DNA of 64,000 nucleotides from Hespellia sp. (GTDB taxonomy: Bacteria > Bacillota > Clostridia > Lachnospirales > Lachnospiraceae). Below the pieces are notes generated by a model. That model was not told where the DNA came from. It did no database searches and saw nothing but the letters and a program-made list of their open reading frames with translations. Made by a program: the position numbers and the translations under genes. Numbering within the stretch: the stretch's first letter is position 1; every line of letters begins with the position of its first letter. Shown piece after piece: positions 1 through 64,000 of the stretch. The stretch is taken from positions 23,253 to 87,252 of the forward strand of contig JAAVXR010000016.1 in assembly GCA_022790755.1 (NCBI GenBank), in the 5' to 3' direction.

Positions 1-518
1 ATATTTTCTCGAAGTTTATGATTGCTTATCTGAGTTTCTTCCTGGCGTTGGCAATCGTGCAGGAACTGACGCCGATTCATGTGATTGATCTGCTTCCGCT
101 AAACGATGTATGGACGGTCTGCGGTTCCATTGCGATCATGCTTGCCGGAGCATATCCGTTGGTGAAAGTGTTGACCCGTGTGCTTGGAAAGCCGCTCGGA
201 AAAGTGGGAGAGAAGATTGGCATAAACGACGTGGCGGTTGCGGGATTAATTGCCTGTTGTGCAAATTCGATACCAGCGTATAACATGCTGAAGGATATGG
301 ATAATAAAGGAAAGGTAATCAACATAGCATTTGCCTGCTGTGCAGCGTTTGCGATAGGAGATCATTTGGGATTCTGTGCAGGTGTGGAGCCAGATTTGGT
401 GGCGGCTATGGTAGTTGCGAAGATTGCAGGTGGCGTGCTTTGTATTATTTCGGCGATGATCTTTATTAATCTGAATAAGAGTCAGATGGAAGATGTTCCG
501 AAGGGAGACGTTGCATAA
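1..518 (+). CDS. eutH: Ethanolamine permease EutH, C-terminal part (5' end truncated by window)
   Basis: ORF open from the left edge; ANSIPAYNMLKDMDNKGKVINIAFACCAAFAIGDHLGFCAGVEPD is characteristic of EutH. Confidence 0.88.
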   Translation, partial: IFSKFMIAYLSFFLALAIVQELTPIHVIDLLPLNDVWTVCGSIAIMLAGAYPLVKVLTRVLGKPLGKVGEKIGINDVAVAGLIACCANSIPAYNMLKDMDNKGKVINIAFACCAAFAIGDHLGFCAGVEPDLVAAMVVAKIAGGVLCIISAMIFINLNKSQMEDVPKGDVA

Positions 519-524
519 GGAAGG

Positions 525-1556
525 TTGTTTATGAGCTTTCAACATACATCATCGAATAAAAAATATATTTTGATATTGATGGCAGTGATTGCGCTGGCAG
601 GCGTTTTGTATGTGGTGACAGGAGGCGCGTTAGACTTCTCCAGGCTGGGAAAGACGGAGAAGTTGCCCACTGACAAAGAGGAAAACCTTGCGTATGGTCT
701 TGCGTATCGTCCTGCTTCCGATCATGTTCTGGAGCGGGATGGAATTGTTCTGAAAAGCTTCGGGACGATGTTGAGGGCGCAGGATCTGGAGAGCGGCGTC
801 TGTCTGGATGCCGCAAGTATAGAAGAACGCAGTGAGAAGCCGATCCAAAGGTTTTCGGAATACGTAGGATATTTTTATCTGTACGATGGAGAGACTGTGT
901 ATCGGACGACGGTGAGCGGGGATAAATTAAGAGCAACCGTCGAAGATTGTCTCAAATTTGAGCCGATGGGGGATTATATTTATTCCCTGAAAATGGAACG
1001 GGGAGAAAAAAAGCTGTTTCGGTGTTCCATCGTGGGTACTTACGAAAAAAGGCTTTTTAAGGAATCGGTGGAAGATTTCTGGGCTTATGGAGGAAACCTG
1101 TTGTTGCAGTTGGAAGACGGTCGATATCGTTGGTATGATGTGATTACGCAGGAGACGGTGGAACATACCCTGCCGGATACAGCCAGGGAGATCGCGCTGG
1201 AGGGAGAGCATATTTTCTACCTTGCTGCGGATGAAACGACGAAGCATACCGTTTTATATCGACGGCCCTGCAATCTGCAGGAAGATAAGGCGCTTCCATT
1301 TTCTTCTGTGGGGGATTATTGTGCGGCGGAGGGACGAATCGGAGCGAACGTTCAAAAAGAAGATGGAAAAAATTATGCCGCCTGGTGCCAGGCAGAGGGT
1401 GGAGAAGTCAGCATGTTTGGACAGAAAGAGTTTTCAGCGGAAAGCGAGGTCGATATCTCCTCGAAACATCTTTTTGTGACGGAACCGGACGGTACGACTT
1501 ATTATACGCCGCTGGAGAAGGAAGAATGGAGTATTTTATTCGATGATGTAGGGTAA
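525..1556 (+). CDS. Hypothetical protein with N-terminal TM helix
   Basis: 343-aa ORF directly after eutH, N-terminal hydrophobic helix (YILILMAVIALAGVLYVVTGG); likely start at 531. Confidence 0.7.
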   Translation: MFMSFQHTSSNKKYILILMAVIALAGVLYVVTGGALDFSRLGKTEKLPTDKEENLAYGLAYRPASDHVLERDGIVLKSFGTMLRAQDLESGVCLDAASIEERSEKPIQRFSEYVGYFYLYDGETVYRTTVSGDKLRATVEDCLKFEPMGDYIYSLKMERGEKKLFRCSIVGTYEKRLFKESVEDFWAYGGNLLLQLEDGRYRWYDVITQETVEHTLPDTAREIALEGEHIFYLAADETTKHTVLYRRPCNLQEDKALPFSSVGDYCAAEGRIGANVQKEDGKNYAAWCQAEGGEVSMFGQKEFSAESEVDISSKHLFVTEPDGTTYYTPLEKEEWSILFDDVG

Positions 1557-1599
1557 AAGCTTTTCAAAGCGATAGATTTCGTGGAAAAGGAGGTATCCT

Positions 1600-3117
1600 A
1601 TGAATAAATTGATAGCGGGAATTGATCTCGGCACGACAGCCCTGAAGATCGCGATTTTTGATACGCAGGGGAAAATGCTGGGAAACGCTACGTTAGAATA
1701 TAAGCTTTACACACCGCAGAGTTATTTTGTGGAATCCGATCCGACCGTATATATGGATGCGATCGAAAAAGGATTTGCAAAACTTTCTGAGAAAGGAATC
1801 CATCTAAAAGAAGTAGTGGCGATTGGATTTTCTCTGCAGAGCGAGACGATGTTCTTTGTGGATGAACATTGTAAACCGCTTCGCAACTCCATCAGTTGGA
1901 TGGATAACAGGGCGGTGAAGCAGTCAGAATATCTGACAGAGAAGTATGGAGATGATTTATGCTATAAGCATACCGGGCAGGTGAGCTGGGGTGCAAACTG
2001 GCCGATGGCGAAAGCGCTTTGGGTAAAGGAAAACGAACCGGAAGTGTTTGCAAAGACGAAAAAGATACTTCTGATTGAAGACTTCATTATTTATCAGCTG
2101 ACCGGGCGCTACGTATCCGATTGTTCGATGCTTTGCTCTACATTGTATTGGGATATTACGACAAAGAAATACTGGCAGCCGATGCTAGAAGAACTTGGAA
2201 TGACGGAAGAAAATTTCCCGGAAATACTGGAGCCGGGAGAGGTTGCCGGAGTGATTCTGCCGGAAATGGCGGAAAAGTTGGGCTTAAGTCCAGATGTTCA
2301 GGTTTGTACGGGAGCCATGGACAATGCGATTGGCGCCGTCGGCGTCGGGGCGGTTCGTCCGGGCATGTTTTCTGAAAGTATCGGTTCGACATTGGCGGTA
2401 TGCGTACCGACGGACAAGATTGTCTATGATTACAATCGTCAGATGCCGGTTCATTACTATCCGATCAAAGACACTTATATGATGCATACATTTACGTCGG
2501 GTGGAATCTGTCTGCGCTGGTATCGGGATCATTTCTGCCAGTTTGAAATTACGACTGCAGAAATGACAGGAGAAGATAGCTATGATTTGCTGACAAAGCA
2601 GGCGCTTCAGACGCCGCCGGGTGCCGATGGCTTAAGTTTTCTGCCGCATTTGAGCGGTTCTCTGGCGCCGGATGTGAATCCACATGCAACGGGAGTGTTC
2701 TTTGGAATCACGATGGTACATGGAAAAGGCCATTTTATTCGCGCGATTATGGAATCACTCGGCTATCTGGTGCGCCGTAATATGGAAGCTTTGTCGGCGA
2801 TGGGAATTGAAGTGGATGAAGTGAGGGCATTTGGAGGCGGCTCCAAGAGTCCGGTCTGGAATCAGATCAAAGCGGATATTTTGCAGAAACCAATCTGTGT
2901 TACGAGCAGCAAAGAAGCGGCTTGTCTGGGAGCGGCTATTTTGGCCGGCAAGGCGGTTGGTCTCTTTGACAGCGTGGAGAGCGCGAGTGAAAGTATGGTA
3001 GAAGTGATTGCACGTTACGAGCCGAATCCGGCGAATGAGGAAATATATGACCAGGGATATGCGGTGTATAAAAAGATGCAGGAAGACTGTGCTGCTCTGT
3101 TTGAGATGGTGGCGTAG
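1600..3117 (+). CDS. FGGY-family carbohydrate kinase (gluconokinase/xylulokinase-like)
   Basis: GIDLGTTALKIAIFD N-terminus, GAMDNAIGAVGVG, AFGGGSKSPVWNQIKADI; RBS aaggagg. Confidence 0.9.
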   Translation: MNKLIAGIDLGTTALKIAIFDTQGKMLGNATLEYKLYTPQSYFVESDPTVYMDAIEKGFAKLSEKGIHLKEVVAIGFSLQSETMFFVDEHCKPLRNSISWMDNRAVKQSEYLTEKYGDDLCYKHTGQVSWGANWPMAKALWVKENEPEVFAKTKKILLIEDFIIYQLTGRYVSDCSMLCSTLYWDITTKKYWQPMLEELGMTEENFPEILEPGEVAGVILPEMAEKLGLSPDVQVCTGAMDNAIGAVGVGAVRPGMFSESIGSTLAVCVPTDKIVYDYNRQMPVHYYPIKDTYMMHTFTSGGICLRWYRDHFCQFEITTAEMTGEDSYDLLTKQALQTPPGADGLSFLPHLSGSLAPDVNPHATGVFFGITMVHGKGHFIRAIMESLGYLVRRNMEALSAMGIEVDEVRAFGGGSKSPVWNQIKADILQKPICVTSSKEAACLGAAILAGKAVGLFDSVESASESMVEVIARYEPNPANEEIYDQGYAVYKKMQEDCAALFEMVA

Positions 3118-3126
3118 TAAGGTGGA

Positions 3127-3170
3127 AATGCAGACATCAATCGAAGCGAAGGTTGGTGTCTGCATTTTTT
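3127..3170 (+). terminator. Rho-independent terminator after FGGY kinase
   Basis: aatgcagacatcaa...ttggtgtctgcatttttta stem plus T-run. Confidence 0.8.
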
Positions 3171-3181
3171 ATTCGAACATT

Positions 3182-3784
3182 TTATAATTCTTCTGTCTTG
3201 AAGGTTGTATACCCCTCGTAGTAATAGCTGTGGTCGATACCTTTCATATAGACTTCTCGGCTGCCTATTTCATCGGTTAGGGCTTCTTTGAGAAAATGCT
3301 TGATTTCAATATCTCTGATTGGACTGCGCTCCATCGCAAGCAGATAATCTTCTTTGTCAATTTTGCTCCAATCAACAACCTTTCTGAGTTCGGTTTTCAA
3401 GATGTGGTCAAGCCAAATACGGGTACTGCGACCGTTTCCCTCTCTGAACGGGTGGGCAATGTTCATTTCAACATACTTTTCTATGATCTCATCGAATGTA
3501 GATTGCGGCATTTTATCAATATTTTCGAGCGCAACCTGTAAATACATAAGCGGTGCAAAGCGGAAATTACCTTTTGCAAGATTTACTGTGCGGATTTTTC
3601 CTGCAAAGTCGTAAATATCCTCAAACAAGAACTGGTGAATTGCCTGTAAAGTGGAAAATTTACCAGCAGGAAGGAGAGCTAAAATATCTTTTTCAAAGAG
3701 CATTGCAGCTTTTTTCTTACTAATACGTTCTTCCTCACGGAAAAGATCGGCGGAGCTTGTAAGTCCCAATTTATTTGCAAGCAT
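3182..3784 (-). CDS. Fic family protein (putative AMPylase, class III-like)
   Basis: Canonical Fic motif HPFREGNGRSTRIWLD; C-terminal SYYYEGY resembling the inhibitory (S/T)xxxE(G/N) motif. Confidence 0.92.
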   Translation of the reverse strand: MLANKLGLTSSADLFREEERISKKKAAMLFEKDILALLPAGKFSTLQAIHQFLFEDIYDFAGKIRTVNLAKGNFRFAPLMYLQVALENIDKMPQSTFDEIIEKYVEMNIAHPFREGNGRSTRIWLDHILKTELRKVVDWSKIDKEDYLLAMERSPIRDIEIKHFLKEALTDEIGSREVYMKGIDHSYYYEGYTTFKTEEL

Positions 3785-3957
3785 AGGAATCTCCTCAAAA
3801 ATAGGTTTCGATACAATTGTACAAATGTATTATATCATATAAAAGCTGTTGAGGTCAAAAGTGGCCTTCATTTCCCTGACTTTTTTAACCAATAGACCTA
3901 GACATTTTGGGAAAATCGTGACATAATGGTGAACAAAGAATTTTTTCTGATTCATTT

Positions 3958-4269
3958 ATGGAAAGGCATCGGCGAATGAAGTACAATGGAAGTGTTTATC
4001 GATCTTTTGTTTTGATTACACAATTGGGACTGAGTATGCTTGTTCCCATTTTTTTATGTACTTTTATTGGAGGATTTCTAGAGGACCAATTTCAGATTCC
4101 TGTGACATTGCCGCTGATTATTCTGGGGATTCTTGCAGGGATACGGAACACATATGTCATTGTCAGAAATGTACTAAAAGGTCAGAAAGATCGGGTGCGT
4201 GATATCCCATCCGGGCTCGGCTCTTCAGTATCTGAAAGGAAGGAAGAGGGAGATGTCAGAGACAACTGA
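3958..4269 (+). CDS. AtpZ/AtpI-family F1Fo-ATPase accessory membrane protein
   Basis: 103 aa, two TM helices, first gene of the atp operon. Confidence 0.7.
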   Translation: MERHRRMKYNGSVYRSFVLITQLGLSMLVPIFLCTFIGGFLEDQFQIPVTLPLIILGILAGIRNTYVIVRNVLKGQKDRVRDIPSGLGSSVSERKEEGDVRDN

Positions 4270-4651
4270 TGTAAAAACAGTGGGGAGAGAAATGATTCTT
4301 ATTATGGTGGCATTTGGTTTGCTGGTGCAGACGATACTTTTGCTGTTTCCAGATAAGATGTATCATTCTCTGGGACTCTGGGCAGGAATTGCCATTGGAA
4401 TCGCTTCTTCGATTCATATGCGAGTTTCGCTGGAAGATGCAATGGAACAGGATGAAGATGGAGCGGTCAAATATGTTCGGTCACGTTTCGTGATTCGTTA
4501 TCTGGTAACGGCAGTGGTATTGGCAGCCGTTATCTATCTACGGATTGGAAGTATTGTGACGGTGCTGATTGGAATCGTTGGTCTGAAGATTTCCGCGTAT
4601 TTGCAGCCGATCATTCATAAATTGTTAGTAAAATTCAAAAATAACGAGTAA
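4253..4651 (+). CDS. ATP synthase protein I-like membrane protein
   Basis: Likely start ATG 4253 (MSETTDVKTVG) after ggaagagggag; 4 TM helices; immediately upstream of atpB. Confidence 0.7.
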   Translation: MSETTDVKTVGREMILIMVAFGLLVQTILLLFPDKMYHSLGLWAGIAIGIASSIHMRVSLEDAMEQDEDGAVKYVRSRFVIRYLVTAVVLAAVIYLRIGSIVTVLIGIVGLKISAYLQPIIHKLLVKFKNNE

Positions 4652-4664
4652 AGGAGGAGATTGT

Positions 4665-5378
4665 GTGGGGAATGGCTATGGTATATTGGCCGCTTCAGAT
4701 GTAGACTTTATGATTCACGGTCTTTTGAAGTTTCGTCTGTTTGGCCAGGAGTTGTGGCTGACTACAACCCATGTCAGTGTGCTGATCGTAATGACAGGAC
4801 TGCTCATTTTTGCGATTGTCGTTCGATGTAAACTTAAGGACACGGAAGGCAGACCAGGAGCCCTGCAGAATATAGCAGAGCTTATTGTGGAGTCGCTGGA
4901 CAACATGGTTGCAGGCAGCATGGGAACAAAAGGCAAGAAGTACCGGAATTATATTGGTGTGCTGTTCCTATTTATTCTGTTTAGCAATTTATCGGGACTT
5001 CTCGGGTTGCGTCCCCCTACGGCAGACTTTGGCGTGACGTTTCCATTGGGACTGATTACGTTTGGAATCATCCAATACAATAACGTGAAATGGAATAAGT
5101 TTGGAGCGGTGAAATCTTTATTTGAACCGATCCCATTGTTTTTCCCGATTAATTTAATCGGAGAGCTTGCGGTTCCGTTTTCGTTGTCGTTGCGTCTGTT
5201 CGGAAATATCATGTCTGGAACGGTAATGATGGCGCTGATTTACGGATTATTGTCTAAAATCGCCATTGGATGGCCCGGATTTTTGCATATTTATTTTGAT
5301 ATTTTTTCCGGATGTATTCAGACATATGTATTCTGTATGTTGACAATGGTATTTACTGTTGACAAGATGGGCGATTGA
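4665..5378 (+). CDS. atpB: F-type ATP synthase subunit a
   Basis: GELAVPFSLSLRLFGNIMSGTVMMALIY signature. Confidence 0.95.
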   Translation: MGNGYGILAASDVDFMIHGLLKFRLFGQELWLTTTHVSVLIVMTGLLIFAIVVRCKLKDTEGRPGALQNIAELIVESLDNMVAGSMGTKGKKYRNYIGVLFLFILFSNLSGLLGLRPPTADFGVTFPLGLITFGIIQYNNVKWNKFGAVKSLFEPIPLFFPINLIGELAVPFSLSLRLFGNIMSGTVMMALIYGLLSKIAIGWPGFLHIYFDIFSGCIQTYVFCMLTMVFTVDKMGD

Positions 5379-5420
5379 AGTTGTTTGTAAACTGCATATA
5401 ATTAAGTGCAGAAAATATAA

Positions 5421-5726
<306 letters not shown>

Positions 5727-5797
5727 GAGACGCGGGTTTTGGTCGCAGAAATGGCGGCCGTTTCAATTGAGGATGAACAGATAAAGGAGGCGAAATC

Positions 5798-6300
5798 TTG
5801 GAACGCTTATTTAACCTGGATCCACAGTTACTTTTTGACGCTTCAGTGCTTGCGATCAGTATGTTTGTACTGTTTACATTTCTGTCTTATCTGCTGTTCA
5901 ATCCGGTCCGGTCACTTTTGGAAAAGAGGAGACAACGGATTGCGGATGCTCAGGAGGAAGCAAAGAACGAACGGACAGAGGCAATCGCATACAAAGAGGA
6001 GTATGAGGCGAAACTAAAAGAAGTGGATAAAGAAGCACAGGAGATTCTAAGTGAAGCCCGGAAAAAAGCGCTGAAAAATGAAAATCAGATAGTTGCGGAG
6101 GCCAAAGAGGAGGCTGCCCGCATTATTGCGCGCGCGCAGAAGGAAGCTGAGCTTGAGAAAAAACGTGCATTAGATGATATGAAACAGGAAATGATAACCA
6201 TCGCATCCATGATGGCAGGAAAAGTCGTTGCGGCAAATATTGATACAACCGTGCAGGCAGGTCTGGTGGATGAGACGTTGAAAGAAATGGGTGAGAGCAC

Positions 6301-6313
<13 letters not shown>
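5798..6313 (+). CDS. atpF: F-type ATP synthase subunit b
   Basis: N-terminal TM then charged coiled coil; position in operon. Confidence 0.93.
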
Positions 6314-8387
<2,074 letters not shown>

Positions 8388-8403
8388 AGAGGAGGAATAG
8401 GCC

Positions 8404-9279
8404 ATGGCATCCATGAGAGATATCAAAAGACGCCGGGGAAGTATCCAAAGTACCCAGCAGATCACAAAGGCCATGAAGCTCGTTTCTACTGTGAAGCTGC
8501 AAAAAGCAAGGAGTCGTGCGGAAAGTTCAAAACCATATTTTGACTGTATGTATGCCACTATGATGTCCATGCTGACCAAAGCCGGTAACATTGATCATCC
8601 TTATTTAAAGGAGAACGGTTCTAAAAAAATCGGAATTGTTGTGGTGACGTCGAATCGTGGATTGGCGGGAGGTTACAATTCAAATGTAATTAAGCTGATC
8701 ACCGGAAACGACTTTCCAAAAGAAGATGTGCGGATCTATGCAGTAGGTTCCAAGGGCGTAGAAGGTCTTGTGCATAAAGGATATGAGATCGCTCAGGATT
8801 TTTCGGATGTGATTGAAGCGCCTGTATATGGGGATGCGAAGACGATCAGCGAAACGTTGCTGAAAGATTTTATGGATGGGGAGATCGGTTCGATTTACCT
8901 TGCATATACGTTCTTCAAAAATACGGTCAGTCATATTCCGAAGTTGATGAAACTGCTTCCTCTCACGGTGGAGGATGCACCGGAAGAAATGCAGACGACT
9001 GGTAATTCGGATGAGTCAAAGACGTTGATGGAATTTGAACCAGATGAGGAGGAAGCAATCGGGCTTCTGATTCCCAAATATATGACGAGCATACTCTACG
9101 GGGCCTTTGTGGAGGCGGTTGCCAGTGAAAATGGCGCGCGTATGCAGGCGATGGATTCTGCGACAAGCAATGCAGAAGAGATGATTGAAGCCTTGGGATT
9201 GATGTATAACAGAGCTCGTCAGGGAGCGATCACCCAGGAATTGACAGAAATTATAGCAGGTGCAGAAGCTTTGAATTAG
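8404..9279 (+). CDS. atpG: F-type ATP synthase subunit gamma
   Basis: MASMRDIKRRRGSIQSTQQITKAMKLVSTVKLQKA and C-terminal ATSNAEEMIEALGLMYNRARQGAITQELTEI. Confidence 0.97.
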   Translation: MASMRDIKRRRGSIQSTQQITKAMKLVSTVKLQKARSRAESSKPYFDCMYATMMSMLTKAGNIDHPYLKENGSKKIGIVVVTSNRGLAGGYNSNVIKLITGNDFPKEDVRIYAVGSKGVEGLVHKGYEIAQDFSDVIEAPVYGDAKTISETLLKDFMDGEIGSIYLAYTFFKNTVSHIPKLMKLLPLTVEDAPEEMQTTGNSDESKTLMEFEPDEEEAIGLLIPKYMTSILYGAFVEAVASENGARMQAMDSATSNAEEMIEALGLMYNRARQGAITQELTEIIAGAEALN

Positions 9280-9360
9280 AGGAATGGAGGGGACCGATCT
9301 CAGGTTTATTAGAGGTGGGAAGGAAGCCTTCACCCGATATGAAACAAAAAAATATTATGA

Positions 9361-10764
<1,404 letters not shown>

Positions 10765-10775
10765 GAGGGGATCCT

Positions 10776-11177
10776 ATGGCAGAAAATACATTTGAATTGA
10801 AAATCATCTCTCCGGACACAATGTTTTATGAAGGAAAAGCAGAGTTTCTGGAGTTTACGGCGACGACCGGCGAGATGGGTGTCTATGCGCAGCACGTGCC
10901 GACAACCGTGATTCTGGAGCCTTGCGTCATGCGGATTCACCAGAATGGTGAACTGAAGAAGGCGGCGATCATGGGCGGTTTTGTGGAGATTCTCAAAGAA
11001 CGGATTACTGTGATGGCGGAAGATGCGCAATGGCCGGATAGTATTGATGTGGAACGTGCGAAAAAAGCCGAGGAGCGTGCCAGAAAGCGGCTCGCAGATC
11101 GGGAGTCCGATATGGATGTCAAACGGGCAGAGATGGCACTGAAACGTTCCATTGCGCGGATTGAGACGACGCGGTGA
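10776..11177 (+). CDS. atpC: F-type ATP synthase subunit epsilon
   Basis: Epsilon-subunit beta-sandwich plus C-terminal helices; last gene of operon. Confidence 0.95.
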   Translation: MAENTFELKIISPDTMFYEGKAEFLEFTATTGEMGVYAQHVPTTVILEPCVMRIHQNGELKKAAIMGGFVEILKERITVMAEDAQWPDSIDVERAKKAEERARKRLADRESDMDVKRAEMALKRSIARIETTR

Positions 11178-11201
11178 TTGGAAACAGAATAAGATTAAGA
11201 T

Positions 11202-11262
11202 AAAATATCCTTTATAGAATCAGCAGTTGTAAGATGCTGGGGATTCTGTGGGGGATATTTTT
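11202..11262 (+). terminator. Terminator of atp operon
   Basis: aaaatatcctttatagaatc ... ggattctgtgggggatattttttt inverted repeat with T-run. Confidence 0.8.
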
Positions 11263-11274
11263 TGGTTGGGAGGG

Positions 11275-11511
11275 GCAAATTGCACAAATTGTATTCGGTT
11301 TTGTTCCGGGTTTCGAATCTAAGAGGCTCTAAATGTTCTGGTGGAAGATATTATAGTACGGACGCAACCGCCTTCAATGCGCCGTCCGTGGCGCAGATCG
11401 GGCTTTCGCCGGCGTCCGTGCCGGCGAATTGCTGAGGACTGGCAGAACATTAAGAGTCTCTAAGATTCTTCACAGTCACCAAACCGAATACAATTTGTGC
11501 AATTTGCTGGT
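11275..11511. repeat. Giant imperfect hairpin element A (~237 bp)
   Basis: Left arm caaattgcacaaattgtattcggttt...gaatctaagaggctctaaatgttctg pairs with right arm cagaacattaagagtctctaagattc...aaaccgaatacaatttgtgcaatttg. Confidence 0.9.
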
Positions 11512-11564
11512 CGCAAGTTTGAAAATTTCTCATAGGATCTGCAGTATCTTGGAGATATTGGACT

Positions 11565-11637
11565 CACCCATTGAAAGTTGTGAGGGTGCACTAGGCATTC
11601 CTGAATTCATGCCGCCTATCCGGCGGCGGACTTTTAA
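11565..11637 (-). repeat. Dispersed hairpin repeat copy E1
   Basis: Minus-strand gccgccggataggcggcatgaattcaggaatgcc...gtgcaccctcacaactttca aligns to copies at 12931, 25589 and (partly) 34501. Confidence 0.7.
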
Positions 11638-11782
11638 GGTAATTACGCAAATAATTTAATATTTACGTAATTTTTTGGGATATAGTTCTAATTTTATCAA
11701 ATAATTTTGTGGAAAACATAGAAAAAAATTGTGAATATTGCAACTGGAAGTAGACGGATGCTATAATATCCACATAAATAAA

Positions 11783-11798
11783 ACGTAAAGGTTTACGT
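11783..11798. promoter_or_regulatory. Putative LacI-family operator upstream of LacI regulator
   Basis: acgtaaaggtttacgt dyad just upstream of 11827 gene. Confidence 0.55.
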
Positions 11799-11826
11799 AA
11801 TGTCGTAAGAGGAAAAGAATTCTATT

Positions 11827-12831
11827 ATGAAAACAAAGATTTCCATAAAAGAGATTGCGGCACAGGCGGATGTCTCGATCGCAACAGTATCCAGAGTGGT
11901 CAACCAGAAAGGCGGATATTCGGCGGAGACGGAGCAACTGGTTAAGCGGGTGATCAAGGAGAGTGGATATACACCAAATCTGATGGCAAAAGGACTTCGT
12001 ACCAGCCAGAATGCAATCATTGGGATCTTAATCCCAGATATAGCAAATGAATATTTTTCTAGTCTTGTTCTGGAATTGCAGAAAGAATTTTTTCAAAACG
12101 GATATTTGACGATGGTGTGCAATTCCGATGAAAATTTTGAGCTAGAGAAAGATTATCTAAAGGCGATGGTTGGGCAGCAGGTGAGTGGAATCGTGCTCGT
12201 CTCCGGAACAGAATTGAGTTTGAAGCCAACGGGAATTCCGACTGTATATGTGGGAAGAAAGCCCCGTGGGAGTTCCGGAAATGAAAGAGACATTGTATTC
12301 ATAGAATCCGATAATATAGAGGGCGGCTATCTTGCAACAAAGGAACTCTTAGACAAAGGATGCAAAAAGATCGCGTTTTTGACAGACATATTGCGGGGAA
12401 GCAGCAAGGTAGAGCGATTTCAGGGATATTGTAGTGCGCTGATGGAAGCAGGGATAGAGATGAATCCATCAATGGTTTTGAAGGTTGATAAGATAGAAGA
12501 AGAGAAAGCGAAAGAAGTCGTAAATCAGGCATTGACTGGGGGAATCCGAATGGATGGGATCGTATGTGCGACGGACATTCTGGCAATTGGAGCGATCACG
12601 GCATTGGAAGAAAGGGGCGTCTTCGTCCCAGAAGAGATCAAAGTGACTGGATTTGATGATATTAGCGCATCGCGGTATTTCCGGGTTCCGATTACAACGG
12701 TTCATCAGTATAATGATAAAATGGCAAAGGCGATCTCAGAGATGCTGATGTGTTTGATGAAGGGAGAAAAAATTGTGGATAATCGAAAAATCATTCCAGT
12801 TTCTCTGATTCAAAGAAAATCTTCGGAATAA
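11827..12831 (+). CDS. LacI family transcriptional regulator
   Basis: ISIKEIAAQADVSIATVSRVVNQKGGYSAET HTH and periplasmic-binding-like domain. Confidence 0.95.
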   Translation: MKTKISIKEIAAQADVSIATVSRVVNQKGGYSAETEQLVKRVIKESGYTPNLMAKGLRTSQNAIIGILIPDIANEYFSSLVLELQKEFFQNGYLTMVCNSDENFELEKDYLKAMVGQQVSGIVLVSGTELSLKPTGIPTVYVGRKPRGSSGNERDIVFIESDNIEGGYLATKELLDKGCKKIAFLTDILRGSSKVERFQGYCSALMEAGIEMNPSMVLKVDKIEEEKAKEVVNQALTGGIRMDGIVCATDILAIGAITALEERGVFVPEEIKVTGFDDISASRYFRVPITTVHQYNDKMAKAISEMLMCLMKGEKIVDNRKIIPVSLIQRKSSE

Positions 12832-12913
12832 AAGCAACAATGTAGACGCTCTGGAAATATCCTGCCAAATGGACATCTGCATTCAGAATGCTAAAGAGGT
12901 TTATTTATAAAAT

Positions 12914-12929
12914 TAGTAAACGTTTACTA
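12914..12929. promoter_or_regulatory. Putative LacI-family operator
   Basis: Perfect 16-bp palindrome tagtaaacgtttacta. Confidence 0.7.
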
Positions 12930-12930
12930 T

Positions 12931-12997
12931 AAAGGTCAGCTGCCGAATAGGTAGCATAGGTTCAGGGATGCCAAATGTGCTCACATGCAGGTTTACC
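12931..12997 (+). repeat. Dispersed hairpin repeat copy E2
   Basis: aaaggtcagctgccgaataggtagcataggttcagggatgccaaatgtgctcacatgcaggttta. Confidence 0.75.
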
Positions 12998-13031
12998 TTT
13001 AATATTGGGAAAAAGGTGGTGATATGTAACA

Positions 13032-13170
13032 TTACCCAAAGGGTACACCGTAACACATGCTCCTATGGAGCTGGAAACCAGCAGAGCTGGTTTATAAGGG
13101 TTACCCAAAGGGCATACCGTAACACATGCTCCTGAGGAGCGGGGAACCAGCAAAGCTGGTTTATAAGGGT
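13032..13170 (+). repeat. Two-copy tandem repeat, ~69-bp period
   Basis: ttacccaaaggg(t/c)a(c/t)accgtaacacatgctcct..gag..ggaaccagca(g/a)agctggtttataaggg repeated at 13032 and 13101. Confidence 0.92.
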
Positions 13171-13176
13171 TCATTC

Positions 13177-13192
13177 AAGTAAACGTTTTCTT
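13177..13192. promoter_or_regulatory. Second putative LacI-family operator upstream of ThuA-like gene
   Basis: aagtaaacgttttctt resembles palindrome at 12914. Confidence 0.55.
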
Positions 13193-13238
13193 ATTATAAA
13201 TATATCATATAAAATTGAAAATATGGAGGAATGATAAT

Positions 13239-13994
13239 ATGAAAAAAGTGCTTATTGTAGGAGAATCATGGACTGTTCAGGAAACGCATGTAAAGGGATT
13301 TGACACGGTCGATCTGGGACGCTTGGAGCAGACGAGTGTAGACCCGCTGAGAAACGCTTTGACGAACGCTGGAATCGAAGTGGAATATATGCCGAGTCAT
13401 ATCGCACAATATAGTTTTCCGGATACGGTGGAAGCATTGCAGGAATACAGCGCCATCGCGTTGAGCGATATCGGCAGCAATACGATTATGATGGACCCCG
13501 TCATGCAGTTTCAGGGAGTCAGAAAACCAAACCGATTTCTGGCGCTCGTAGAATATGTAAAACAGGGCGGAGGTCTTGTGATGATGGGCGGATACTTAAG
13601 CTTTGCGGGAATTGAAAATAAAGCGCGTTACGCAATGACGCCGTTGGCTGAAATACTTCCGGTAAAAATGCTTCACTATGACGACCGTATGGAACACCCG
13701 GAAGGTATCTGTCCGGTTATGGTGAAAGAAGATCATCCGGTATTGAATGGTGTAACAGGAGAATGGCCCTGGTTCCTTGGATATAACAAAATCAAAGCGA
13801 AAGAAAATGCGGTTGAAATCGCGCAGATTGGCAATGAAGACACCTTCATGGCAGCAATGGAATATGGAGAAGGGCGTACCTTCGCGTTTGCATCCGACTG
13901 TGCAATGCACTGGGGCTCCAAAGAATTCCTCGCGTGGGATGGATATGGGAGAGTAATGCCAAACATCTTTAAATGGCTGGCAAAAGAGATTTAA
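13239..13994 (+). CDS. ThuA-like / cytoplasmic glutamine amidotransferase-like protein
   Basis: GLVMMGGYLSFAGIENKARY, FLGYNKIKAKENAVEIA, GRTFAFASDCAMHWGSKEF; RBS ggagga before ATG 13239. Confidence 0.75.
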   Translation: MKKVLIVGESWTVQETHVKGFDTVDLGRLEQTSVDPLRNALTNAGIEVEYMPSHIAQYSFPDTVEALQEYSAIALSDIGSNTIMMDPVMQFQGVRKPNRFLALVEYVKQGGGLVMMGGYLSFAGIENKARYAMTPLAEILPVKMLHYDDRMEHPEGICPVMVKEDHPVLNGVTGEWPWFLGYNKIKAKENAVEIAQIGNEDTFMAAMEYGEGRTFAFASDCAMHWGSKEFLAWDGYGRVMPNIFKWLAKEI

Positions 13995-14003
13995 GGGGGT
14001 GGA

Positions 14004-14242
14004 GCTTCGGCGTTCAAAGGCGCCGGTGGTTTCGAATTTTGGATGACACATACAGAAAAGGGTTTTGACTGCGCTCCATTGCACAGGACATTACGATGAG
14101 CCTTTGAAAGCGAAAATCGTGTTCAGCTTAGGCTTCCACGATTTTTAAGTCTCATCTCCATAGTGCAAAAGTCGCGCAGTCAAAACCCTTCTCTGTACGT
14201 TGTCCAAAATTCGAAACCACCGGCACCTTTGAACGCCGAAGC
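14004..14242 (-). repeat. Giant hairpin element B (~239 bp) with conserved internal boxes on minus strand
   Basis: gcttcggcgttcaaaggcgccggtggtttcgaattttgga pairs with tccaaaattcgaaaccaccggcacctttgaacgccgaagc; minus strand carries TATGGAGATGA, GAAGCCTAAGCTGAAC, TCATCGTAAT. Confidence 0.92.
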
Positions 14243-14352
14243 ATTGAACTTGGTTGGCAGAGATGGTGCAGAGTAGTGGGATAATCGCTTTCCCACCCGT
14301 TCAATGTGCGATGCATTTCATAGCAGGAATGAACAGTTATCGCCAGTAGACA

Positions 14353-14535
14353 GCGAAGCAAGGGCAGGGACCATCTCTATGCAGACAATGCAGGGGCGCT
14401 CTTTATGGAGGTGAAATCCACTACTTATGGAATCTTAGGCGTGAAGCCTCTGCTGAACGTCTTAGATTCCGTTAGCAGTTAGTTCACCGCAATTTTGCCC
14501 CGTCTGCATAGAGATGGTCCCTGCCCTTGCCTCGC
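14353..14535 (+). repeat. Giant hairpin element C (~183 bp) with same internal boxes on plus strand
   Basis: gcaagggcagggaccatctctatgcagac pairs perfectly with gtctgcatagagatggtccctgcccttgc; plus strand carries TATGGAGGTGA, GAAGCCTCTGCTGAAC, TCACCGCAAT. Confidence 0.92.
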
Positions 14536-14634
14536 GTCCCCACTTCGAGAAACTCAAAAAAAGAAATGAAAGCGCACATCCTTGCATTTTTTGCATATTT
14601 CTAATAATATATCATAAGAACTGGAGTTAGATTT

Positions 14635-14994
14635 ATGAGCGCAAAATTACCGTATTACATGACATATCCGATACCGCACTTGCTAGACGACGACTGGATG
14701 GAGCGAAGAGATTTTGCTTATATGAAGAATCTGTATCCAATGATGGTAAAGCGCTTGCTTCCTTATATAGAAGAAGAATGTGACCGCCTGGAATACAGAT
14801 GTAGTATGATGTATGATGAATATCCGGATAAGCTGCAGCTCATACTGTTACAAAGACGTATTGTGGAGAGAATCTTAAAAGAGGAGAACATCGAAGAACA
14901 GGAAATATTGGAAGATCTGGTTGCAGTATTGCTTTATCAGGAGATTTATAGAAGACGCTGTGATGATCGCCGGACAAGGCAAAAATACTATTAA
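14635..14994 (+). CDS. Conserved hypothetical protein (119 aa)
   Basis: Acidic helical ORF, codon usage and spacing consistent with a gene upstream of aroK. Confidence 0.65.
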   Translation: MSAKLPYYMTYPIPHLLDDDWMERRDFAYMKNLYPMMVKRLLPYIEEECDRLEYRCSMMYDEYPDKLQLILLQRRIVERILKEENIEEQEILEDLVAVLLYQEIYRRRCDDRRTRQKYY

Positions 14995-15034
14995 TTAGTA
15001 AAAAATCGTTGCGAAAAAGGAAGAGGAAGTACAT

Positions 15035-15547
15035 ATGAATAATATTATTTTTATTGGGATGCCGGCGGTTGGAAAAAGCTCTGTTGGAATTGTGATTGCA
15101 AAACGCCTTGGACTCGAATTTGTGGATACGGATTTGCTGATTCAAAAGCAGGAAGGAAAACTATTGAAAGAGATTATAGAAGAAGTGGGAATTGATGGTT
15201 TTCTTGCAATTGAGAATCAGGTAAACAAGGAACTTGTTGTATCGCAAAGTGTGATTTCTCCAGGCGGAAGTGTTGTCTACTGTGAGGAAGCCATGCAACA
15301 TTTCAGAAAAATTGGGACGGTGGTATATTTACGAGCATCTTATGGCAGTATAAAAAAGAGGATACGAAATCTAAAAAAGCGGGGAGTCGTCTTAAAAGAC
15401 GGACAGACATTCCAGGATCTTTATAATGAGCGTTTACCACTATTTGAGAAATACGCGGACATTACTGTAGATGAGGACGGATACAGGATGGAGGAGACAG
15501 TCGAAAGAGTATTGAACGCATTAAAAGGATGCTGGAAAGACGGGTGA
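15035..15547 (+). CDS. aroK: Shikimate kinase
   Basis: IIFIGMPAVGKSSVGIVIAKRLGLEFVDTDLLIQ, SPGGSVV. Confidence 0.92.
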   Translation: MNNIIFIGMPAVGKSSVGIVIAKRLGLEFVDTDLLIQKQEGKLLKEIIEEVGIDGFLAIENQVNKELVVSQSVISPGGSVVYCEEAMQHFRKIGTVVYLRASYGSIKKRIRNLKKRGVVLKDGQTFQDLYNERLPLFEKYADITVDEDGYRMEETVERVLNALKGCWKDG

Positions 15548-15633
15548 GTATTCCTGATTATATGGAAAAACGGGAATTTATTGGGAAATTTGGCGGAAAT
15601 GCTCAGAAAACGTAATAAATTCGTAAAAAATAA

Positions 15634-15661
15634 TTTACAAACCGTTAAAATGTGTTATACT
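15634..15661 (+). promoter_or_regulatory. Putative sigma-A promoter of murA
   Basis: TTTACA - 16 nt - TATACT. Confidence 0.55.
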
Positions 15662-15841
15662 GACAAAGGGGAGATTGATGGTAATATCAGTGTTTCCATT
15701 CTGTGAAAGAGAATATCACAGGGTGTGCCTTTCGAGGGGATGCGCATAGTGCGCAGTGAGATATGGCCCATATGTGGTCACGCTTCAAAGCGGGAGTATT
15801 CTTTGGAGAGGCGTAGAAAATATGATTGATTGAGGTGCGGT

Positions 15842-17134
15842 ATGGAGCAATATATCATTAAGGGTGGAAACTCATTGGCAGGGGAAGTAGAGATTGGTGG
15901 AGCGAAAAATGCAGCACTTGCGATTCTGGCAGCGGCGATTATGGCGGACGATACGGTTGAGATTGATAAGCTGCCGGATGTGAACGATATCAATGTAATG
16001 CTTGAGGCAATCACAGCGATTGGAGCTTCGGTTCAGAGGATTGATCGTCATACAGTTCGGATCAACGGAAGTGGAATTACGAATATCAATATTGAATATG
16101 ATTATATTAAAAAGATTCGTGCATCTTACTATTTACTTGGTGCATTACTTGGCAAGTATAAAAAGTCTCAGGTGGCTTTGCCGGGAGGATGTAATATCGG
16201 AAGCAGGCCGATTGACCAACATTTGAAAGGCTTTCGTGCGCTGGGAGCGGATGTAGATATAGAGAATGGTAAGATTGTAGCGGAGGCCGAAGCGCTTCGG
16301 GGAACACATCTGTATTTCGATGTGGTATCGGTTGGCGCTACGATTAATGTGATGATGGCGGCGGCGATGGCTGAGGGCGTTACAATCATGGAGAACGTGG
16401 CAAAAGAACCTCATGTCGTAGATGTGGCGAATTTCCTGAACAGCATGGGGGCGAACATTCGAGGCGCCGGAACAGATGTCATTAAGATTCGGGGAGTAAA
16501 GAAGCTTCATAAGTCGGAGTATTCCATTATCCCAGATCAGATTGAAGCTGGAACGTTTATGTTTGCTGCTGCTGTGACAAAAGGTGATGTGACGGTAACA
16601 AATGTAATACCAAAGCATTTGGAATCTATGATCGCCAAGTTAATTGATATAGGTTGTGAAGTATATGAATCTGATGATGCGGTTCGTGTTGTGGCAAAGC
16701 GGCGTCCGAGATGCACGCAGGTGAAGACGTTGCCGTATCCAGGGTATCCAACAGATATGCAGCCTCAGATCGGTGTGGCGCTTGCCTTGGCGGGCGGTAC
16801 AAGTACTATCACAGAGAGTATCTTTGAGAATCGTTTTAAATATCTGGATGAGCTCGCGAGGATGGGTGCGAATATCAAAGTAGAAGGGAATTCTGCGATT
16901 ATCCGTGGTGTGGAAAGATTCTCCGGTGCGAGGGTGAGCGCTCCGGACCTGCGGGCAGGTGCGGCGTTGTGTATTGCAGGTCTTGCGGCAGAGGGGATTA
17001 CAATTGTGGATGATATCGTTTATATCCAGCGAGGATATGAGTGCTTTGAGGAGAAGCTCAGAAGCCTCGGGGGAATCATTGAGCGGGTATCCAGCGAAAA
17101 GGAGATACAGAAGTTTCAGTTGAAAGTAAGTTGA
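15842..17134 (+). CDS. murA: UDP-N-acetylglucosamine 1-carboxyvinyltransferase
   Basis: GGNSLAGEVEIGGAKNAALAILAA; PGGCNIGSRPIDQH active-site Cys loop. Confidence 0.96.
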   Translation: MEQYIIKGGNSLAGEVEIGGAKNAALAILAAAIMADDTVEIDKLPDVNDINVMLEAITAIGASVQRIDRHTVRINGSGITNINIEYDYIKKIRASYYLLGALLGKYKKSQVALPGGCNIGSRPIDQHLKGFRALGADVDIENGKIVAEAEALRGTHLYFDVVSVGATINVMMAAAMAEGVTIMENVAKEPHVVDVANFLNSMGANIRGAGTDVIKIRGVKKLHKSEYSIIPDQIEAGTFMFAAAVTKGDVTVTNVIPKHLESMIAKLIDIGCEVYESDDAVRVVAKRRPRCTQVKTLPYPGYPTDMQPQIGVALALAGGTSTITESIFENRFKYLDELARMGANIKVEGNSAIIRGVERFSGARVSAPDLRAGAALCIAGLAAEGITIVDDIVYIQRGYECFEEKLRSLGGIIERVSSEKEIQKFQLKVS

Positions 17135-17171
17135 TCTACACGATTTGAATGATTTTAATTTTAATATTCTG

Positions 17172-17213
17172 AAAAATGACACTGGCAGAGGGCGCGCTAT
17201 CGGTGTCATTTTT
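17172..17213 (+). terminator. Terminator after murA
   Basis: aaaaatgacactggc...cggtgtcattttt. Confidence 0.75.
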
Positions 17214-17233
17214 GCGAAAAAAGGAGTGTACAT

Positions 17234-18229
17234 ATGGGACAGGAGAAGAAAAATATGGCCAAAGACATAACAATAATTGGACCGGCGGTGATAGATGTGC
17301 TGGCGAGTCCGGTCACACCAGATGTGTTTCAGATTGGAACGCAGCCGGTGAAGGAGATGAAACTTTCCTTTGGGGGAGATGCGCTGAATGAGTCGGTAGT
17401 ACTCACCCGTTTGGGAAAACAGGTAGAACTGGTCTCTAAATTGGGAAAAGATGATGCGGGGGATCGCGTCGTGGACTATATCAGAAATGAAGGTCTGTCA
17501 ATGGACAGCATCACGCGAGAAGAACATTTACAGACAAGCATGATTATTGTTCTGGTCGATGAGTCGGGTGAACGATGTTTCTTGACCAATCCCGAGGGAA
17601 GCCACAGAAAGCTTTCAGAAAAAGATGTAGAGCCATACTTAGACCAGGCGGCGGATATCGTCAGTTTTGCAGGCTTGTTTATTTCTCCTGCGTTGGATAT
17701 TCCGGCGACGGAGCGGATTTTCCGTAGAATCAAGGAGAAACCGGAGCGAATCTTGGCTGTGGACATGACGAAAGCAAAAAATGGAGAAACATTGGGTGAT
17801 ATTCAGGGACTACTGCCATATGTTGATTATATGCTTCCGAACAACGAAGAGATCGCATTATTGACGGGAGAAAAGGACCCATATATCAATGCGGGGCTTT
17901 TGATCGACGCAGGAGTGACTTGTGCTGTGATCAAATGTGGAAGCGAGGGCTGTTTGATTCGGACAAAAGACGTTTGCATGAGGATTCCGACGTATCCGGT
18001 AGAACATGCAGTTGACAGTACGGGGGCGGGAGATTGCTTTGCCGCTGGTTTCTTATGGGGATTATCGCAAGGATTGTCGTTGAAAGAGTGCGGATGTTTC
18101 GCGTGTGCAGTTGCATCCTGTACGGTGGAGAAGATTGGGGCGACGGAAGGCGTTCGGTCTCTGGAGGAACCGATGAGGCGATATCAGAAATTGCTGACGT
18201 CTGCCGACGGTGACAGTGTATGTAGGTAA
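17234..18229 (+). CDS. PfkB-family carbohydrate kinase
   Basis: GGDALNESVVLTRLGKQVELVSKLGKDDAGD and DSTGAGDCFAAGFLWGL. Confidence 0.93.
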   Translation: MGQEKKNMAKDITIIGPAVIDVLASPVTPDVFQIGTQPVKEMKLSFGGDALNESVVLTRLGKQVELVSKLGKDDAGDRVVDYIRNEGLSMDSITREEHLQTSMIIVLVDESGERCFLTNPEGSHRKLSEKDVEPYLDQAADIVSFAGLFISPALDIPATERIFRRIKEKPERILAVDMTKAKNGETLGDIQGLLPYVDYMLPNNEEIALLTGEKDPYINAGLLIDAGVTCAVIKCGSEGCLIRTKDVCMRIPTYPVEHAVDSTGAGDCFAAGFLWGLSQGLSLKECGCFACAVASCTVEKIGATEGVRSLEEPMRRYQKLLTSADGDSVCR

Positions 18230-18260
18230 AAGACGAATGACTTTGAACGAAAATAAAATG

Positions 18261-18368
18261 AAGGGACTCTCCTGAAATGATTAGATCCCACAATATATCT
18301 CGTGGCTTTTTGAGAACTGTGGAGATATATTGCATATAGATTTCATTTCTCGAGGGTCCCTTTTTTTG
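18261..18368. terminator. Long terminator hairpin between convergent genes
   Basis: aagggactctcctgaaatgat ... atttcatttctcgagggtccctttttttg. Confidence 0.7.
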
Positions 18369-18406
18369 TGCTTTTACGTTATACAAAATGAAGTAGATGA
18401 TTGCTT

Positions 18407-20257
18407 TTATGCGCCTGCTTCGATCCTCTTGAGATAATAAAAGCCGTATGCTGGGATATCGACTCCAGCGGCTTCCCTCTTGTTTCCGGACAGCAGATCG
18501 ACATATGTACCGTCTGTCTCATTGATCCAGGCAGTTTTGTCGAATTCACTAAAATTGAACAATCCAAGAATCTTTTCGTCTTTATAAGCTCTTGCGATAC
18601 ACAGGATGCTGGAATCCCAGGTGTCGATGGTCCAGGTGTCTGCAGTGGAGATAAAGACTTTTTCTTTGCGGCGAATCTGCTCTAATTGGCTGAGATGTTG
18701 GAACAGTTTTCCTTGGACAGTCGTTTTATCTGACGCCAATTTGGCCAGCTCCCAGTTCATGGCTCCACGGTGAATATAGCGCGAATCTGCGGCTTTGAAA
18801 GGGTCTTCTTTGTAAGTATAGTCATTGACCTGTCCGATCTCATCACCACTGTACAGAACAGGAATGCCGGATTGCATGAACATGTAAGCGTGCAGCATGA
18901 TATCCAATTGAATGGCCCGATTCATGGCGTTCGCATCTTGTTCAAAACCGGCCTTCTCAATCCCGCACATGGAAGCGGTAGTTCCGCAAAACCGTGCATC
19001 TCCGGAAACGGGATCTGCATTATAGAGTTCTCCGCGGCTGTTGCTTTCACCCGCATATCCTTGGAAATAGTCGTTCAGATATTTTTTATGAGAACGCTCC
19101 TCGATCCCTTCGTTTTGCAGAGATGCATAGTCAAGTCCCCATCCGATATCATCGTGGCATCGCAGATAATTCAAAAAGACATATTCTTTCGGCAGTCGGT
19201 TTACAATATCTAACTGTTGTTTCAAGAGCCGGACATCCCTCGTCGCAACGGTATGCCAGGTGGTTGCCATTGTCGTCACATTGTAAAGCATGTGACATTC
19301 TGGTTTCTCTATCGTTCCGAAGTAAGGTGCTACTTTTTCTGGTTCCATCACCACCTCACCCAACAAAAGAATCCCAGGGCATACAATCTCGCTGATTATG
19401 CGCATCATACGCACGATCGTGTGCACACGTGGAAGATTTCTGCACTGTGTGTTTAACTCCTTCCAGATGTATGGTACGGCGTCAATACGGATAATGTCGA
19501 TCCCTTGATTGGCAAGGTATAAAAAGTTGTACATCATTTCATTGAATACTCGCGGATTCTTGTAATTCAAATCCCACTGGTATGGATAGAAAAAGGTCAT
19601 CACAAAATGTCCAGCATCAGGGAGCCAGGTGAAATTACCCGGTGCCGTCGTGGGAAATACTTGTGGAACCGTTTCTTCGTACTTGGAGGGGATTTCATAG
19701 TTATCGAAGAAGAAATAGCGGCTCATATATTCTCCGTCTCCCTGACGTGCTTTTCTGGCCCATTCGTGATCCTCGGATGTGTGATTCATGACAAAATCCA
19801 TGCAGACATTCATTCCCCTTTTATGGCATGCCGCGGTTAGATTTTGTAGATCTTCCATCGTGCCGAGTTTTTCCTGTACTTTGCGGAAATCGGATACCGC
19901 ATATCCGCCGTCTGAACGATCTTTCGGGGTGTCTAGGAAAGGCATCAGATGGATATAGTTTACATTACTTTTCTCCAGATAATCCAGCCGGCTTTCTACT
20001 CCTTTGAGGGTTCCTGCGAAATTATCCACATAGAACATCATTCCCAGCAGGTCGTTCTTCTTGTACCAGTCAGGTTGTGCTTCCCGTTTCTGATCTAAGT
20101 CTTTTAAACTTTGGTTTCGCTTCTGATAAAAATGGTACAGTTGGTTGCATAATTCATCAAACATGGAATCGTTGTCATATATTTCCGTATACAACCATTT
20201 CAATTCGTCAAAATGACGGGCAAAGCGTTTTTCATACAATGCATCTCTTTGTTTCAT
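18407..20257 (-). CDS. GH13 amylosucrase-like alpha-amylase family protein
   Basis: DFVMNHTSEDHEWA, GIDIIRIDAVPYIWKEL, FLNYLRCHDDIGW, GIPVLYSGDEIGQVND. Confidence 0.88.
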   Translation of the reverse strand: MKQRDALYEKRFARHFDELKWLYTEIYDNDSMFDELCNQLYHFYQKRNQSLKDLDQKREAQPDWYKKNDLLGMMFYVDNFAGTLKGVESRLDYLEKSNVNYIHLMPFLDTPKDRSDGGYAVSDFRKVQEKLGTMEDLQNLTAACHKRGMNVCMDFVMNHTSEDHEWARKARQGDGEYMSRYFFFDNYEIPSKYEETVPQVFPTTAPGNFTWLPDAGHFVMTFFYPYQWDLNYKNPRVFNEMMYNFLYLANQGIDIIRIDAVPYIWKELNTQCRNLPRVHTIVRMMRIISEIVCPGILLLGEVVMEPEKVAPYFGTIEKPECHMLYNVTTMATTWHTVATRDVRLLKQQLDIVNRLPKEYVFLNYLRCHDDIGWGLDYASLQNEGIEERSHKKYLNDYFQGYAGESNSRGELYNADPVSGDARFCGTTASMCGIEKAGFEQDANAMNRAIQLDIMLHAYMFMQSGIPVLYSGDEIGQVNDYTYKEDPFKAADSRYIHRGAMNWELAKLASDKTTVQGKLFQHLSQLEQIRRKEKVFISTADTWTIDTWDSSILCIARAYKDEKILGLFNFSEFDKTAWINETDGTYVDLLSGNKREAAGVDIPAYGFYYLKRIEAGA

Positions 20258-20296
20258 TTTGTGCCTCCGAGTGTGATTGTGGATGATCGGAAATTC

Positions 20297-21373
20297 TCAT
20301 GCCCATTTCTGCGTTGTAGTCTGTATTTCGGCATTTGGATGTGCCAGAGCTTCGTCCATCTTCAGACAGAGATACATATCCTGCAGCGCATCTCTGAGAC
20401 TGTAGAATTCCGTTCCATTGTCCAGATATTCTTTCATTTGCAACATGCATGTCGCAACGGCAATTTCGTCATCGTTGAATCGTGCATTGATAAACGGGGT
20501 TCTATACAAGAATTCTTCCCCCAGCATGATTCCAAAATGAGACCACTCCTGATTACCGTATACGCCAAGATCAATTCGATGCAACTGCTGCATTACGGGC
20601 ACGTTGTCTCTGGTCAGATAACGGATGGTAAGATCATCAATCTCACCTCGGACGCCCTGTACAGACAATTGTCTCGTCCTGATAAAAGAATGATACTGCA
20701 CTGGGTCGGAAAAGTCAAAGAAAGCTGTCTTTCCATTTTCAAATTCAAATGTCAGACGATCTCTGGAACATTGAAAAATGTTTCCGTCAAATGCCATTCC
20801 ATCCCGGCCATAGGTGTTTGTAACATCGAACCAGAACCGCTTTCCATAAATCTTACAATTGGTGTATCCAACATTCAGGAATCTGCGGATGACGCTTGCA
20901 CCGTGGTATCCGTGCAAGGCAGAGATGTTTATGTTTTGAATTTCCCCTAATTTGTGGTCGGAAATTGCCTTGTACCAGGCGGCGTAAAGCGGTTGTTGTA
21001 AATATTGTTCGGCAACCTGAATCTTTCCATTATGTAATTGACAACTGTCCCAGACACTTTCCAGCGCCTCCAGGCTTTCACCAGGAGGCGTTTCACAGAG
21101 GACGGGTACTTTTTTTTCAAATAAAATGGGAAGATATTCCGAGAGGATTCCTCGCTTAATTGACAGTACGACATAGTCTGGCTCTGTCTGCAACAGCTCT
21201 TCCAGTGTGTTTACGACAGGAATCTGCATTCGGTGAGAGAACAGATTTCCTTTTTCCGGATCTCGTACTACGACTGCGGTGAGTTCAAATATTTCAGGGA
21301 GCGCTTTGGCAATTCGTATATAAAATTCCGCTCTCCAGCCGGAACCAATGAGTCCGAATCGGATTTTTTTCAT
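20297..21373 (-). CDS. Gfo/Idh/MocA family oxidoreductase
   Basis: IRFGLIGSGWRAEFYIRIAKAL Rossmann N-terminus, VPVLCETPPG. Confidence 0.88.
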   Translation of the reverse strand: MKKIRFGLIGSGWRAEFYIRIAKALPEIFELTAVVVRDPEKGNLFSHRMQIPVVNTLEELLQTEPDYVVLSIKRGILSEYLPILFEKKVPVLCETPPGESLEALESVWDSCQLHNGKIQVAEQYLQQPLYAAWYKAISDHKLGEIQNINISALHGYHGASVIRRFLNVGYTNCKIYGKRFWFDVTNTYGRDGMAFDGNIFQCSRDRLTFEFENGKTAFFDFSDPVQYHSFIRTRQLSVQGVRGEIDDLTIRYLTRDNVPVMQQLHRIDLGVYGNQEWSHFGIMLGEEFLYRTPFINARFNDDEIAVATCMLQMKEYLDNGTEFYSLRDALQDMYLCLKMDEALAHPNAEIQTTTQKWA

Positions 21374-21411
21374 AGTGATTTCCTCCTCATATCAATAAAA
21401 TAGCGTGTTAC

Positions 21412-22308
21412 TCACGGTACATGATATCCGCGTGACGCTGCCAGAATCTGATACCATTCGTCATAGGACAGTTTGATTTCTTGTGCGTCTGCTGCCACTT
21501 TTATCCGAGCTGGATTCATTGTTCCCGTGATTGCAGTGATTTTGGCGGGGTGAGCAAATAACCATGCGTACATAATCGTGTCGATTGCCGTACGATGGTC
21601 GGAAGCGATTTCTCCCAAAGTCTCACGCAGACGCAGTGATTGTGGATCTTCACCGGTAAATACCGTTCCTCCGCCGAGAGGGGACCATGCCATGAGTGGA
21701 ATCTTTCGGGTCAGAGCATCGTCCGTCACGCCGTTAAAGAAGTGGTCTACACTCTTTACAGATAATTCTACCTGATTTGTTACTAACGGAATGGAAAGAT
21801 AACTTTGCAGCATTTCCATCTGAGAAGGCATGAAGTTGGAGACGCCGAGATTCAACGCCTTTCCCTCTTTTACAATAGTTTCCAGCGCGTCTGCCGTTTC
21901 CGCCGGGTCAGCCAGAAGGTCCGGACGATGAATCAGTAACAAATCCACGTGGTCGGTGGCTAATCTTTGGAGAGAATTTTCTATTTCAGTAAGTAATTTC
22001 TTTTTCGAAGAATTATAATAAATGACTTTGTTTCCTTCCGCTCTGGGAAGAACAATGCCGGCCTTTGTCACCAGTTTCATTTTGTTTCGCAATCCGGGCT
22101 GCTTTTTGAGTACGGCTTCGCCAAAAAGTGTTTCGCAGCCGGTAGCGCCGTATACTGGCGCGTGGTCGAAAGAATCAATGCCCATATCCAGACATTCTTC
22201 CACAAAGCGTAGAATCTGTGCCTTATCCATGTTGGCATCTTTCATCCTCATACAACCGACTGTTACCTGGGACAATTCCAGATTATCACTGAATTTTATC
22301 ATTTTCAT
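21412..22308 (-). CDS. Aldo/keto reductase
   Basis: DMGIDSFDHAPVYGATGCETLFGEA, HVDLLLIHRPDLL, LNLGVSNFMPSQ. Confidence 0.92.
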   Translation of the reverse strand: MKMIKFSDNLELSQVTVGCMRMKDANMDKAQILRFVEECLDMGIDSFDHAPVYGATGCETLFGEAVLKKQPGLRNKMKLVTKAGIVLPRAEGNKVIYYNSSKKKLLTEIENSLQRLATDHVDLLLIHRPDLLADPAETADALETIVKEGKALNLGVSNFMPSQMEMLQSYLSIPLVTNQVELSVKSVDHFFNGVTDDALTRKIPLMAWSPLGGGTVFTGEDPQSLRLRETLGEIASDHRTAIDTIMYAWLFAHPAKITAITGTMNPARIKVAADAQEIKLSYDEWYQILAASRGYHVP

Positions 22309-22328
22309 AGTTAAAAGTCCTCCTGTAA

Positions 22329-23168
22329 CTATTCTTTTACGCCGCCTGTTGTCAGGCCCGCGATAATTTTCTTCTGGAATATCAGTACCAGTATGATTAA
22401 AGGTACTGTAACTACTACGGTTGCCGCTGCCATATCACCCCATGGAAGTTCGTAATTACTTGGGAACAGAGAGATTCCGACAGGAACCGTTCGCATCAAG
22501 TCATTGGTCATGAAAGTCAGAGCGTAAATATACTCATTCCAAGCATTGATAAATACGATCAGACCAACCGAAAAAATAGCAGGTTTGATCAGCGGAAGCA
22601 TGATCTGGAAAAATACGCGCGCGCGGGAACAGCCGTCGATGGCAGCGGCTTCTTCAAAACCTTTGGGAAGCTGCGCAAAAAAGTTGGTCAACAGCCAGAT
22701 AGACAACGGCAGTGCAAACGTAATATATGGGATCACAAGACCCGCGTAAGTATTCAACAGACGTAAATCCTTTAATAAAAGGTAGATCGGACTTAAGGTG
22801 GCGATCGTTGGAAACATGGAAATGCTCAGGATCGCCATGAGCATAATCTTTTTGCCTTTAAATCGAAGTCGTGCCAGTGCATAAGCCGCGGAAGCGCCGA
22901 TCAGTATACTCAACAAGGTGGTGGTAGTAGCTACAATAAAACTGTTTATCAGATACCTGGCAAATGGATGTTTCTCAAACACATTTACATAAAATTGTCC
23001 GTGCACGGAGCTGGGAATCCATTTTGCCGGTATTGCCGAAATTTCAGCCATGGGTTTGATGGAAGTCAAGAATTGCCAGAAGAAAGGCAATACAATAATT
23101 CCAACAAACACGATGACAAACAGATAAAATAATATTTTTGTTATAATAGAACCATTTTTTTTCTGCAT
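22329..23168 (-). CDS. ABC sugar transporter permease (MalG/AraQ-like)
   Basis: EEAAAIDGCSRARVFFQIMLPLIKPA EAA motif; six TM helices. Confidence 0.95.
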   Translation of the reverse strand: MQKKNGSIITKILFYLFVIVFVGIIVLPFFWQFLTSIKPMAEISAIPAKWIPSSVHGQFYVNVFEKHPFARYLINSFIVATTTTLLSILIGASAAYALARLRFKGKKIMLMAILSISMFPTIATLSPIYLLLKDLRLLNTYAGLVIPYITFALPLSIWLLTNFFAQLPKGFEEAAAIDGCSRARVFFQIMLPLIKPAIFSVGLIVFINAWNEYIYALTFMTNDLMRTVPVGISLFPSNYELPWGDMAAATVVVTVPLIILVLIFQKKIIAGLTTGGVKE

Positions 23169-23178
23169 ATTCTCCCTC

Positions 23179-24099
23179 CTACATATCCGTGATCTGATCG
23201 CCGAGGACACGCATGTAAATCAGACTGATGATGAATACGATGATAAAGATCATTACCGCCATCGCGGAACCATATCCGAAGTCAAGGAATTTCATCAAAT
23301 GATTGTAGGCATAGACGGATACACTTTCGGTTCCGTTGGCTCCGCCGGTCATAACTGAGATCAAATCAAATACACGGAAGGCATCTAATGTTCGGAACAG
23401 CAAGGCAACTAGTGCAGTTGTCTTGACGGTTGGTAAGGTGACATAGAAGAATCTTTGGAAAACATTCGCGCCGTCAATTTTGGCCGCTTCATAGAGTTCT
23501 TCCGGAACCATCTGAAGTCCAGCTAGGATTAGCAGGGCCATATAAGGAGCCGTCTTCCAGACGTCGGTAATCACCAGGGCCATAAAGGAACCACTGGAAG
23601 TACTGAGCCATGCCTGATATTTTTCGATGATACCCAGGCGCATCAGGATATCGATAAAAAGACCATATTGATCGTTGTAAATGAATTTCCACATCAACGC
23701 GGAAACGGATGTGGGGATGGCCCATGGAATCAAAATAGCGGCTCTTACAATACCTTTGCCGCGGAATGGCTTATTCATAATCAGAGCTGCGGCGAAACCG
23801 ATTAAAAATTCCAGCACCACCGTAGTCACTGTAAATTTCAGAGTAAAAATAATTGCTGTAATCGCTCTTTCATCTTTAAAAATGTTCAAATAATTTTGAA
23901 AGCCGATAAAGGGATATCCGCTGCCCGGATCGGTCAAAACCATTTCATGAAGACTGATCCAGAGGGTTCTGAGAATCGGGTATACTGCAATGGCCAGCAA
24001 GACGAGGATTGCCGGAGTCATCATGATCCACGCATCCCGGGCTTCGGTTTTCATAATAGAACTGGTTTTCTTCTTTTTTTCTGACATCGCTGCCTCCAT
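23179..24099 (-). CDS. ABC sugar transporter permease (MalF/UgpA-like)
   Basis: YEAAKIDGANVFQRFFYVTLPTVK EAA motif; TM helices. Confidence 0.95.
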   Translation of the reverse strand: MEAAMSEKKKKTSSIMKTEARDAWIMMTPAILVLLAIAVYPILRTLWISLHEMVLTDPGSGYPFIGFQNYLNIFKDERAITAIIFTLKFTVTTVVLEFLIGFAAALIMNKPFRGKGIVRAAILIPWAIPTSVSALMWKFIYNDQYGLFIDILMRLGIIEKYQAWLSTSSGSFMALVITDVWKTAPYMALLILAGLQMVPEELYEAAKIDGANVFQRFFYVTLPTVKTTALVALLFRTLDAFRVFDLISVMTGGANGTESVSVYAYNHLMKFLDFGYGSAMAVMIFIIVFIISLIYMRVLGDQITDM

Positions 24100-24146
24100 T
24101 CCTTTTTCATACTATGAAATGTCAGTATATCGAGCATCACCAAACT

Positions 24147-24180
24147 AATATAGGGTGTGTCAGATTACACACCCTATATT
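24147..24180 (-). terminator. Intercistronic hairpin between SBP and permease genes
   Basis: aatatagggtgtgtcagattacacaccctatatt near-perfect stem. Confidence 0.7.
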
Positions 24181-24206
24181 GTTGGTATAAGTTAGAGAAA
24201 CAAGAA

Positions 24207-25514
24207 TTATTTGCTCAATTCTTCTGCTTCTGCCTGTAAAGCGTCTAATGCTGCTTTTACCTCTACTTCGCCGGTCAAAGCCTGATGGATATTTCTCTGA
24301 ATTGCATCAGAAAGCTTTGCGTACTGTGGAGATGCAGGTCTGGATTTTCCACCTTCGATAATGCCATAGAAATCTTCGTAGAATGGAATTTCTTCGAGAA
24401 TCTCAGCGTCCTGATATACAGATTTTACGACTGGAGGCTGAGCGGAGATCAGAGTCATCTCTTTCTGAGTCTCTTCGCTGGTCATGAATTTGATAAATTC
24501 GCCTGCAGCTTCTTTGTGTGCGTCGTCGATATTATTGTTTACTACGAGATCCAGACCGCCCAGGCAGGAGTGAGGATCGGTTCCGTTCGGTCCGATTGGA
24601 AGAGTTGTTGCGCCGATCTTATCTGTTACCTGAGAGCCTTCACCCTGTCCTGATGACCAGAATCCTGACCAGTCACGGATGAAGAAGCATTTACCCTGTT
24701 TAAATACGTCTTCGCTTTCTGTTTCTGCATAGGTGGTAACGCCTTCTGGAGCATACTCATCGACCAATTTCTTCATGATTTCAGTTGCTTCGATGTTTTC
24801 CTCGGAGTTGATAATCGGAGCTCCGCTTTCGTCCAGGATGTCTCCGCCATTACCCCAAACATACTCTACCCAGTTTGTAACCAGCGCCTCAGACTGTGCA
24901 GCCTGGAAGTCAGCGCCGTATTCTACGCCGTTGATGCCAACCGCTTTGTCTGCGAGTTCCATCCAACCGTCCCAGGTGGTTGGCACTTCTGCCTTTAATT
25001 CCTCTAATACGTCCGTTCTATAGAACAGAACGCTAGAGTTGGTGAACCATGGAGCCGCGACTAATTTTCCATCATATGTAGCTGCTGCTACAGTACCTTC
25101 GATCATGGCGTCGGTCGCTGAGGAGTCGAGGTATTCGCCCAAATCAGCCAGCCATCCGGCAGATGCAAACTCTGCAATGTAAACGACGTCAAGGCCCATG
25201 ATATCAACGCTGGTATCTCCGCCTGCCAGTTTGTTGACAAAGTCGTCATGCACCGTGTTGGCGTCTTGTGGCAGAATAACGGTATTCACTTCGATCTTGT
25301 CCTGACTCTCATTGAACTTGTCGACGATCTTCTGTGTTGGCTCCCCGACGCCTTGGTCGAAAGAAAAGTTCAATGTGATCTTCTCACCGCCATCTGATGT
25401 AGCATCTGTGCTACCGCTTCCACTTCCGTTGCTTCCGCCGCAACCTGCCAGCGAAAAGGCCATAACTGCAGATGCTGCGAGTGCTGCTGCTCGTTTCCAT
25501 GTTCTCTTTTTCAT
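24207..25514 (-). CDS. Extracellular sugar-binding lipoprotein of ABC transporter
   Basis: Lipobox MAFSLAGCGG; MalE-like fold (FFIRDWSGFWSSGQGEGSQV...GEFIKFMTSEETQKEM). Confidence 0.95.
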   Translation of the reverse strand: MKKRTWKRAAALAASAVMAFSLAGCGGSNGSGSGSTDATSDGGEKITLNFSFDQGVGEPTQKIVDKFNESQDKIEVNTVILPQDANTVHDDFVNKLAGGDTSVDIMGLDVVYIAEFASAGWLADLGEYLDSSATDAMIEGTVAAATYDGKLVAAPWFTNSSVLFYRTDVLEELKAEVPTTWDGWMELADKAVGINGVEYGADFQAAQSEALVTNWVEYVWGNGGDILDESGAPIINSEENIEATEIMKKLVDEYAPEGVTTYAETESEDVFKQGKCFFIRDWSGFWSSGQGEGSQVTDKIGATTLPIGPNGTDPHSCLGGLDLVVNNNIDDAHKEAAGEFIKFMTSEETQKEMTLISAQPPVVKSVYQDAEILEEIPFYEDFYGIIEGGKSRPASPQYAKLSDAIQRNIHQALTGEVEVKAALDALQAEAEELSK

Positions 25515-25588
25515 GTGAAATCCTCCTTCATAATAAAATAATTGATGTATCACATTATACCTTTCGGTGTAACGTCTATTTTTACTTT

Positions 25589-25657
25589 GAAAGTTCGCTG
25601 CCGAGTAGGCAGCATAAATTTAGGGATGCCCCATGTGCACGCAACTTTCATGTTTGG
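25589..25657 (+). repeat. Dispersed hairpin repeat copy E3
   Basis: gaaagttcgctgccgagtaggcagcataaatttagggatgccccatgtgcacgcaactttcatgtttgg. Confidence 0.75.
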
Positions 25658-25781
25658 AGATGGGGAAAATGCTTTCCTTATATGCTATTTCTTGTGCGGA
25701 TTTGGCAAATAAAATTATAAAATACGACATTTTTTACAAATATTATTGCGTATTTTTGTGTGGTTTTGCTAAAAAATATTA

Positions 25782-25796
25782 GGAAAGCGTTTTCTT
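25782..25796. promoter_or_regulatory. Putative LacI-family operator upstream of SBP operon
   Basis: ggaaagcgttttctt dyad. Confidence 0.55.
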
Positions 25797-25810
25797 GATG
25801 CCGATAGGAT

Positions 25811-25833
25811 AAGAGCTGTTTGTTACAGCTCTT
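25811..25833 (-). terminator. Hairpin downstream of LacI regulator
   Basis: aagagctgtttgttacagctctt. Confidence 0.55.
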
Positions 25834-25848
25834 GGTTTATATATGTTC

Positions 25849-26868
25849 TTATATGTTCAATGTTCGGATTGTGCTTCTGCGGATAATCTTATGAGGGACA
25901 TAGTGTGTCATCGCCGTTTTGTCTTCCTGGTCAATCCATTTCATTAACTCCCGTGCCGCCATTTCTCCTTCGTGGAAATAGGAGATACGAACCGTTGAGA
26001 GTTCCGGTTGAAAATAGGTGGCGAAATCTGAATCGTCGAATCCCATCACAGAGATCTCTCCTGGTACATCTACGTGCATATTTTTTAAAAATTGTATGAC
26101 ACCGACTGCAATGACATCGCTTCCCGTCACGACGGCTGTCGGAAGGATACTATTTTCCTCATAAATCTTCCTCATCCCATCATAACCAAATTGGAAAGAA
26201 AAATCGCCCTGTTCAATATAAGAGTCTATGATATCTATTCCGGCTTGTTTTAGTGCTGTTTTATAACCCTGAAGTCTTTTCTGTCCCGATGAGAAGTCAT
26301 GTTTTGGTCCACCCAGATAGGCGATTCGGCGATGCCCGTTATCCAGCAAAAATTGTACCGCATCTGACATTGCCTGAATGTTGTTATGTACAACGGTGTC
26401 AATGATGCCTTCACCCACGGGCGTTTCCTGCGTAACCAGAACAGTGGGATAACTGCGCTTTAGAATAGAGTCGACCAATCTTTGGTTGATATTGATTCCT
26501 GCAAATAGGAGTCCGTCGATCTGCTTTTCTTCCAATAGCTCCAACAGTCGAATCTCCCGGTCCTGTTCTCCGCCGGATTCGCAGATCATGATGGTATATC
26601 CTCTGTTTTCGCATACGCTGTTGATGCCTTTTGTCAATGTTCCAAAAACGGTATTGGAAATGTCGGAGACAATGACTCCGATCATGTTTGTTTTCTTTGT
26701 AACCAGACTTTGCGCCAGGGGGTTTGGCTTGAAGTGATTTCGCTTTATCACTTCATAAACGCGTGCGCGAAGCTCCGGACTGACGGGCTTTGTGCCATTC
26801 ATAACCCTGGAAACTGTGGAGATAGATACGCCTGCCTCCTTTGCAATATCTGAAATTGTAACTGCCAT
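25849..26868 (-). CDS. LacI family transcriptional regulator of sugar operon
   Basis: VTISDIAKEAGVSISTVSRVMNGTKPVSPELRARV HTH. Confidence 0.95.
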   Translation of the reverse strand: MAVTISDIAKEAGVSISTVSRVMNGTKPVSPELRARVYEVIKRNHFKPNPLAQSLVTKKTNMIGVIVSDISNTVFGTLTKGINSVCENRGYTIMICESGGEQDREIRLLELLEEKQIDGLLFAGININQRLVDSILKRSYPTVLVTQETPVGEGIIDTVVHNNIQAMSDAVQFLLDNGHRRIAYLGGPKHDFSSGQKRLQGYKTALKQAGIDIIDSYIEQGDFSFQFGYDGMRKIYEENSILPTAVVTGSDVIAVGVIQFLKNMHVDVPGEISVMGFDDSDFATYFQPELSTVRISYFHEGEMAARELMKWIDQEDKTAMTHYVPHKIIRRSTIRTLNI

Positions 26869-26898
26869 TTTTTTCTCTCTTTTCGATATGATTCACAT

Positions 26899-26914
26899 AG
26901 GAAAAGGTTTTCCT
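26899..26914. promoter_or_regulatory. Putative autoregulatory LacI operator
   Basis: aggaaaaggttttcct dyad upstream of LacI gene. Confidence 0.5.
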
Positions 26915-27035
26915 TCTTTTGTTTGCATATTAACACTCCAAAATAGGAACGTCAATCCTATTTTGGAGCTACTTTGCATTTTTGTTATTTATTACTAATT
27001 TCAACGGGAAAAATTGTGCGATTTCAACAGAGAAG

Positions 27036-27719
27036 TTATGCTGTTTTCTGCATTTGTCCTTCTGGCTTTGCTTTTGGTTGTGTATCGGAAGCTGTCACGG
27101 TTCTGGTTGTTCCACCGGAGACATAAACTTTCCCGCATTCCGGACAGATATCGGTATGTAAACTTACGCTCTGGCTGAGGACACGTCGGTCTTCCTTCTC
27201 TGCGGCAGCCTGTTCTCGTACCACGTGCTCCATCTCATGACCGCGTACTGCGGATGCCGCCTGATCTGGTGAAATATGCGTTGGAGTCTGATAGGATACT
27301 CCGGGATCATCGGAGCCGTCTTGATATTTTCGTTTTGCACAGGTCTGGCATTCCCCTTTCTCGGCTGCCTCCAGCACACCATCGACGCCTGCCTTTTCGT
27401 TCCCTAGTCCAATTTTTACACCTTTTTGTTCTGGATCGTACTGCTGCATGCGCATACGCACAGCCATCTCTGCAGGATCGGCACCTTCCCGCAAAAAAGG
27501 AATGACGTTTCCAGACATTCCTGGTCGTACTCTTGATATGGCATCCACTGGCGGTACAGGAGTATCCAGACTGATCGCCCGTACTGGGGTGACGGCTGTC
27601 GTCGCCTGTACTGGTTGAACAGGCTGTACTCTTTCGGCTGCACTGATTCGCATTCTGGAATACCCGCCATATTGATAATAATTGTAGTATGGATTCACTC
27701 CTGAAATACTTCCTACCAT
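27036..27719 (-). CDS. Putative zinc metalloprotease, SprA-like family
   Basis: AVRGHEMEHVVREQAAAE HExxH motif plus CQTC and CPEC cysteine pairs. Confidence 0.7.
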   Translation of the reverse strand: MVGSISGVNPYYNYYQYGGYSRMRISAAERVQPVQPVQATTAVTPVRAISLDTPVPPVDAISRVRPGMSGNVIPFLREGADPAEMAVRMRMQQYDPEQKGVKIGLGNEKAGVDGVLEAAEKGECQTCAKRKYQDGSDDPGVSYQTPTHISPDQAASAVRGHEMEHVVREQAAAEKEDRRVLSQSVSLHTDICPECGKVYVSGGTTRTVTASDTQPKAKPEGQMQKTA

Positions 27720-27980
27720 ATACAGTTCCCTCCGTCATGAACTTCTGTCAACGTACTTACTTGTTTGATAAATTTGATAAATGGATTATCAATCTTCTGT
27801 ATTTAATATCGTCAAAAAAGGAATAAAAATAATGAGGACTTAAAGAAATAAGTTTTGTAATAATTCAGCTTTTTTGTTGAATTATTAAGAAGTAGTGCGG
27901 CTTGTAAACCTTAAATTGCTATGGTATCATAATATAAATATCAGAAGGATACTTTACAGGTAATGTAGCATATAATAAAG

Positions 27981-28943
27981 GTGGTGAATCCTTTGGGAGT
28001 AAAAGATACGGTAACGACAAAATATATGAGGCAGAATGAAATCTTTGCTGACGCTTTTAATTATTATATATATGGCGGCGAACAGGTAATCAATCCGGAA
28101 AACCTGGAGGAACTCGATACCCGTGAGATAGATGTTCCTTATGGCGGAGAAAAAGGAGTGGAACAGCCAGTACAGAAAACCAGAGATGTTATTAAATCGG
28201 TCATTGCGATGATGGATAAACGGCTCGCATATCTGCTTCTGGCAATTGAGAATCAGTCCAATATTCATTATGCGATGCCAGTAAAAAATATGGTTTATGA
28301 TGCTCTTCAATATGCGAAACAAGTGAAAGGAGCGATAGCTTCTCATAAAGTGTCTGGCGATTACGAAGGTGTTGGCAGTGATGAATATCTGTCAGGATTT
28401 ATGAAAGAGGATCGGTTGTTACCAGTAGTGACATTGGTTATATATTTTGATTCCAAAGAATGGGATGGCCCGCTGTCAATTCATGAAATGTTTTTGGAAC
28501 AGGACGCCAGAGTGCTTGCGCTGGTTCCTGATTATAGGGTTAATTTGCTTGCACCGGCTTCGATAGAGGATCATAACTTTGAAAAGTTTCAGAGTTCTTT
28601 GAAAGAAGTTTTATCATTTATTAAGCATGCAAGGGATAAGGATAAATTGAAGAAGGTTTTAGACGCGGATGAGTCATTCCGGCATCTCGGAAGAAGTGAA
28701 GTTGATGTGTTAAATGCTTGTGTAGGTGCAAAGATAACAGTAAATGAAGGGGAGGAGGCGATTGATGTGTGTTTGGCGATTCAGCAAATGAATGAGGAAG
28801 CTGCACAGAAAGAAAGAATTTCTACGCTGTTGAATAGCATTAAGAACCTTATGAAAAAAATGGATTGGACTGCAGAACATTCCATGGACGTACTGAATGT
28901 TTCTGAAAACGATCGAGAGGTACTTACACAGCTGCTTAAATAG
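27981..28943 (+). CDS. Rpn/YhgA-like PD-(D/E)XK nuclease family protein
   Basis: FADAFNYYIYGGEQVINPENLEELDTRE, YLLLAIENQSNIHYAMPVKNMVYDAL, VVTLVIYFDSKEWDGPLSIHEMF. Confidence 0.75.
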   Translation: MVNPLGVKDTVTTKYMRQNEIFADAFNYYIYGGEQVINPENLEELDTREIDVPYGGEKGVEQPVQKTRDVIKSVIAMMDKRLAYLLLAIENQSNIHYAMPVKNMVYDALQYAKQVKGAIASHKVSGDYEGVGSDEYLSGFMKEDRLLPVVTLVIYFDSKEWDGPLSIHEMFLEQDARVLALVPDYRVNLLAPASIEDHNFEKFQSSLKEVLSFIKHARDKDKLKKVLDADESFRHLGRSEVDVLNACVGAKITVNEGEEAIDVCLAIQQMNEEAAQKERISTLLNSIKNLMKKMDWTAEHSMDVLNVSENDREVLTQLLK

Positions 28944-29050
28944 ATGAGTTGCCATCATCTTAAATTTTTGTGTACCAAAATTCTCTTGACATTCTCCTCA
29001 AATCAGTGTAAAGTTTTATATGTATAAAAATAATAAATAACAATCTTTCT

Positions 29051-29145
29051 CTTATTCAGAGCAGTGGAGATACATAGGATCTGAGAAGCTGCGGCAACCC
29101 CTTTGCAGGAAGGTGCTAACCTGAGCGAGTGAATCGAACAATAAG
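29051..29145 (+). ncRNA. SAM-I (S-box) riboswitch
   Basis: CTTATTCAGAGCAGTGGAGATACATAGGATCTGAGAAGCTGCGGCAACCCC...AAGGTGCTAACCTGAGCGAGTG...CAATAAG; P1 closes; upstream of metK. Confidence 0.93.
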
Positions 29146-29169
29146 AGGATTGGTTTATTTCAAAGATAA

Positions 29170-29203
29170 AGCAGTCCGCTTTGAGTGGACTGCTTTTTGT
29201 TTT
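29170..29203 (+). terminator. Riboswitch expression-platform terminator
   Basis: gcagtccgctttgagtggactgctttttgtttt. Confidence 0.88.
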
Positions 29204-29248
29204 GGAATTTATATCATATGGTAAGAGAAAGAAGAAAGAGAGGATTTT

Positions 29249-30436
29249 ATGGAGAAAAGATTATTTACTTCGGAATCGGTGACAGAAGGACATCCGGACA
29301 AAATGTGCGATCAGATTTCAGACGCGATACTGGACGCTTTATTGGAACAAGATCCGATGAGCCGTGTGGCTTGTGAAACCAGCACGACAACAGGAATGGT
29401 TATGGTGATGGGAGAGATCACGACGAAAGCGTCTGTGGATATTCCAAAACTTGTACGGAGTACGATTCGTGAAATCGGATACACGAAGGGAGAATATGGT
29501 TTTGATGCGGATACCTGCGCCGTCCTTACGACGTTGGATGAGCAGTCTGCCGATATCGCGCTTGGAGTCGATAAAGCGCTGGAGGCAAAGGAAAATAAAA
29601 TGTCTGAGGAAGAGCTGGAGGCAATTGGTGCTGGGGATCAGGGGATGATGTTTGGTTACGCGTCCGATGAGACAGAAGAGTATATGCCTTATCCGATTGC
29701 TTTGGCACATAAATTGGCATTAAAACTCACAGAAGTGCGTAAGAATGGGACTTTGAAGTATCTCCGTCCAGATGGCAAGACGCAGGTGACGGTCGAATAT
29801 GATGCGGAAGATAAGCCGGTTCGTTTGGATGCAGTGGTTCTTTCCACACAGCATGATCCAGATGTAACGCAGGAGCAGATTCATGCAGATATTAAGAAAT
29901 ATGTGTTTGATGAAGTTCTTCCACAGAAATTGGTAGATGCGGATACGAAGTTCTTTATCAATCCGACAGGCCGGTTTGTGATCGGTGGACCTCACGGTGA
30001 CAGTGGTTTGACAGGAAGGAAGATCATCGTAGATACATATGGTGGAACGGCACGTCACGGCGGCGGTGCATTTTCCGGAAAGGATTGCACGAAGGTGGAT
30101 CGGTCTGCGGCATATGCAGCCAGATATGCAGCGAAGAATATCGTTGCGGCTGGCATTGCGAAGAAATGTGAGATTCAGTTGTCTTATGCGATCGGTGTGG
30201 CACATCCGACATCAGTGCGGGTAGAAACGTTTGGAACGGGCAAACTAAGTGATGAGCAGATTGTAGAAATCGTTCGTAAGCATTTTGATTTGCGCCCGGC
30301 AGGCATTATCAAGATGCTGGATTTGCGGCGGCCAATTTATAAACAGACAGCCGCCTATGGACATTTTGGACGAAATGATTTAAACTTACCTTGGGAGAAG
30401 CTGGACAAGGTTGAGGAATTGAAACAGTATTTGTGA
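29249..30436 (+). CDS. metK: S-adenosylmethionine synthetase
   Basis: [47 protein letters not shown]. Confidence 0.98.
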
Positions 30437-30451
30437 TCCGCGCAGGAGATT

Positions 30452-30506
30452 ACAGCGTGCGGACGGTTTCGGCAGTATCCGGAAATCGTCCGTGCGCTGT
30501 TCTTTA
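30452..30506 (+). terminator. Terminator after metK
   Basis: acagcgtgcggacggtttc ... gaaatcgtccgtgcgctgttcttt. Confidence 0.75.
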
Positions 30507-30580
30507 TTCCGGCAGGCTTTGTTTCAACACAGAAAAGATTTTGGAAGATTCCGGTAGACTTTCCACAAGATTCAGGAGGA

Positions 30581-31642
30581 ATGCAGATGAAGCTGAAAAC
30601 CAGACTTTTTATTACATTTGTGGCGATTATGATTCTGCCAACAATTTTTACAACATTGGCGACATACACGATGGACCCACAGCAGGTGGGAGAGATGCAG
30701 CAAATGTTTCTGGGGATTATTCTTTGTACCGCTGTATTGTTGATCCTCTGGATTTACCGTACAGTGTCGGTGCCGCTCAGGAAGATGCAGGAAGCGGCGC
30801 GCAATATCAAAGAAGGAAATCTGGATTTTGAACTACATTATGAAAAAGATGATGAGTTTGGACAGCTTTGTCAGGATTTTGAGGAAATGCGTCAGCGGCT
30901 GAAAGATAACGCAGAAGAAAAACTGGAGTTTGACCGAGAAAATAAAGAGTTGATCAGCAATATTTCACACGATTTGAAGACCCCGATTACAGCGATCAAG
31001 GGATATGTGGAAGGTATTATGGACGGTGTTGCGGATACGCCGGAAAAGATGGACAGATACATTAAAACGATATACAATAAAGCAAATGAAATGGATTTGT
31101 TGATCAATGAATTGACGTTATACTCCAAAATTGATACAAATCGAATTCCGTATGATTTTACGACGATTTCTGCCAATGCTTATTTTAATGATTGTGCGGA
31201 AGACTTGTCTATAGAGTTGGAATCGAAAGGAACGATATTTGTCTATCACAATGAGATGACAGAGGATTGTGAAATCATTGTGGATACAGAGCAGCTTCGC
31301 CGCGTGATTGGCAATATTATCAATAATTCCCTAAAGTATATGGATAAGACACAGGGAAGAATAGAAATGACCTTAAAAGATGTGGGCGATTTTGTGCAGA
31401 TCGAACTGCAGGATAATGGAAAGGGAATCGCGGCAAAAGATTTGCCGAGAATCTTTGAACGGTTTTACCGCACAGACGCTTCGAGGAATTCTTCAAAAGG
31501 AGGAAGTGGAATCGGGCTGTCGATTGTCAAGAAGATTGTAGAGGAACATGGGGGAAATATTTGGGCAACCAGCAAAGTGGGGGAAGGCACAACCATGTGT
31601 TTTGTCGTCAGAAAATATCAGGAGGTACCGTTAGATGAGTAA
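30581..31642 (+). CDS. Sensor histidine kinase (HAMP/HisKA/HATPase)
   Basis: ELISNISHDLKTPITAIKGYVEGI H-box; ELQDNGKGI, GGSGIGLSIVKKIVEEHGG. Confidence 0.95.
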   Translation: MQMKLKTRLFITFVAIMILPTIFTTLATYTMDPQQVGEMQQMFLGIILCTAVLLILWIYRTVSVPLRKMQEAARNIKEGNLDFELHYEKDDEFGQLCQDFEEMRQRLKDNAEEKLEFDRENKELISNISHDLKTPITAIKGYVEGIMDGVADTPEKMDRYIKTIYNKANEMDLLINELTLYSKIDTNRIPYDFTTISANAYFNDCAEDLSIELESKGTIFVYHNEMTEDCEIIVDTEQLRRVIGNIINNSLKYMDKTQGRIEMTLKDVGDFVQIELQDNGKGIAAKDLPRIFERFYRTDASRNSSKGGSGIGLSIVKKIVEEHGGNIWATSKVGEGTTMCFVVRKYQEVPLDE

Positions 31643-32324
31643 GATTTTAATTGTAGAAGACGAAGAAGCCATCGCAGATCTGGAAAAGGATTATCTGGAA
31701 CTGAGTGGATTTGAGGTGGAACTGGCGAATGATGGGGATACCGGTCTTTCGCAGGCCTTGAACGGGGACTATGATCTGGTGATCCTGGACTTGATGCTTC
31801 CAGGGGTGGATGGGTTTGAGATCTGCCGGCAGGTGCGCGATCAGAAGAATACCCCGATTATCATGGTTTCTGCAAAGAAAGATGATATTGACAAGATTCG
31901 GGGACTGGGCCTCGGCGCGGATGATTATATGACGAAGCCTTTTAGTCCCAGCGAATTGGTTGCCAGAGTGAAAGCACATTTGGCGCGGTATGAACGTCTG
32001 ATTGGAAGCAATGCGGAAGAGAATAAGGTGATCGAAATTCGTGGATTGAAGATTGATACGACGGCAAGACGTGTCTGGGTAAACGGGGAAGAGAAATCAT
32101 TTACAACGAAAGAATTTGATTTACTGACATTTCTGGCGAGTCATCCGAACCATGTATATACAAAGGACGAACTGTTCAGCGAAATCTGGGATATGGAGTC
32201 CATCGGAGATATCGCGACGGTTACGGTGCATATCAAAAAGATTCGAGAAAAAGTGGAGTATGACACTTCCAAACCGCAGTATATTGAGACAATCTGGGGC
32301 GTAGGGTATCGCTTTAAAATGTAG
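31635..32324 (+). CDS. OmpR-family response regulator
   Basis: REC (LVILDLMLPGVDGFEICR) and winged helix (TTKEFDLLTFLASHPNHVYTKDELF). Confidence 0.95.
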   Translation: MSKILIVEDEEAIADLEKDYLELSGFEVELANDGDTGLSQALNGDYDLVILDLMLPGVDGFEICRQVRDQKNTPIIMVSAKKDDIDKIRGLGLGADDYMTKPFSPSELVARVKAHLARYERLIGSNAEENKVIEIRGLKIDTTARRVWVNGEEKSFTTKEFDLLTFLASHPNHVYTKDELFSEIWDMESIGDIATVTVHIKKIREKVEYDTSKPQYIETIWGVGYRFKM

Positions 32325-32363
32325 AGATACACGACGATATTTTGTTGGATTATCGTAGAATCA

Positions 32364-33770
32364 TTGAGTATAGATGGACAGGAGTTCTGGGATTTGGGGA
32401 CAGAGAAAAAGAACAAGGGACTGAGTAATGTCCAGTGGATTGCGATAGGTTTCTTCGGAGTGATTCTTCTGGGAGGAATCCTGTTGTGGTTGCCGGTAAG
32501 CAACCGACAGCCGATCATGTTTATCGACGCATTGTTCACAGCGGTCTCAGCGGTTTGTGTGACCGGTCTGGTGACGATCGTGCCGGCAACGCAGTTTACG
32601 GTGGTCGGTAAGTGGATTTTGCTGCTATTGATTCAGATTGGGGGATTGGGCGTCATTGCCTGCACTGTGGCATTTTTTCTGATGATTCGGAAGAAGATTA
32701 CTATGAAGGAACGGATACGTATTCAGCAGGCCTATGGTCTGGATACGTTGTCGGGGATGGTCCGATTTATCATTCGTATATTGAAAGGAACTTTTTTGGC
32801 GGAGGGAATTGGTGCAGTCCTGTATGCGTTCTATTTTGTGCCGGAGTTTGGACTTTTGCGCGGGATATGGTATGGAGTGTTTCATGCTGTCTCGGCATTC
32901 TGTAATGCGGGCATTGATATTCTGGGCGATAGCAGTCTGATCGGTTATAGCGGTTCGCCATGGCTCCAGTTTACCACAATGTTTCTGATTGTGTTTGGAG
33001 GACTGGGATTTACCGTGTGGTACGATGTAGTCGGAAATGTGCGGCGTGTCTGCAAAGAACGCATGCCGAGAGAGCGAATCTTTACTAGGCTAGAGCTACA
33101 TTCCAAGATTGTACTTGTGATGACGGGTTTCTTGTTGGTTCTGGGTACAATTCTATTTTTCCTTTTGGAATATCATAATCCGGAGACGTTGGGGCGTCTG
33201 TCTTTCTTCGAGAAGTGGGAGGCCGCTTTGTTCCAGTCTGTGACGACTAGAACTGCGGGGTTTGCAACGTTGCCGCAGAGTGCGTTGACAGAAGGCAGCA
33301 AAATGATAGGGTGTATTCTGATGTTTATTGGCGGGTCTCCGGCAGGAACGGCCGGAGGTGTGAAGACCACGACGATTGCAATGCTGCTTTTGACCTGTCT
33401 GTCGGTGATACGGGGGAAAAGGGATACGGAGTGCTTCGGGAGAAAGATTCCGCAGGATAATGTCAGGTCAGGCGTCACGATTATTATGGTGACATTTTCA
33501 TTTTTAATGGCAGGGGTGACCATACTGAGTATATTAGAACCAACGATAGATATGATGCGTATTTTGTATGAGGCTGTTTCTGCAATTGCCACCGTTGGGC
33601 TGACAGCAGATTTGACACCGACGTTGTGCATGGGAAGTAAAGTGGTCCTGATGGTGTTGATGTATGTTGGCAGAATCGGGCCGGTAACGATGGCGCTGAT
33701 TTTCAGTGGAAAGGTCAGACTAGGCACGCATTTTCGCGATCTGCCTCAGAAGAGAATCTTAATCGGATAA
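32364..33770 (+). CDS. TrkH/KtrB-type potassium transporter
   Basis: FTAVSAVCVTGLV, GGSPAGTAGGVKTTT selectivity/pore motifs. Confidence 0.93.
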   Translation: MSIDGQEFWDLGTEKKNKGLSNVQWIAIGFFGVILLGGILLWLPVSNRQPIMFIDALFTAVSAVCVTGLVTIVPATQFTVVGKWILLLLIQIGGLGVIACTVAFFLMIRKKITMKERIRIQQAYGLDTLSGMVRFIIRILKGTFLAEGIGAVLYAFYFVPEFGLLRGIWYGVFHAVSAFCNAGIDILGDSSLIGYSGSPWLQFTTMFLIVFGGLGFTVWYDVVGNVRRVCKERMPRERIFTRLELHSKIVLVMTGFLLVLGTILFFLLEYHNPETLGRLSFFEKWEAALFQSVTTRTAGFATLPQSALTEGSKMIGCILMFIGGSPAGTAGGVKTTTIAMLLLTCLSVIRGKRDTECFGRKIPQDNVRSGVTIIMVTFSFLMAGVTILSILEPTIDMMRILYEAVSAIATVGLTADLTPTLCMGSKVVLMVLMYVGRIGPVTMALIFSGKVRLGTHFRDLPQKRILIG

Positions 33771-33828
33771 GAGGTACGCAGATACAGAGAGTAGTCTTTG
33801 ACGGGAATCCAAATCGCAGGAGGAGACG

Positions 33829-34500
33829 ATGGGTGAGAAAAAGCAGTATGCAGTATTCGGACTGGGGGGCTTTGGGCGCAGTGTTGCGTTGACATTGGAA
33901 CAGATGGGGTGCGACGTTATCGTGGTGGATCAGTCTTATGAGCGGATTCAGGAAATCGCAGATTCGGTATCTTATGCATTCCGCGCGGATGTCACGGAGC
34001 CGGATGCGTTGGATACATTGGGAGGAAGGAATCTGGACGCCGCGATTGTGGCGATCGGAGAGAATCTGGAAGCGTCCATTATGGCGATTATGGCGGCCAA
34101 AGAAATGGGGATTCCCTATGTGCTTGCGAAAGCAAAGGATAAGTTGCAGGCGCAGATCCTGCAAAAGATCGGTGCGGATGCCGTGATTTCCCCAGAGCAT
34201 GATACGGGGGCAAGAGTTGCGCGCAGCTTGGTTTCGGCAGCATTCACGGATTGGATTGAGCTTTCCAATGATTTCAGTTTAGTGGAAGCGCAGATACCGG
34301 GAGCTTGGGTAGGAAAGACTTTGGAAGAGCTTCGTGTGCGGGAACGTTATGGTGTCAACATTGTCGGGTTGATTCATGATGAAAAGATCAGCGTCATCTT
34401 GAATCCACAGGCGCCGTTGCCGGAAAAATGTCTGTTGATTTTGATCGGTGCGGACAAGAATCTGGAGTTTCTGAGAAATGGAGACTGGTCTTCCAAGTGA
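33829..34500 (+). CDS. TrkA/KtrA potassium channel regulatory subunit
   Basis: YAVFGLGGFGRSVALTLEQMG RCK_N; RCK_C at C terminus. Confidence 0.94.
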   Translation: MGEKKQYAVFGLGGFGRSVALTLEQMGCDVIVVDQSYERIQEIADSVSYAFRADVTEPDALDTLGGRNLDAAIVAIGENLEASIMAIMAAKEMGIPYVLAKAKDKLQAQILQKIGADAVISPEHDTGARVARSLVSAAFTDWIELSNDFSLVEAQIPGAWVGKTLEELRVRERYGVNIVGLIHDEKISVILNPQAPLPEKCLLILIGADKNLEFLRNGDWSSK

Positions 34501-34569
34501 GATGCCAAATGTGCTCTCATAGCTTTCATGTTTGGTGGCGCGCTCCCTTGCGGGCGCATGCAGGTTTAC
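34501..34569 (+). repeat. Dispersed repeat copy E4 (partial/mosaic)
   Basis: gatgccaaatgtgctctcatagctttcatgtttgg...gcatgcaggttta shares blocks with E2 and E3. Confidence 0.6.
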
Positions 34570-34588
34570 TGTGAAAGAGGTGCAAACG

Positions 34589-35383
34589 ATGATTACAAGC
34601 ACGTCAAATGCTAGAATCAAAGAGTTAATAAAGATTCGCAAGCATACAAGATTCCGAAATAAAAAACAAGTTTATCTTGTGGAGGGCAGTCGAATGGTCC
34701 GGGAGGCGCCCGAGGAAGAGATTGTGCAAATATGGGTGTCGGAACGTTTTGCGGATAAAAATCAAACACTTTTGAGAAGATTTCCGGATCGAATTCCAGT
34801 GGAAATACTTTCAGATTCCGTGTTTGCGCATGTTTCGGATACGAAAACGCCGCAGGGTGTGCTCTGTGTACTCCGGCAAAAGTCTTATGATTTGGCTCAA
34901 ATCATACAGACAGAGAAACCGCTGCTTTTGCTGTTGGATGGTTTGCAGGACCCGGGGAATTTGGGGACGATTCTGCGGACAGGTGAAGCAGCTGGGGTGA
35001 CGGGAATGATTCTGAGCAAAGACTGTGTGGATATTTATAATCCGAAAGTGATTCGTTCCACGATGGGTTCCGTTTATCGAATGCCGTTTATCTATGTGGA
35101 AGATCTTGCCAAAACGGCTATTTGGATAAAAGGAAAAGGAATCCATATCTATGCCGCGCATTTACAAGGGAAAAATGCATATGATAAAGAAGGATATCAG
35201 AATGGAACGGCGTTTCTGATCGGAAATGAGGGAAATGGCCTGAGAAAAGAAGTGGCAGAACAGGCAGATGTCAAGATTCAAATTCCGATGCAGGGACAGG
35301 TAGAATCTTTGAATGCGGCGGCAGCAGCGACAATATTAATGTACGAGGCAATGCGACAGAGACGGGAGGAATTAGAATGGTAG
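34589..35383 (+). CDS. TrmH-family RNA 2'-O-methyltransferase (SpoU)
   Basis: LLLDGLQDPGNLGTILRTGEAAG; IGNEGNGL; IPMQGQVESLNAAAAATILMYEA. Confidence 0.94.
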   Translation: MITSTSNARIKELIKIRKHTRFRNKKQVYLVEGSRMVREAPEEEIVQIWVSERFADKNQTLLRRFPDRIPVEILSDSVFAHVSDTKTPQGVLCVLRQKSYDLAQIIQTEKPLLLLLDGLQDPGNLGTILRTGEAAGVTGMILSKDCVDIYNPKVIRSTMGSVYRMPFIYVEDLAKTAIWIKGKGIHIYAAHLQGKNAYDKEGYQNGTAFLIGNEGNGLRKEVAEQADVKIQIPMQGQVESLNAAAAATILMYEAMRQRREELEW

Positions 35384-35847
35384 AATCAATCATAACGGAA
35401 GGAATGTGCTGGCTGATCTTGTTTGTGATGCTGGTTGTGATAGAAATTGTGACGCTTGGGCTGACAACCATCTGGTTCGCAGCCGGATGTCTGGTGGCTT
35501 TTGTGCTGTCATTATTCCATATTTCTCTTCCAGTGCAGATTTTTGTGTTTTTGACGGTGTCTGTATTACTATTTATACTGACCAGGCCGGTGGCCATTCG
35601 TTATTTTAACAAAGATCGTGCAAGGACGAATGTGGAAAGTGTGATCGGACGTTCTGCAGTTGTGTTGGAGACGATCGACAATGTGCATGCGAAAGGACGC
35701 GTGGAGCTTGACGGAATGGAGTGGAGCGCGAGGTCCAGTTTAGATACAGAGACGTATCAAAAAGATGAGGTAGTGCGAATTACGGATGTTCAGGGAGTAA
35801 AACTGATTGTGGAACATTTGCATACGGAGGATTCAGAGAAAGTGTGA
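35377..35847 (+). CDS. NfeD family protein
   Basis: N-terminal TM helices, C-terminal OB-like domain (IGRSAVVLETIDNVHAKGRVELDGMEWSARS); adjacent to SPFH gene. Confidence 0.85.
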   Translation: MVESIITEGMCWLILFVMLVVIEIVTLGLTTIWFAAGCLVAFVLSLFHISLPVQIFVFLTVSVLLFILTRPVAIRYFNKDRARTNVESVIGRSAVVLETIDNVHAKGRVELDGMEWSARSSLDTETYQKDEVVRITDVQGVKLIVEHLHTEDSEKV

Positions 35848-35874
35848 TTAGGGAGTGAACCGGCTGAGTGTTTC

Positions 35875-36849
35875 ATGTGTAATAAAAAAATAGAAAATTT
35901 TAAGGAGGATTTAAACATGGGATTAAAAGGAATTATTGGATTGCTGGTTGTTATTTTGGTGATTGTGATTCTGGTATCTAGCATCGTCAGGATTGTACCG
36001 CAGGCAAAGGCAATCGTAGTGGAGCGTCTGGGCGCTTATCAGGCGACATGGAGTGTTGGTTTGCATTTCAAGGTTCCGATCATCGACCGCGTGGCGAGAA
36101 GAGTAGACTTGAAAGAGCAGGTAGTGGATTTTGCGCCGCAGGCGGTGATTACGAAAGATAATGTTACGATGCAGATTGATACGGTGGTATTTTATCAGAT
36201 CACAGATCCAAAACTGTTCTGTTATGGAGTTGCCAATCCGATTATGGCGATTGAAAATCTGACGGCGACGACACTGCGTAATATTATCGGTGATCTGGAG
36301 CTGGATCAGACATTGACGTCCAGGGAGACGATTAACACGACGATGCGTTCGTCTCTGGATGTGGCGACAGATCCGTGGGGAATCAAGGTGAATCGTGTGG
36401 AGCTGAAGAATATTATTCCTCCGACAGCGATTCGGGATGCGATGGAGAAGCAGATGAAAGCGGAGCGCGAGCGTCGTGAGGCAATCCTTCGCGCGGAAGG
36501 TGAGAAAAAGTCTACGATCCTGGTAGCGGAAGGTCACAAAGAATCTCAGATTCTGGAAGCGGAGGCTGAGAAACAAGCGGCGATCCTGCATGCGGAAGCT
36601 GAGAAAGAGAAGATGATCAAAGAGGCGGAAGGTCGGTCAGAAGCAATCCTCAAAGTACAAAAGGCGAATGCCGACGGTATTCGTTTCCTGAGAGAGGCTG
36701 GTGCTGATGAGGCGGTTCTTACCATCAAGAGTCTGGAGGCATTTGAAAAGGCGGCTGACGGAAAAGCAACGAAGATTATTATTCCGTCCGAGATTCAGTC
36801 TATTGCTGGTCTGGCAAAGTCTTTGGTAGAAGTCGGTAAGGAAGAATAA
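35875..36849 (+). CDS. SPFH/Band 7 (stomatin/paraslipin) family protein
   Basis: VPQAKAIVVERLGAYQATWSVGLHFKVPIIDRVARRVDLKEQVVDF. Confidence 0.94.
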   Translation: MCNKKIENFKEDLNMGLKGIIGLLVVILVIVILVSSIVRIVPQAKAIVVERLGAYQATWSVGLHFKVPIIDRVARRVDLKEQVVDFAPQAVITKDNVTMQIDTVVFYQITDPKLFCYGVANPIMAIENLTATTLRNIIGDLELDQTLTSRETINTTMRSSLDVATDPWGIKVNRVELKNIIPPTAIRDAMEKQMKAERERREAILRAEGEKKSTILVAEGHKESQILEAEAEKQAAILHAEAEKEKMIKEAEGRSEAILKVQKANADGIRFLREAGADEAVLTIKSLEAFEKAADGKATKIIIPSEIQSIAGLAKSLVEVGKEE

Positions 36850-36865
36850 GTTTGGGCGGGGCTGA

Positions 36866-38989
36866 TTGAACAGCTCTGATTCCGACGGAGAGAAAAGAAT
36901 GAAACCTGTAATTGACTTAGAAAAAGAGTATGCCATTGTGTTGGACGGAGGAGGCGCCAGAGGCGCTTATCAGATCGGTGCATGGCTGGCGCTCAAAGAA
37001 GTTGGCGTGCGAATCAAAGCGGTGGCGGGAACCTCAGTGGGGGCGTTGAACGGCGCTTTGATTTGCATGGACGATGCAGAGAAGGCGAAGCAAATCTGGA
37101 GTGAAATCACCTTTTCCAAAGTGATGGATGTGGACGATTCGTGGATGGAGCGTCTGTTTCACAAAGAGAACAAGATTTCTGAAGTGATTAAGGAACTTTG
37201 GAATGTTTTGGCGGATGGCGGAGTTGATGTAACACCTCTGCGAAATCTGATTCACTCTGCGATTGATGAGGACAAGATCCGCAATTCAGGTAAGGAATTC
37301 TGTCTGTTAACATTTTCTGTTTCAGACATGAAAGAATTGGATTTGAGTCTGGAGGAGATTCCGGAGGGACTTTTGGAGGATTTCCTTCTGGCCAGCGCAT
37401 ATCTGGTTGGTTTCAAAAATGAGAAGCTTCATGGGAAACGGTATGTCGATGGCGGTGTCATCAATAATATGCCGATCAACTCTTTGTTGGACAGAGGATA
37501 TAAAGATGTCATAGAGATCCGGATCTTCGGACCGGGTCGGGTGCCGCATGCAAAATTGCCGGAGGACGGTACCTTCTATTCGGTCAGGCCGCGAATCAGT
37601 CTGGGCAATATCATCGAATTCGAAACACGGAGGAGTCGGCAGAATCTGAAAGTCGGATACTATGATGGAATGCGCATGATTTATGGACTGGATGGATTTA
37701 TTTATTATCTGGTCCAGACACATGAAGAGGCATATTATGAAAGACTTCTTTCGGGAATCAGTGAAGTGGAGAAAGCGGAGATTCGGTTTGTCTTGAAATT
37801 GTCGATCGGGGCTTCGGACAAGGATTTGTATCTGGGGATGTTGGAAGCATGTGCAAAGCTCATGCGTATTCAGAAATACCAGATATATACGGTAGATGAA
37901 TTAAAAGAGACGGTAACCGCGCGTTATGAGAAGATGGAAGATCCAATCAATCTGCCGCGGTTTGCACATATATTTATGCAGCTTGGAAAGGAACATACTA
38001 TGAACTTAAAAGGAAGAGACTTTTTGACCCTGAAGGACTTTACGACGGAGGAGATAACGTATCTGTTGGATTTATCGGCAGAGTTGAAGGAGAAGAAGAA
38101 AAACGGCGTGTCAACCGAGTATTATAAAGGAAAGAATATTGCTTTGATTTTTGAGAAGACCAGTACGAGGACGAGATGTTCTTTTGAAGTGGCGGCGCAT
38201 GATTTGGGAATGGGAACCACTTATCTCGATCCGTCTGGTTCACAGATTGGCAAGAAAGAGAGTATTGCCGATACGGCGCGCGTCTTGAGCAGAATGTACG
38301 AGGGTATCGAGTATCGTGGCTTTGGCCAGGAGATCGTGGAAGAGTTGGCAAAATATTCTGATGTGCCGGTCTGGAACGGTCTGACCAATGAATACCATCC
38401 GACACAGATGCTCGCGGATCTTCTGACAGTCCGAGAACATTTTGGTAGGCTGAAAGGACTCAAGTTGGTTTATATGGGGGATGCCCGTTATAATATGGGA
38501 AATTCTCTGATGATAGCGTGCGCAAAGATGGGAATGCATTTTGTGGCGTGTACGACGAAGGAATACTTCCCAAATGAGGAACTTGTGAAACAGTGTGAAA
38601 CGTATGCAAAGGAGACCGGGGCGACGATTACCTTGACAGAAGATGCTCTTGTGGGCACGAAGGACGCTGATGTGATTTGTACGGATGTGTGGGTATCTAT
38701 GGGGGAACCAGATGAGGTATGGGAGAAGCGGATCCGGGAGCTGAGTCCATATAAAGTTACCAGGAGCATCATGAAAAATGCCGGTCAGCAGGCGATTTTC
38801 CTGCATTGTCTTCCGGCATTTCATGATCTGAAGACGAAAATCGGGAAGGAAATGGGAGAGAGATTTGCGATTCAGGATATGGAAGTGACGGATGAAGTGT
38901 TTGAATCCGAACAGTCCAAAGTATTTGACGAGGCAGAGAACCGGATGCATACAATTAAGGCTGTGATTGTAGCAACATTGGGAGAGTAG
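36866..38989 (+). CDS. Patatin-like phospholipase fused in frame to ornithine carbamoyltransferase (likely start 36899; OTC part from ATG 38000)
   Basis: [14 protein letters not shown] / [11 protein letters not shown] patatin and DGG motif; [20 protein letters not shown] and [13 protein letters not shown] motifs, single 707-codon ORF. Confidence 0.9.
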
Positions 38990-39013
38990 GGAAATTGAAT
39001 CCGAGGTGAGAGT

Positions 39014-39994
39014 GTGAAAGCAGAGATCTTGAAAATGCTCAGGAAAAATGACGGGTACATATCCGGTCAGCAGATTTGTGAGTATTTCGGTGTTTCCCGT
39101 ACTGCGGTCTGGAAGGCGATCAATCAGTTGAAGGAAGAAGGATATGTTGTAGAAGCGATCCGAAACAAAGGATATCGTATTTTGTCCAGCCCAGATATCA
39201 CGACCAAGGAGGAGTTGGAAAGCCAGATCAATACATCCTGGGCAGGGAGAACGATTTACTATTATGCAGAGCTGGATTCTACAAATCTGGAGGCAAAACG
39301 GCTGGGAGAGAAGGGGGCGCCTCACGGTACGTTGGCTGTGGCAGATATGCAGACCGCGGGAAGAGGGCGAAGAGGTAGAGGTTGGAGTTCTCCGTCGGGC
39401 AGCAGTATTTATATGACGATTTTGCTGCGGCCGGATCTGGAACCAAATCGCGCTCCGATGATGACCCTCATCATGGCATACAGTGTGGCATGCGCGGTGC
39501 AGGAACAGACGGGACTGGAGGCCAAGATCAAATGGCCGAACGACATCGTCATCCATGGCCATAAGATTTGCGGGATCTTGACGGAGATGAGTACGGAGAT
39601 TGATTATATTCATTATGTGATTATAGGGGTTGGAATCAATGTTAATATTCAAGAATTTCCAGAAGAGATTCGGGAAACAGCAACCTCGCTTAGTCTGGAG
39701 CTGGGACAGGCTGTCAAAAGAAGTTCTCTGCTTGCGTGTGTGATGAGTCATTTCGAAAAAAATTATCAGGTATTTATGGAGACGCAGGATCTCTCCAAAC
39801 TGCGGGAGAAATATAACCAATTGTTGGTAAACTATGGACGGGAAGTAAAGGTTTTGGGAGAAACGGTATCGTATCATGCGATTGCGCTCGGAATCAACGA
39901 TAAAGGGGAACTACAAGTGAAAAAGGAGGACGGGACGGAAGCGTCTATATTATCCGGCGAGGTATCCGTACGTGGTATTTATGGATATGTGTAA
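39014..39994 (+). CDS. birA: Bifunctional biotin-[acetyl-CoA-carboxylase] ligase/biotin operon repressor
   Basis: N-terminal HTH; AGRGRRGRGWSSPSGSSIYMTILL; KWPNDIVIHGHKICGILTE. Confidence 0.95.
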   Translation: MKAEILKMLRKNDGYISGQQICEYFGVSRTAVWKAINQLKEEGYVVEAIRNKGYRILSSPDITTKEELESQINTSWAGRTIYYYAELDSTNLEAKRLGEKGAPHGTLAVADMQTAGRGRRGRGWSSPSGSSIYMTILLRPDLEPNRAPMMTLIMAYSVACAVQEQTGLEAKIKWPNDIVIHGHKICGILTEMSTEIDYIHYVIIGVGINVNIQEFPEEIRETATSLSLELGQAVKRSSLLACVMSHFEKNYQVFMETQDLSKLREKYNQLLVNYGREVKVLGETVSYHAIALGINDKGELQVKKEDGTEASILSGEVSVRGIYGYV

Positions 39995-40050
39995 TGAAGA
40001 GGCTTTCATCGTGAAAGTGAGTTGCCGTTGGCGTGCCAGTTATGTGAAAT

Positions 40051-40404
40051 ATGGTGAAAAGGGAGGAAATTGTGGAAGAAAAGACGGTGCTTTGTGCAGC
40101 CAGTTGTTATGAAAAGAAATTTTATCTAAATCCGGATTTTGGAATGTTGCCGGAACATATACAGCAGGAGCTCCAGATTATGTGCGTACTTTATACGGAA
40201 GATGTTGGCGGGGTTATTGTGTTGGCATTTGACGGAAATGGGGAGCTGCGGCTGGAAGTTACTCATGAAGAAAACGATTTTCTATTTGATGAAATTGGAA
40301 GCGAGCTGAAGATTAAGCAGATTCAGCGGGAGAAACGGGAGCTGTTCGAAGAATTGCAGCTCTTTTATCAGGTAGAAAATTCTTTGGTGGAAGGAGAAAA
40401 ATAA
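40051..40404 (+). CDS. Conserved hypothetical protein (117 aa)
   Basis: ORF abutting coaX with RBS; operon context. Confidence 0.75.
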   Translation: MVKREEIVEEKTVLCAASCYEKKFYLNPDFGMLPEHIQQELQIMCVLYTEDVGGVIVLAFDGNGELRLEVTHEENDFLFDEIGSELKIKQIQREKRELFEELQLFYQVENSLVEGEK

Positions 40405-41175
40405 ATGTTATTGGCAGTTGATGTAGGAAATACCAATATTACATTAGGCGTTTATCGGAAAGAGGAATTGATTGGCACATTTCGCATGACAACCAAGCAG
40501 TCCAGGACTTCCGATGAATATGGAATCGTAATCTGTGAAATACTGGAGCGCAGAGGAATTCGTTCCAGCGAGATTCAGGAAGTAATCCTTGCGTCTGTGG
40601 TGCCGGATGTGATGCATTCACTGACAAACGGTATTCTGAAATATCTCAAAGTCACACCCCTCGTCGTGTCTGCAGGAATCAAGACAGGGATTCGGATTGT
40701 TACGGAAAATCCAAAGGAAATTGGTCCTGATCGAATTGTGGATGCGGTGGCAGCGTATGTAAAATATGGGGGTCCGGTAATTGTGGTGGATTTCGGTACA
40801 GCGACCACTTACGATCTGGTCGGGAAAAACGGAACATTTGAAGCCGGCATTACGGCTCCGGGAATCGAGACGTCTGGACGTTCTCTGTGGGGCGGGGCCG
40901 CTATGCTGCCGGCCATCGAGATTAAGAAGCCGGCATCTATCCTGGCAAAAGAAACGATTTCCAGTATGCAGGCCGGTCTCGTGTATGGCGCGATTGGACA
41001 GACAGAATACATTGTGGAAAAGATCAAAGAAGAGTCAGGATATAAAGATGCTGTAGTGGTAGCAACAGGAGGTCTTGGTCGTATCATCGCGAACGAGACG
41101 AACAGTATTCATAAGTATGATGCAAATCTGACGCTGGAAGGGTTGCGGCTGATCTATGAAAAAAACAGAAAGTAA
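40405..41175 (+). CDS. coaX: Type III pantothenate kinase
   Basis: [44 protein letters not shown]. Confidence 0.95.
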
Positions 41176-41189
41176 ATGATGCGTGTGAT

Positions 41190-42164
41190 ATGAAAACATT
41201 GAAGATTGGTAATGTGACACTGGAGAATTCTTATATACTGGGTCCAATGGCAGGCGTAACAGACCTGCCATTCCGTTTGCTCTGTAAAGAACAGGGAGCA
41301 GGATTACTCTGTATGGAAATGGTCAGTGCGAAAGGAATTTTGTATCATAATAAAAATACAGAAAGTTTATTGACCATCCATTCGGATGAAGTACCAGTTT
41401 CTTTGCAGTTGTTTGGTTCGGAACCGAAGATTGTCAGTGAAATGGCAAAACGGATTGAGGAGCGTCCTTTTTCGTTTTTGGATATCAATATGGGATGTCC
41501 AGTACCTAAGGTGGTTCGTAACGGAGAAGGTTCGGCATTGATGAAGAATCCGAAACTTGTTTTCGAGCTGGTAAATGCAGTGGTAAAGGCGATTCAAAAG
41601 CCTGTCACCGTAAAGATACGAAAGGGCTTTGACGATACGTGTATAAATGCGGTGGAAATTGCGAAAATAATTGAGGAGGCCGGCGCCTCAGCAATCGCTG
41701 TCCATGGAAGAACTAGAGAACAGTATTATTCGGGAAAAGCAGATTGGGAGATTATTCGCGAGGTGAAAGAGGCGGTGCATATTCCTGTGATTGGAAATGG
41801 AGACGTCACATCGCCGCAAAAGGCCGAAGAGATGCGACAGCAAACAGGCTGTGATGGAGTTATGGTTGCACGTGCGGCAGAGGGGAATCCCTGGATCTTT
41901 GCACAGCTTTGTGCGTATGAAGAAACGGGGAAGATATTGGAGCCGCCTTCATTTGCGGAGGTGAAGCAGATGATACTTCGTCACGCAGCTATGCAGATTG
42001 CGTGGAAGGGAGAGTTTTCCGGAATGCGTGAAATGCGCAAACATGTAGCCTGGTATACAAAAGGGCGGAACGGATCGGCAAGGTTTCGGGACATTGTTCA
42101 TAAGGTGGCAACGTATGAGGAGTTGAAGCAGTTGTTGGAAGAATGGGAAATTCTGGAGCGTTGA
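41190..42164 (+). CDS. tRNA-dihydrouridine synthase
   Basis: LGPMAGVTDLPFRLLCKEQGAGLLCMEMVSA; DINMGCPVPKVVRNGEGSALM. Confidence 0.95.
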   Translation: MKTLKIGNVTLENSYILGPMAGVTDLPFRLLCKEQGAGLLCMEMVSAKGILYHNKNTESLLTIHSDEVPVSLQLFGSEPKIVSEMAKRIEERPFSFLDINMGCPVPKVVRNGEGSALMKNPKLVFELVNAVVKAIQKPVTVKIRKGFDDTCINAVEIAKIIEEAGASAIAVHGRTREQYYSGKADWEIIREVKEAVHIPVIGNGDVTSPQKAEEMRQQTGCDGVMVARAAEGNPWIFAQLCAYEETGKILEPPSFAEVKQMILRHAAMQIAWKGEFSGMREMRKHVAWYTKGRNGSARFRDIVHKVATYEELKQLLEEWEILER

Positions 42165-42210
42165 GGAATAGCTTTATGTAGAGTGAATGAATTGCGGTTA
42201 ACGGAAAATA

Positions 42211-42239
42211 TTGACATCATACGGGGGATTAGTTATAAT
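42211..42239 (+). promoter_or_regulatory. Consensus sigma-A promoter of greA-lysS
   Basis: TTGACA - 17 nt - TATAAT. Confidence 0.85.
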
Positions 42240-42357
42240 ATTGGAATTGCGGAATATGAATTTAATTAGATGTGAAACAAGCATATCATTGGATTCACGT
42301 GATGTCTCGCAAGGAGACATTACGGTAAGAAGTGGGAAAGAAAGGGAGCAATGAACG

Positions 42358-42843
42358 ATGGCAGAGGCAAAGAAGAGATTACTTACTTATGCAGGGTTAA
42401 AAGCATTGGAAGATGAATTGGAACATCTGAAAGTAGTCAAACGAAAAGAGGTAGCTGCTAAGATTAAAGAGGCCAGAGAGCAAGGAGATTTATCTGAAAA
42501 TGCAGAGTATGACGCAGCAAAGGATGAACAGCGTGATATTGAGGCAAGAATTGAAGAACTGGAAAGCATTTTAAAGAATGCAGAAGTAGTAGTGGAAGAT
42601 GAAGTTGATTACGATAAAATCAACGTAGGTTGCACCGTGAAAGTGTACGATATTACTTTTGAGGAAGAGATGGAGTTTAAAATTGTCGGCTCCACGGAGG
42701 CAAATAGTCTGGAAGGAAAGATTTCGAATGAATCGCCGGTCGGCCAGGCTCTGATGGGAAGACAAATTGGTGATAAAGTAGATGTGGAGACACAGGCAGG
42801 CATCATTCAATATAAGGTATTGGATATCAGCCGTTCTATGTAG
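42358..42843 (+). CDS. greA: Transcription elongation factor GreA
   Basis: REQGDLSENAEYDAAKDEQRDIEARIEELE. Confidence 0.97.
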   Translation: MAEAKKRLLTYAGLKALEDELEHLKVVKRKEVAAKIKEAREQGDLSENAEYDAAKDEQRDIEARIEELESILKNAEVVVEDEVDYDKINVGCTVKVYDITFEEEMEFKIVGSTEANSLEGKISNESPVGQALMGRQIGDKVDVETQAGIIQYKVLDISRSM

Positions 42844-42886
42844 GCTGTAATGGCAGCAATCACCTGTATGGAAAGGAGAAAAGACA

Positions 42887-44377
42887 GTGCCCGAGCAGCA
42901 GAAGAAAACACAGGAACCAGATATAAATCAGTTAAGGAAAGTTCGCCGTGAAAAGTTGGCAGATTTACAGGCCAATGGAAATGATCCGTTTGCAATTACG
43001 AAATATGAGCAGACGCACCACAGCCAGGAGATCAAAGATTGTTTTGATGAATTAGAGGGACAGATTGTTTCGATTGCAGGTCGTATGATGTCCAAGCGTG
43101 TGATGGGCAAGGCGTCTTTTTGTAATGTGCAGGATTTGCAGGGAAATATTCAATCTTATGTCGCAAGAGACAGTGTTGGAGAAGAGGTATATAAAGGGTT
43201 TAAAAAGTTTGATGTCGGTGATGTGATTGGCATTGTCGGAGAGGTTTTCCGTACAAAGACAGGCGAGATTTCCATTCATGCATCCGCCATCACTCTGTTG
43301 TCGAAAAGCTTGCAGATTCTTCCGGAGAAATTTCATGGTCTCACGAACACGGATTTGCGTTATCGGCAGAGATATGTGGATTTGATTATGAATCCGGAGG
43401 TGAAAGATACTTTTATCAAGCGATCCAGAATTATCAGTGCGATTCGCAAATATTTGGATGGCCAGGGGTTCATGGAAGTGGAGACGCCGATGCTGGTGCA
43501 GAATGCTGGTGGCGCCGCTGCTAGACCGTTTGAGACGCATTTCAACGCGTTGGATGAGGATTTGAAACTGAGGATTTCTCTGGAGCTTTATCTGAAGCGT
43601 CTAATTGTCGGCGGAATGGAGCGCGTGTATGAGATTGGCCGCGTATTCCGTAACGAGGGTCTTGATACCAGACACAATCCAGAATTTACTCTGATGGAGT
43701 TGTATCAGGCGTATACAGACTATCATGGTATGATGGAATTGACGGAGAATCTATATCGGCATGTCGCGCAGGAAGTGCTTGGGACGACACGGATCGTATA
43801 TAATGGTGTGGAGATGGATCTTGGCAAGCCATTCGAGAGGATTACGATGGTAGAGGCAGTCAGAAAATATGCGGGAATAGATTGGGATACGGTGCAGACG
43901 ACCGAGGACGCGAAGAAACTTGCGGATGAGCATCATATTGAATATGAAGAGAGACATAAAAAAGGAGATATTTTGAGCATGTTCTTTGAGGAATATGCGG
44001 AAGAACATCTGATTCAGCCGACATTTGTCATGGATCATCCGATCGAGATTTCTCCATTGACCAAGAAGAAACCGGACAATCCGGAGTATGTAGAACGATT
44101 TGAATTCTTCATGAATGGATGGGAGATGGCGAATGCATATTCGGAGCTGAATGATCCGGTTGATCAGAGAGAGCGGTTCCGTGCGCAAGAAGAGTTGCTG
44201 GCGCAGGGAGATGAAGAAGCGAATACTACAGATGAAGATTTTATGAATGCATTGGAAATTGGTATGCCCCCAACTGGTGGAATCGGATTTGGGATTGACC
44301 GAATGTGTATGTTGTTAACGGATTCGGCGGCGATACGGGATGTTTTGTTGTTCCCCACGATGCGCACAGTTGATTGA
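42887..44377 (+). CDS. lysS: Lysyl-tRNA synthetase (class II)
   Basis: RKVRREKLADLQANGNDPF; FRNEGLDTRHNPEFTLMELYQAYTDY; GMPPTGGIGFGIDRM. Confidence 0.97.
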   Translation: MPEQQKKTQEPDINQLRKVRREKLADLQANGNDPFAITKYEQTHHSQEIKDCFDELEGQIVSIAGRMMSKRVMGKASFCNVQDLQGNIQSYVARDSVGEEVYKGFKKFDVGDVIGIVGEVFRTKTGEISIHASAITLLSKSLQILPEKFHGLTNTDLRYRQRYVDLIMNPEVKDTFIKRSRIISAIRKYLDGQGFMEVETPMLVQNAGGAAARPFETHFNALDEDLKLRISLELYLKRLIVGGMERVYEIGRVFRNEGLDTRHNPEFTLMELYQAYTDYHGMMELTENLYRHVAQEVLGTTRIVYNGVEMDLGKPFERITMVEAVRKYAGIDWDTVQTTEDAKKLADEHHIEYEERHKKGDILSMFFEEYAEEHLIQPTFVMDHPIEISPLTKKKPDNPEYVERFEFFMNGWEMANAYSELNDPVDQRERFRAQEELLAQGDEEANTTDEDFMNALEIGMPPTGGIGFGIDRMCMLLTDSAAIRDVLLFPTMRTVD

Positions 44378-44425
44378 AGAATCCGGTAAAAATGAAAGTT
44401 TATGGGTTTAGGAACAGTTTGGAAT

Positions 44426-44471
44426 GAAAAGGATATTTTTCTAAATAATTTTAGAAAAGTGTCCTTTTTTA
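44426..44471 (+). terminator. Terminator after lysS
   Basis: aaaaggatatttttctaaa...tttagaaaagtgtccttttttatg. Confidence 0.75.
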
Positions 44472-44581
44472 TGAAATGAGAGAAGGTTCTTTAAACAGAC
44501 TTGATTTTATCGGCATCTTGCTTTAAAATAAATCCTACAGAAAATAGGAAATGCCGAAGAAGAAAATAGGGAGGCCGCTGT

Positions 44582-44941
44582 ATGCAGAGACGAATTTTAA
44601 TAGTGGATGATGATTCAATGAATCTTGTAAGGACAAAGATGATTTTGGGGAAGTATTATGAGGTGCTTTTTGCAGAATCAGGGAGTGAGGCGCTTGATAA
44701 ACTCAAGGAGGAAAAGATAGATCTGGTACTTCTTGATATTGAAATGCCGAGAATGAATGGGATAGAGACTTTTGAACGAATGAGGGATAACTCTGTTGAT
44801 ATTCCTGTAATTTTCCTGACGGCATCTGGAGATGAAGACGATGTAATGAATGCAATCAAACTGGGGGCGGTTAACTATTTGAAGAAGCCGTTCCGTCCAG
44901 AAGAGTTGATAAAACGGGTAGCACAGGAGTTTGGGAAATAA
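44582..44941 (+). CDS. Single-domain response regulator
   Basis: ILIVDDDSMNLVRTKMIL; LVLLDIEMPRMNGIE; KKPF. Confidence 0.94.
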   Translation: MQRRILIVDDDSMNLVRTKMILGKYYEVLFAESGSEALDKLKEEKIDLVLLDIEMPRMNGIETFERMRDNSVDIPVIFLTASGDEDDVMNAIKLGAVNYLKKPFRPEELIKRVAQEFGK

Positions 44942-47526
44942 TGAAAATGGAAGAACATACAGGTAGGCACTTGTTGCTGGCTGTCATCGTCACCGTGTTT
45001 AGTGGAATGTTGAGCTTAGTTACACTATTCATGTTATGGGAGTTATGGATGATTCCGCTGATTATTGCCGGCAGTTTCAGCGTATGGTTTTTGCATATTG
45101 CAAGGGTTGGTTCGAACATATTTTATGAGAATTTGTGCGCTGGGCTGATGATGACTGAATTTTTTTTCTTTGGCGTACATAGGACCAGCCTTTTTGAATT
45201 GCCTGCTGTGGCATGCATCATGATTCTCACTCTATTCACGTTAAACAGGAAATGGATGCTACATGTGATCGTAGCCTTGTATCTATTAGAAGTGCTGTAT
45301 CATGTTTTGATCCTTCGAACCATTACTTATGACATGGGAATTTGGGATATGCTTCGTCTATTACTCGGGTTTCTCGTAACAATAGGAGGGGCATTGCTTG
45401 CTCGATATTGGATCAGTAGGCGGGAAGTGCAAAGAGCGTGGTATGAGAATATATTTACGGAGCTGGAGAAGTCAGGGAAGCAGAACGCAGTTTTTTTGTC
45501 AAATGTATCTCACGAACTTCGTACACCGATTAATATGGTGATTGGAATCAGCGAGGTTATACTTGGGAAGGACATTTCCCCAGAGCTAAGGAATGATATG
45601 TTGTCTATTCAGATGGCAGGAAAGCGTCTGTCCAGTCAGATTAACAATATGCTTGACTATACGGAGATTGTAGAGGGTACGTTGACTCCGTCGAAAGAAG
45701 AATATATGATTACTTCGGTACTGAATGATGTGATTACTATGGCGGCGATGCAGAGTAATAGACACCAGCTAGAGATGGTGTTTGATATCAATCCGAATGT
45801 ACCATCGGTTCTTGTTGGGGATGCGGAAAAGATTTCCCATGTGCTGAAAATACTGGTAGAGAATTCCCTTAAATTTACGGAAGAGGGGGGGATTAATGTC
45901 CGAATTGAACATCGGCGAGAGAGTTATGGAGTGAATCTAATTATAGATATTTGTGATACCGGAATCGGTATGACAAACGAACAGCTCATGCAAATGTTTG
46001 ATGATTTTTATCAGGCGGATTCTGGAAGCAGTCGTTTTGCAGGGGGACTAGGACTCGGGATTCCCATTGCAAGGGGGCTTTTGGATGCTATGGGGGGGTT
46101 CATTCATTTTGACTGTAACGATCGGCAGGGATTGCATGCTCACATCGTGATCCCACAGGGCGTAGCGAATGATGGTCCATGTATTGTGCTTTCCAATGTA
46201 GATCAACTTTGTATCGCATGCTATTTCAGGCCGGAAAAATATAGCTGTGATGAGGTCCGGGCATATTATGACGGGCTGATTTTAAATTTGGTGGAGGGAC
46301 TTGGTATTGAAGGGTATCAGGCTCATAACTTCGAGGGATTACTTAAATTACAGCGTAGTCACAAATTGACTCATGTTTTCATCGCACAAGCAGAATATGA
46401 AGAAAATAAAGAATATTATGAGGAATTAGCGGAAACGCTTCGCGTGGTCGTGATCGCAGAGAAGGATTATACATTGGACGGGGAGGAGCGGTTGTTTGTG
46501 ATACGGAAGCCTTTTTCCGTTCTTACCGTCGCAAATTTACTGAACAGAGAGTCGGAAGAGGGTAATCTTGGAGAAGCACAGACCCTAGGTTGTAAGTCGT
46601 TTACTTGTATGGGAGTCCGGGCGTTGGCTGTTGATGATGAAGAGATGAATCTTGTAGTTGCCAAAGGCGTTTTGGGAAGTTATGGAATACAGGTGGATAC
46701 TTGTTTAAGTGGAATCGAAGCAGTGGAGCGTTGCGGCAGCACTTCCTATGACATTATTTTCCTGGATCATATGATGCCGGGGGTTGACGGTGTGGAAACG
46801 TTGAGAAGAATCCGCGAAATGAATGATGGGGTGTATCAGGATCTGCCGGCGGTCGCACTGACAGCCAATACCGTCAGTGGCGCAAGAGAAATGTTTCGGA
46901 ATGAAGGATTTACAGAATTTGTACCGAAGCCGATTGAACGTTCCGTTTTGGAGCGGGTATTGCGAAAGGTTTTGCCCAAGCACAGTATTCAATATGGTAC
47001 AAAGTTAGAAGATATAGAGGAAACTGTAAACCGCATGGCGGCTGTGGTGGAAGAGGATAGATCAGAAGAAGAAAGACCGGAAATAGAAGAGCTCATAGTA
47101 AAAGACGATTTGGAAAGCGTTGAGGAATCCACAGATCAGGATGTGGTATCGAAGAATTTGGCAGATGGCTCTACTTTACCTTATGAACGATTTGTGCAGG
47201 CGGGTATTAATGTAGAAATGGGGTTGGATTATTGTTGCGGAGAGGAAGGTTTTTATCTGGAAATGTTGCGGATGTTTCATGATCAGAGCATGGAGAAAAG
47301 AGCGGAGATTATTTCTTTGTATGAGAGCGCTAATTGGGCGGACTACGCAGTTAAAGTTCATGCTTTAAAGAGTACATCACTGACGATTGGCGCAGAAGAG
47401 CTTTCTGCATATGCGAAAGAGCTGGAGTTGGCAGGGAAGAGAAAAGATGTGAACTATATCCAGGAGAATCACCCCACGCTGTTACATTTGTATGAAGAGA
47501 TCTGTGAGAGTATTGCTGGGGTATAG
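44941..47526 (+). CDS. Hybrid histidine kinase (HK-REC-Hpt)
   Basis: NVSHELRTPINMVIGISEV; LDHMMPGVDGVETLRR; VKVHALKSTSLTIGA Hpt; 1-nt overlap TAATG with upstream gene. Confidence 0.93.
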   Translation: MKMEEHTGRHLLLAVIVTVFSGMLSLVTLFMLWELWMIPLIIAGSFSVWFLHIARVGSNIFYENLCAGLMMTEFFFFGVHRTSLFELPAVACIMILTLFTLNRKWMLHVIVALYLLEVLYHVLILRTITYDMGIWDMLRLLLGFLVTIGGALLARYWISRREVQRAWYENIFTELEKSGKQNAVFLSNVSHELRTPINMVIGISEVILGKDISPELRNDMLSIQMAGKRLSSQINNMLDYTEIVEGTLTPSKEEYMITSVLNDVITMAAMQSNRHQLEMVFDINPNVPSVLVGDAEKISHVLKILVENSLKFTEEGGINVRIEHRRESYGVNLIIDICDTGIGMTNEQLMQMFDDFYQADSGSSRFAGGLGLGIPIARGLLDAMGGFIHFDCNDRQGLHAHIVIPQGVANDGPCIVLSNVDQLCIACYFRPEKYSCDEVRAYYDGLILNLVEGLGIEGYQAHNFEGLLKLQRSHKLTHVFIAQAEYEENKEYYEELAETLRVVVIAEKDYTLDGEERLFVIRKPFSVLTVANLLNRESEEGNLGEAQTLGCKSFTCMGVRALAVDDEEMNLVVAKGVLGSYGIQVDTCLSGIEAVERCGSTSYDIIFLDHMMPGVDGVETLRRIREMNDGVYQDLPAVALTANTVSGAREMFRNEGFTEFVPKPIERSVLERVLRKVLPKHSIQYGTKLEDIEETVNRMAAVVEEDRSEEERPEIEELIVKDDLESVEESTDQDVVSKNLADGSTLPYERFVQAGINVEMGLDYCCGEEGFYLEMLRMFHDQSMEKRAEIISLYESANWADYAVKVHALKSTSLTIGAEELSAYAKELELAGKRKDVNYIQENHPTLLHLYEEICESIAGV

Positions 47527-47580
47527 GGGTTACCAGTATTTTCTGAGAATAAACATGTTGGTAGAGGAGGAATCAATTGC

Positions 47581-50283
47581 GTGATAAAGAAATGGTTTGA
47601 TATTATCTCTGACCACAGAATCAGTTTGCGTGAGCGTATGTTCCGTATTGTTACGGGGATCTGTATGGTTGCGTTGTTATTTATACTGCCTATGGGTAGG
47701 AGCATTTTGAATATGTTGATCTTAGTGGCGAGTCTTGTTGCTATGGCAATGATTGTGAAAGTGAGCATCCAGAGACAATGTATTCATGCTGGAGCTACTG
47801 CTGTATCGATATTGCTTCTTATACTGTTTCCGATTAGTTTCTTTACAGCGGGTGGGTTTTACAGTGGAGTGCCTGAGTGGTTCGTTTTTTGTTTTATTTA
47901 TATCTGTATCAATTTATCGGGAAGGCGAATGGCAGTGTTTTTTGTACTGTGCACAATAGAGACATTGCTTTGTTACGGCATTGCCTTTTATTTTCCTGAA
48001 TTCGTTGCATGGAATACGCAGAGACATTCCTTTTTTGATTCCTCTTTTTCTGTAGTCATGGTAGGAATGTTGACTAGTGTATTGCTCATGTTTATGAATA
48101 AAATGTATGAGGAAGAAAATGAGCTTTCCAGGCAACAGAAAAAAGAAATTGAGGAGCTGAATAAGGCGGAGAATCATTTCTTTTCCAGTATGAGCCATGA
48201 GATTCGGACGCCCATCAATACGATCATTGGATTAAACGAGATCACGCTACGAGGGGATATTCCAGAGGACGTTGCGGAAAATGCTAGGAATATTCAGGGC
48301 GCAAGCAAGTTGCTGCTTACACTAATCAATGATATTCTGGATTTATCCAAAATCAAATCTGGAAAGATGGATATCGTAAATGTTTCTTATGAAACAGGAG
48401 CTCTTTTTTCAGAAATCGTCAATATGATATGGATAAAAGCAAGGGAGAAGGGATTAGAGTTTAAACTTCATGTAGATTCATCAATTCCAAGCATGCTTTG
48501 TGGAGATGAGGTACGCATCAAGCAGATTCTGATCAATCTGCTCAATAATGCGGTGAAATATACGAGCGAGGGAGCTGTTACACTTTCCGTTCGATGCGAG
48601 CGCTTGACGATCAATAGGGTGCGTGTTTGGTATTCTGTAGAGGATACTGGGCAGGGGGTTAAAAAAGAAAACATACCTTATATTTTTAATGCTTTCCGAA
48701 GGGTGGATGAAGAAAAAAACCGGCATATTGAGGGGACTGGGCTGGGACTAAGTATCGTTCAGCAATTGGTAGAATTGATGGGAGGCGAGATCAGCGTAAA
48801 TAGCGTCTATACGAAAGGTTCGAAGTTTATCGTCATGCTGGAGCAGGATATTATTGATGAGAGGGAATTAGGGACGTTTACATTGGCTTCTCGTGTGAAA
48901 GCCCATGATGGAGAGCAATACAGGCAAAGTTTTGAAGCACCGGAAGCGCATATACTTGTGGTGGATGATAATGATATGAATCTGGTGGTGGTCAGTAAAC
49001 TGCTTGCAGAAACAAAGATTCAGATTGATACTGCATCAAGCGGAGCGGAATGTTTGCAACTGACACAGAACCATCACTATGATTGTATTCTTATGGATCA
49101 TATGATGCCGGAAATGAATGGGATAGAATGTTTTCATGCGTTGCGTATGCAACCCGGCGGTCTATGCCAAGATGTGCCTGTGATTGCTTTGACGGCGAAT
49201 GCCGGTAGTGATAATCAGTTTTTATATCAGAAAGAAGGTTTCAGTGGTTATCTAGCAAAGCCGGTTAGCGGAGCGCTACTTGAAGCTGCTGTATTAAATA
49301 TTCTTCCAAAGGAACTGGTACAGTTGAGCGAAGAGGCGACGCAGTCGGAGATTGGAAAAGATATCCTGATTTTTGAGAAGGCGAAGAGACTCTCAATTGT
49401 AGTGACAACGGACAGTGTGTGTGATCTCCCGGAATCATTAAAAAAGGTGTTCGGGATTTCTGTATGCCCTTATTACGTCTGTACAGATGAAGGTCGTTTT
49501 CTGGATGAGTTGGAGCTCAAGGCAGATGAGTTGCTGCTGCATATGGCCGAAGGGGGGAACGGGTATTCCCAGCCTCCTGAGGTAGAGGATTATGAGAGAT
49601 TTTTTGCAGGAAAACTGACCGAAGCTCAAAATGTGGTACATATTACCATGGCAAAGCATGTCAGTGAAGGATACCAAAATGCCCTTGAGGCGGCGAAATC
49701 TTTTGAAAATGTTACAGTGGTTGATTCCGGGCATCTATCCAGTAGTATGGGTATAGCGGTACTTTGTGCTGCTTATATGGCGGAGAATCATGCTACCAAG
49801 GCGGAGATAGCGCAAGCGGTGAAAAGGCTGAAACGTTTTATTTCTTCTGCATTTATTATAAACAGCACGCATATGATGTGTCAGTCAGGAAGAATATCAA
49901 AAAGGATACAGGTTCTTTGTGACGCGCTGCTTCTGCATCCGGTTATTGTATTGAGAAAAAGTAGGATGGTAGTGGGTAGTATGGAAATGGGAAGCTTTTT
50001 ACGTGTTGCGAGGAGATATATTAAAAAGACGCTGCGTGATACGAGAAGTATTGACCGACGCATCCTGTTCATTACGTATGCGGGAATGGATGAGAAACGA
50101 CTTCAGTACATTCAGGGAATGGTACAGCAGTATTGTTCGTTTGAGCGGGTATATTTGCAGAAAGCTTCTTCTGCAATCGCAAGCAATTGTGGTCCAGGGT
50201 CATTCGGCTTATTGTTTATGAGAAAAAATGACTTTGAGATGGAAATGTTGCAAGATAGAGAAGGAACTGTCTGTGGAACATAA
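47581..50283 (+). CDS. Hybrid histidine kinase with REC and C-terminal DegV domain
   Basis: SMSHEIRTPINTIIGLNEI; LMDHMMPEMNGIECFHAL; then SIVVTTDSVCDLPESLKKVFGISVCPYYV...VVDSGHLSSSMGIAVL DegV. Confidence 0.92.
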   Translation: MIKKWFDIISDHRISLRERMFRIVTGICMVALLFILPMGRSILNMLILVASLVAMAMIVKVSIQRQCIHAGATAVSILLLILFPISFFTAGGFYSGVPEWFVFCFIYICINLSGRRMAVFFVLCTIETLLCYGIAFYFPEFVAWNTQRHSFFDSSFSVVMVGMLTSVLLMFMNKMYEEENELSRQQKKEIEELNKAENHFFSSMSHEIRTPINTIIGLNEITLRGDIPEDVAENARNIQGASKLLLTLINDILDLSKIKSGKMDIVNVSYETGALFSEIVNMIWIKAREKGLEFKLHVDSSIPSMLCGDEVRIKQILINLLNNAVKYTSEGAVTLSVRCERLTINRVRVWYSVEDTGQGVKKENIPYIFNAFRRVDEEKNRHIEGTGLGLSIVQQLVELMGGEISVNSVYTKGSKFIVMLEQDIIDERELGTFTLASRVKAHDGEQYRQSFEAPEAHILVVDDNDMNLVVVSKLLAETKIQIDTASSGAECLQLTQNHHYDCILMDHMMPEMNGIECFHALRMQPGGLCQDVPVIALTANAGSDNQFLYQKEGFSGYLAKPVSGALLEAAVLNILPKELVQLSEEATQSEIGKDILIFEKAKRLSIVVTTDSVCDLPESLKKVFGISVCPYYVCTDEGRFLDELELKADELLLHMAEGGNGYSQPPEVEDYERFFAGKLTEAQNVVHITMAKHVSEGYQNALEAAKSFENVTVVDSGHLSSSMGIAVLCAAYMAENHATKAEIAQAVKRLKRFISSAFIINSTHMMCQSGRISKRIQVLCDALLLHPVIVLRKSRMVVGSMEMGSFLRVARRYIKKTLRDTRSIDRRILFITYAGMDEKRLQYIQGMVQQYCSFERVYLQKASSAIASNCGPGSFGLLFMRKNDFEMEMLQDREGTVCGT

Positions 50284-50315
50284 ACATAGTTCCACAGATC
50301 TGTGAAAAAAGAGAG

Positions 50316-50350
50316 AAGTGGGTGCAGTTTACAAAAGCCCCACTTTTTGT
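50316..50350 (+). terminator. Terminator after HK-DegV gene
   Basis: aagtggg...ccccactttttgtt. Confidence 0.7.
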
Positions 50351-50449
50351 TATTGGCAAGGAAAGCGGAATTTGTTATAATAAAATGGGATTAGTGCAGC
50401 TAATATATTATATTATGATACTGCTACTATTGAAAGAAAGGGAAACGTA

Positions 50450-50986
50450 ATGGAAGACAACATTTTTTTAAGAAACAAAAAGGAGCTTTCGCTTACAGAT
50501 TATATGAAAGCACAGAAAAATGGCAGGGAAAATCTTGGAACAGAGCTCCCCGTCGCCGTGTACAGACTTCTGGAATATTCTCTTCGTGAGGAATTGACCT
50601 CAAGATTTGGGAAAGAAGTTCAGATTGATATTTTCCGAGAAGCAGGTTACAGAGCAGGAACCTATTTTGCAGAAAAATATCTGGATTCTTCTTTGACTTT
50701 ATCCGATTTTACGGCACAGCTTCAGAATCGTTTGGAAGAATTTAAGATAGGTGTTCTCCGGATTGAAAAGTTTGATGAGGAGACAGGTAAGATAGTTCTG
50801 ACGGTTTCTGAAGATGCGGACTGTTCCGGTTTACCACTTCTGGGAGAAGCTGTATGTAACTATGATGAGGGTTTTTTTGCTGGAATTCTTACTTCGTATA
50901 CAGGGAAATCCTATAATGCGACTGAGGTGAATTGTTGGGCGACTGGTGACAGGGTATGTCGATTCCAAGCAGATATAGTAGAATAA
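50450..50986 (+). CDS. V4R (4-vinyl reductase) domain protein
   Basis: REAGYRAGTYFAEKYL...GEAVCNYDEGFFAGILTSYTGKSYNATEVNCWATGDRVCRFQADIVE. Confidence 0.8.
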   Translation: MEDNIFLRNKKELSLTDYMKAQKNGRENLGTELPVAVYRLLEYSLREELTSRFGKEVQIDIFREAGYRAGTYFAEKYLDSSLTLSDFTAQLQNRLEEFKIGVLRIEKFDEETGKIVLTVSEDADCSGLPLLGEAVCNYDEGFFAGILTSYTGKSYNATEVNCWATGDRVCRFQADIVE

Positions 50987-50993
50987 GGAGGAG

Positions 50994-52268
50994 ATGATTT
51001 TGGGAACGGATGTGAATAAGGAGTGTGAGGTTTTACTTGAATATTTAAAAGGAATTTTTTGTGATTCACAAGTAGAAAGTATAGATATTGATGAACTTGG
51101 AGAACCTTTCAAGGATTTGGGAAAGGGGCTTCAGTATATGCAGAATGCGGTGAAGGAATTGGTTATGTATTCGGCAGAACTTTCAAAAGGGAATTTGTCG
51201 GTGGAATTTCCAGAGGAATATAATTTTCTGTGTGAAAATCTAAAGAATCTCCATGCCAATTTGAATCATCTTACATGGCAGGCGCAGCAGGTCACAAAGG
51301 GCGATTATTCTCAACATGTAGCTTTTCTGGGAGAATTTTCGGATGCGTTTAACGTAATGACAAAGCAACTTAAGGAGCGAGAGGAACAACTCAAAGAGGC
51401 CGCAGAAACAGCAGAACGAAGAGCGGAAATGATTGAGGGCTATAATGAACTTCTGATAGAAATGTTGAGTAAGCGGAAAGAATGGCTTCTTGTGGTGGAT
51501 AAGGACAGCAAAGAAATCTTGTATTGTAATAAACGGAAACAGGTAGGAGTTATGGACAGTTCTATTTGTCATACTTGTAAACGACGTCTCTCCTTTCAAT
51601 CGAAGCTTTTAACGTGGAAAAGTAATGAGCAATACAAAGTATGGGAGATGGAGGGGGAAGCCGATACATTTTATCGTGTCACTTCTTTTCAGATGGAGTG
51701 GAAGGAGCGGTCTTCCTATGTACATATTGTAGTTGATATTACGGATGAGAAACGTAATGCCCGCAATTTGAATAGTAAGGCATATCATGATCCGTTGACA
51801 GGAACCAAGAATCGTTTGTTTTTTGAGGAATATATGGAAATCGTTCTGCGTGATGAGTTGGAGGCAATGCTTTGCTACTTGCAGTTGGACGGTTTGGAAT
51901 ATGTGAATGAGAATTTCGGACATGATGAGGGAGATGAATATATTCAGAACTTTGTAGAGATTGTTAAGAAAAATTTCCGTGGCGGTGACACGTTTACGCG
52001 GATTGGTGGAGATGAGTTCTGTGTTGTTCTTTCAGGCAATATGGCGGAATTAATTAATAAGAAGCTTGAAGAGATTATGAAAGAATTCCAGGAGGAAGTT
52101 TATAGAAAATACCAATGTAGTTTCAGTTATGGCGTTGTGGAGATCAATGGAAAAGAGAATAGGTTGACCTTAGAAGAGATCCTCGAGAAGGCGGAGGATG
52201 TAGCGTATGAGTGTAGGCTTAAAAATATTGCAAAGTATCCGGTGATATTTTCAACGCTGGTAGAGTAA
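50994..52268 (+). CDS. GGDEF-domain diguanylate cyclase (HAMP/PAS-like N-terminus)
   Basis: HDPLTGTKNRLFFEEYME; TRIGGDEFCVVLSG intact GGDEF. Confidence 0.93.
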   Translation: MILGTDVNKECEVLLEYLKGIFCDSQVESIDIDELGEPFKDLGKGLQYMQNAVKELVMYSAELSKGNLSVEFPEEYNFLCENLKNLHANLNHLTWQAQQVTKGDYSQHVAFLGEFSDAFNVMTKQLKEREEQLKEAAETAERRAEMIEGYNELLIEMLSKRKEWLLVVDKDSKEILYCNKRKQVGVMDSSICHTCKRRLSFQSKLLTWKSNEQYKVWEMEGEADTFYRVTSFQMEWKERSSYVHIVVDITDEKRNARNLNSKAYHDPLTGTKNRLFFEEYMEIVLRDELEAMLCYLQLDGLEYVNENFGHDEGDEYIQNFVEIVKKNFRGGDTFTRIGGDEFCVVLSGNMAELINKKLEEIMKEFQEEVYRKYQCSFSYGVVEINGKENRLTLEEILEKAEDVAYECRLKNIAKYPVIFSTLVE

Positions 52269-52321
52269 AAAATTTAAGTATTTCTGAGAGCGGGAGCTCA
52301 GGGAATAGACAGTTTTAGAAT

Positions 52322-52368
52322 AGGGAGACTGTGACTCATTGAAAGTTACAGTCTCCCTGAAATTTTTC
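52322..52368. terminator. Bidirectional terminator between convergent genes
   Basis: agggagactgtgactcattgaaagttacagtctccct. Confidence 0.85.
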
Positions 52369-52403
52369 CTAAAAGGAAAAAGGTGATCAGTTCGAATATA
52401 CTG

Positions 52404-53549
52404 TTATGAAAAATGTCCTCCTTTTTCCATTTTAGATAGTTCTCGTTCACCTGCATCAGCGATCGCGCGGAAGTCCTGAATGGTCTTTTCCATTTGTGGA
52501 AGTGCTTTGGACTTATAAGTGCTGATGTTATCCAGTGCAGATAGAGTATCTGCAAATGCTTGTTTTAGTGTATCTGGAGAAATAGTTGCTTCGGTAGCTT
52601 CCTGTTGGATTGCAACTCCTTGTTCTTTAAGCATACGTGACGTAGCGGCGATCATATTACTGGTTGATTCATTTAACATTTCAATCTTTTCGAGAACAAT
52701 CTTTTGATGATAGAGAGCTCCTGCTACGGTGACAGCTACACGAAGAGCGGAGATTGTTACATTCTGTGCGCGGTCTACGGCGCGAATCAGCTCCAGATTG
52801 TTTTTGCGAATGACTTCCATGGCGATGATCCCTTGTTGATTGACGGTTAGCAATTGTTGAAAATCCATCAGACGCTGCCTGAGTGGGAAAAGGATCTCCT
52901 CCTCCACAAACTGGATCCGTTCATTGGAATCACCAGAAATTCTGGCGTTCTCCACTGCGTTTGCCAGATACTGGTCCAATTGTGCACCAAGCTCTATTTT
53001 TTGATTCAGTTGTTTGGTCAGATCGCGCATATTGGCCTGTTCAATCTCCAGAGTGGTATTATCGTTTTTCAAGATGGACCGTCCCTTTTCCAGAGATTTT
53101 ACGATGGTAGCGATTTCTTCGTCTGCAGTTTTGTAGCGCTCAAAATATCTGCGAATGGGATTGAAGATTTTTCCGAGCGCGCCTGTTTTTGTGAAATCCA
53201 AAACAGAAGGGTCCAGATCCTTCATTTTGATTGAGAGCTCTTCCAGTCCCTTGGCAACGTCACCGGATTCCCCGCCGGCTTTACTGAGATCTTTCATTCG
53301 CTGTTGCAAAATATTGTTTTTGGCCTGTGATTGGCGGATGGTGTCTGCACCGAAGGTTTCGATGACATGAATGAATTCTTTGCGTTCGGCCAGGGAATCT
53401 AGGTTTACGGACATGATTTGATCGGCCTTTTCCTTTACAGTGTTGGAAATTTGTGTTTTTTCTTCGACGGATGGGGCCAGCTCTGCCACCACTTCTTTTT
53501 TGATTTCTTCGGTATTGGGTAAATCTAATGTAAATCCGCTCATAGTCAT
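52404..53549 (-). CDS. Toxic anion resistance protein TelA family
   Basis: IMSVNLDSLAERKEFIHVIETFGADTIRQSQAKN; FVEEEILFPLRQRLMDFQQLLTVNQQGIIAMEVIRKNN. Confidence 0.92.
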   Translation of the reverse strand: MTMSGFTLDLPNTEEIKKEVVAELAPSVEEKTQISNTVKEKADQIMSVNLDSLAERKEFIHVIETFGADTIRQSQAKNNILQQRMKDLSKAGGESGDVAKGLEELSIKMKDLDPSVLDFTKTGALGKIFNPIRRYFERYKTADEEIATIVKSLEKGRSILKNDNTTLEIEQANMRDLTKQLNQKIELGAQLDQYLANAVENARISGDSNERIQFVEEEILFPLRQRLMDFQQLLTVNQQGIIAMEVIRKNNLELIRAVDRAQNVTISALRVAVTVAGALYHQKIVLEKIEMLNESTSNMIAATSRMLKEQGVAIQQEATEATISPDTLKQAFADTLSALDNISTYKSKALPQMEKTIQDFRAIADAGERELSKMEKGGHFS

Positions 53550-53562
53550 AGTCTCCTTTGTA

Positions 53563-55248
53563 TTACATACTTGCGTTGAATAGTGTTTTCAATTGGTATA
53601 CGACATCGTCGGTGGAGGCGTCGATGCTTGCGGCCTCATTGATAGAACTGATGCTCTGAAGAGCGGAGAGATCTGCGTTATAGCCGATGGTATACACCGG
53701 GATTTTCAGTCCACTTAAAACATCGCGGATATCGTTCAGATTATAACCGACATTGGTTTCTCCGTCACTCAATACAAAGAGCATTGGTTTGGCGTCAGGC
53801 ATCTCTTCCATTTGTTCATTAATCATATTCAAAGCGATGCAGATTGCGTCGAAGGTGGCGGTGCCACCGGAAGCGTAAAGGTTTTCGACAGAACCTTTGA
53901 AAAGTGTTTGTTGTTCCAAATCGAACTGGGCGATAGGAACCTCAATGGTGACTTCATCCGCATAACTGACAAGACCGATATAATTTTCGGAATTGATATA
54001 TCGCATACTGTTAATGAGAGAAAGTTGCAATGCAGCCAGTGGCTCTCCGTCCATACTTCCAGACACATCTGTCACAAAAACACCGATGACTGGTCGTCCA
54101 TTGTCTTTGTTTGTTTTATATAACTTCTGAGCAGATGTCAGAATATCCCCGGAAACGGTGTCATATTCGCAGGTATATTCGTCCAATCCGTTGAAGCCAT
54201 ATTCCGTCGCCCGTGCTTTTGCCCGCTCTGTCGTACAATATTCTGCAAAACGCGCTAGTATTTCTTTTTCCTGAGGGCTGGCAGACTCGATACTTACCAA
54301 TGGGTTGTCATGACGATATCCATAAGGGGTGAATTTATAATTTTTGGACAACATGGTATCATTTTGATAGGATTGATATTCCATGATAAAACCGTCCAGA
54401 GAGCCGTTTTCTGCAGCTTCACGCATCTGCATGGTAGTAAGGGCAACAAATGGAACATTCTTCTGGAATTTTTGAAATCCATTTATGGCTGTCTCGGAGA
54501 GCGGATCTGCGAGATCGTACCGCTCCAGAGTGCAGATTAGGAAATTCAGTCCTGCACTGCTGGCGAAGGGATTGGTGTAACCCATTGCAAATTCACCGGC
54601 TTCTGTTGCTTCTGTGATTGCTTTTAAATCTACGCTGCCATATTTTTCTGTCAGTTGTTTATAAGTCTTATCGGAGAGCAGAATCCCCGCTACATTACCA
54701 ACCAGGCGATCTGTGATAATTTCTGTGGGGGTTCCTCTTGCATTCAACATATCTACCCACATCATAGTGGATGGGGCGAATCCGGCAGGAACGGCTTTTC
54801 CGGTTGCAATGTAGTCAAGCGCCTGTCCGCTGTTTACATTGCGGATCTGAACGGATATTGGTTGTCCGTCTACTTGATACCCCTGGCTGTTGAATTCCAT
54901 TGCCATTTCACAGAGCCATCCATCGGTCCCGGAGCCTGCTTTTTCCGGAGAGGAATAGATCTCAGCGAATAGTGCTGTCTCTGCTGATACAGGTACTTTG
55001 CACGTGTCAATGTCTGGCAATTCAGAGGCGGCGTCTTCTGTCGCATCATATTCGACGGGAGATTTGATCGGAGTTCCTGTTTTGGGATTGATTCGGTCTA
55101 CCATCTTCGTCAGACGCTTTTCCGCATTTTCTTCTGAGATAACCCTATCTGACTTGCCGATATTTCTTGTAGCATAAATACCCCCAAATACAGCGGCACA
55201 TACGATAATGATGATCCCTGCCAGAATACCTATTGTTTTTTTGTTCAT
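53563..55248 (-). CDS. Membrane-anchored solute-binding/vWA domain protein
   Basis: N-terminal TM; GVFVTDVSGSMDGEPLAALQLSL MIDAS motif; solute-binding-like region (FASSAGLNFLICTLERY). Confidence 0.85.
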   Translation of the reverse strand: MNKKTIGILAGIIIIVCAAVFGGIYATRNIGKSDRVISEENAEKRLTKMVDRINPKTGTPIKSPVEYDATEDAASELPDIDTCKVPVSAETALFAEIYSSPEKAGSGTDGWLCEMAMEFNSQGYQVDGQPISVQIRNVNSGQALDYIATGKAVPAGFAPSTMMWVDMLNARGTPTEIITDRLVGNVAGILLSDKTYKQLTEKYGSVDLKAITEATEAGEFAMGYTNPFASSAGLNFLICTLERYDLADPLSETAINGFQKFQKNVPFVALTTMQMREAAENGSLDGFIMEYQSYQNDTMLSKNYKFTPYGYRHDNPLVSIESASPQEKEILARFAEYCTTERAKARATEYGFNGLDEYTCEYDTVSGDILTSAQKLYKTNKDNGRPVIGVFVTDVSGSMDGEPLAALQLSLINSMRYINSENYIGLVSYADEVTIEVPIAQFDLEQQTLFKGSVENLYASGGTATFDAICIALNMINEQMEEMPDAKPMLFVLSDGETNVGYNLNDIRDVLSGLKIPVYTIGYNADLSALQSISSINEAASIDASTDDVVYQLKTLFNASM

Positions 55249-55275
55249 GTGTCTCCTCCAGTAATTTGAATGTTT

Positions 55276-56007
55276 TTATTGATAATATTTTGTTTCTTCA
55301 ATCAGCTTCTCGATTTCTTGTACCAAATGGCTATTTGTATCCGCGCCTTCATCGGAAACAGAAGACGAGAGTTCCAATGCTAACGCGTCTAATTTCAATA
55401 GGATTTTTTCGTTGAGTGCGATAGTGGATTTTACACGTTCAAAATTCTTCTGGTATAGTTTTATCCGTTCTTCCTGGATATCATCTGGAATATCGTCATC
55501 CCGGTAGTGCTGGAGCTTTGTATATTCTTTTTCATCGAATAGTAGCATGCGATTCGCCATTGTGACGACATTCTGAATGGCCGATGTCTGTGCTGCGGCA
55601 GCGACACGATCGAACTTCTCCCAGCTCATAGTGCCTCTGGTGAATCTCTGATCTAAAATCGTTGATAATCGCCGTCGGCCCTTCATGAACCGGTCAAGCT
55701 GTTCGGATGCCGTTTTCGCCAGATGGCCAAAATGTTTACCGCCGTAATGATCTTTAAGTATTGTCTTCGCCTTTTCCAGATCTGGTACATCTTCGAATGA
55801 AATGGGTTTGCGTTCTGGTTCTTTTAGAAATATGAGATTTACCAGAAAGAAAGCGGCAATCAGTGCAAGAGCGGCAATGATCGACATACCAGCCCGGAAA
55901 ATGCTGTAATCGTTTGGACGGAGATATAATAATCCTGGCGAATACAGGATTACAGCAATGATTACAATGCATAGATTGGACAAGAATATCTTTAAGTACT
56001 TTTTCAA
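55276..56007 (-). CDS. XpaC-like (5-bromo-4-chloroindolyl phosphate hydrolysis) family protein
   Basis: Two N-terminal TM helices then coiled-coil region with AAQTSAIQNVVTMANRMLLFDEKEY...DDIPDDIQEERIKLYQKNFERVKSTI; adjacent to telA. Confidence 0.7.
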   Translation of the reverse strand: MKKYLKIFLSNLCIVIIAVILYSPGLLYLRPNDYSIFRAGMSIIAALALIAAFFLVNLIFLKEPERKPISFEDVPDLEKAKTILKDHYGGKHFGHLAKTASEQLDRFMKGRRRLSTILDQRFTRGTMSWEKFDRVAAAAQTSAIQNVVTMANRMLLFDEKEYTKLQHYRDDDIPDDIQEERIKLYQKNFERVKSTIALNEKILLKLDALALELSSSVSDEGADTNSHLVQEIEKLIEETKYYQ

Positions 56008-56178
56008 TCCTTTGATTCCTCCTATATATTCCCTGCATGCAGGAAAGGATTTATTGTATCAGTATAAGGTTTTGTATACATAGTTCCGTTCTGTTTCTTT
56101 TACTATAGTTTATCTTTTTTTATAAATAAAATCAACAGATTACAGTTAGTTTTCCTTGTGGTTAAAAGGATAAAAATT

Positions 56179-56222
56179 CAGGAGGAATCTGAGATTCTTA
56201 TGAATCGTCGATTCCTCCTGTT
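56179..56222. terminator. Hairpin terminator
   Basis: caggaggaatc...gattcctcctg. Confidence 0.65.
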
Positions 56223-56270
56223 TGAGAATGTCTGTTTTCTAACAGTTTTTTTGTTTCGTATTGTGAATGG

Positions 56271-59200
56271 TTAACGTTTCTTTTTATTCAAAATTCCGAC
56301 TACTACGATCAGGCAAATAACAATCGCCGCGATCCATGGCAGGAAGGACATGGGGTCCCCAGTTTTTGGCAAGACAGATGAAACAATATCACTGGTATTC
56401 TTATTATCGCTCTTGGCATCGGAATCTTTTGTAGTGGTAGTGTTGTCTTTCGTTGGATCGTTTTGGGGGTTGATATTCTTATTTTTGTCATCGTCTGGAT
56501 TCTTTTTATTTTGTTCTTGATCTTTTTCATTATCTGGATCAGTACTATCTGGATTGCCACCTTGAGCAAGATCTTTCCATGCGATTCCAATCGGGGATGT
56601 ACCCATCACCGTGAATTGAAGGCCTTCGTCTACTCTGGTGACAACCGGTTCTTCTATCTGCCCGGGTTCTGTGTGAAGCCTTTCGGATGAGGCAGTAAAC
56701 ATATGAGCCGCGATGAAATCATGAGTATCCTTTCCAGTACCTTCTGGGTATGGTATTACGATTGTGATGCCTTCGTCCGGGAAATTATCGACGGTTGCAT
56801 CTTCCCAGTTTTCGCCGTCAAGGCTAATCTGCAATGTAATGTCATAGAAGGCCATATTCAAATATGTGTATCCAGGGTGTTGTGTAAGTACTTTCGTCAG
56901 TTCCGCCCGAATCTTGTCGGTGCTATTAAATGTTTCATTATCCTTCAAGGATTCCGGAACTTCTGGAATTCCATCCTGAATCGTTAGCTTTGACTGAATA
57001 TCTGCCGCGGTTACTTCGGAGAATTCTGCTGAAACAATCTCACTGTCATTCAAATCATCTCTGGTAGCGATTGCCTTAACGGTTGCGGCAGTATCAATAG
57101 TGAAAGCATCTGTATATTCTGTACTTGAATTTGATGGGTCCGAACCGTCTGTTGTATAATAAATTTTAACGCCTTCTGTTGGACAGGTAATCGTGATTCT
57201 CTGGCTTCCTATGAACTTTCCACCATCCGGAGAAATGACAGGAGTCTCTGCAGTCAATTTCGGTGAGGTCTCTGTGCTGGCTGTAACCGGACTGTCATAG
57301 TGTGTATCATCTTCCGGGAACTTGGCATATCCGGTATACTGGGTGTTCGGCGCGCAGTCTGTCTTTGTATTTTCTTCAGAGAAGTTCTTGTTGTCAAAAC
57401 TATATACCGCACCTTTTATTTTCGGGATCGTGGCAGTGAACGTGCCATCTCCGTTTGCTGTAAATTCCAGAGTGAAATCAGCGGGAGCTTTTTGCTCCAG
57501 TTTCGGCATAGTTATCTTGCCGGTGCTGCCAATCTCGCTTTCATTGACGTTTTTATTGCCTTTTGCGCGAGCCTCGAATGTGTAGACTTTTCCTGGTTCG
57601 AGATTTCGGAAGCTGTCGCTATCCTGCCAGGAAGAATCTCCTACTGTCCGGTATTCATAATCGACGCCGGGAGCCTTATTGCTGATGATTACAGTAAAGT
57701 TAAAGCCAGTACCTTTATCATTTACTTTCGGGCTTCCGCCGAGAATTGGCTTCGCTGGATTCGCTTTTGTAATAGCTGTTTTATCAGTTAAGGATACATT
57801 ATCTTTTGGAGAGACAATGTAATTCCCTGCCTTGTCTCCGGTTAATGGAACTTCCTTTATAGAAACAGAAGTGTAATCTTCACCGACGTTTGCAGAACTC
57901 ACATCGCCGGTTAGGTTAGAGGTATCAACTTGGACGTGGTCTTTGTCATCCAAAACAAAATCATTTTCGTCTAATTTTACATCTGTTAATTTAACGGCAG
58001 GTGTCCCATCAAATTCTTTGCTGCTTTCGGCGGTTGCTTCCAGAATCGTCAACGGCCGCTTTTCAATCTCAAGTTCTCCTTCTGCAGAACCTTGATAGTT
58101 CCCTTGTCCCTCCACGGTTACGGTGATTGTACCTGCGTTTATTAAATCGCCAGGGGAATAAAATACGTTGTAGTTCGAGGGATCAAGAACCGCATCATTT
58201 AAAAATACGGCGATCGTCGGGCTTTTTTTATTGCCGTCATAAACTGCATCGCTAAGTTCGGCTTTAACAGTTGCATTCTCGATTGAAGTCGGGATAATGG
58301 TGAAAGAAGATTCAATCGTCCCTGTGTAGTTTCCTATGCCTTCAATAGTAACCTTGATAGGGTCAGGCTGTACCTCAATGAGATCTCCATCACACTTTAC
58401 GGTAAAATCTTTATCTTGAACTAATGGTGTATCACCATCACTTAACTGAATATCTGGTTCTACTTCCTCGCCGGTATAGTTTTCATTGGCGATTGGAGTG
58501 AGCATGGATTCGGAAAGTGGTTTTGGGGATACCGTAGCGTTTTTTTCAAATCCATCGTAACCAGGTTTTGAAAAAGCTATAACATATGAGCCAGCATTAA
58601 CAATTGTACCGTTCGTATCATTTCCGTCTTGTGTAATTTTAACGTCCCAACTGGTATCTATCGTAAATCCATCTCTTTCCGTTCTCCAATGGATAATATC
58701 TCCAACCAAATCAGAACCGTTGTATACAGCGTCGGTAATTTGGATATCATCAGGGGTTAAGGCCACTGTTTTTTGTGACTGTGAAAGATTAATCTGGCCT
58801 TGATCCACTAAAATCGCGTTATTGGCGTTGACAAGAGTTCCCGCACCACCAATTATACCGGCAACATTTAAGGTCTTCTTTAGAGTAAGTGAACTTCCAG
58901 CGGCGAGATTTATGGTTTGATCAGCATCTAATTTTCCGTTATTATTTGGATCATGCCATGTTGCAGTTCCATACACATTAAATGTTTTCCCATTTTGAAT
59001 GATACCGTTGAATCTTCTAATATTTTCGGCTGGAGGGATGTCTCCGTTGGCGGTAATCACAACATTTTCTCCTAAACCGGAAGAAAGAGATTCACATTTG
59101 ATACTGTTTCCCTGTTTCCCTGATACTGTTATGCCATCGTCATTTTTGAAACTGTTGGAACCACCGGTAGCAGTTACATTGCCTCCCGAAATTTCAATAT

Positions 59201-60083
59201 TTTTACCGCCTAGTCCAGGACCGCCAGCAGCGTCTGGAACTGGGTTTGAAACATTGCCGCCCGTAGCGCGTACTGTAGTAGCGTCTCCGGAAATCGTGAT
59301 ATCAACATTGCCTTTGCCGGAAGCGCCGCAACCAATGCCGGCTGCCGCATTGGTGGGTTGTGGAAGGGTTGAACAACCTGTAGCTTCCACCACTCCGCCG
59401 GAAATGGCTATGGAACCGCCATCTCCCATGGCGCCACACCCAATACCAGGAGCACCATTCACACCGCCGGTAGCGGTTACGTTACCATTTTCAATGGTAA
59501 TATTTCCTGCACTACCTGTTTCGCATCCGCCGATACCGGCGCCTGTAGTGCCTCCTTTTGCATTAATCGTACCACTTTTGATGGTGATGGAACCAGCGTT
59601 GATTTCTTTCACAGTTCCACGATTTCCACCGATACCAGCAGCATTATTAGATGTAACATCTAAACGGTTTCCAGGACTGCTTCCCTGGCTGGCGATGTTT
59701 AAGGTGGCCCCCTGTGGCACGAAAATTCCCGGACTATTTTCGCAGGTCAGTTGATTGGTTCCGGACAGCGTCATATTAACGGTTGCGCCAGCCTGAATAG
59801 AAATCGGGCTGTCATTGGTAGATTGTATGATCGTGCCCTCCAATGTTATATCATGGACGCCATCAATTACATTGATTGTATTCGTACTATTGCCTCTAAC
59901 AATGTGTCCCGGGCAGGTATCGTTACCATTTTTTTTCTCTTCTTCCCCTGATATAGTGGCGTTACCGTGTGTGATATCTATTATCTCGGCCGCCCCCACA
60001 GTCAAAGGCACAAACATTGCAGTGGTGAGCGCCGCTGCAATCAATGGCACTAATTTACGTTTCCTTCTCTGAATCATAAACAT
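56271..60083 (-). CDS. LPXTG cell-wall-anchored surface protein with Gly-rich carbohydrate-binding-like and YDG/MBG-type repeats
   Basis: Signal peptide, VLPKTGDPMSFLPWIAAIVICLIVVVGILNKKKR sorting signal; repeated GNVTATGG...GAGIG motifs; CHB_HEX-like region KIYYTTDGSDPSNSSTEYTDAF. Confidence 0.92.
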   Translation of the reverse strand: MFMIQRRKRKLVPLIAAALTTAMFVPLTVGAAEIIDITHGNATISGEEEKKNGNDTCPGHIVRGNSTNTINVIDGVHDITLEGTIIQSTNDSPISIQAGATVNMTLSGTNQLTCENSPGIFVPQGATLNIASQGSSPGNRLDVTSNNAAGIGGNRGTVKEINAGSITIKSGTINAKGGTTGAGIGGCETGSAGNITIENGNVTATGGVNGAPGIGCGAMGDGGSIAISGGVVEATGCSTLPQPTNAAAGIGCGASGKGNVDITISGDATTVRATGGNVSNPVPDAAGGPGLGGKNIEISGGNVTATGGSNSFKNDDGITVSGKQGNSIKCESLSSGLGENVVITANGDIPPAENIRRFNGIIQNGKTFNVYGTATWHDPNNNGKLDADQTINLAAGSSLTLKKTLNVAGIIGGAGTLVNANNAILVDQGQINLSQSQKTVALTPDDIQITDAVYNGSDLVGDIIHWRTERDGFTIDTSWDVKITQDGNDTNGTIVNAGSYVIAFSKPGYDGFEKNATVSPKPLSESMLTPIANENYTGEEVEPDIQLSDGDTPLVQDKDFTVKCDGDLIEVQPDPIKVTIEGIGNYTGTIESSFTIIPTSIENATVKAELSDAVYDGNKKSPTIAVFLNDAVLDPSNYNVFYSPGDLINAGTITVTVEGQGNYQGSAEGELEIEKRPLTILEATAESSKEFDGTPAVKLTDVKLDENDFVLDDKDHVQVDTSNLTGDVSSANVGEDYTSVSIKEVPLTGDKAGNYIVSPKDNVSLTDKTAITKANPAKPILGGSPKVNDKGTGFNFTVIISNKAPGVDYEYRTVGDSSWQDSDSFRNLEPGKVYTFEARAKGNKNVNESEIGSTGKITMPKLEQKAPADFTLEFTANGDGTFTATIPKIKGAVYSFDNKNFSEENTKTDCAPNTQYTGYAKFPEDDTHYDSPVTASTETSPKLTAETPVISPDGGKFIGSQRITITCPTEGVKIYYTTDGSDPSNSSTEYTDAFTIDTAATVKAIATRDDLNDSEIVSAEFSEVTAADIQSKLTIQDGIPEVPESLKDNETFNSTDKIRAELTKVLTQHPGYTYLNMAFYDITLQISLDGENWEDATVDNFPDEGITIVIPYPEGTGKDTHDFIAAHMFTASSERLHTEPGQIEEPVVTRVDEGLQFTVMGTSPIGIAWKDLAQGGNPDSTDPDNEKDQEQNKKNPDDDKNKNINPQNDPTKDNTTTTKDSDAKSDNKNTSDIVSSVLPKTGDPMSFLPWIAAIVICLIVVVGILNKKKR

Positions 60084-60181
60084 CCCTTCCTTTGATAATA
60101 TATTGAATAGATTTTTATATTACGAAATAGAATCTGACTCGACAGATCTGTTTCTGCAAACAATTCGCCGATTATCTGGGG

Positions 60182-60229
60182 TGTTTGCAGAAAGATACAC
60201 TTAACTATTTGCAGAAAGATACACTTAAC
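60182..60229. repeat. Perfect 24-bp tandem duplication
   Basis: tttgcagaaagatacacttaacta x2 in the upstream region of the surface-protein gene. Confidence 0.97.
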
Positions 60230-60545
60230 TATAAGTATACTTTATTACCCTGAGAAATTCAATAATTTTCAGTTTTTCCTGTCTGGCAGATTGATGTAGA
60301 AAATGATATCTACATATATAGTATACAGTCTGAAAATAACCGACACTTATATATATACATCGTCACATTTTTGCTTAAGATAACAGTGGAAAATGGGATG
60401 TTTTAAAGAAAATCAGAAATAAGTTGCTTGAAGCGAGTAGGCTAAGGTACAATGAAAAAAGCAAGTATTTATTGGTTATCATAAAATGTGCTGACTGTGA
60501 ATGAAATAGAAATTTGGAGTTCGGAAGGGGAAAGTAGGTACATAG

Positions 60546-60926
60546 ATGGACTGGGAGTTTTATAAACGGATGGAATTGGTCTGCCGCCATATCCCGGAGG
60601 GGAGGGTTGCCACGTATGGCCAGATCGCTCTTTTATGTGGGAAACCGCGCAATTCCCGGCAAGTGGGGTATGGACTGAAACATGGCCTGGCTGGGGACGA
60701 TATTCCGGCACACCGTATTGTGAATGGAAAAGGAGTTCTAAGTGGTGCGGTATATTTTGAAACGCTCGATTTGCAAAAGTTGTTGTTGGAGGATGAAGGG
60801 GTGGAAGTGCACCGACATCAGGATGAATGGTGGGTGGATTTGCAAAAATATAGATGGAAAAATACGGCGGAAGAAGCGATGGAATTTGAGAAAGCATTTG
60901 GAAGACTATCCGGGAACCAGGAATGA
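60546..60926 (+). CDS. Alkyltransferase-like protein (MGMT family, no catalytic Cys)
   Basis: GRVATYGQIALLCGKPRNSRQVGYGLKHG; IPAHRIVN in place of PCHR. Confidence 0.88.
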   Translation: MDWEFYKRMELVCRHIPEGRVATYGQIALLCGKPRNSRQVGYGLKHGLAGDDIPAHRIVNGKGVLSGAVYFETLDLQKLLLEDEGVEVHRHQDEWWVDLQKYRWKNTAEEAMEFEKAFGRLSGNQE

Positions 60927-61051
60927 TATAACGGATGATTTGGGCGACAAAAGGTCTCAGTTCTTTTATGAAAAAGATAGAAACGCGTCAAACAATATGT
61001 TACAATTCGTATGTTGCTCACCGATACCCGGCAACGGGAGGAGGTGATTTC

Positions 61052-61150
61052 ATGTCAGTACTTATATCTTTTTTAATTGCTGTCGCGGCTGGTGTGGCTT
61101 GCCACTACATCATCAAATGGTTAGACAGCAATGACAAGAGCAACAAATAG
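61052..61150 (+). CDS. Small hydrophobic peptide, candidate type I toxin (32 aa)
   Basis: MSVLISFLIAVAAGVACHYIIKWLDSNDKSNK; strong RBS gggaggaggtga; see finding. Confidence 0.75.
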   Translation: MSVLISFLIAVAAGVACHYIIKWLDSNDKSNK

Positions 61151-61174
61151 CCTACTGGGTGCTTTGCCAGTATA

Positions 61175-61261
61175 AACGAAAAGAAGAATCCCTCGACTGT
61201 GTTGCGCCACGGTTGAGGGATTCGTTCTTTGATTTCATGTAGTACTCATATCTATTTGCCT
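61175..61261 (-). ncRNA. Candidate antisense antitoxin RNA
   Basis: Minus-strand promoter TTGAAA-N17-TATAAT (61268-61296), 28-nt complementarity to toxin start region, ends at shared hairpin. Confidence 0.6.
61186..61223. terminator. Shared (bidirectional) terminator hairpin of toxin/antitoxin
   Basis: gaatccctcgactgtgttgcgccacggttgagggattc. Confidence 0.8.
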
Positions 61262-61267
61262 GTTGGC

Positions 61268-61296
61268 ATTATAGCATATGCAGAAATCGTTTTCAA
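61268..61296 (-). promoter_or_regulatory. Antitoxin RNA promoter
   Basis: Minus strand TTGAAA acgatttctgcatatgc TATAAT (17-nt spacer, extended -10 TGC). Confidence 0.75.
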
Positions 61297-61457
61297 TATG
61301 TGTTAAAAAATATTTATTAAAATAGTCCCAATCGTCTTTGTCTGGTATCAATCAATTCCAGTTTAAAAACATATTTTTTGATACCAGGATCTAGGAATAC
61401 CATAACAGTAAGAGGAGGATGCCAATCCGATGAAAAAACGGACCGGCAAATAAAACT

Positions 61458-62729
61458 ATGAAGATCAAAACAACAAAAATGAACTACGAAGATGTCCTGA
61501 AGTTACAACCGGCACAACATATGCAGCCTCGGAAACCATGGTACATTTTTCGGCTTTTGCTGAAATTACTGTCGGCGTCTGAGCTTAAAAAGGTCCATTT
61601 TCAATGCAGAAAAATCGGAATGGAACGCCTAGGGCCGACAGAGCCCTGTTTGATCCTGATGAATCATTCGAGTTTTATTGATCTGAAGATTGCGTCGACA
61701 GTTTTGTATCCGCGTCCTTTCAATATTATCTGTACGCTGGACGGATTTGTGGGAAAGGAATGGTTGATGCGTGCGATCGGTTGTATTCCGACGAAGAAAT
61801 TTCTTTTGGATACGAACCTGGTTCGAGACATGGTGTACACGGTCAAAGAACTAAAAAGTTCTATATTAATGTATCCTGAGGCAAGTTATAGTTTTGACGG
61901 TACGGCGACTCCTCTTCCGGAGAGTATTGGAAAATGTCTAAAAATGCTGAAAGTTCCGGTAATTATGATTCGTACATACGGTGCGTTTGCCAGAGATCCA
62001 CTCTATAATAGTCTGCAACTTCGAAAAGTAGATGTGTCAGCGGATATGGAGTATCTGTTGTCACCGGAAGAGATTTCTGAAAAGACGCCACAAGAATTGA
62101 ATGAAATTCTTGCCGAAAAGTTTTCATTCGATCATTTTCGGTGGCAGCAGGAAAATAAGGTACAGATTGCGGAGACTTTTCGTGCCGACGATCTGAACCG
62201 GGTGTTATATAAATGTCCGCACTGTAAGACGGAAGGACAGATGCGAGGAAAGGGAATTGAGATCATTTGTAAACATTGCAAAAAAGAATATGAACTCACG
62301 GAAGGCGGCTACATAAAGGCAAGTGAGGGTGAGACAGAGTTCGATCATATTCCGAATTGGTATAGGTGGGAGCGGGAATCGGTGCGGCAGGAATTGATGG
62401 ATGGGACTTATCTATTGGACGTGCCGGTGGAGATTTGTGTGTTGGTTGATACGAAATGTATTTATAAAATCGGAAGTGGAAGATTGGTACATTCAAAGGA
62501 AGGATTTCAGCTTACAGGCTGTGATGGGAAGCTGTGCTATGAACAGGGACCAGGAGCTTCTTATAGTTTGTACTCGGATTTTTGCTGGTATGAAATCGGG
62601 GATATGATCTGTATCGGCGATGGGAAAATGCAGTATTATTGTTTTCCTCAAAACTGTGGTGATGTTGTGGCGAAGGCACGATTGGCGACGGAAGAGTTGT
62701 ATAAGATGACGAGAAGGAGGCGGAGATAA
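61458..62729 (+). CDS. 1-acylglycerol-3-phosphate O-acyltransferase (PlsC-like) with C-terminal zinc ribbon
   Basis: LILMNHSSFIDLKIAS (HX4D-type NHSSFID), MYPEASYSFDG; YKCPHCKTEGQMRGKGIEIICKHCKKEY. Confidence 0.88.
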   Translation: MKIKTTKMNYEDVLKLQPAQHMQPRKPWYIFRLLLKLLSASELKKVHFQCRKIGMERLGPTEPCLILMNHSSFIDLKIASTVLYPRPFNIICTLDGFVGKEWLMRAIGCIPTKKFLLDTNLVRDMVYTVKELKSSILMYPEASYSFDGTATPLPESIGKCLKMLKVPVIMIRTYGAFARDPLYNSLQLRKVDVSADMEYLLSPEEISEKTPQELNEILAEKFSFDHFRWQQENKVQIAETFRADDLNRVLYKCPHCKTEGQMRGKGIEIICKHCKKEYELTEGGYIKASEGETEFDHIPNWYRWERESVRQELMDGTYLLDVPVEICVLVDTKCIYKIGSGRLVHSKEGFQLTGCDGKLCYEQGPGASYSLYSDFCWYEIGDMICIGDGKMQYYCFPQNCGDVVAKARLATEELYKMTRRRRR

Positions 62730-62831
62730 AAAAGGTTGAACGAGTTCGGGTATTGACTAAAATGACTGAAAAAATTATAATAATGATAAAATAATTATAT
62801 AAAATACACAAAAGAGGAGGGGCAACGTGGT

Positions 62832-63827
62832 ATGAAAAAGAGAATTGCCTTGACAGTGACAGGATTTGCTTTAGTAATGTTGCTAAGCGCCTGTCAATCA
62901 AAGACAGAAACCCAACCCGTTAAGAAAGCGGTTGAGGAACAGGAAATGACATTGGAATTAGCTGATATTGGTGAGAGAGAAGGTATTTATACGGGAGAAA
63001 CACTTGATGACATACCGAACGGTAAGGGCAAATTTGTAACACATGATCCGGAAGGTAAAGAGTGGTATTATGATGGTTCCTGGACAGATGGACAGATGGA
63101 TGACACACCGACCGTTGAAGAGATGGAACTTACAGTTGAAATGAAAGATGTGGGTGAGAAAAAAGGTTCTTATACCGGAGAAGTTCGCGAGCTTGTACCA
63201 AACGGTAAAGGTAAATTTGTGACGCAAAATTCAGAGGGTGTAACATGGTATTATGAGGGCAATTGGGTTTTAGGAGAAATGGAAGGAACCGGGGTCCAGG
63301 AATGGGAAGAATTGGGGCAAAGATATGAAGGTGATTTTGTAGAAAATGATTATTGTGGAACCGGTAAACTTTACCTGGAGAATTCACTAGCGTATGAAGG
63401 CAATTTCGCTGAGGGACGCTGTGAAGGCGCAGGGAAATTATACAATAAAAAGGGTGAAGTGTGTTTTGAGGGGGAGTTCAAGGCAGGTATACCGGCTGAT
63501 TTGGAGAAGGTTAAAAGCATAGCAAAATCCGTTACCTATGAAGAACTGGCAAGGGATGAAAATACCTACTATTGGGATATTGTTTCTGTGACAGGAAAAA
63601 TTGGTCAGGTGGAGGAAGTCGAAGATAATTTGGCGGCGTATCTGGTTGTATGTGATGATTTATGGAAAGAAACGTTTTTAGTTTCATATACTCGACCAGA
63701 AAATGAAACAAGAATACTGGATGGAGACAACGTTACTTTTTATGGACAGTCAAAAGGACTGGTATCTTATGAAAGTATTTGGGGACAGACGATTACTGTT
63801 CCGTACATAGAAGCATTCTGTAAATGA
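62832..63827 (+). CDS. MORN-repeat lipoprotein
   Basis: Lipobox VMLLSACQSK; repeated YTGE...PNGKGKFVT..GVTWYYEGNW and YEGNFAEGRCEGAGKLYN. Confidence 0.88.
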   Translation: MKKRIALTVTGFALVMLLSACQSKTETQPVKKAVEEQEMTLELADIGEREGIYTGETLDDIPNGKGKFVTHDPEGKEWYYDGSWTDGQMDDTPTVEEMELTVEMKDVGEKKGSYTGEVRELVPNGKGKFVTQNSEGVTWYYEGNWVLGEMEGTGVQEWEELGQRYEGDFVENDYCGTGKLYLENSLAYEGNFAEGRCEGAGKLYNKKGEVCFEGEFKAGIPADLEKVKSIAKSVTYEELARDENTYYWDIVSVTGKIGQVEEVEDNLAAYLVVCDDLWKETFLVSYTRPENETRILDGDNVTFYGQSKGLVSYESIWGQTITVPYIEAFCK

Positions 63828-63877
63828 TTACCTTATATACTGAGAATGTATTTCGAAATAGAGTAAGTTTTGGATAA

Positions 63878-63917
63878 AAAAACAGAACCCCTTTACTATT
63901 TGGGGTTCTGTTTTCTT
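63878..63917. terminator. Terminator hairpin
   Basis: aaaacagaacccctttactatttggggttctgtttt. Confidence 0.85.
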
Positions 63918-63932
63918 ATCATCCATGATCAG

Positions 63933-64000
63933 TGCGGAAGAAGAGACTTGAACTCTCACAGGATAAACTCCCACTAGAACCTGAATCTAGCGCGTCTGCC
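63933..64000 (-). tRNA. tRNA-Leu(CAG), partial (5' part beyond window)
   Basis: Minus strand CTAGA-TTCAGGT-TCTAG anticodon arm, long variable arm, TTCAAGTC T-arm, acceptor CTTCCGCA. Confidence 0.9.

Follow-up and report, generated by a model that had tools for sequence, protein, structure and literature searches.

Among the described elements nearest to those considered here is TwoAYGGAY (Rfam RF01731), a family annotated in Rfam as cis-regulatory, which is known from gut Clostridia as a long hairpin whose core is conserved and whose outer stem is poorly conserved, and for which the protein CsrA has been proposed as a partner (PMC4333381). Bacterial MITEs are short, non-coding and present in many copies, and are bounded by terminal inverted repeats (TIRs) with target duplications, while the REP/REPIN elements associated with RAYT transposases are extragenic hairpins that partly form inverted pairs. 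At the level of DNA, template switching homogenises the arms of inverted repeats (PMC8604942, PMC8794818), which stay perfect despite changes in their sequence.

A reading of 64,000 nucleotides from a Hespellia genome (the whole stretch analysed, hereafter the window), made from the sequence alone, had singled out two adjacent giant hairpins, B and C, with unrelated stems and conserved, covarying internal boxes, and had proposed them as a candidate new family of structured elements. Our analysis indicates that B and C are copies of a previously uncatalogued family of hairpin elements from gut Lachnospiraceae, which is partly mobile. Leaving aside the cis-regulatory annotation, the CsrA proposal and template switching itself, this family shares the features just named with each of the above systems, its terminal repeats and target duplications being those of relatives of B.

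The hairpins B and C and their relatives

Hairpin B spans positions 14,004–14,242 on the minus strand and hairpin C positions 14,353–14,535 on the plus strand, just where the sequence-only reading had placed them. The inverted arms of B pair 14,004–14,057 with 14,189–14,242 (54 nt, 87%) and 14,048–14,074 with 14,174–14,200 (27 nt, 93%), and those of C pair 14,353–14,386 with 14,502–14,535 (34 nt, 97%). The predicted folding energies of −159.2 kcal/mol for B (z −17.0) and −118 kcal/mol for C (z −12.9), each compared with 200 dinucleotide shuffles, are like the arms far beyond chance. The conserved core of B (14,074–14,175, minus strand) scores 119.9 bits (E 4.5e-34) in cmsearch with a covariance model (R1) built from copies in its own genome, B among them, and that of C (14,384–14,505, plus strand) scores 144.1 bits with a model (R2) that likewise included the window copy in its building.

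The boxes of both hairpins also lie at the positions first given for them. In B, on the minus strand, these are the 5' box TATGGAGATGA (14,152–14,162), whose GGA lies on the other side of an internal loop from the 3' box; the apical box GAAGCCTAAGCTGAAC (14,121–14,136), a terminal stem-loop with a GA/GAA internal loop; and the 3' box TCATCGTAAT (14,090–14,099), which pairs with the 5' box. Their counterparts in C, on the plus strand, are TATGGAGGTGA (5' box, 14,404–14,414), GAAGCCTCTGCTGAAC (apical box, 14,443–14,458) and TCACCGCAAT (3' box, 14,484–14,493). The exact apical sequence GAAGCNNNNGCTGAAC is found at only two sites in the window, one in each hairpin. Outside its core, B has a 5' outer arm of unique sequence (14,176–14,242, minus strand), whose sole match in its own genome and in a genome of the same genus is its complementary partner, the 3' outer arm (14,004–14,073, minus strand). 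C is framed by conserved feet: a 5' foot, here GCCAGTAGACA (14,342–14,352, plus strand), which lies directly outside the variable arm and has the consensus GCCARYAACCA in two genera, and a 3' foot GTCCC (14,536–14,540, plus strand), which most C copies from two genera keep at that position.

A scan against Rfam 15 at gathering score, covering the window and 15 further loci, found no family over any B or C copy. The description of B and C as a new structured family is supported; neither hairpin matches the TwoAYGGAY covariance model at its cut-off of 43 bits. Near-matches to MIR856 and MIR7725 at B fell far below cut-off, and we read them as the resemblance of a long hairpin to microRNA precursor models. 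A simple scan of 13,900–14,700 detected no intrinsic terminator or sigma-70 promoter. Elsewhere in the window, an inverted repeat of 27 nt (81%, 249-bp gap) lies at 12,902–13,204 between the gene for a LacI-type regulator and the next gene, and a SAM riboswitch lies at 29,049–29,147 on the plus strand.

Searching the genome of the window by pattern recovered further exact copies of the apical box, sitting in long hairpins. The covariance model of the B core finds 16 copies above 100 bits in this genome, and that of C finds 6 C copies there and 19 C-like copies in one other genus (genome G027). Scanning GTDB genomes with the pattern yielded at least 118 contig stretches, almost all of them assigned by label to the Lachnospiraceae or to related Clostridia; the titles among the matches listed include Lachnospiraceae, Roseburia, Coprococcus comes, Blautia, Hungatella and Clostridia, and a small number of MAGs bear other labels. 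In Coprococcus comes several B copies are present. The search for further box-bearing copies that had been suggested as a check thus returned many across the Lachnospiraceae. Of 150 family genomes, 11 are hit by a model made from 111 copies, and five of these 11 contain 6 to 26 matches each; such a patchy, multi-copy distribution is the mark of a mobile element, and, like MITEs, the copies are dispersed, numerous and devoid of coding capacity. No core was found in plasmids, and the single pattern match in viral contigs lacked the surrounding element. The literature searched, which left most subscription journals outside its coverage, held no earlier description of the family.

B and C had been regarded as members of one family, and they are indeed related, but they are better described as two related sub-families, each multi-copy, than as a single alignment. 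At least two more types of related hairpin occur in their genome, namely TwoAYGGAY and a B-like type bounded by AATTGCGAAAC. The loci L261 and L262 (G000:C56 and C94) of this genome represent the latter B-like sub-family, with conserved arms ending in AATTGCGAAAC, and two copies of this type directly adjoin TwoAYGGAY elements, forming a recurrent composite of two hairpins.

Covariation in the core and complementarity of the arms

The core of about 100 nt consists of a stem, a GGA/GGA-type internal loop, a second stem, a GA/GAA internal loop and a small terminal loop. By inspection, its conserved unpaired positions are the GGA opposite GGA of the lower internal loop and the GA/GAA below the terminal loop. 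In a set of 106 distinct B cores, double-sided changes occur at 27 of 32 pairs, and 97.1% of the cells are paired as against 25–46% in slid controls. As this alignment was fitted to the covariance model, we also aligned 38 diverse B cores freely with MAFFT, and RNAalifold then gave 29 pairs, 26 of them with compensatory changes. The C core behaves similarly, with 30 of 36 pairs covarying and 93% paired against 30–46% when slid. The covariation accompanied by conserved boxes that had been noticed in just two hairpins is accordingly real. The apical box is kept in 111 aligned B copies, a conservation that is partly built in, because most of these loci were fetched with a pattern containing that box.

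The kinds of mispair in core and arms differ. In the B core, G-U outnumbers A-C by 50 to 15 (p 1.6e-5), two pairs at the model's edge being left out because one of them is mostly U-G throughout, and by 21 to 8 in the free alignment, with shared ancestry ignored in both counts; taken by column, the sign test is weak (14:4 columns, p 0.03; 11:4 in the free alignment, p 0.12). In C the bias is carried by a few constant G-U columns and amounts to 7:7 by column. The arms of three genomes, cut cleanly outside the core, show no strand bias, with 30 G-T and 33 A-C mispairs (163:157 overall, some core-edge positions included), and the difference from the core is significant (Fisher p 0.0009). The excess of G-U over A-C implies that selection acts on one strand of the core in its folded, single-stranded form; judged from its sequence, this strand would be either RNA or single-stranded DNA, as the bias fits both. 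Five B sites are common to different MAGs, and two more are duplicates within one MAG. At four of the inter-MAG sites the core is divergent at 7.2% of aligned positions, against 12.1% in 300-bp flanks that are partly coding (p 0.003), which speaks for constraint on the core after insertion, with one of the four (L192/L205) having a core less conserved than its flanks.

Outside the core the picture is quite different. The B arms of the window's own genome extend 21 to 75 nt beyond the core, with no second match in that genome; C arms are mostly 27–32 nt long and lie between the two feet; and the longest arms reach 130 bp. The arms of B and C had been called unrelated, which is correct and can be extended, as no two copies share their arm sequences: identities between copies and between shuffled arms are 0.56/0.53, 0.57/0.55 and, in the genome G132, whose arms keep a recognisable common pattern, 0.65/0.57, while cores reach 0.77–0.87. 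Within a copy, by contrast, the arms are 92–100% complementary in most cases. In G132, six of nine copies have arms 99–100% complementary over 79–104 bp, those of 79–88 bp being at 100%.

Since arms without strand bias can be perfect within a copy and nearly random between copies, homogenisation at the DNA level explains them without selection on the fold, and covariation in the arms is therefore no evidence of RNA function. The covariation of the core and the complementarity of the arms have different causes. To judge from the sequences, the arms of a copy apparently match because one arm has repeatedly been copied onto the other, and template switching could add to the apparent covariation of the core as well. 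The sequence-only reading had treated variation in the stems as a whole as pointing to selection on structure; in that form this part is not supported, as the strand-specific signal is found in the core only, while the new structured family, its boxes, the covariation and the option of a mobile unit are retained.

Some individual loci deserve mention. Arms of 79–104 bp that are perfect or nearly so occur in a bacterial chromosome at L271–L276 of G132, and such perfect arms are long enough for SbcCD-type instability to be expected. Longer C arms at L050, L065 and L069 (G027) seem to hold an inner foot-like ACCAGC or ACACAGC, as if they had been extended outward in layers. At L006 (1526–1588), a C copy has its 3' arm and foot repeated once in tandem, with a period of about 40 bp.

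Terminal repeats and the link with TwoAYGGAY

Many B copies among the relatives sit in elements of 232–237 bp bounded by ATTCGGGTGTCAAAAG and its complement, and further TIR-bounded elements measure about 310 bp. These TIR-bounded relatives are flanked by target duplications of 8–9 bp: the adjacent 9-mers agree on average at 5.43 of their 9 positions and cross-paired flanks at 3.76, the observed value being reached in 0 of 10,000 shuffles, and the excess is what target duplications would give. The copies of B, C and TwoAYGGAY in the window lack the terminal repeat ATTCGGGTGTCAAAAG, and no target duplication is visible at B or C; their own mobility is hence deduced from that of their relatives. 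The earlier suggestion of a mobile palindromic unit thus applies to the relatives, which are MITEs with TIRs and target duplications, and not directly to the window copies, which have neither. A match to a known MITE family had been named as an outcome that would speak against novelty; the relatives do belong to the MITE type, though to an uncatalogued one. No transposase with ATTCGGGTGTCAAAAG ends was found among the TIR pairs in the fetched loci. One wide TIR pair (L178, 1584 bp) was considered as an autonomous element, and was found on inspection to enclose an ordinary peptidase-like ORF and not a transposase.

A TwoAYGGAY-related hairpin lies 2.5 kb from B, at 11,266–11,516 on the minus strand; Rfam RF01731 matches it at 11,308–11,475 (122.8 bits against a cut-off of 43), and its additional outer arms extend beyond the Rfam model. 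Four TIR-bounded elements of about 310–410 bp in the same genome contain TwoAYGGAY. Through these shared termini the two families are linked, and TwoAYGGAY seems to be carried by elements of the same kind as B.

Competing explanations and known systems

We consider that B and C are probably dispersed copies of non-autonomous palindromic elements that combine a conserved folded core, arms homogenised at the DNA level and a mobility of MITE type. One branch of the family is mobile in the manner of a MITE, as the terminal repeat ATTCGGGTGTCAAAAG and the 8–9 bp duplications of the relatives indicate, and a DDE-type transposase would act on it in trans. The core, conserved and covarying over its roughly 100 nt, has one strand read as a folded single strand, as its G-U bias attests, and this strand may be an RNA bound by a protein of the host or of the element. 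The sequence of the arms is free, those of one copy being kept complementary presumably by template switching, with copies drifting apart and each remaining an almost perfect palindrome.

A host regulatory RNA, be it a cis leader, an element of a 3' UTR or a protein-sponge sRNA such as the CsrA sponge proposed for TwoAYGGAY, which had become multi-copy by chance, is an unlikely alternative that nevertheless accounts for the strand-biased core, the conserved GGA motifs at unpaired positions, the greater conservation of cores than of flanks at shared sites and the presence of csrA in the window's own genome (G000). The copies are intergenic, and in that genome the 3' end of B is mostly no more than about 30 bp away from a convergent gene's stop codon (longest-ORF calls, not annotation). 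Against regulation speak the patchy distribution and the mixed orientation of the neighbouring genes, which is if anything antisense (outside the own genome, both neighbours antisense at 29 B copies and both sense at 17; p 0.10). CsrA was not found in G013, G026 and G027, all carriers of B or C, and the sponge version was rejected on this account. The flanks of several copies, at L029 and the C loci of G027, are rich in C and poor in G on the sense strand and look rut-like by eye.

That the hairpins are REPIN-like elements, which a Y1/RAYT transposase would recognise at the hairpin foot and move as single-stranded DNA, is in our view quite unlikely. The conserved ACCA before and GTCCC after C hairpins would suit it, the G-U bias is compatible with single-stranded DNA, and RAYT-like Y1 transposase genes (259 and 252 aa) are present in G000 and G027. 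Another large hairpin lies less than 400 bp away from 9 of 34 copies in these two genomes, in all nine cases on the 5' side, with one such hairpin elsewhere in 53 kb of their loci. However, the other 25 copies have no partner, the target duplications of the TIR-bounded relatives are those of DDE transposition, and the 5-kb stretches around the two RAYT-like genes hold no copy of the element, for which reason mobilisation by RAYT was set aside.

It is very improbable that the arms arose from target flanks which an insertion captured and duplicated in inverted orientation, as their uniqueness in each copy, variable length and want of a second genomic match might suggest; we dropped this idea because the conserved feet of C copies lie outside the arms and those of G132 retain a common pattern, and at sites shared between MAGs the arms changed after insertion (about 15% of alignable positions differ and many more are unaligned) and are still paired. 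Arms serving as guides or immune memories against foreign DNA, to which the unique C arms of often 27–32 nt would lend themselves, are scarcely credible given lengths of up to 130 bp and the lack of any match of the tested arms in 50,697 phage records or elsewhere in their own genome.

The palindromic element of MITE type with a structured core is a new family of a known type, whose unusual property is the apparent homogenisation of its arms. A bolder view would unite B, C, TwoAYGGAY and the AATTGCGAAAC type in one superfamily, whose cores would be folded RNA or single-stranded DNA hairpins with a dedicated protein, and whose arms of 30–130 bp would be actively kept palindromic, with an identity for each copy, as a large dsRNA or cruciform device of the cell or the element; we regard this as speculative and rather improbable. 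The family adds a widespread, uncatalogued structured element to Lachnospiraceae genomes, and gives evidence that a mobile element carries TwoAYGGAY, an orphan family of Rfam. Its dozens of copies, with arms of 30–130 bp that drift between copies and stay near-perfect within them, amount to a natural experiment on template switching. They also caution against equating covariation with RNA function in long hairpins, where it can be generated at the DNA level; here the asymmetry of G-U and A-C mispairs is what separates the two.

Compared with the systems with which we began, TwoAYGGAY has the same terminal repeat on its elements in the window's own genome as the B-family MITEs, but its own core is made of two AYGGAY hairpin loops, and B and C fail its model. 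Bacterial MITEs differ from the family in that its core is structured and covarying, its arms are unique to each copy in several genomes, and B and C themselves show neither TIR nor duplication. REP/REPIN elements, which go with RAYT genes as two carrier genomes of the family have a RAYT-like gene, are much smaller and consist of a conserved short hairpin instead of a conserved core with variable arms, and it is the relatives of B that have target duplications. From the inverted repeats homogenised by template switching, finally, the family is set apart by arms of 30–130 bp, many dispersed copies and a constrained core.
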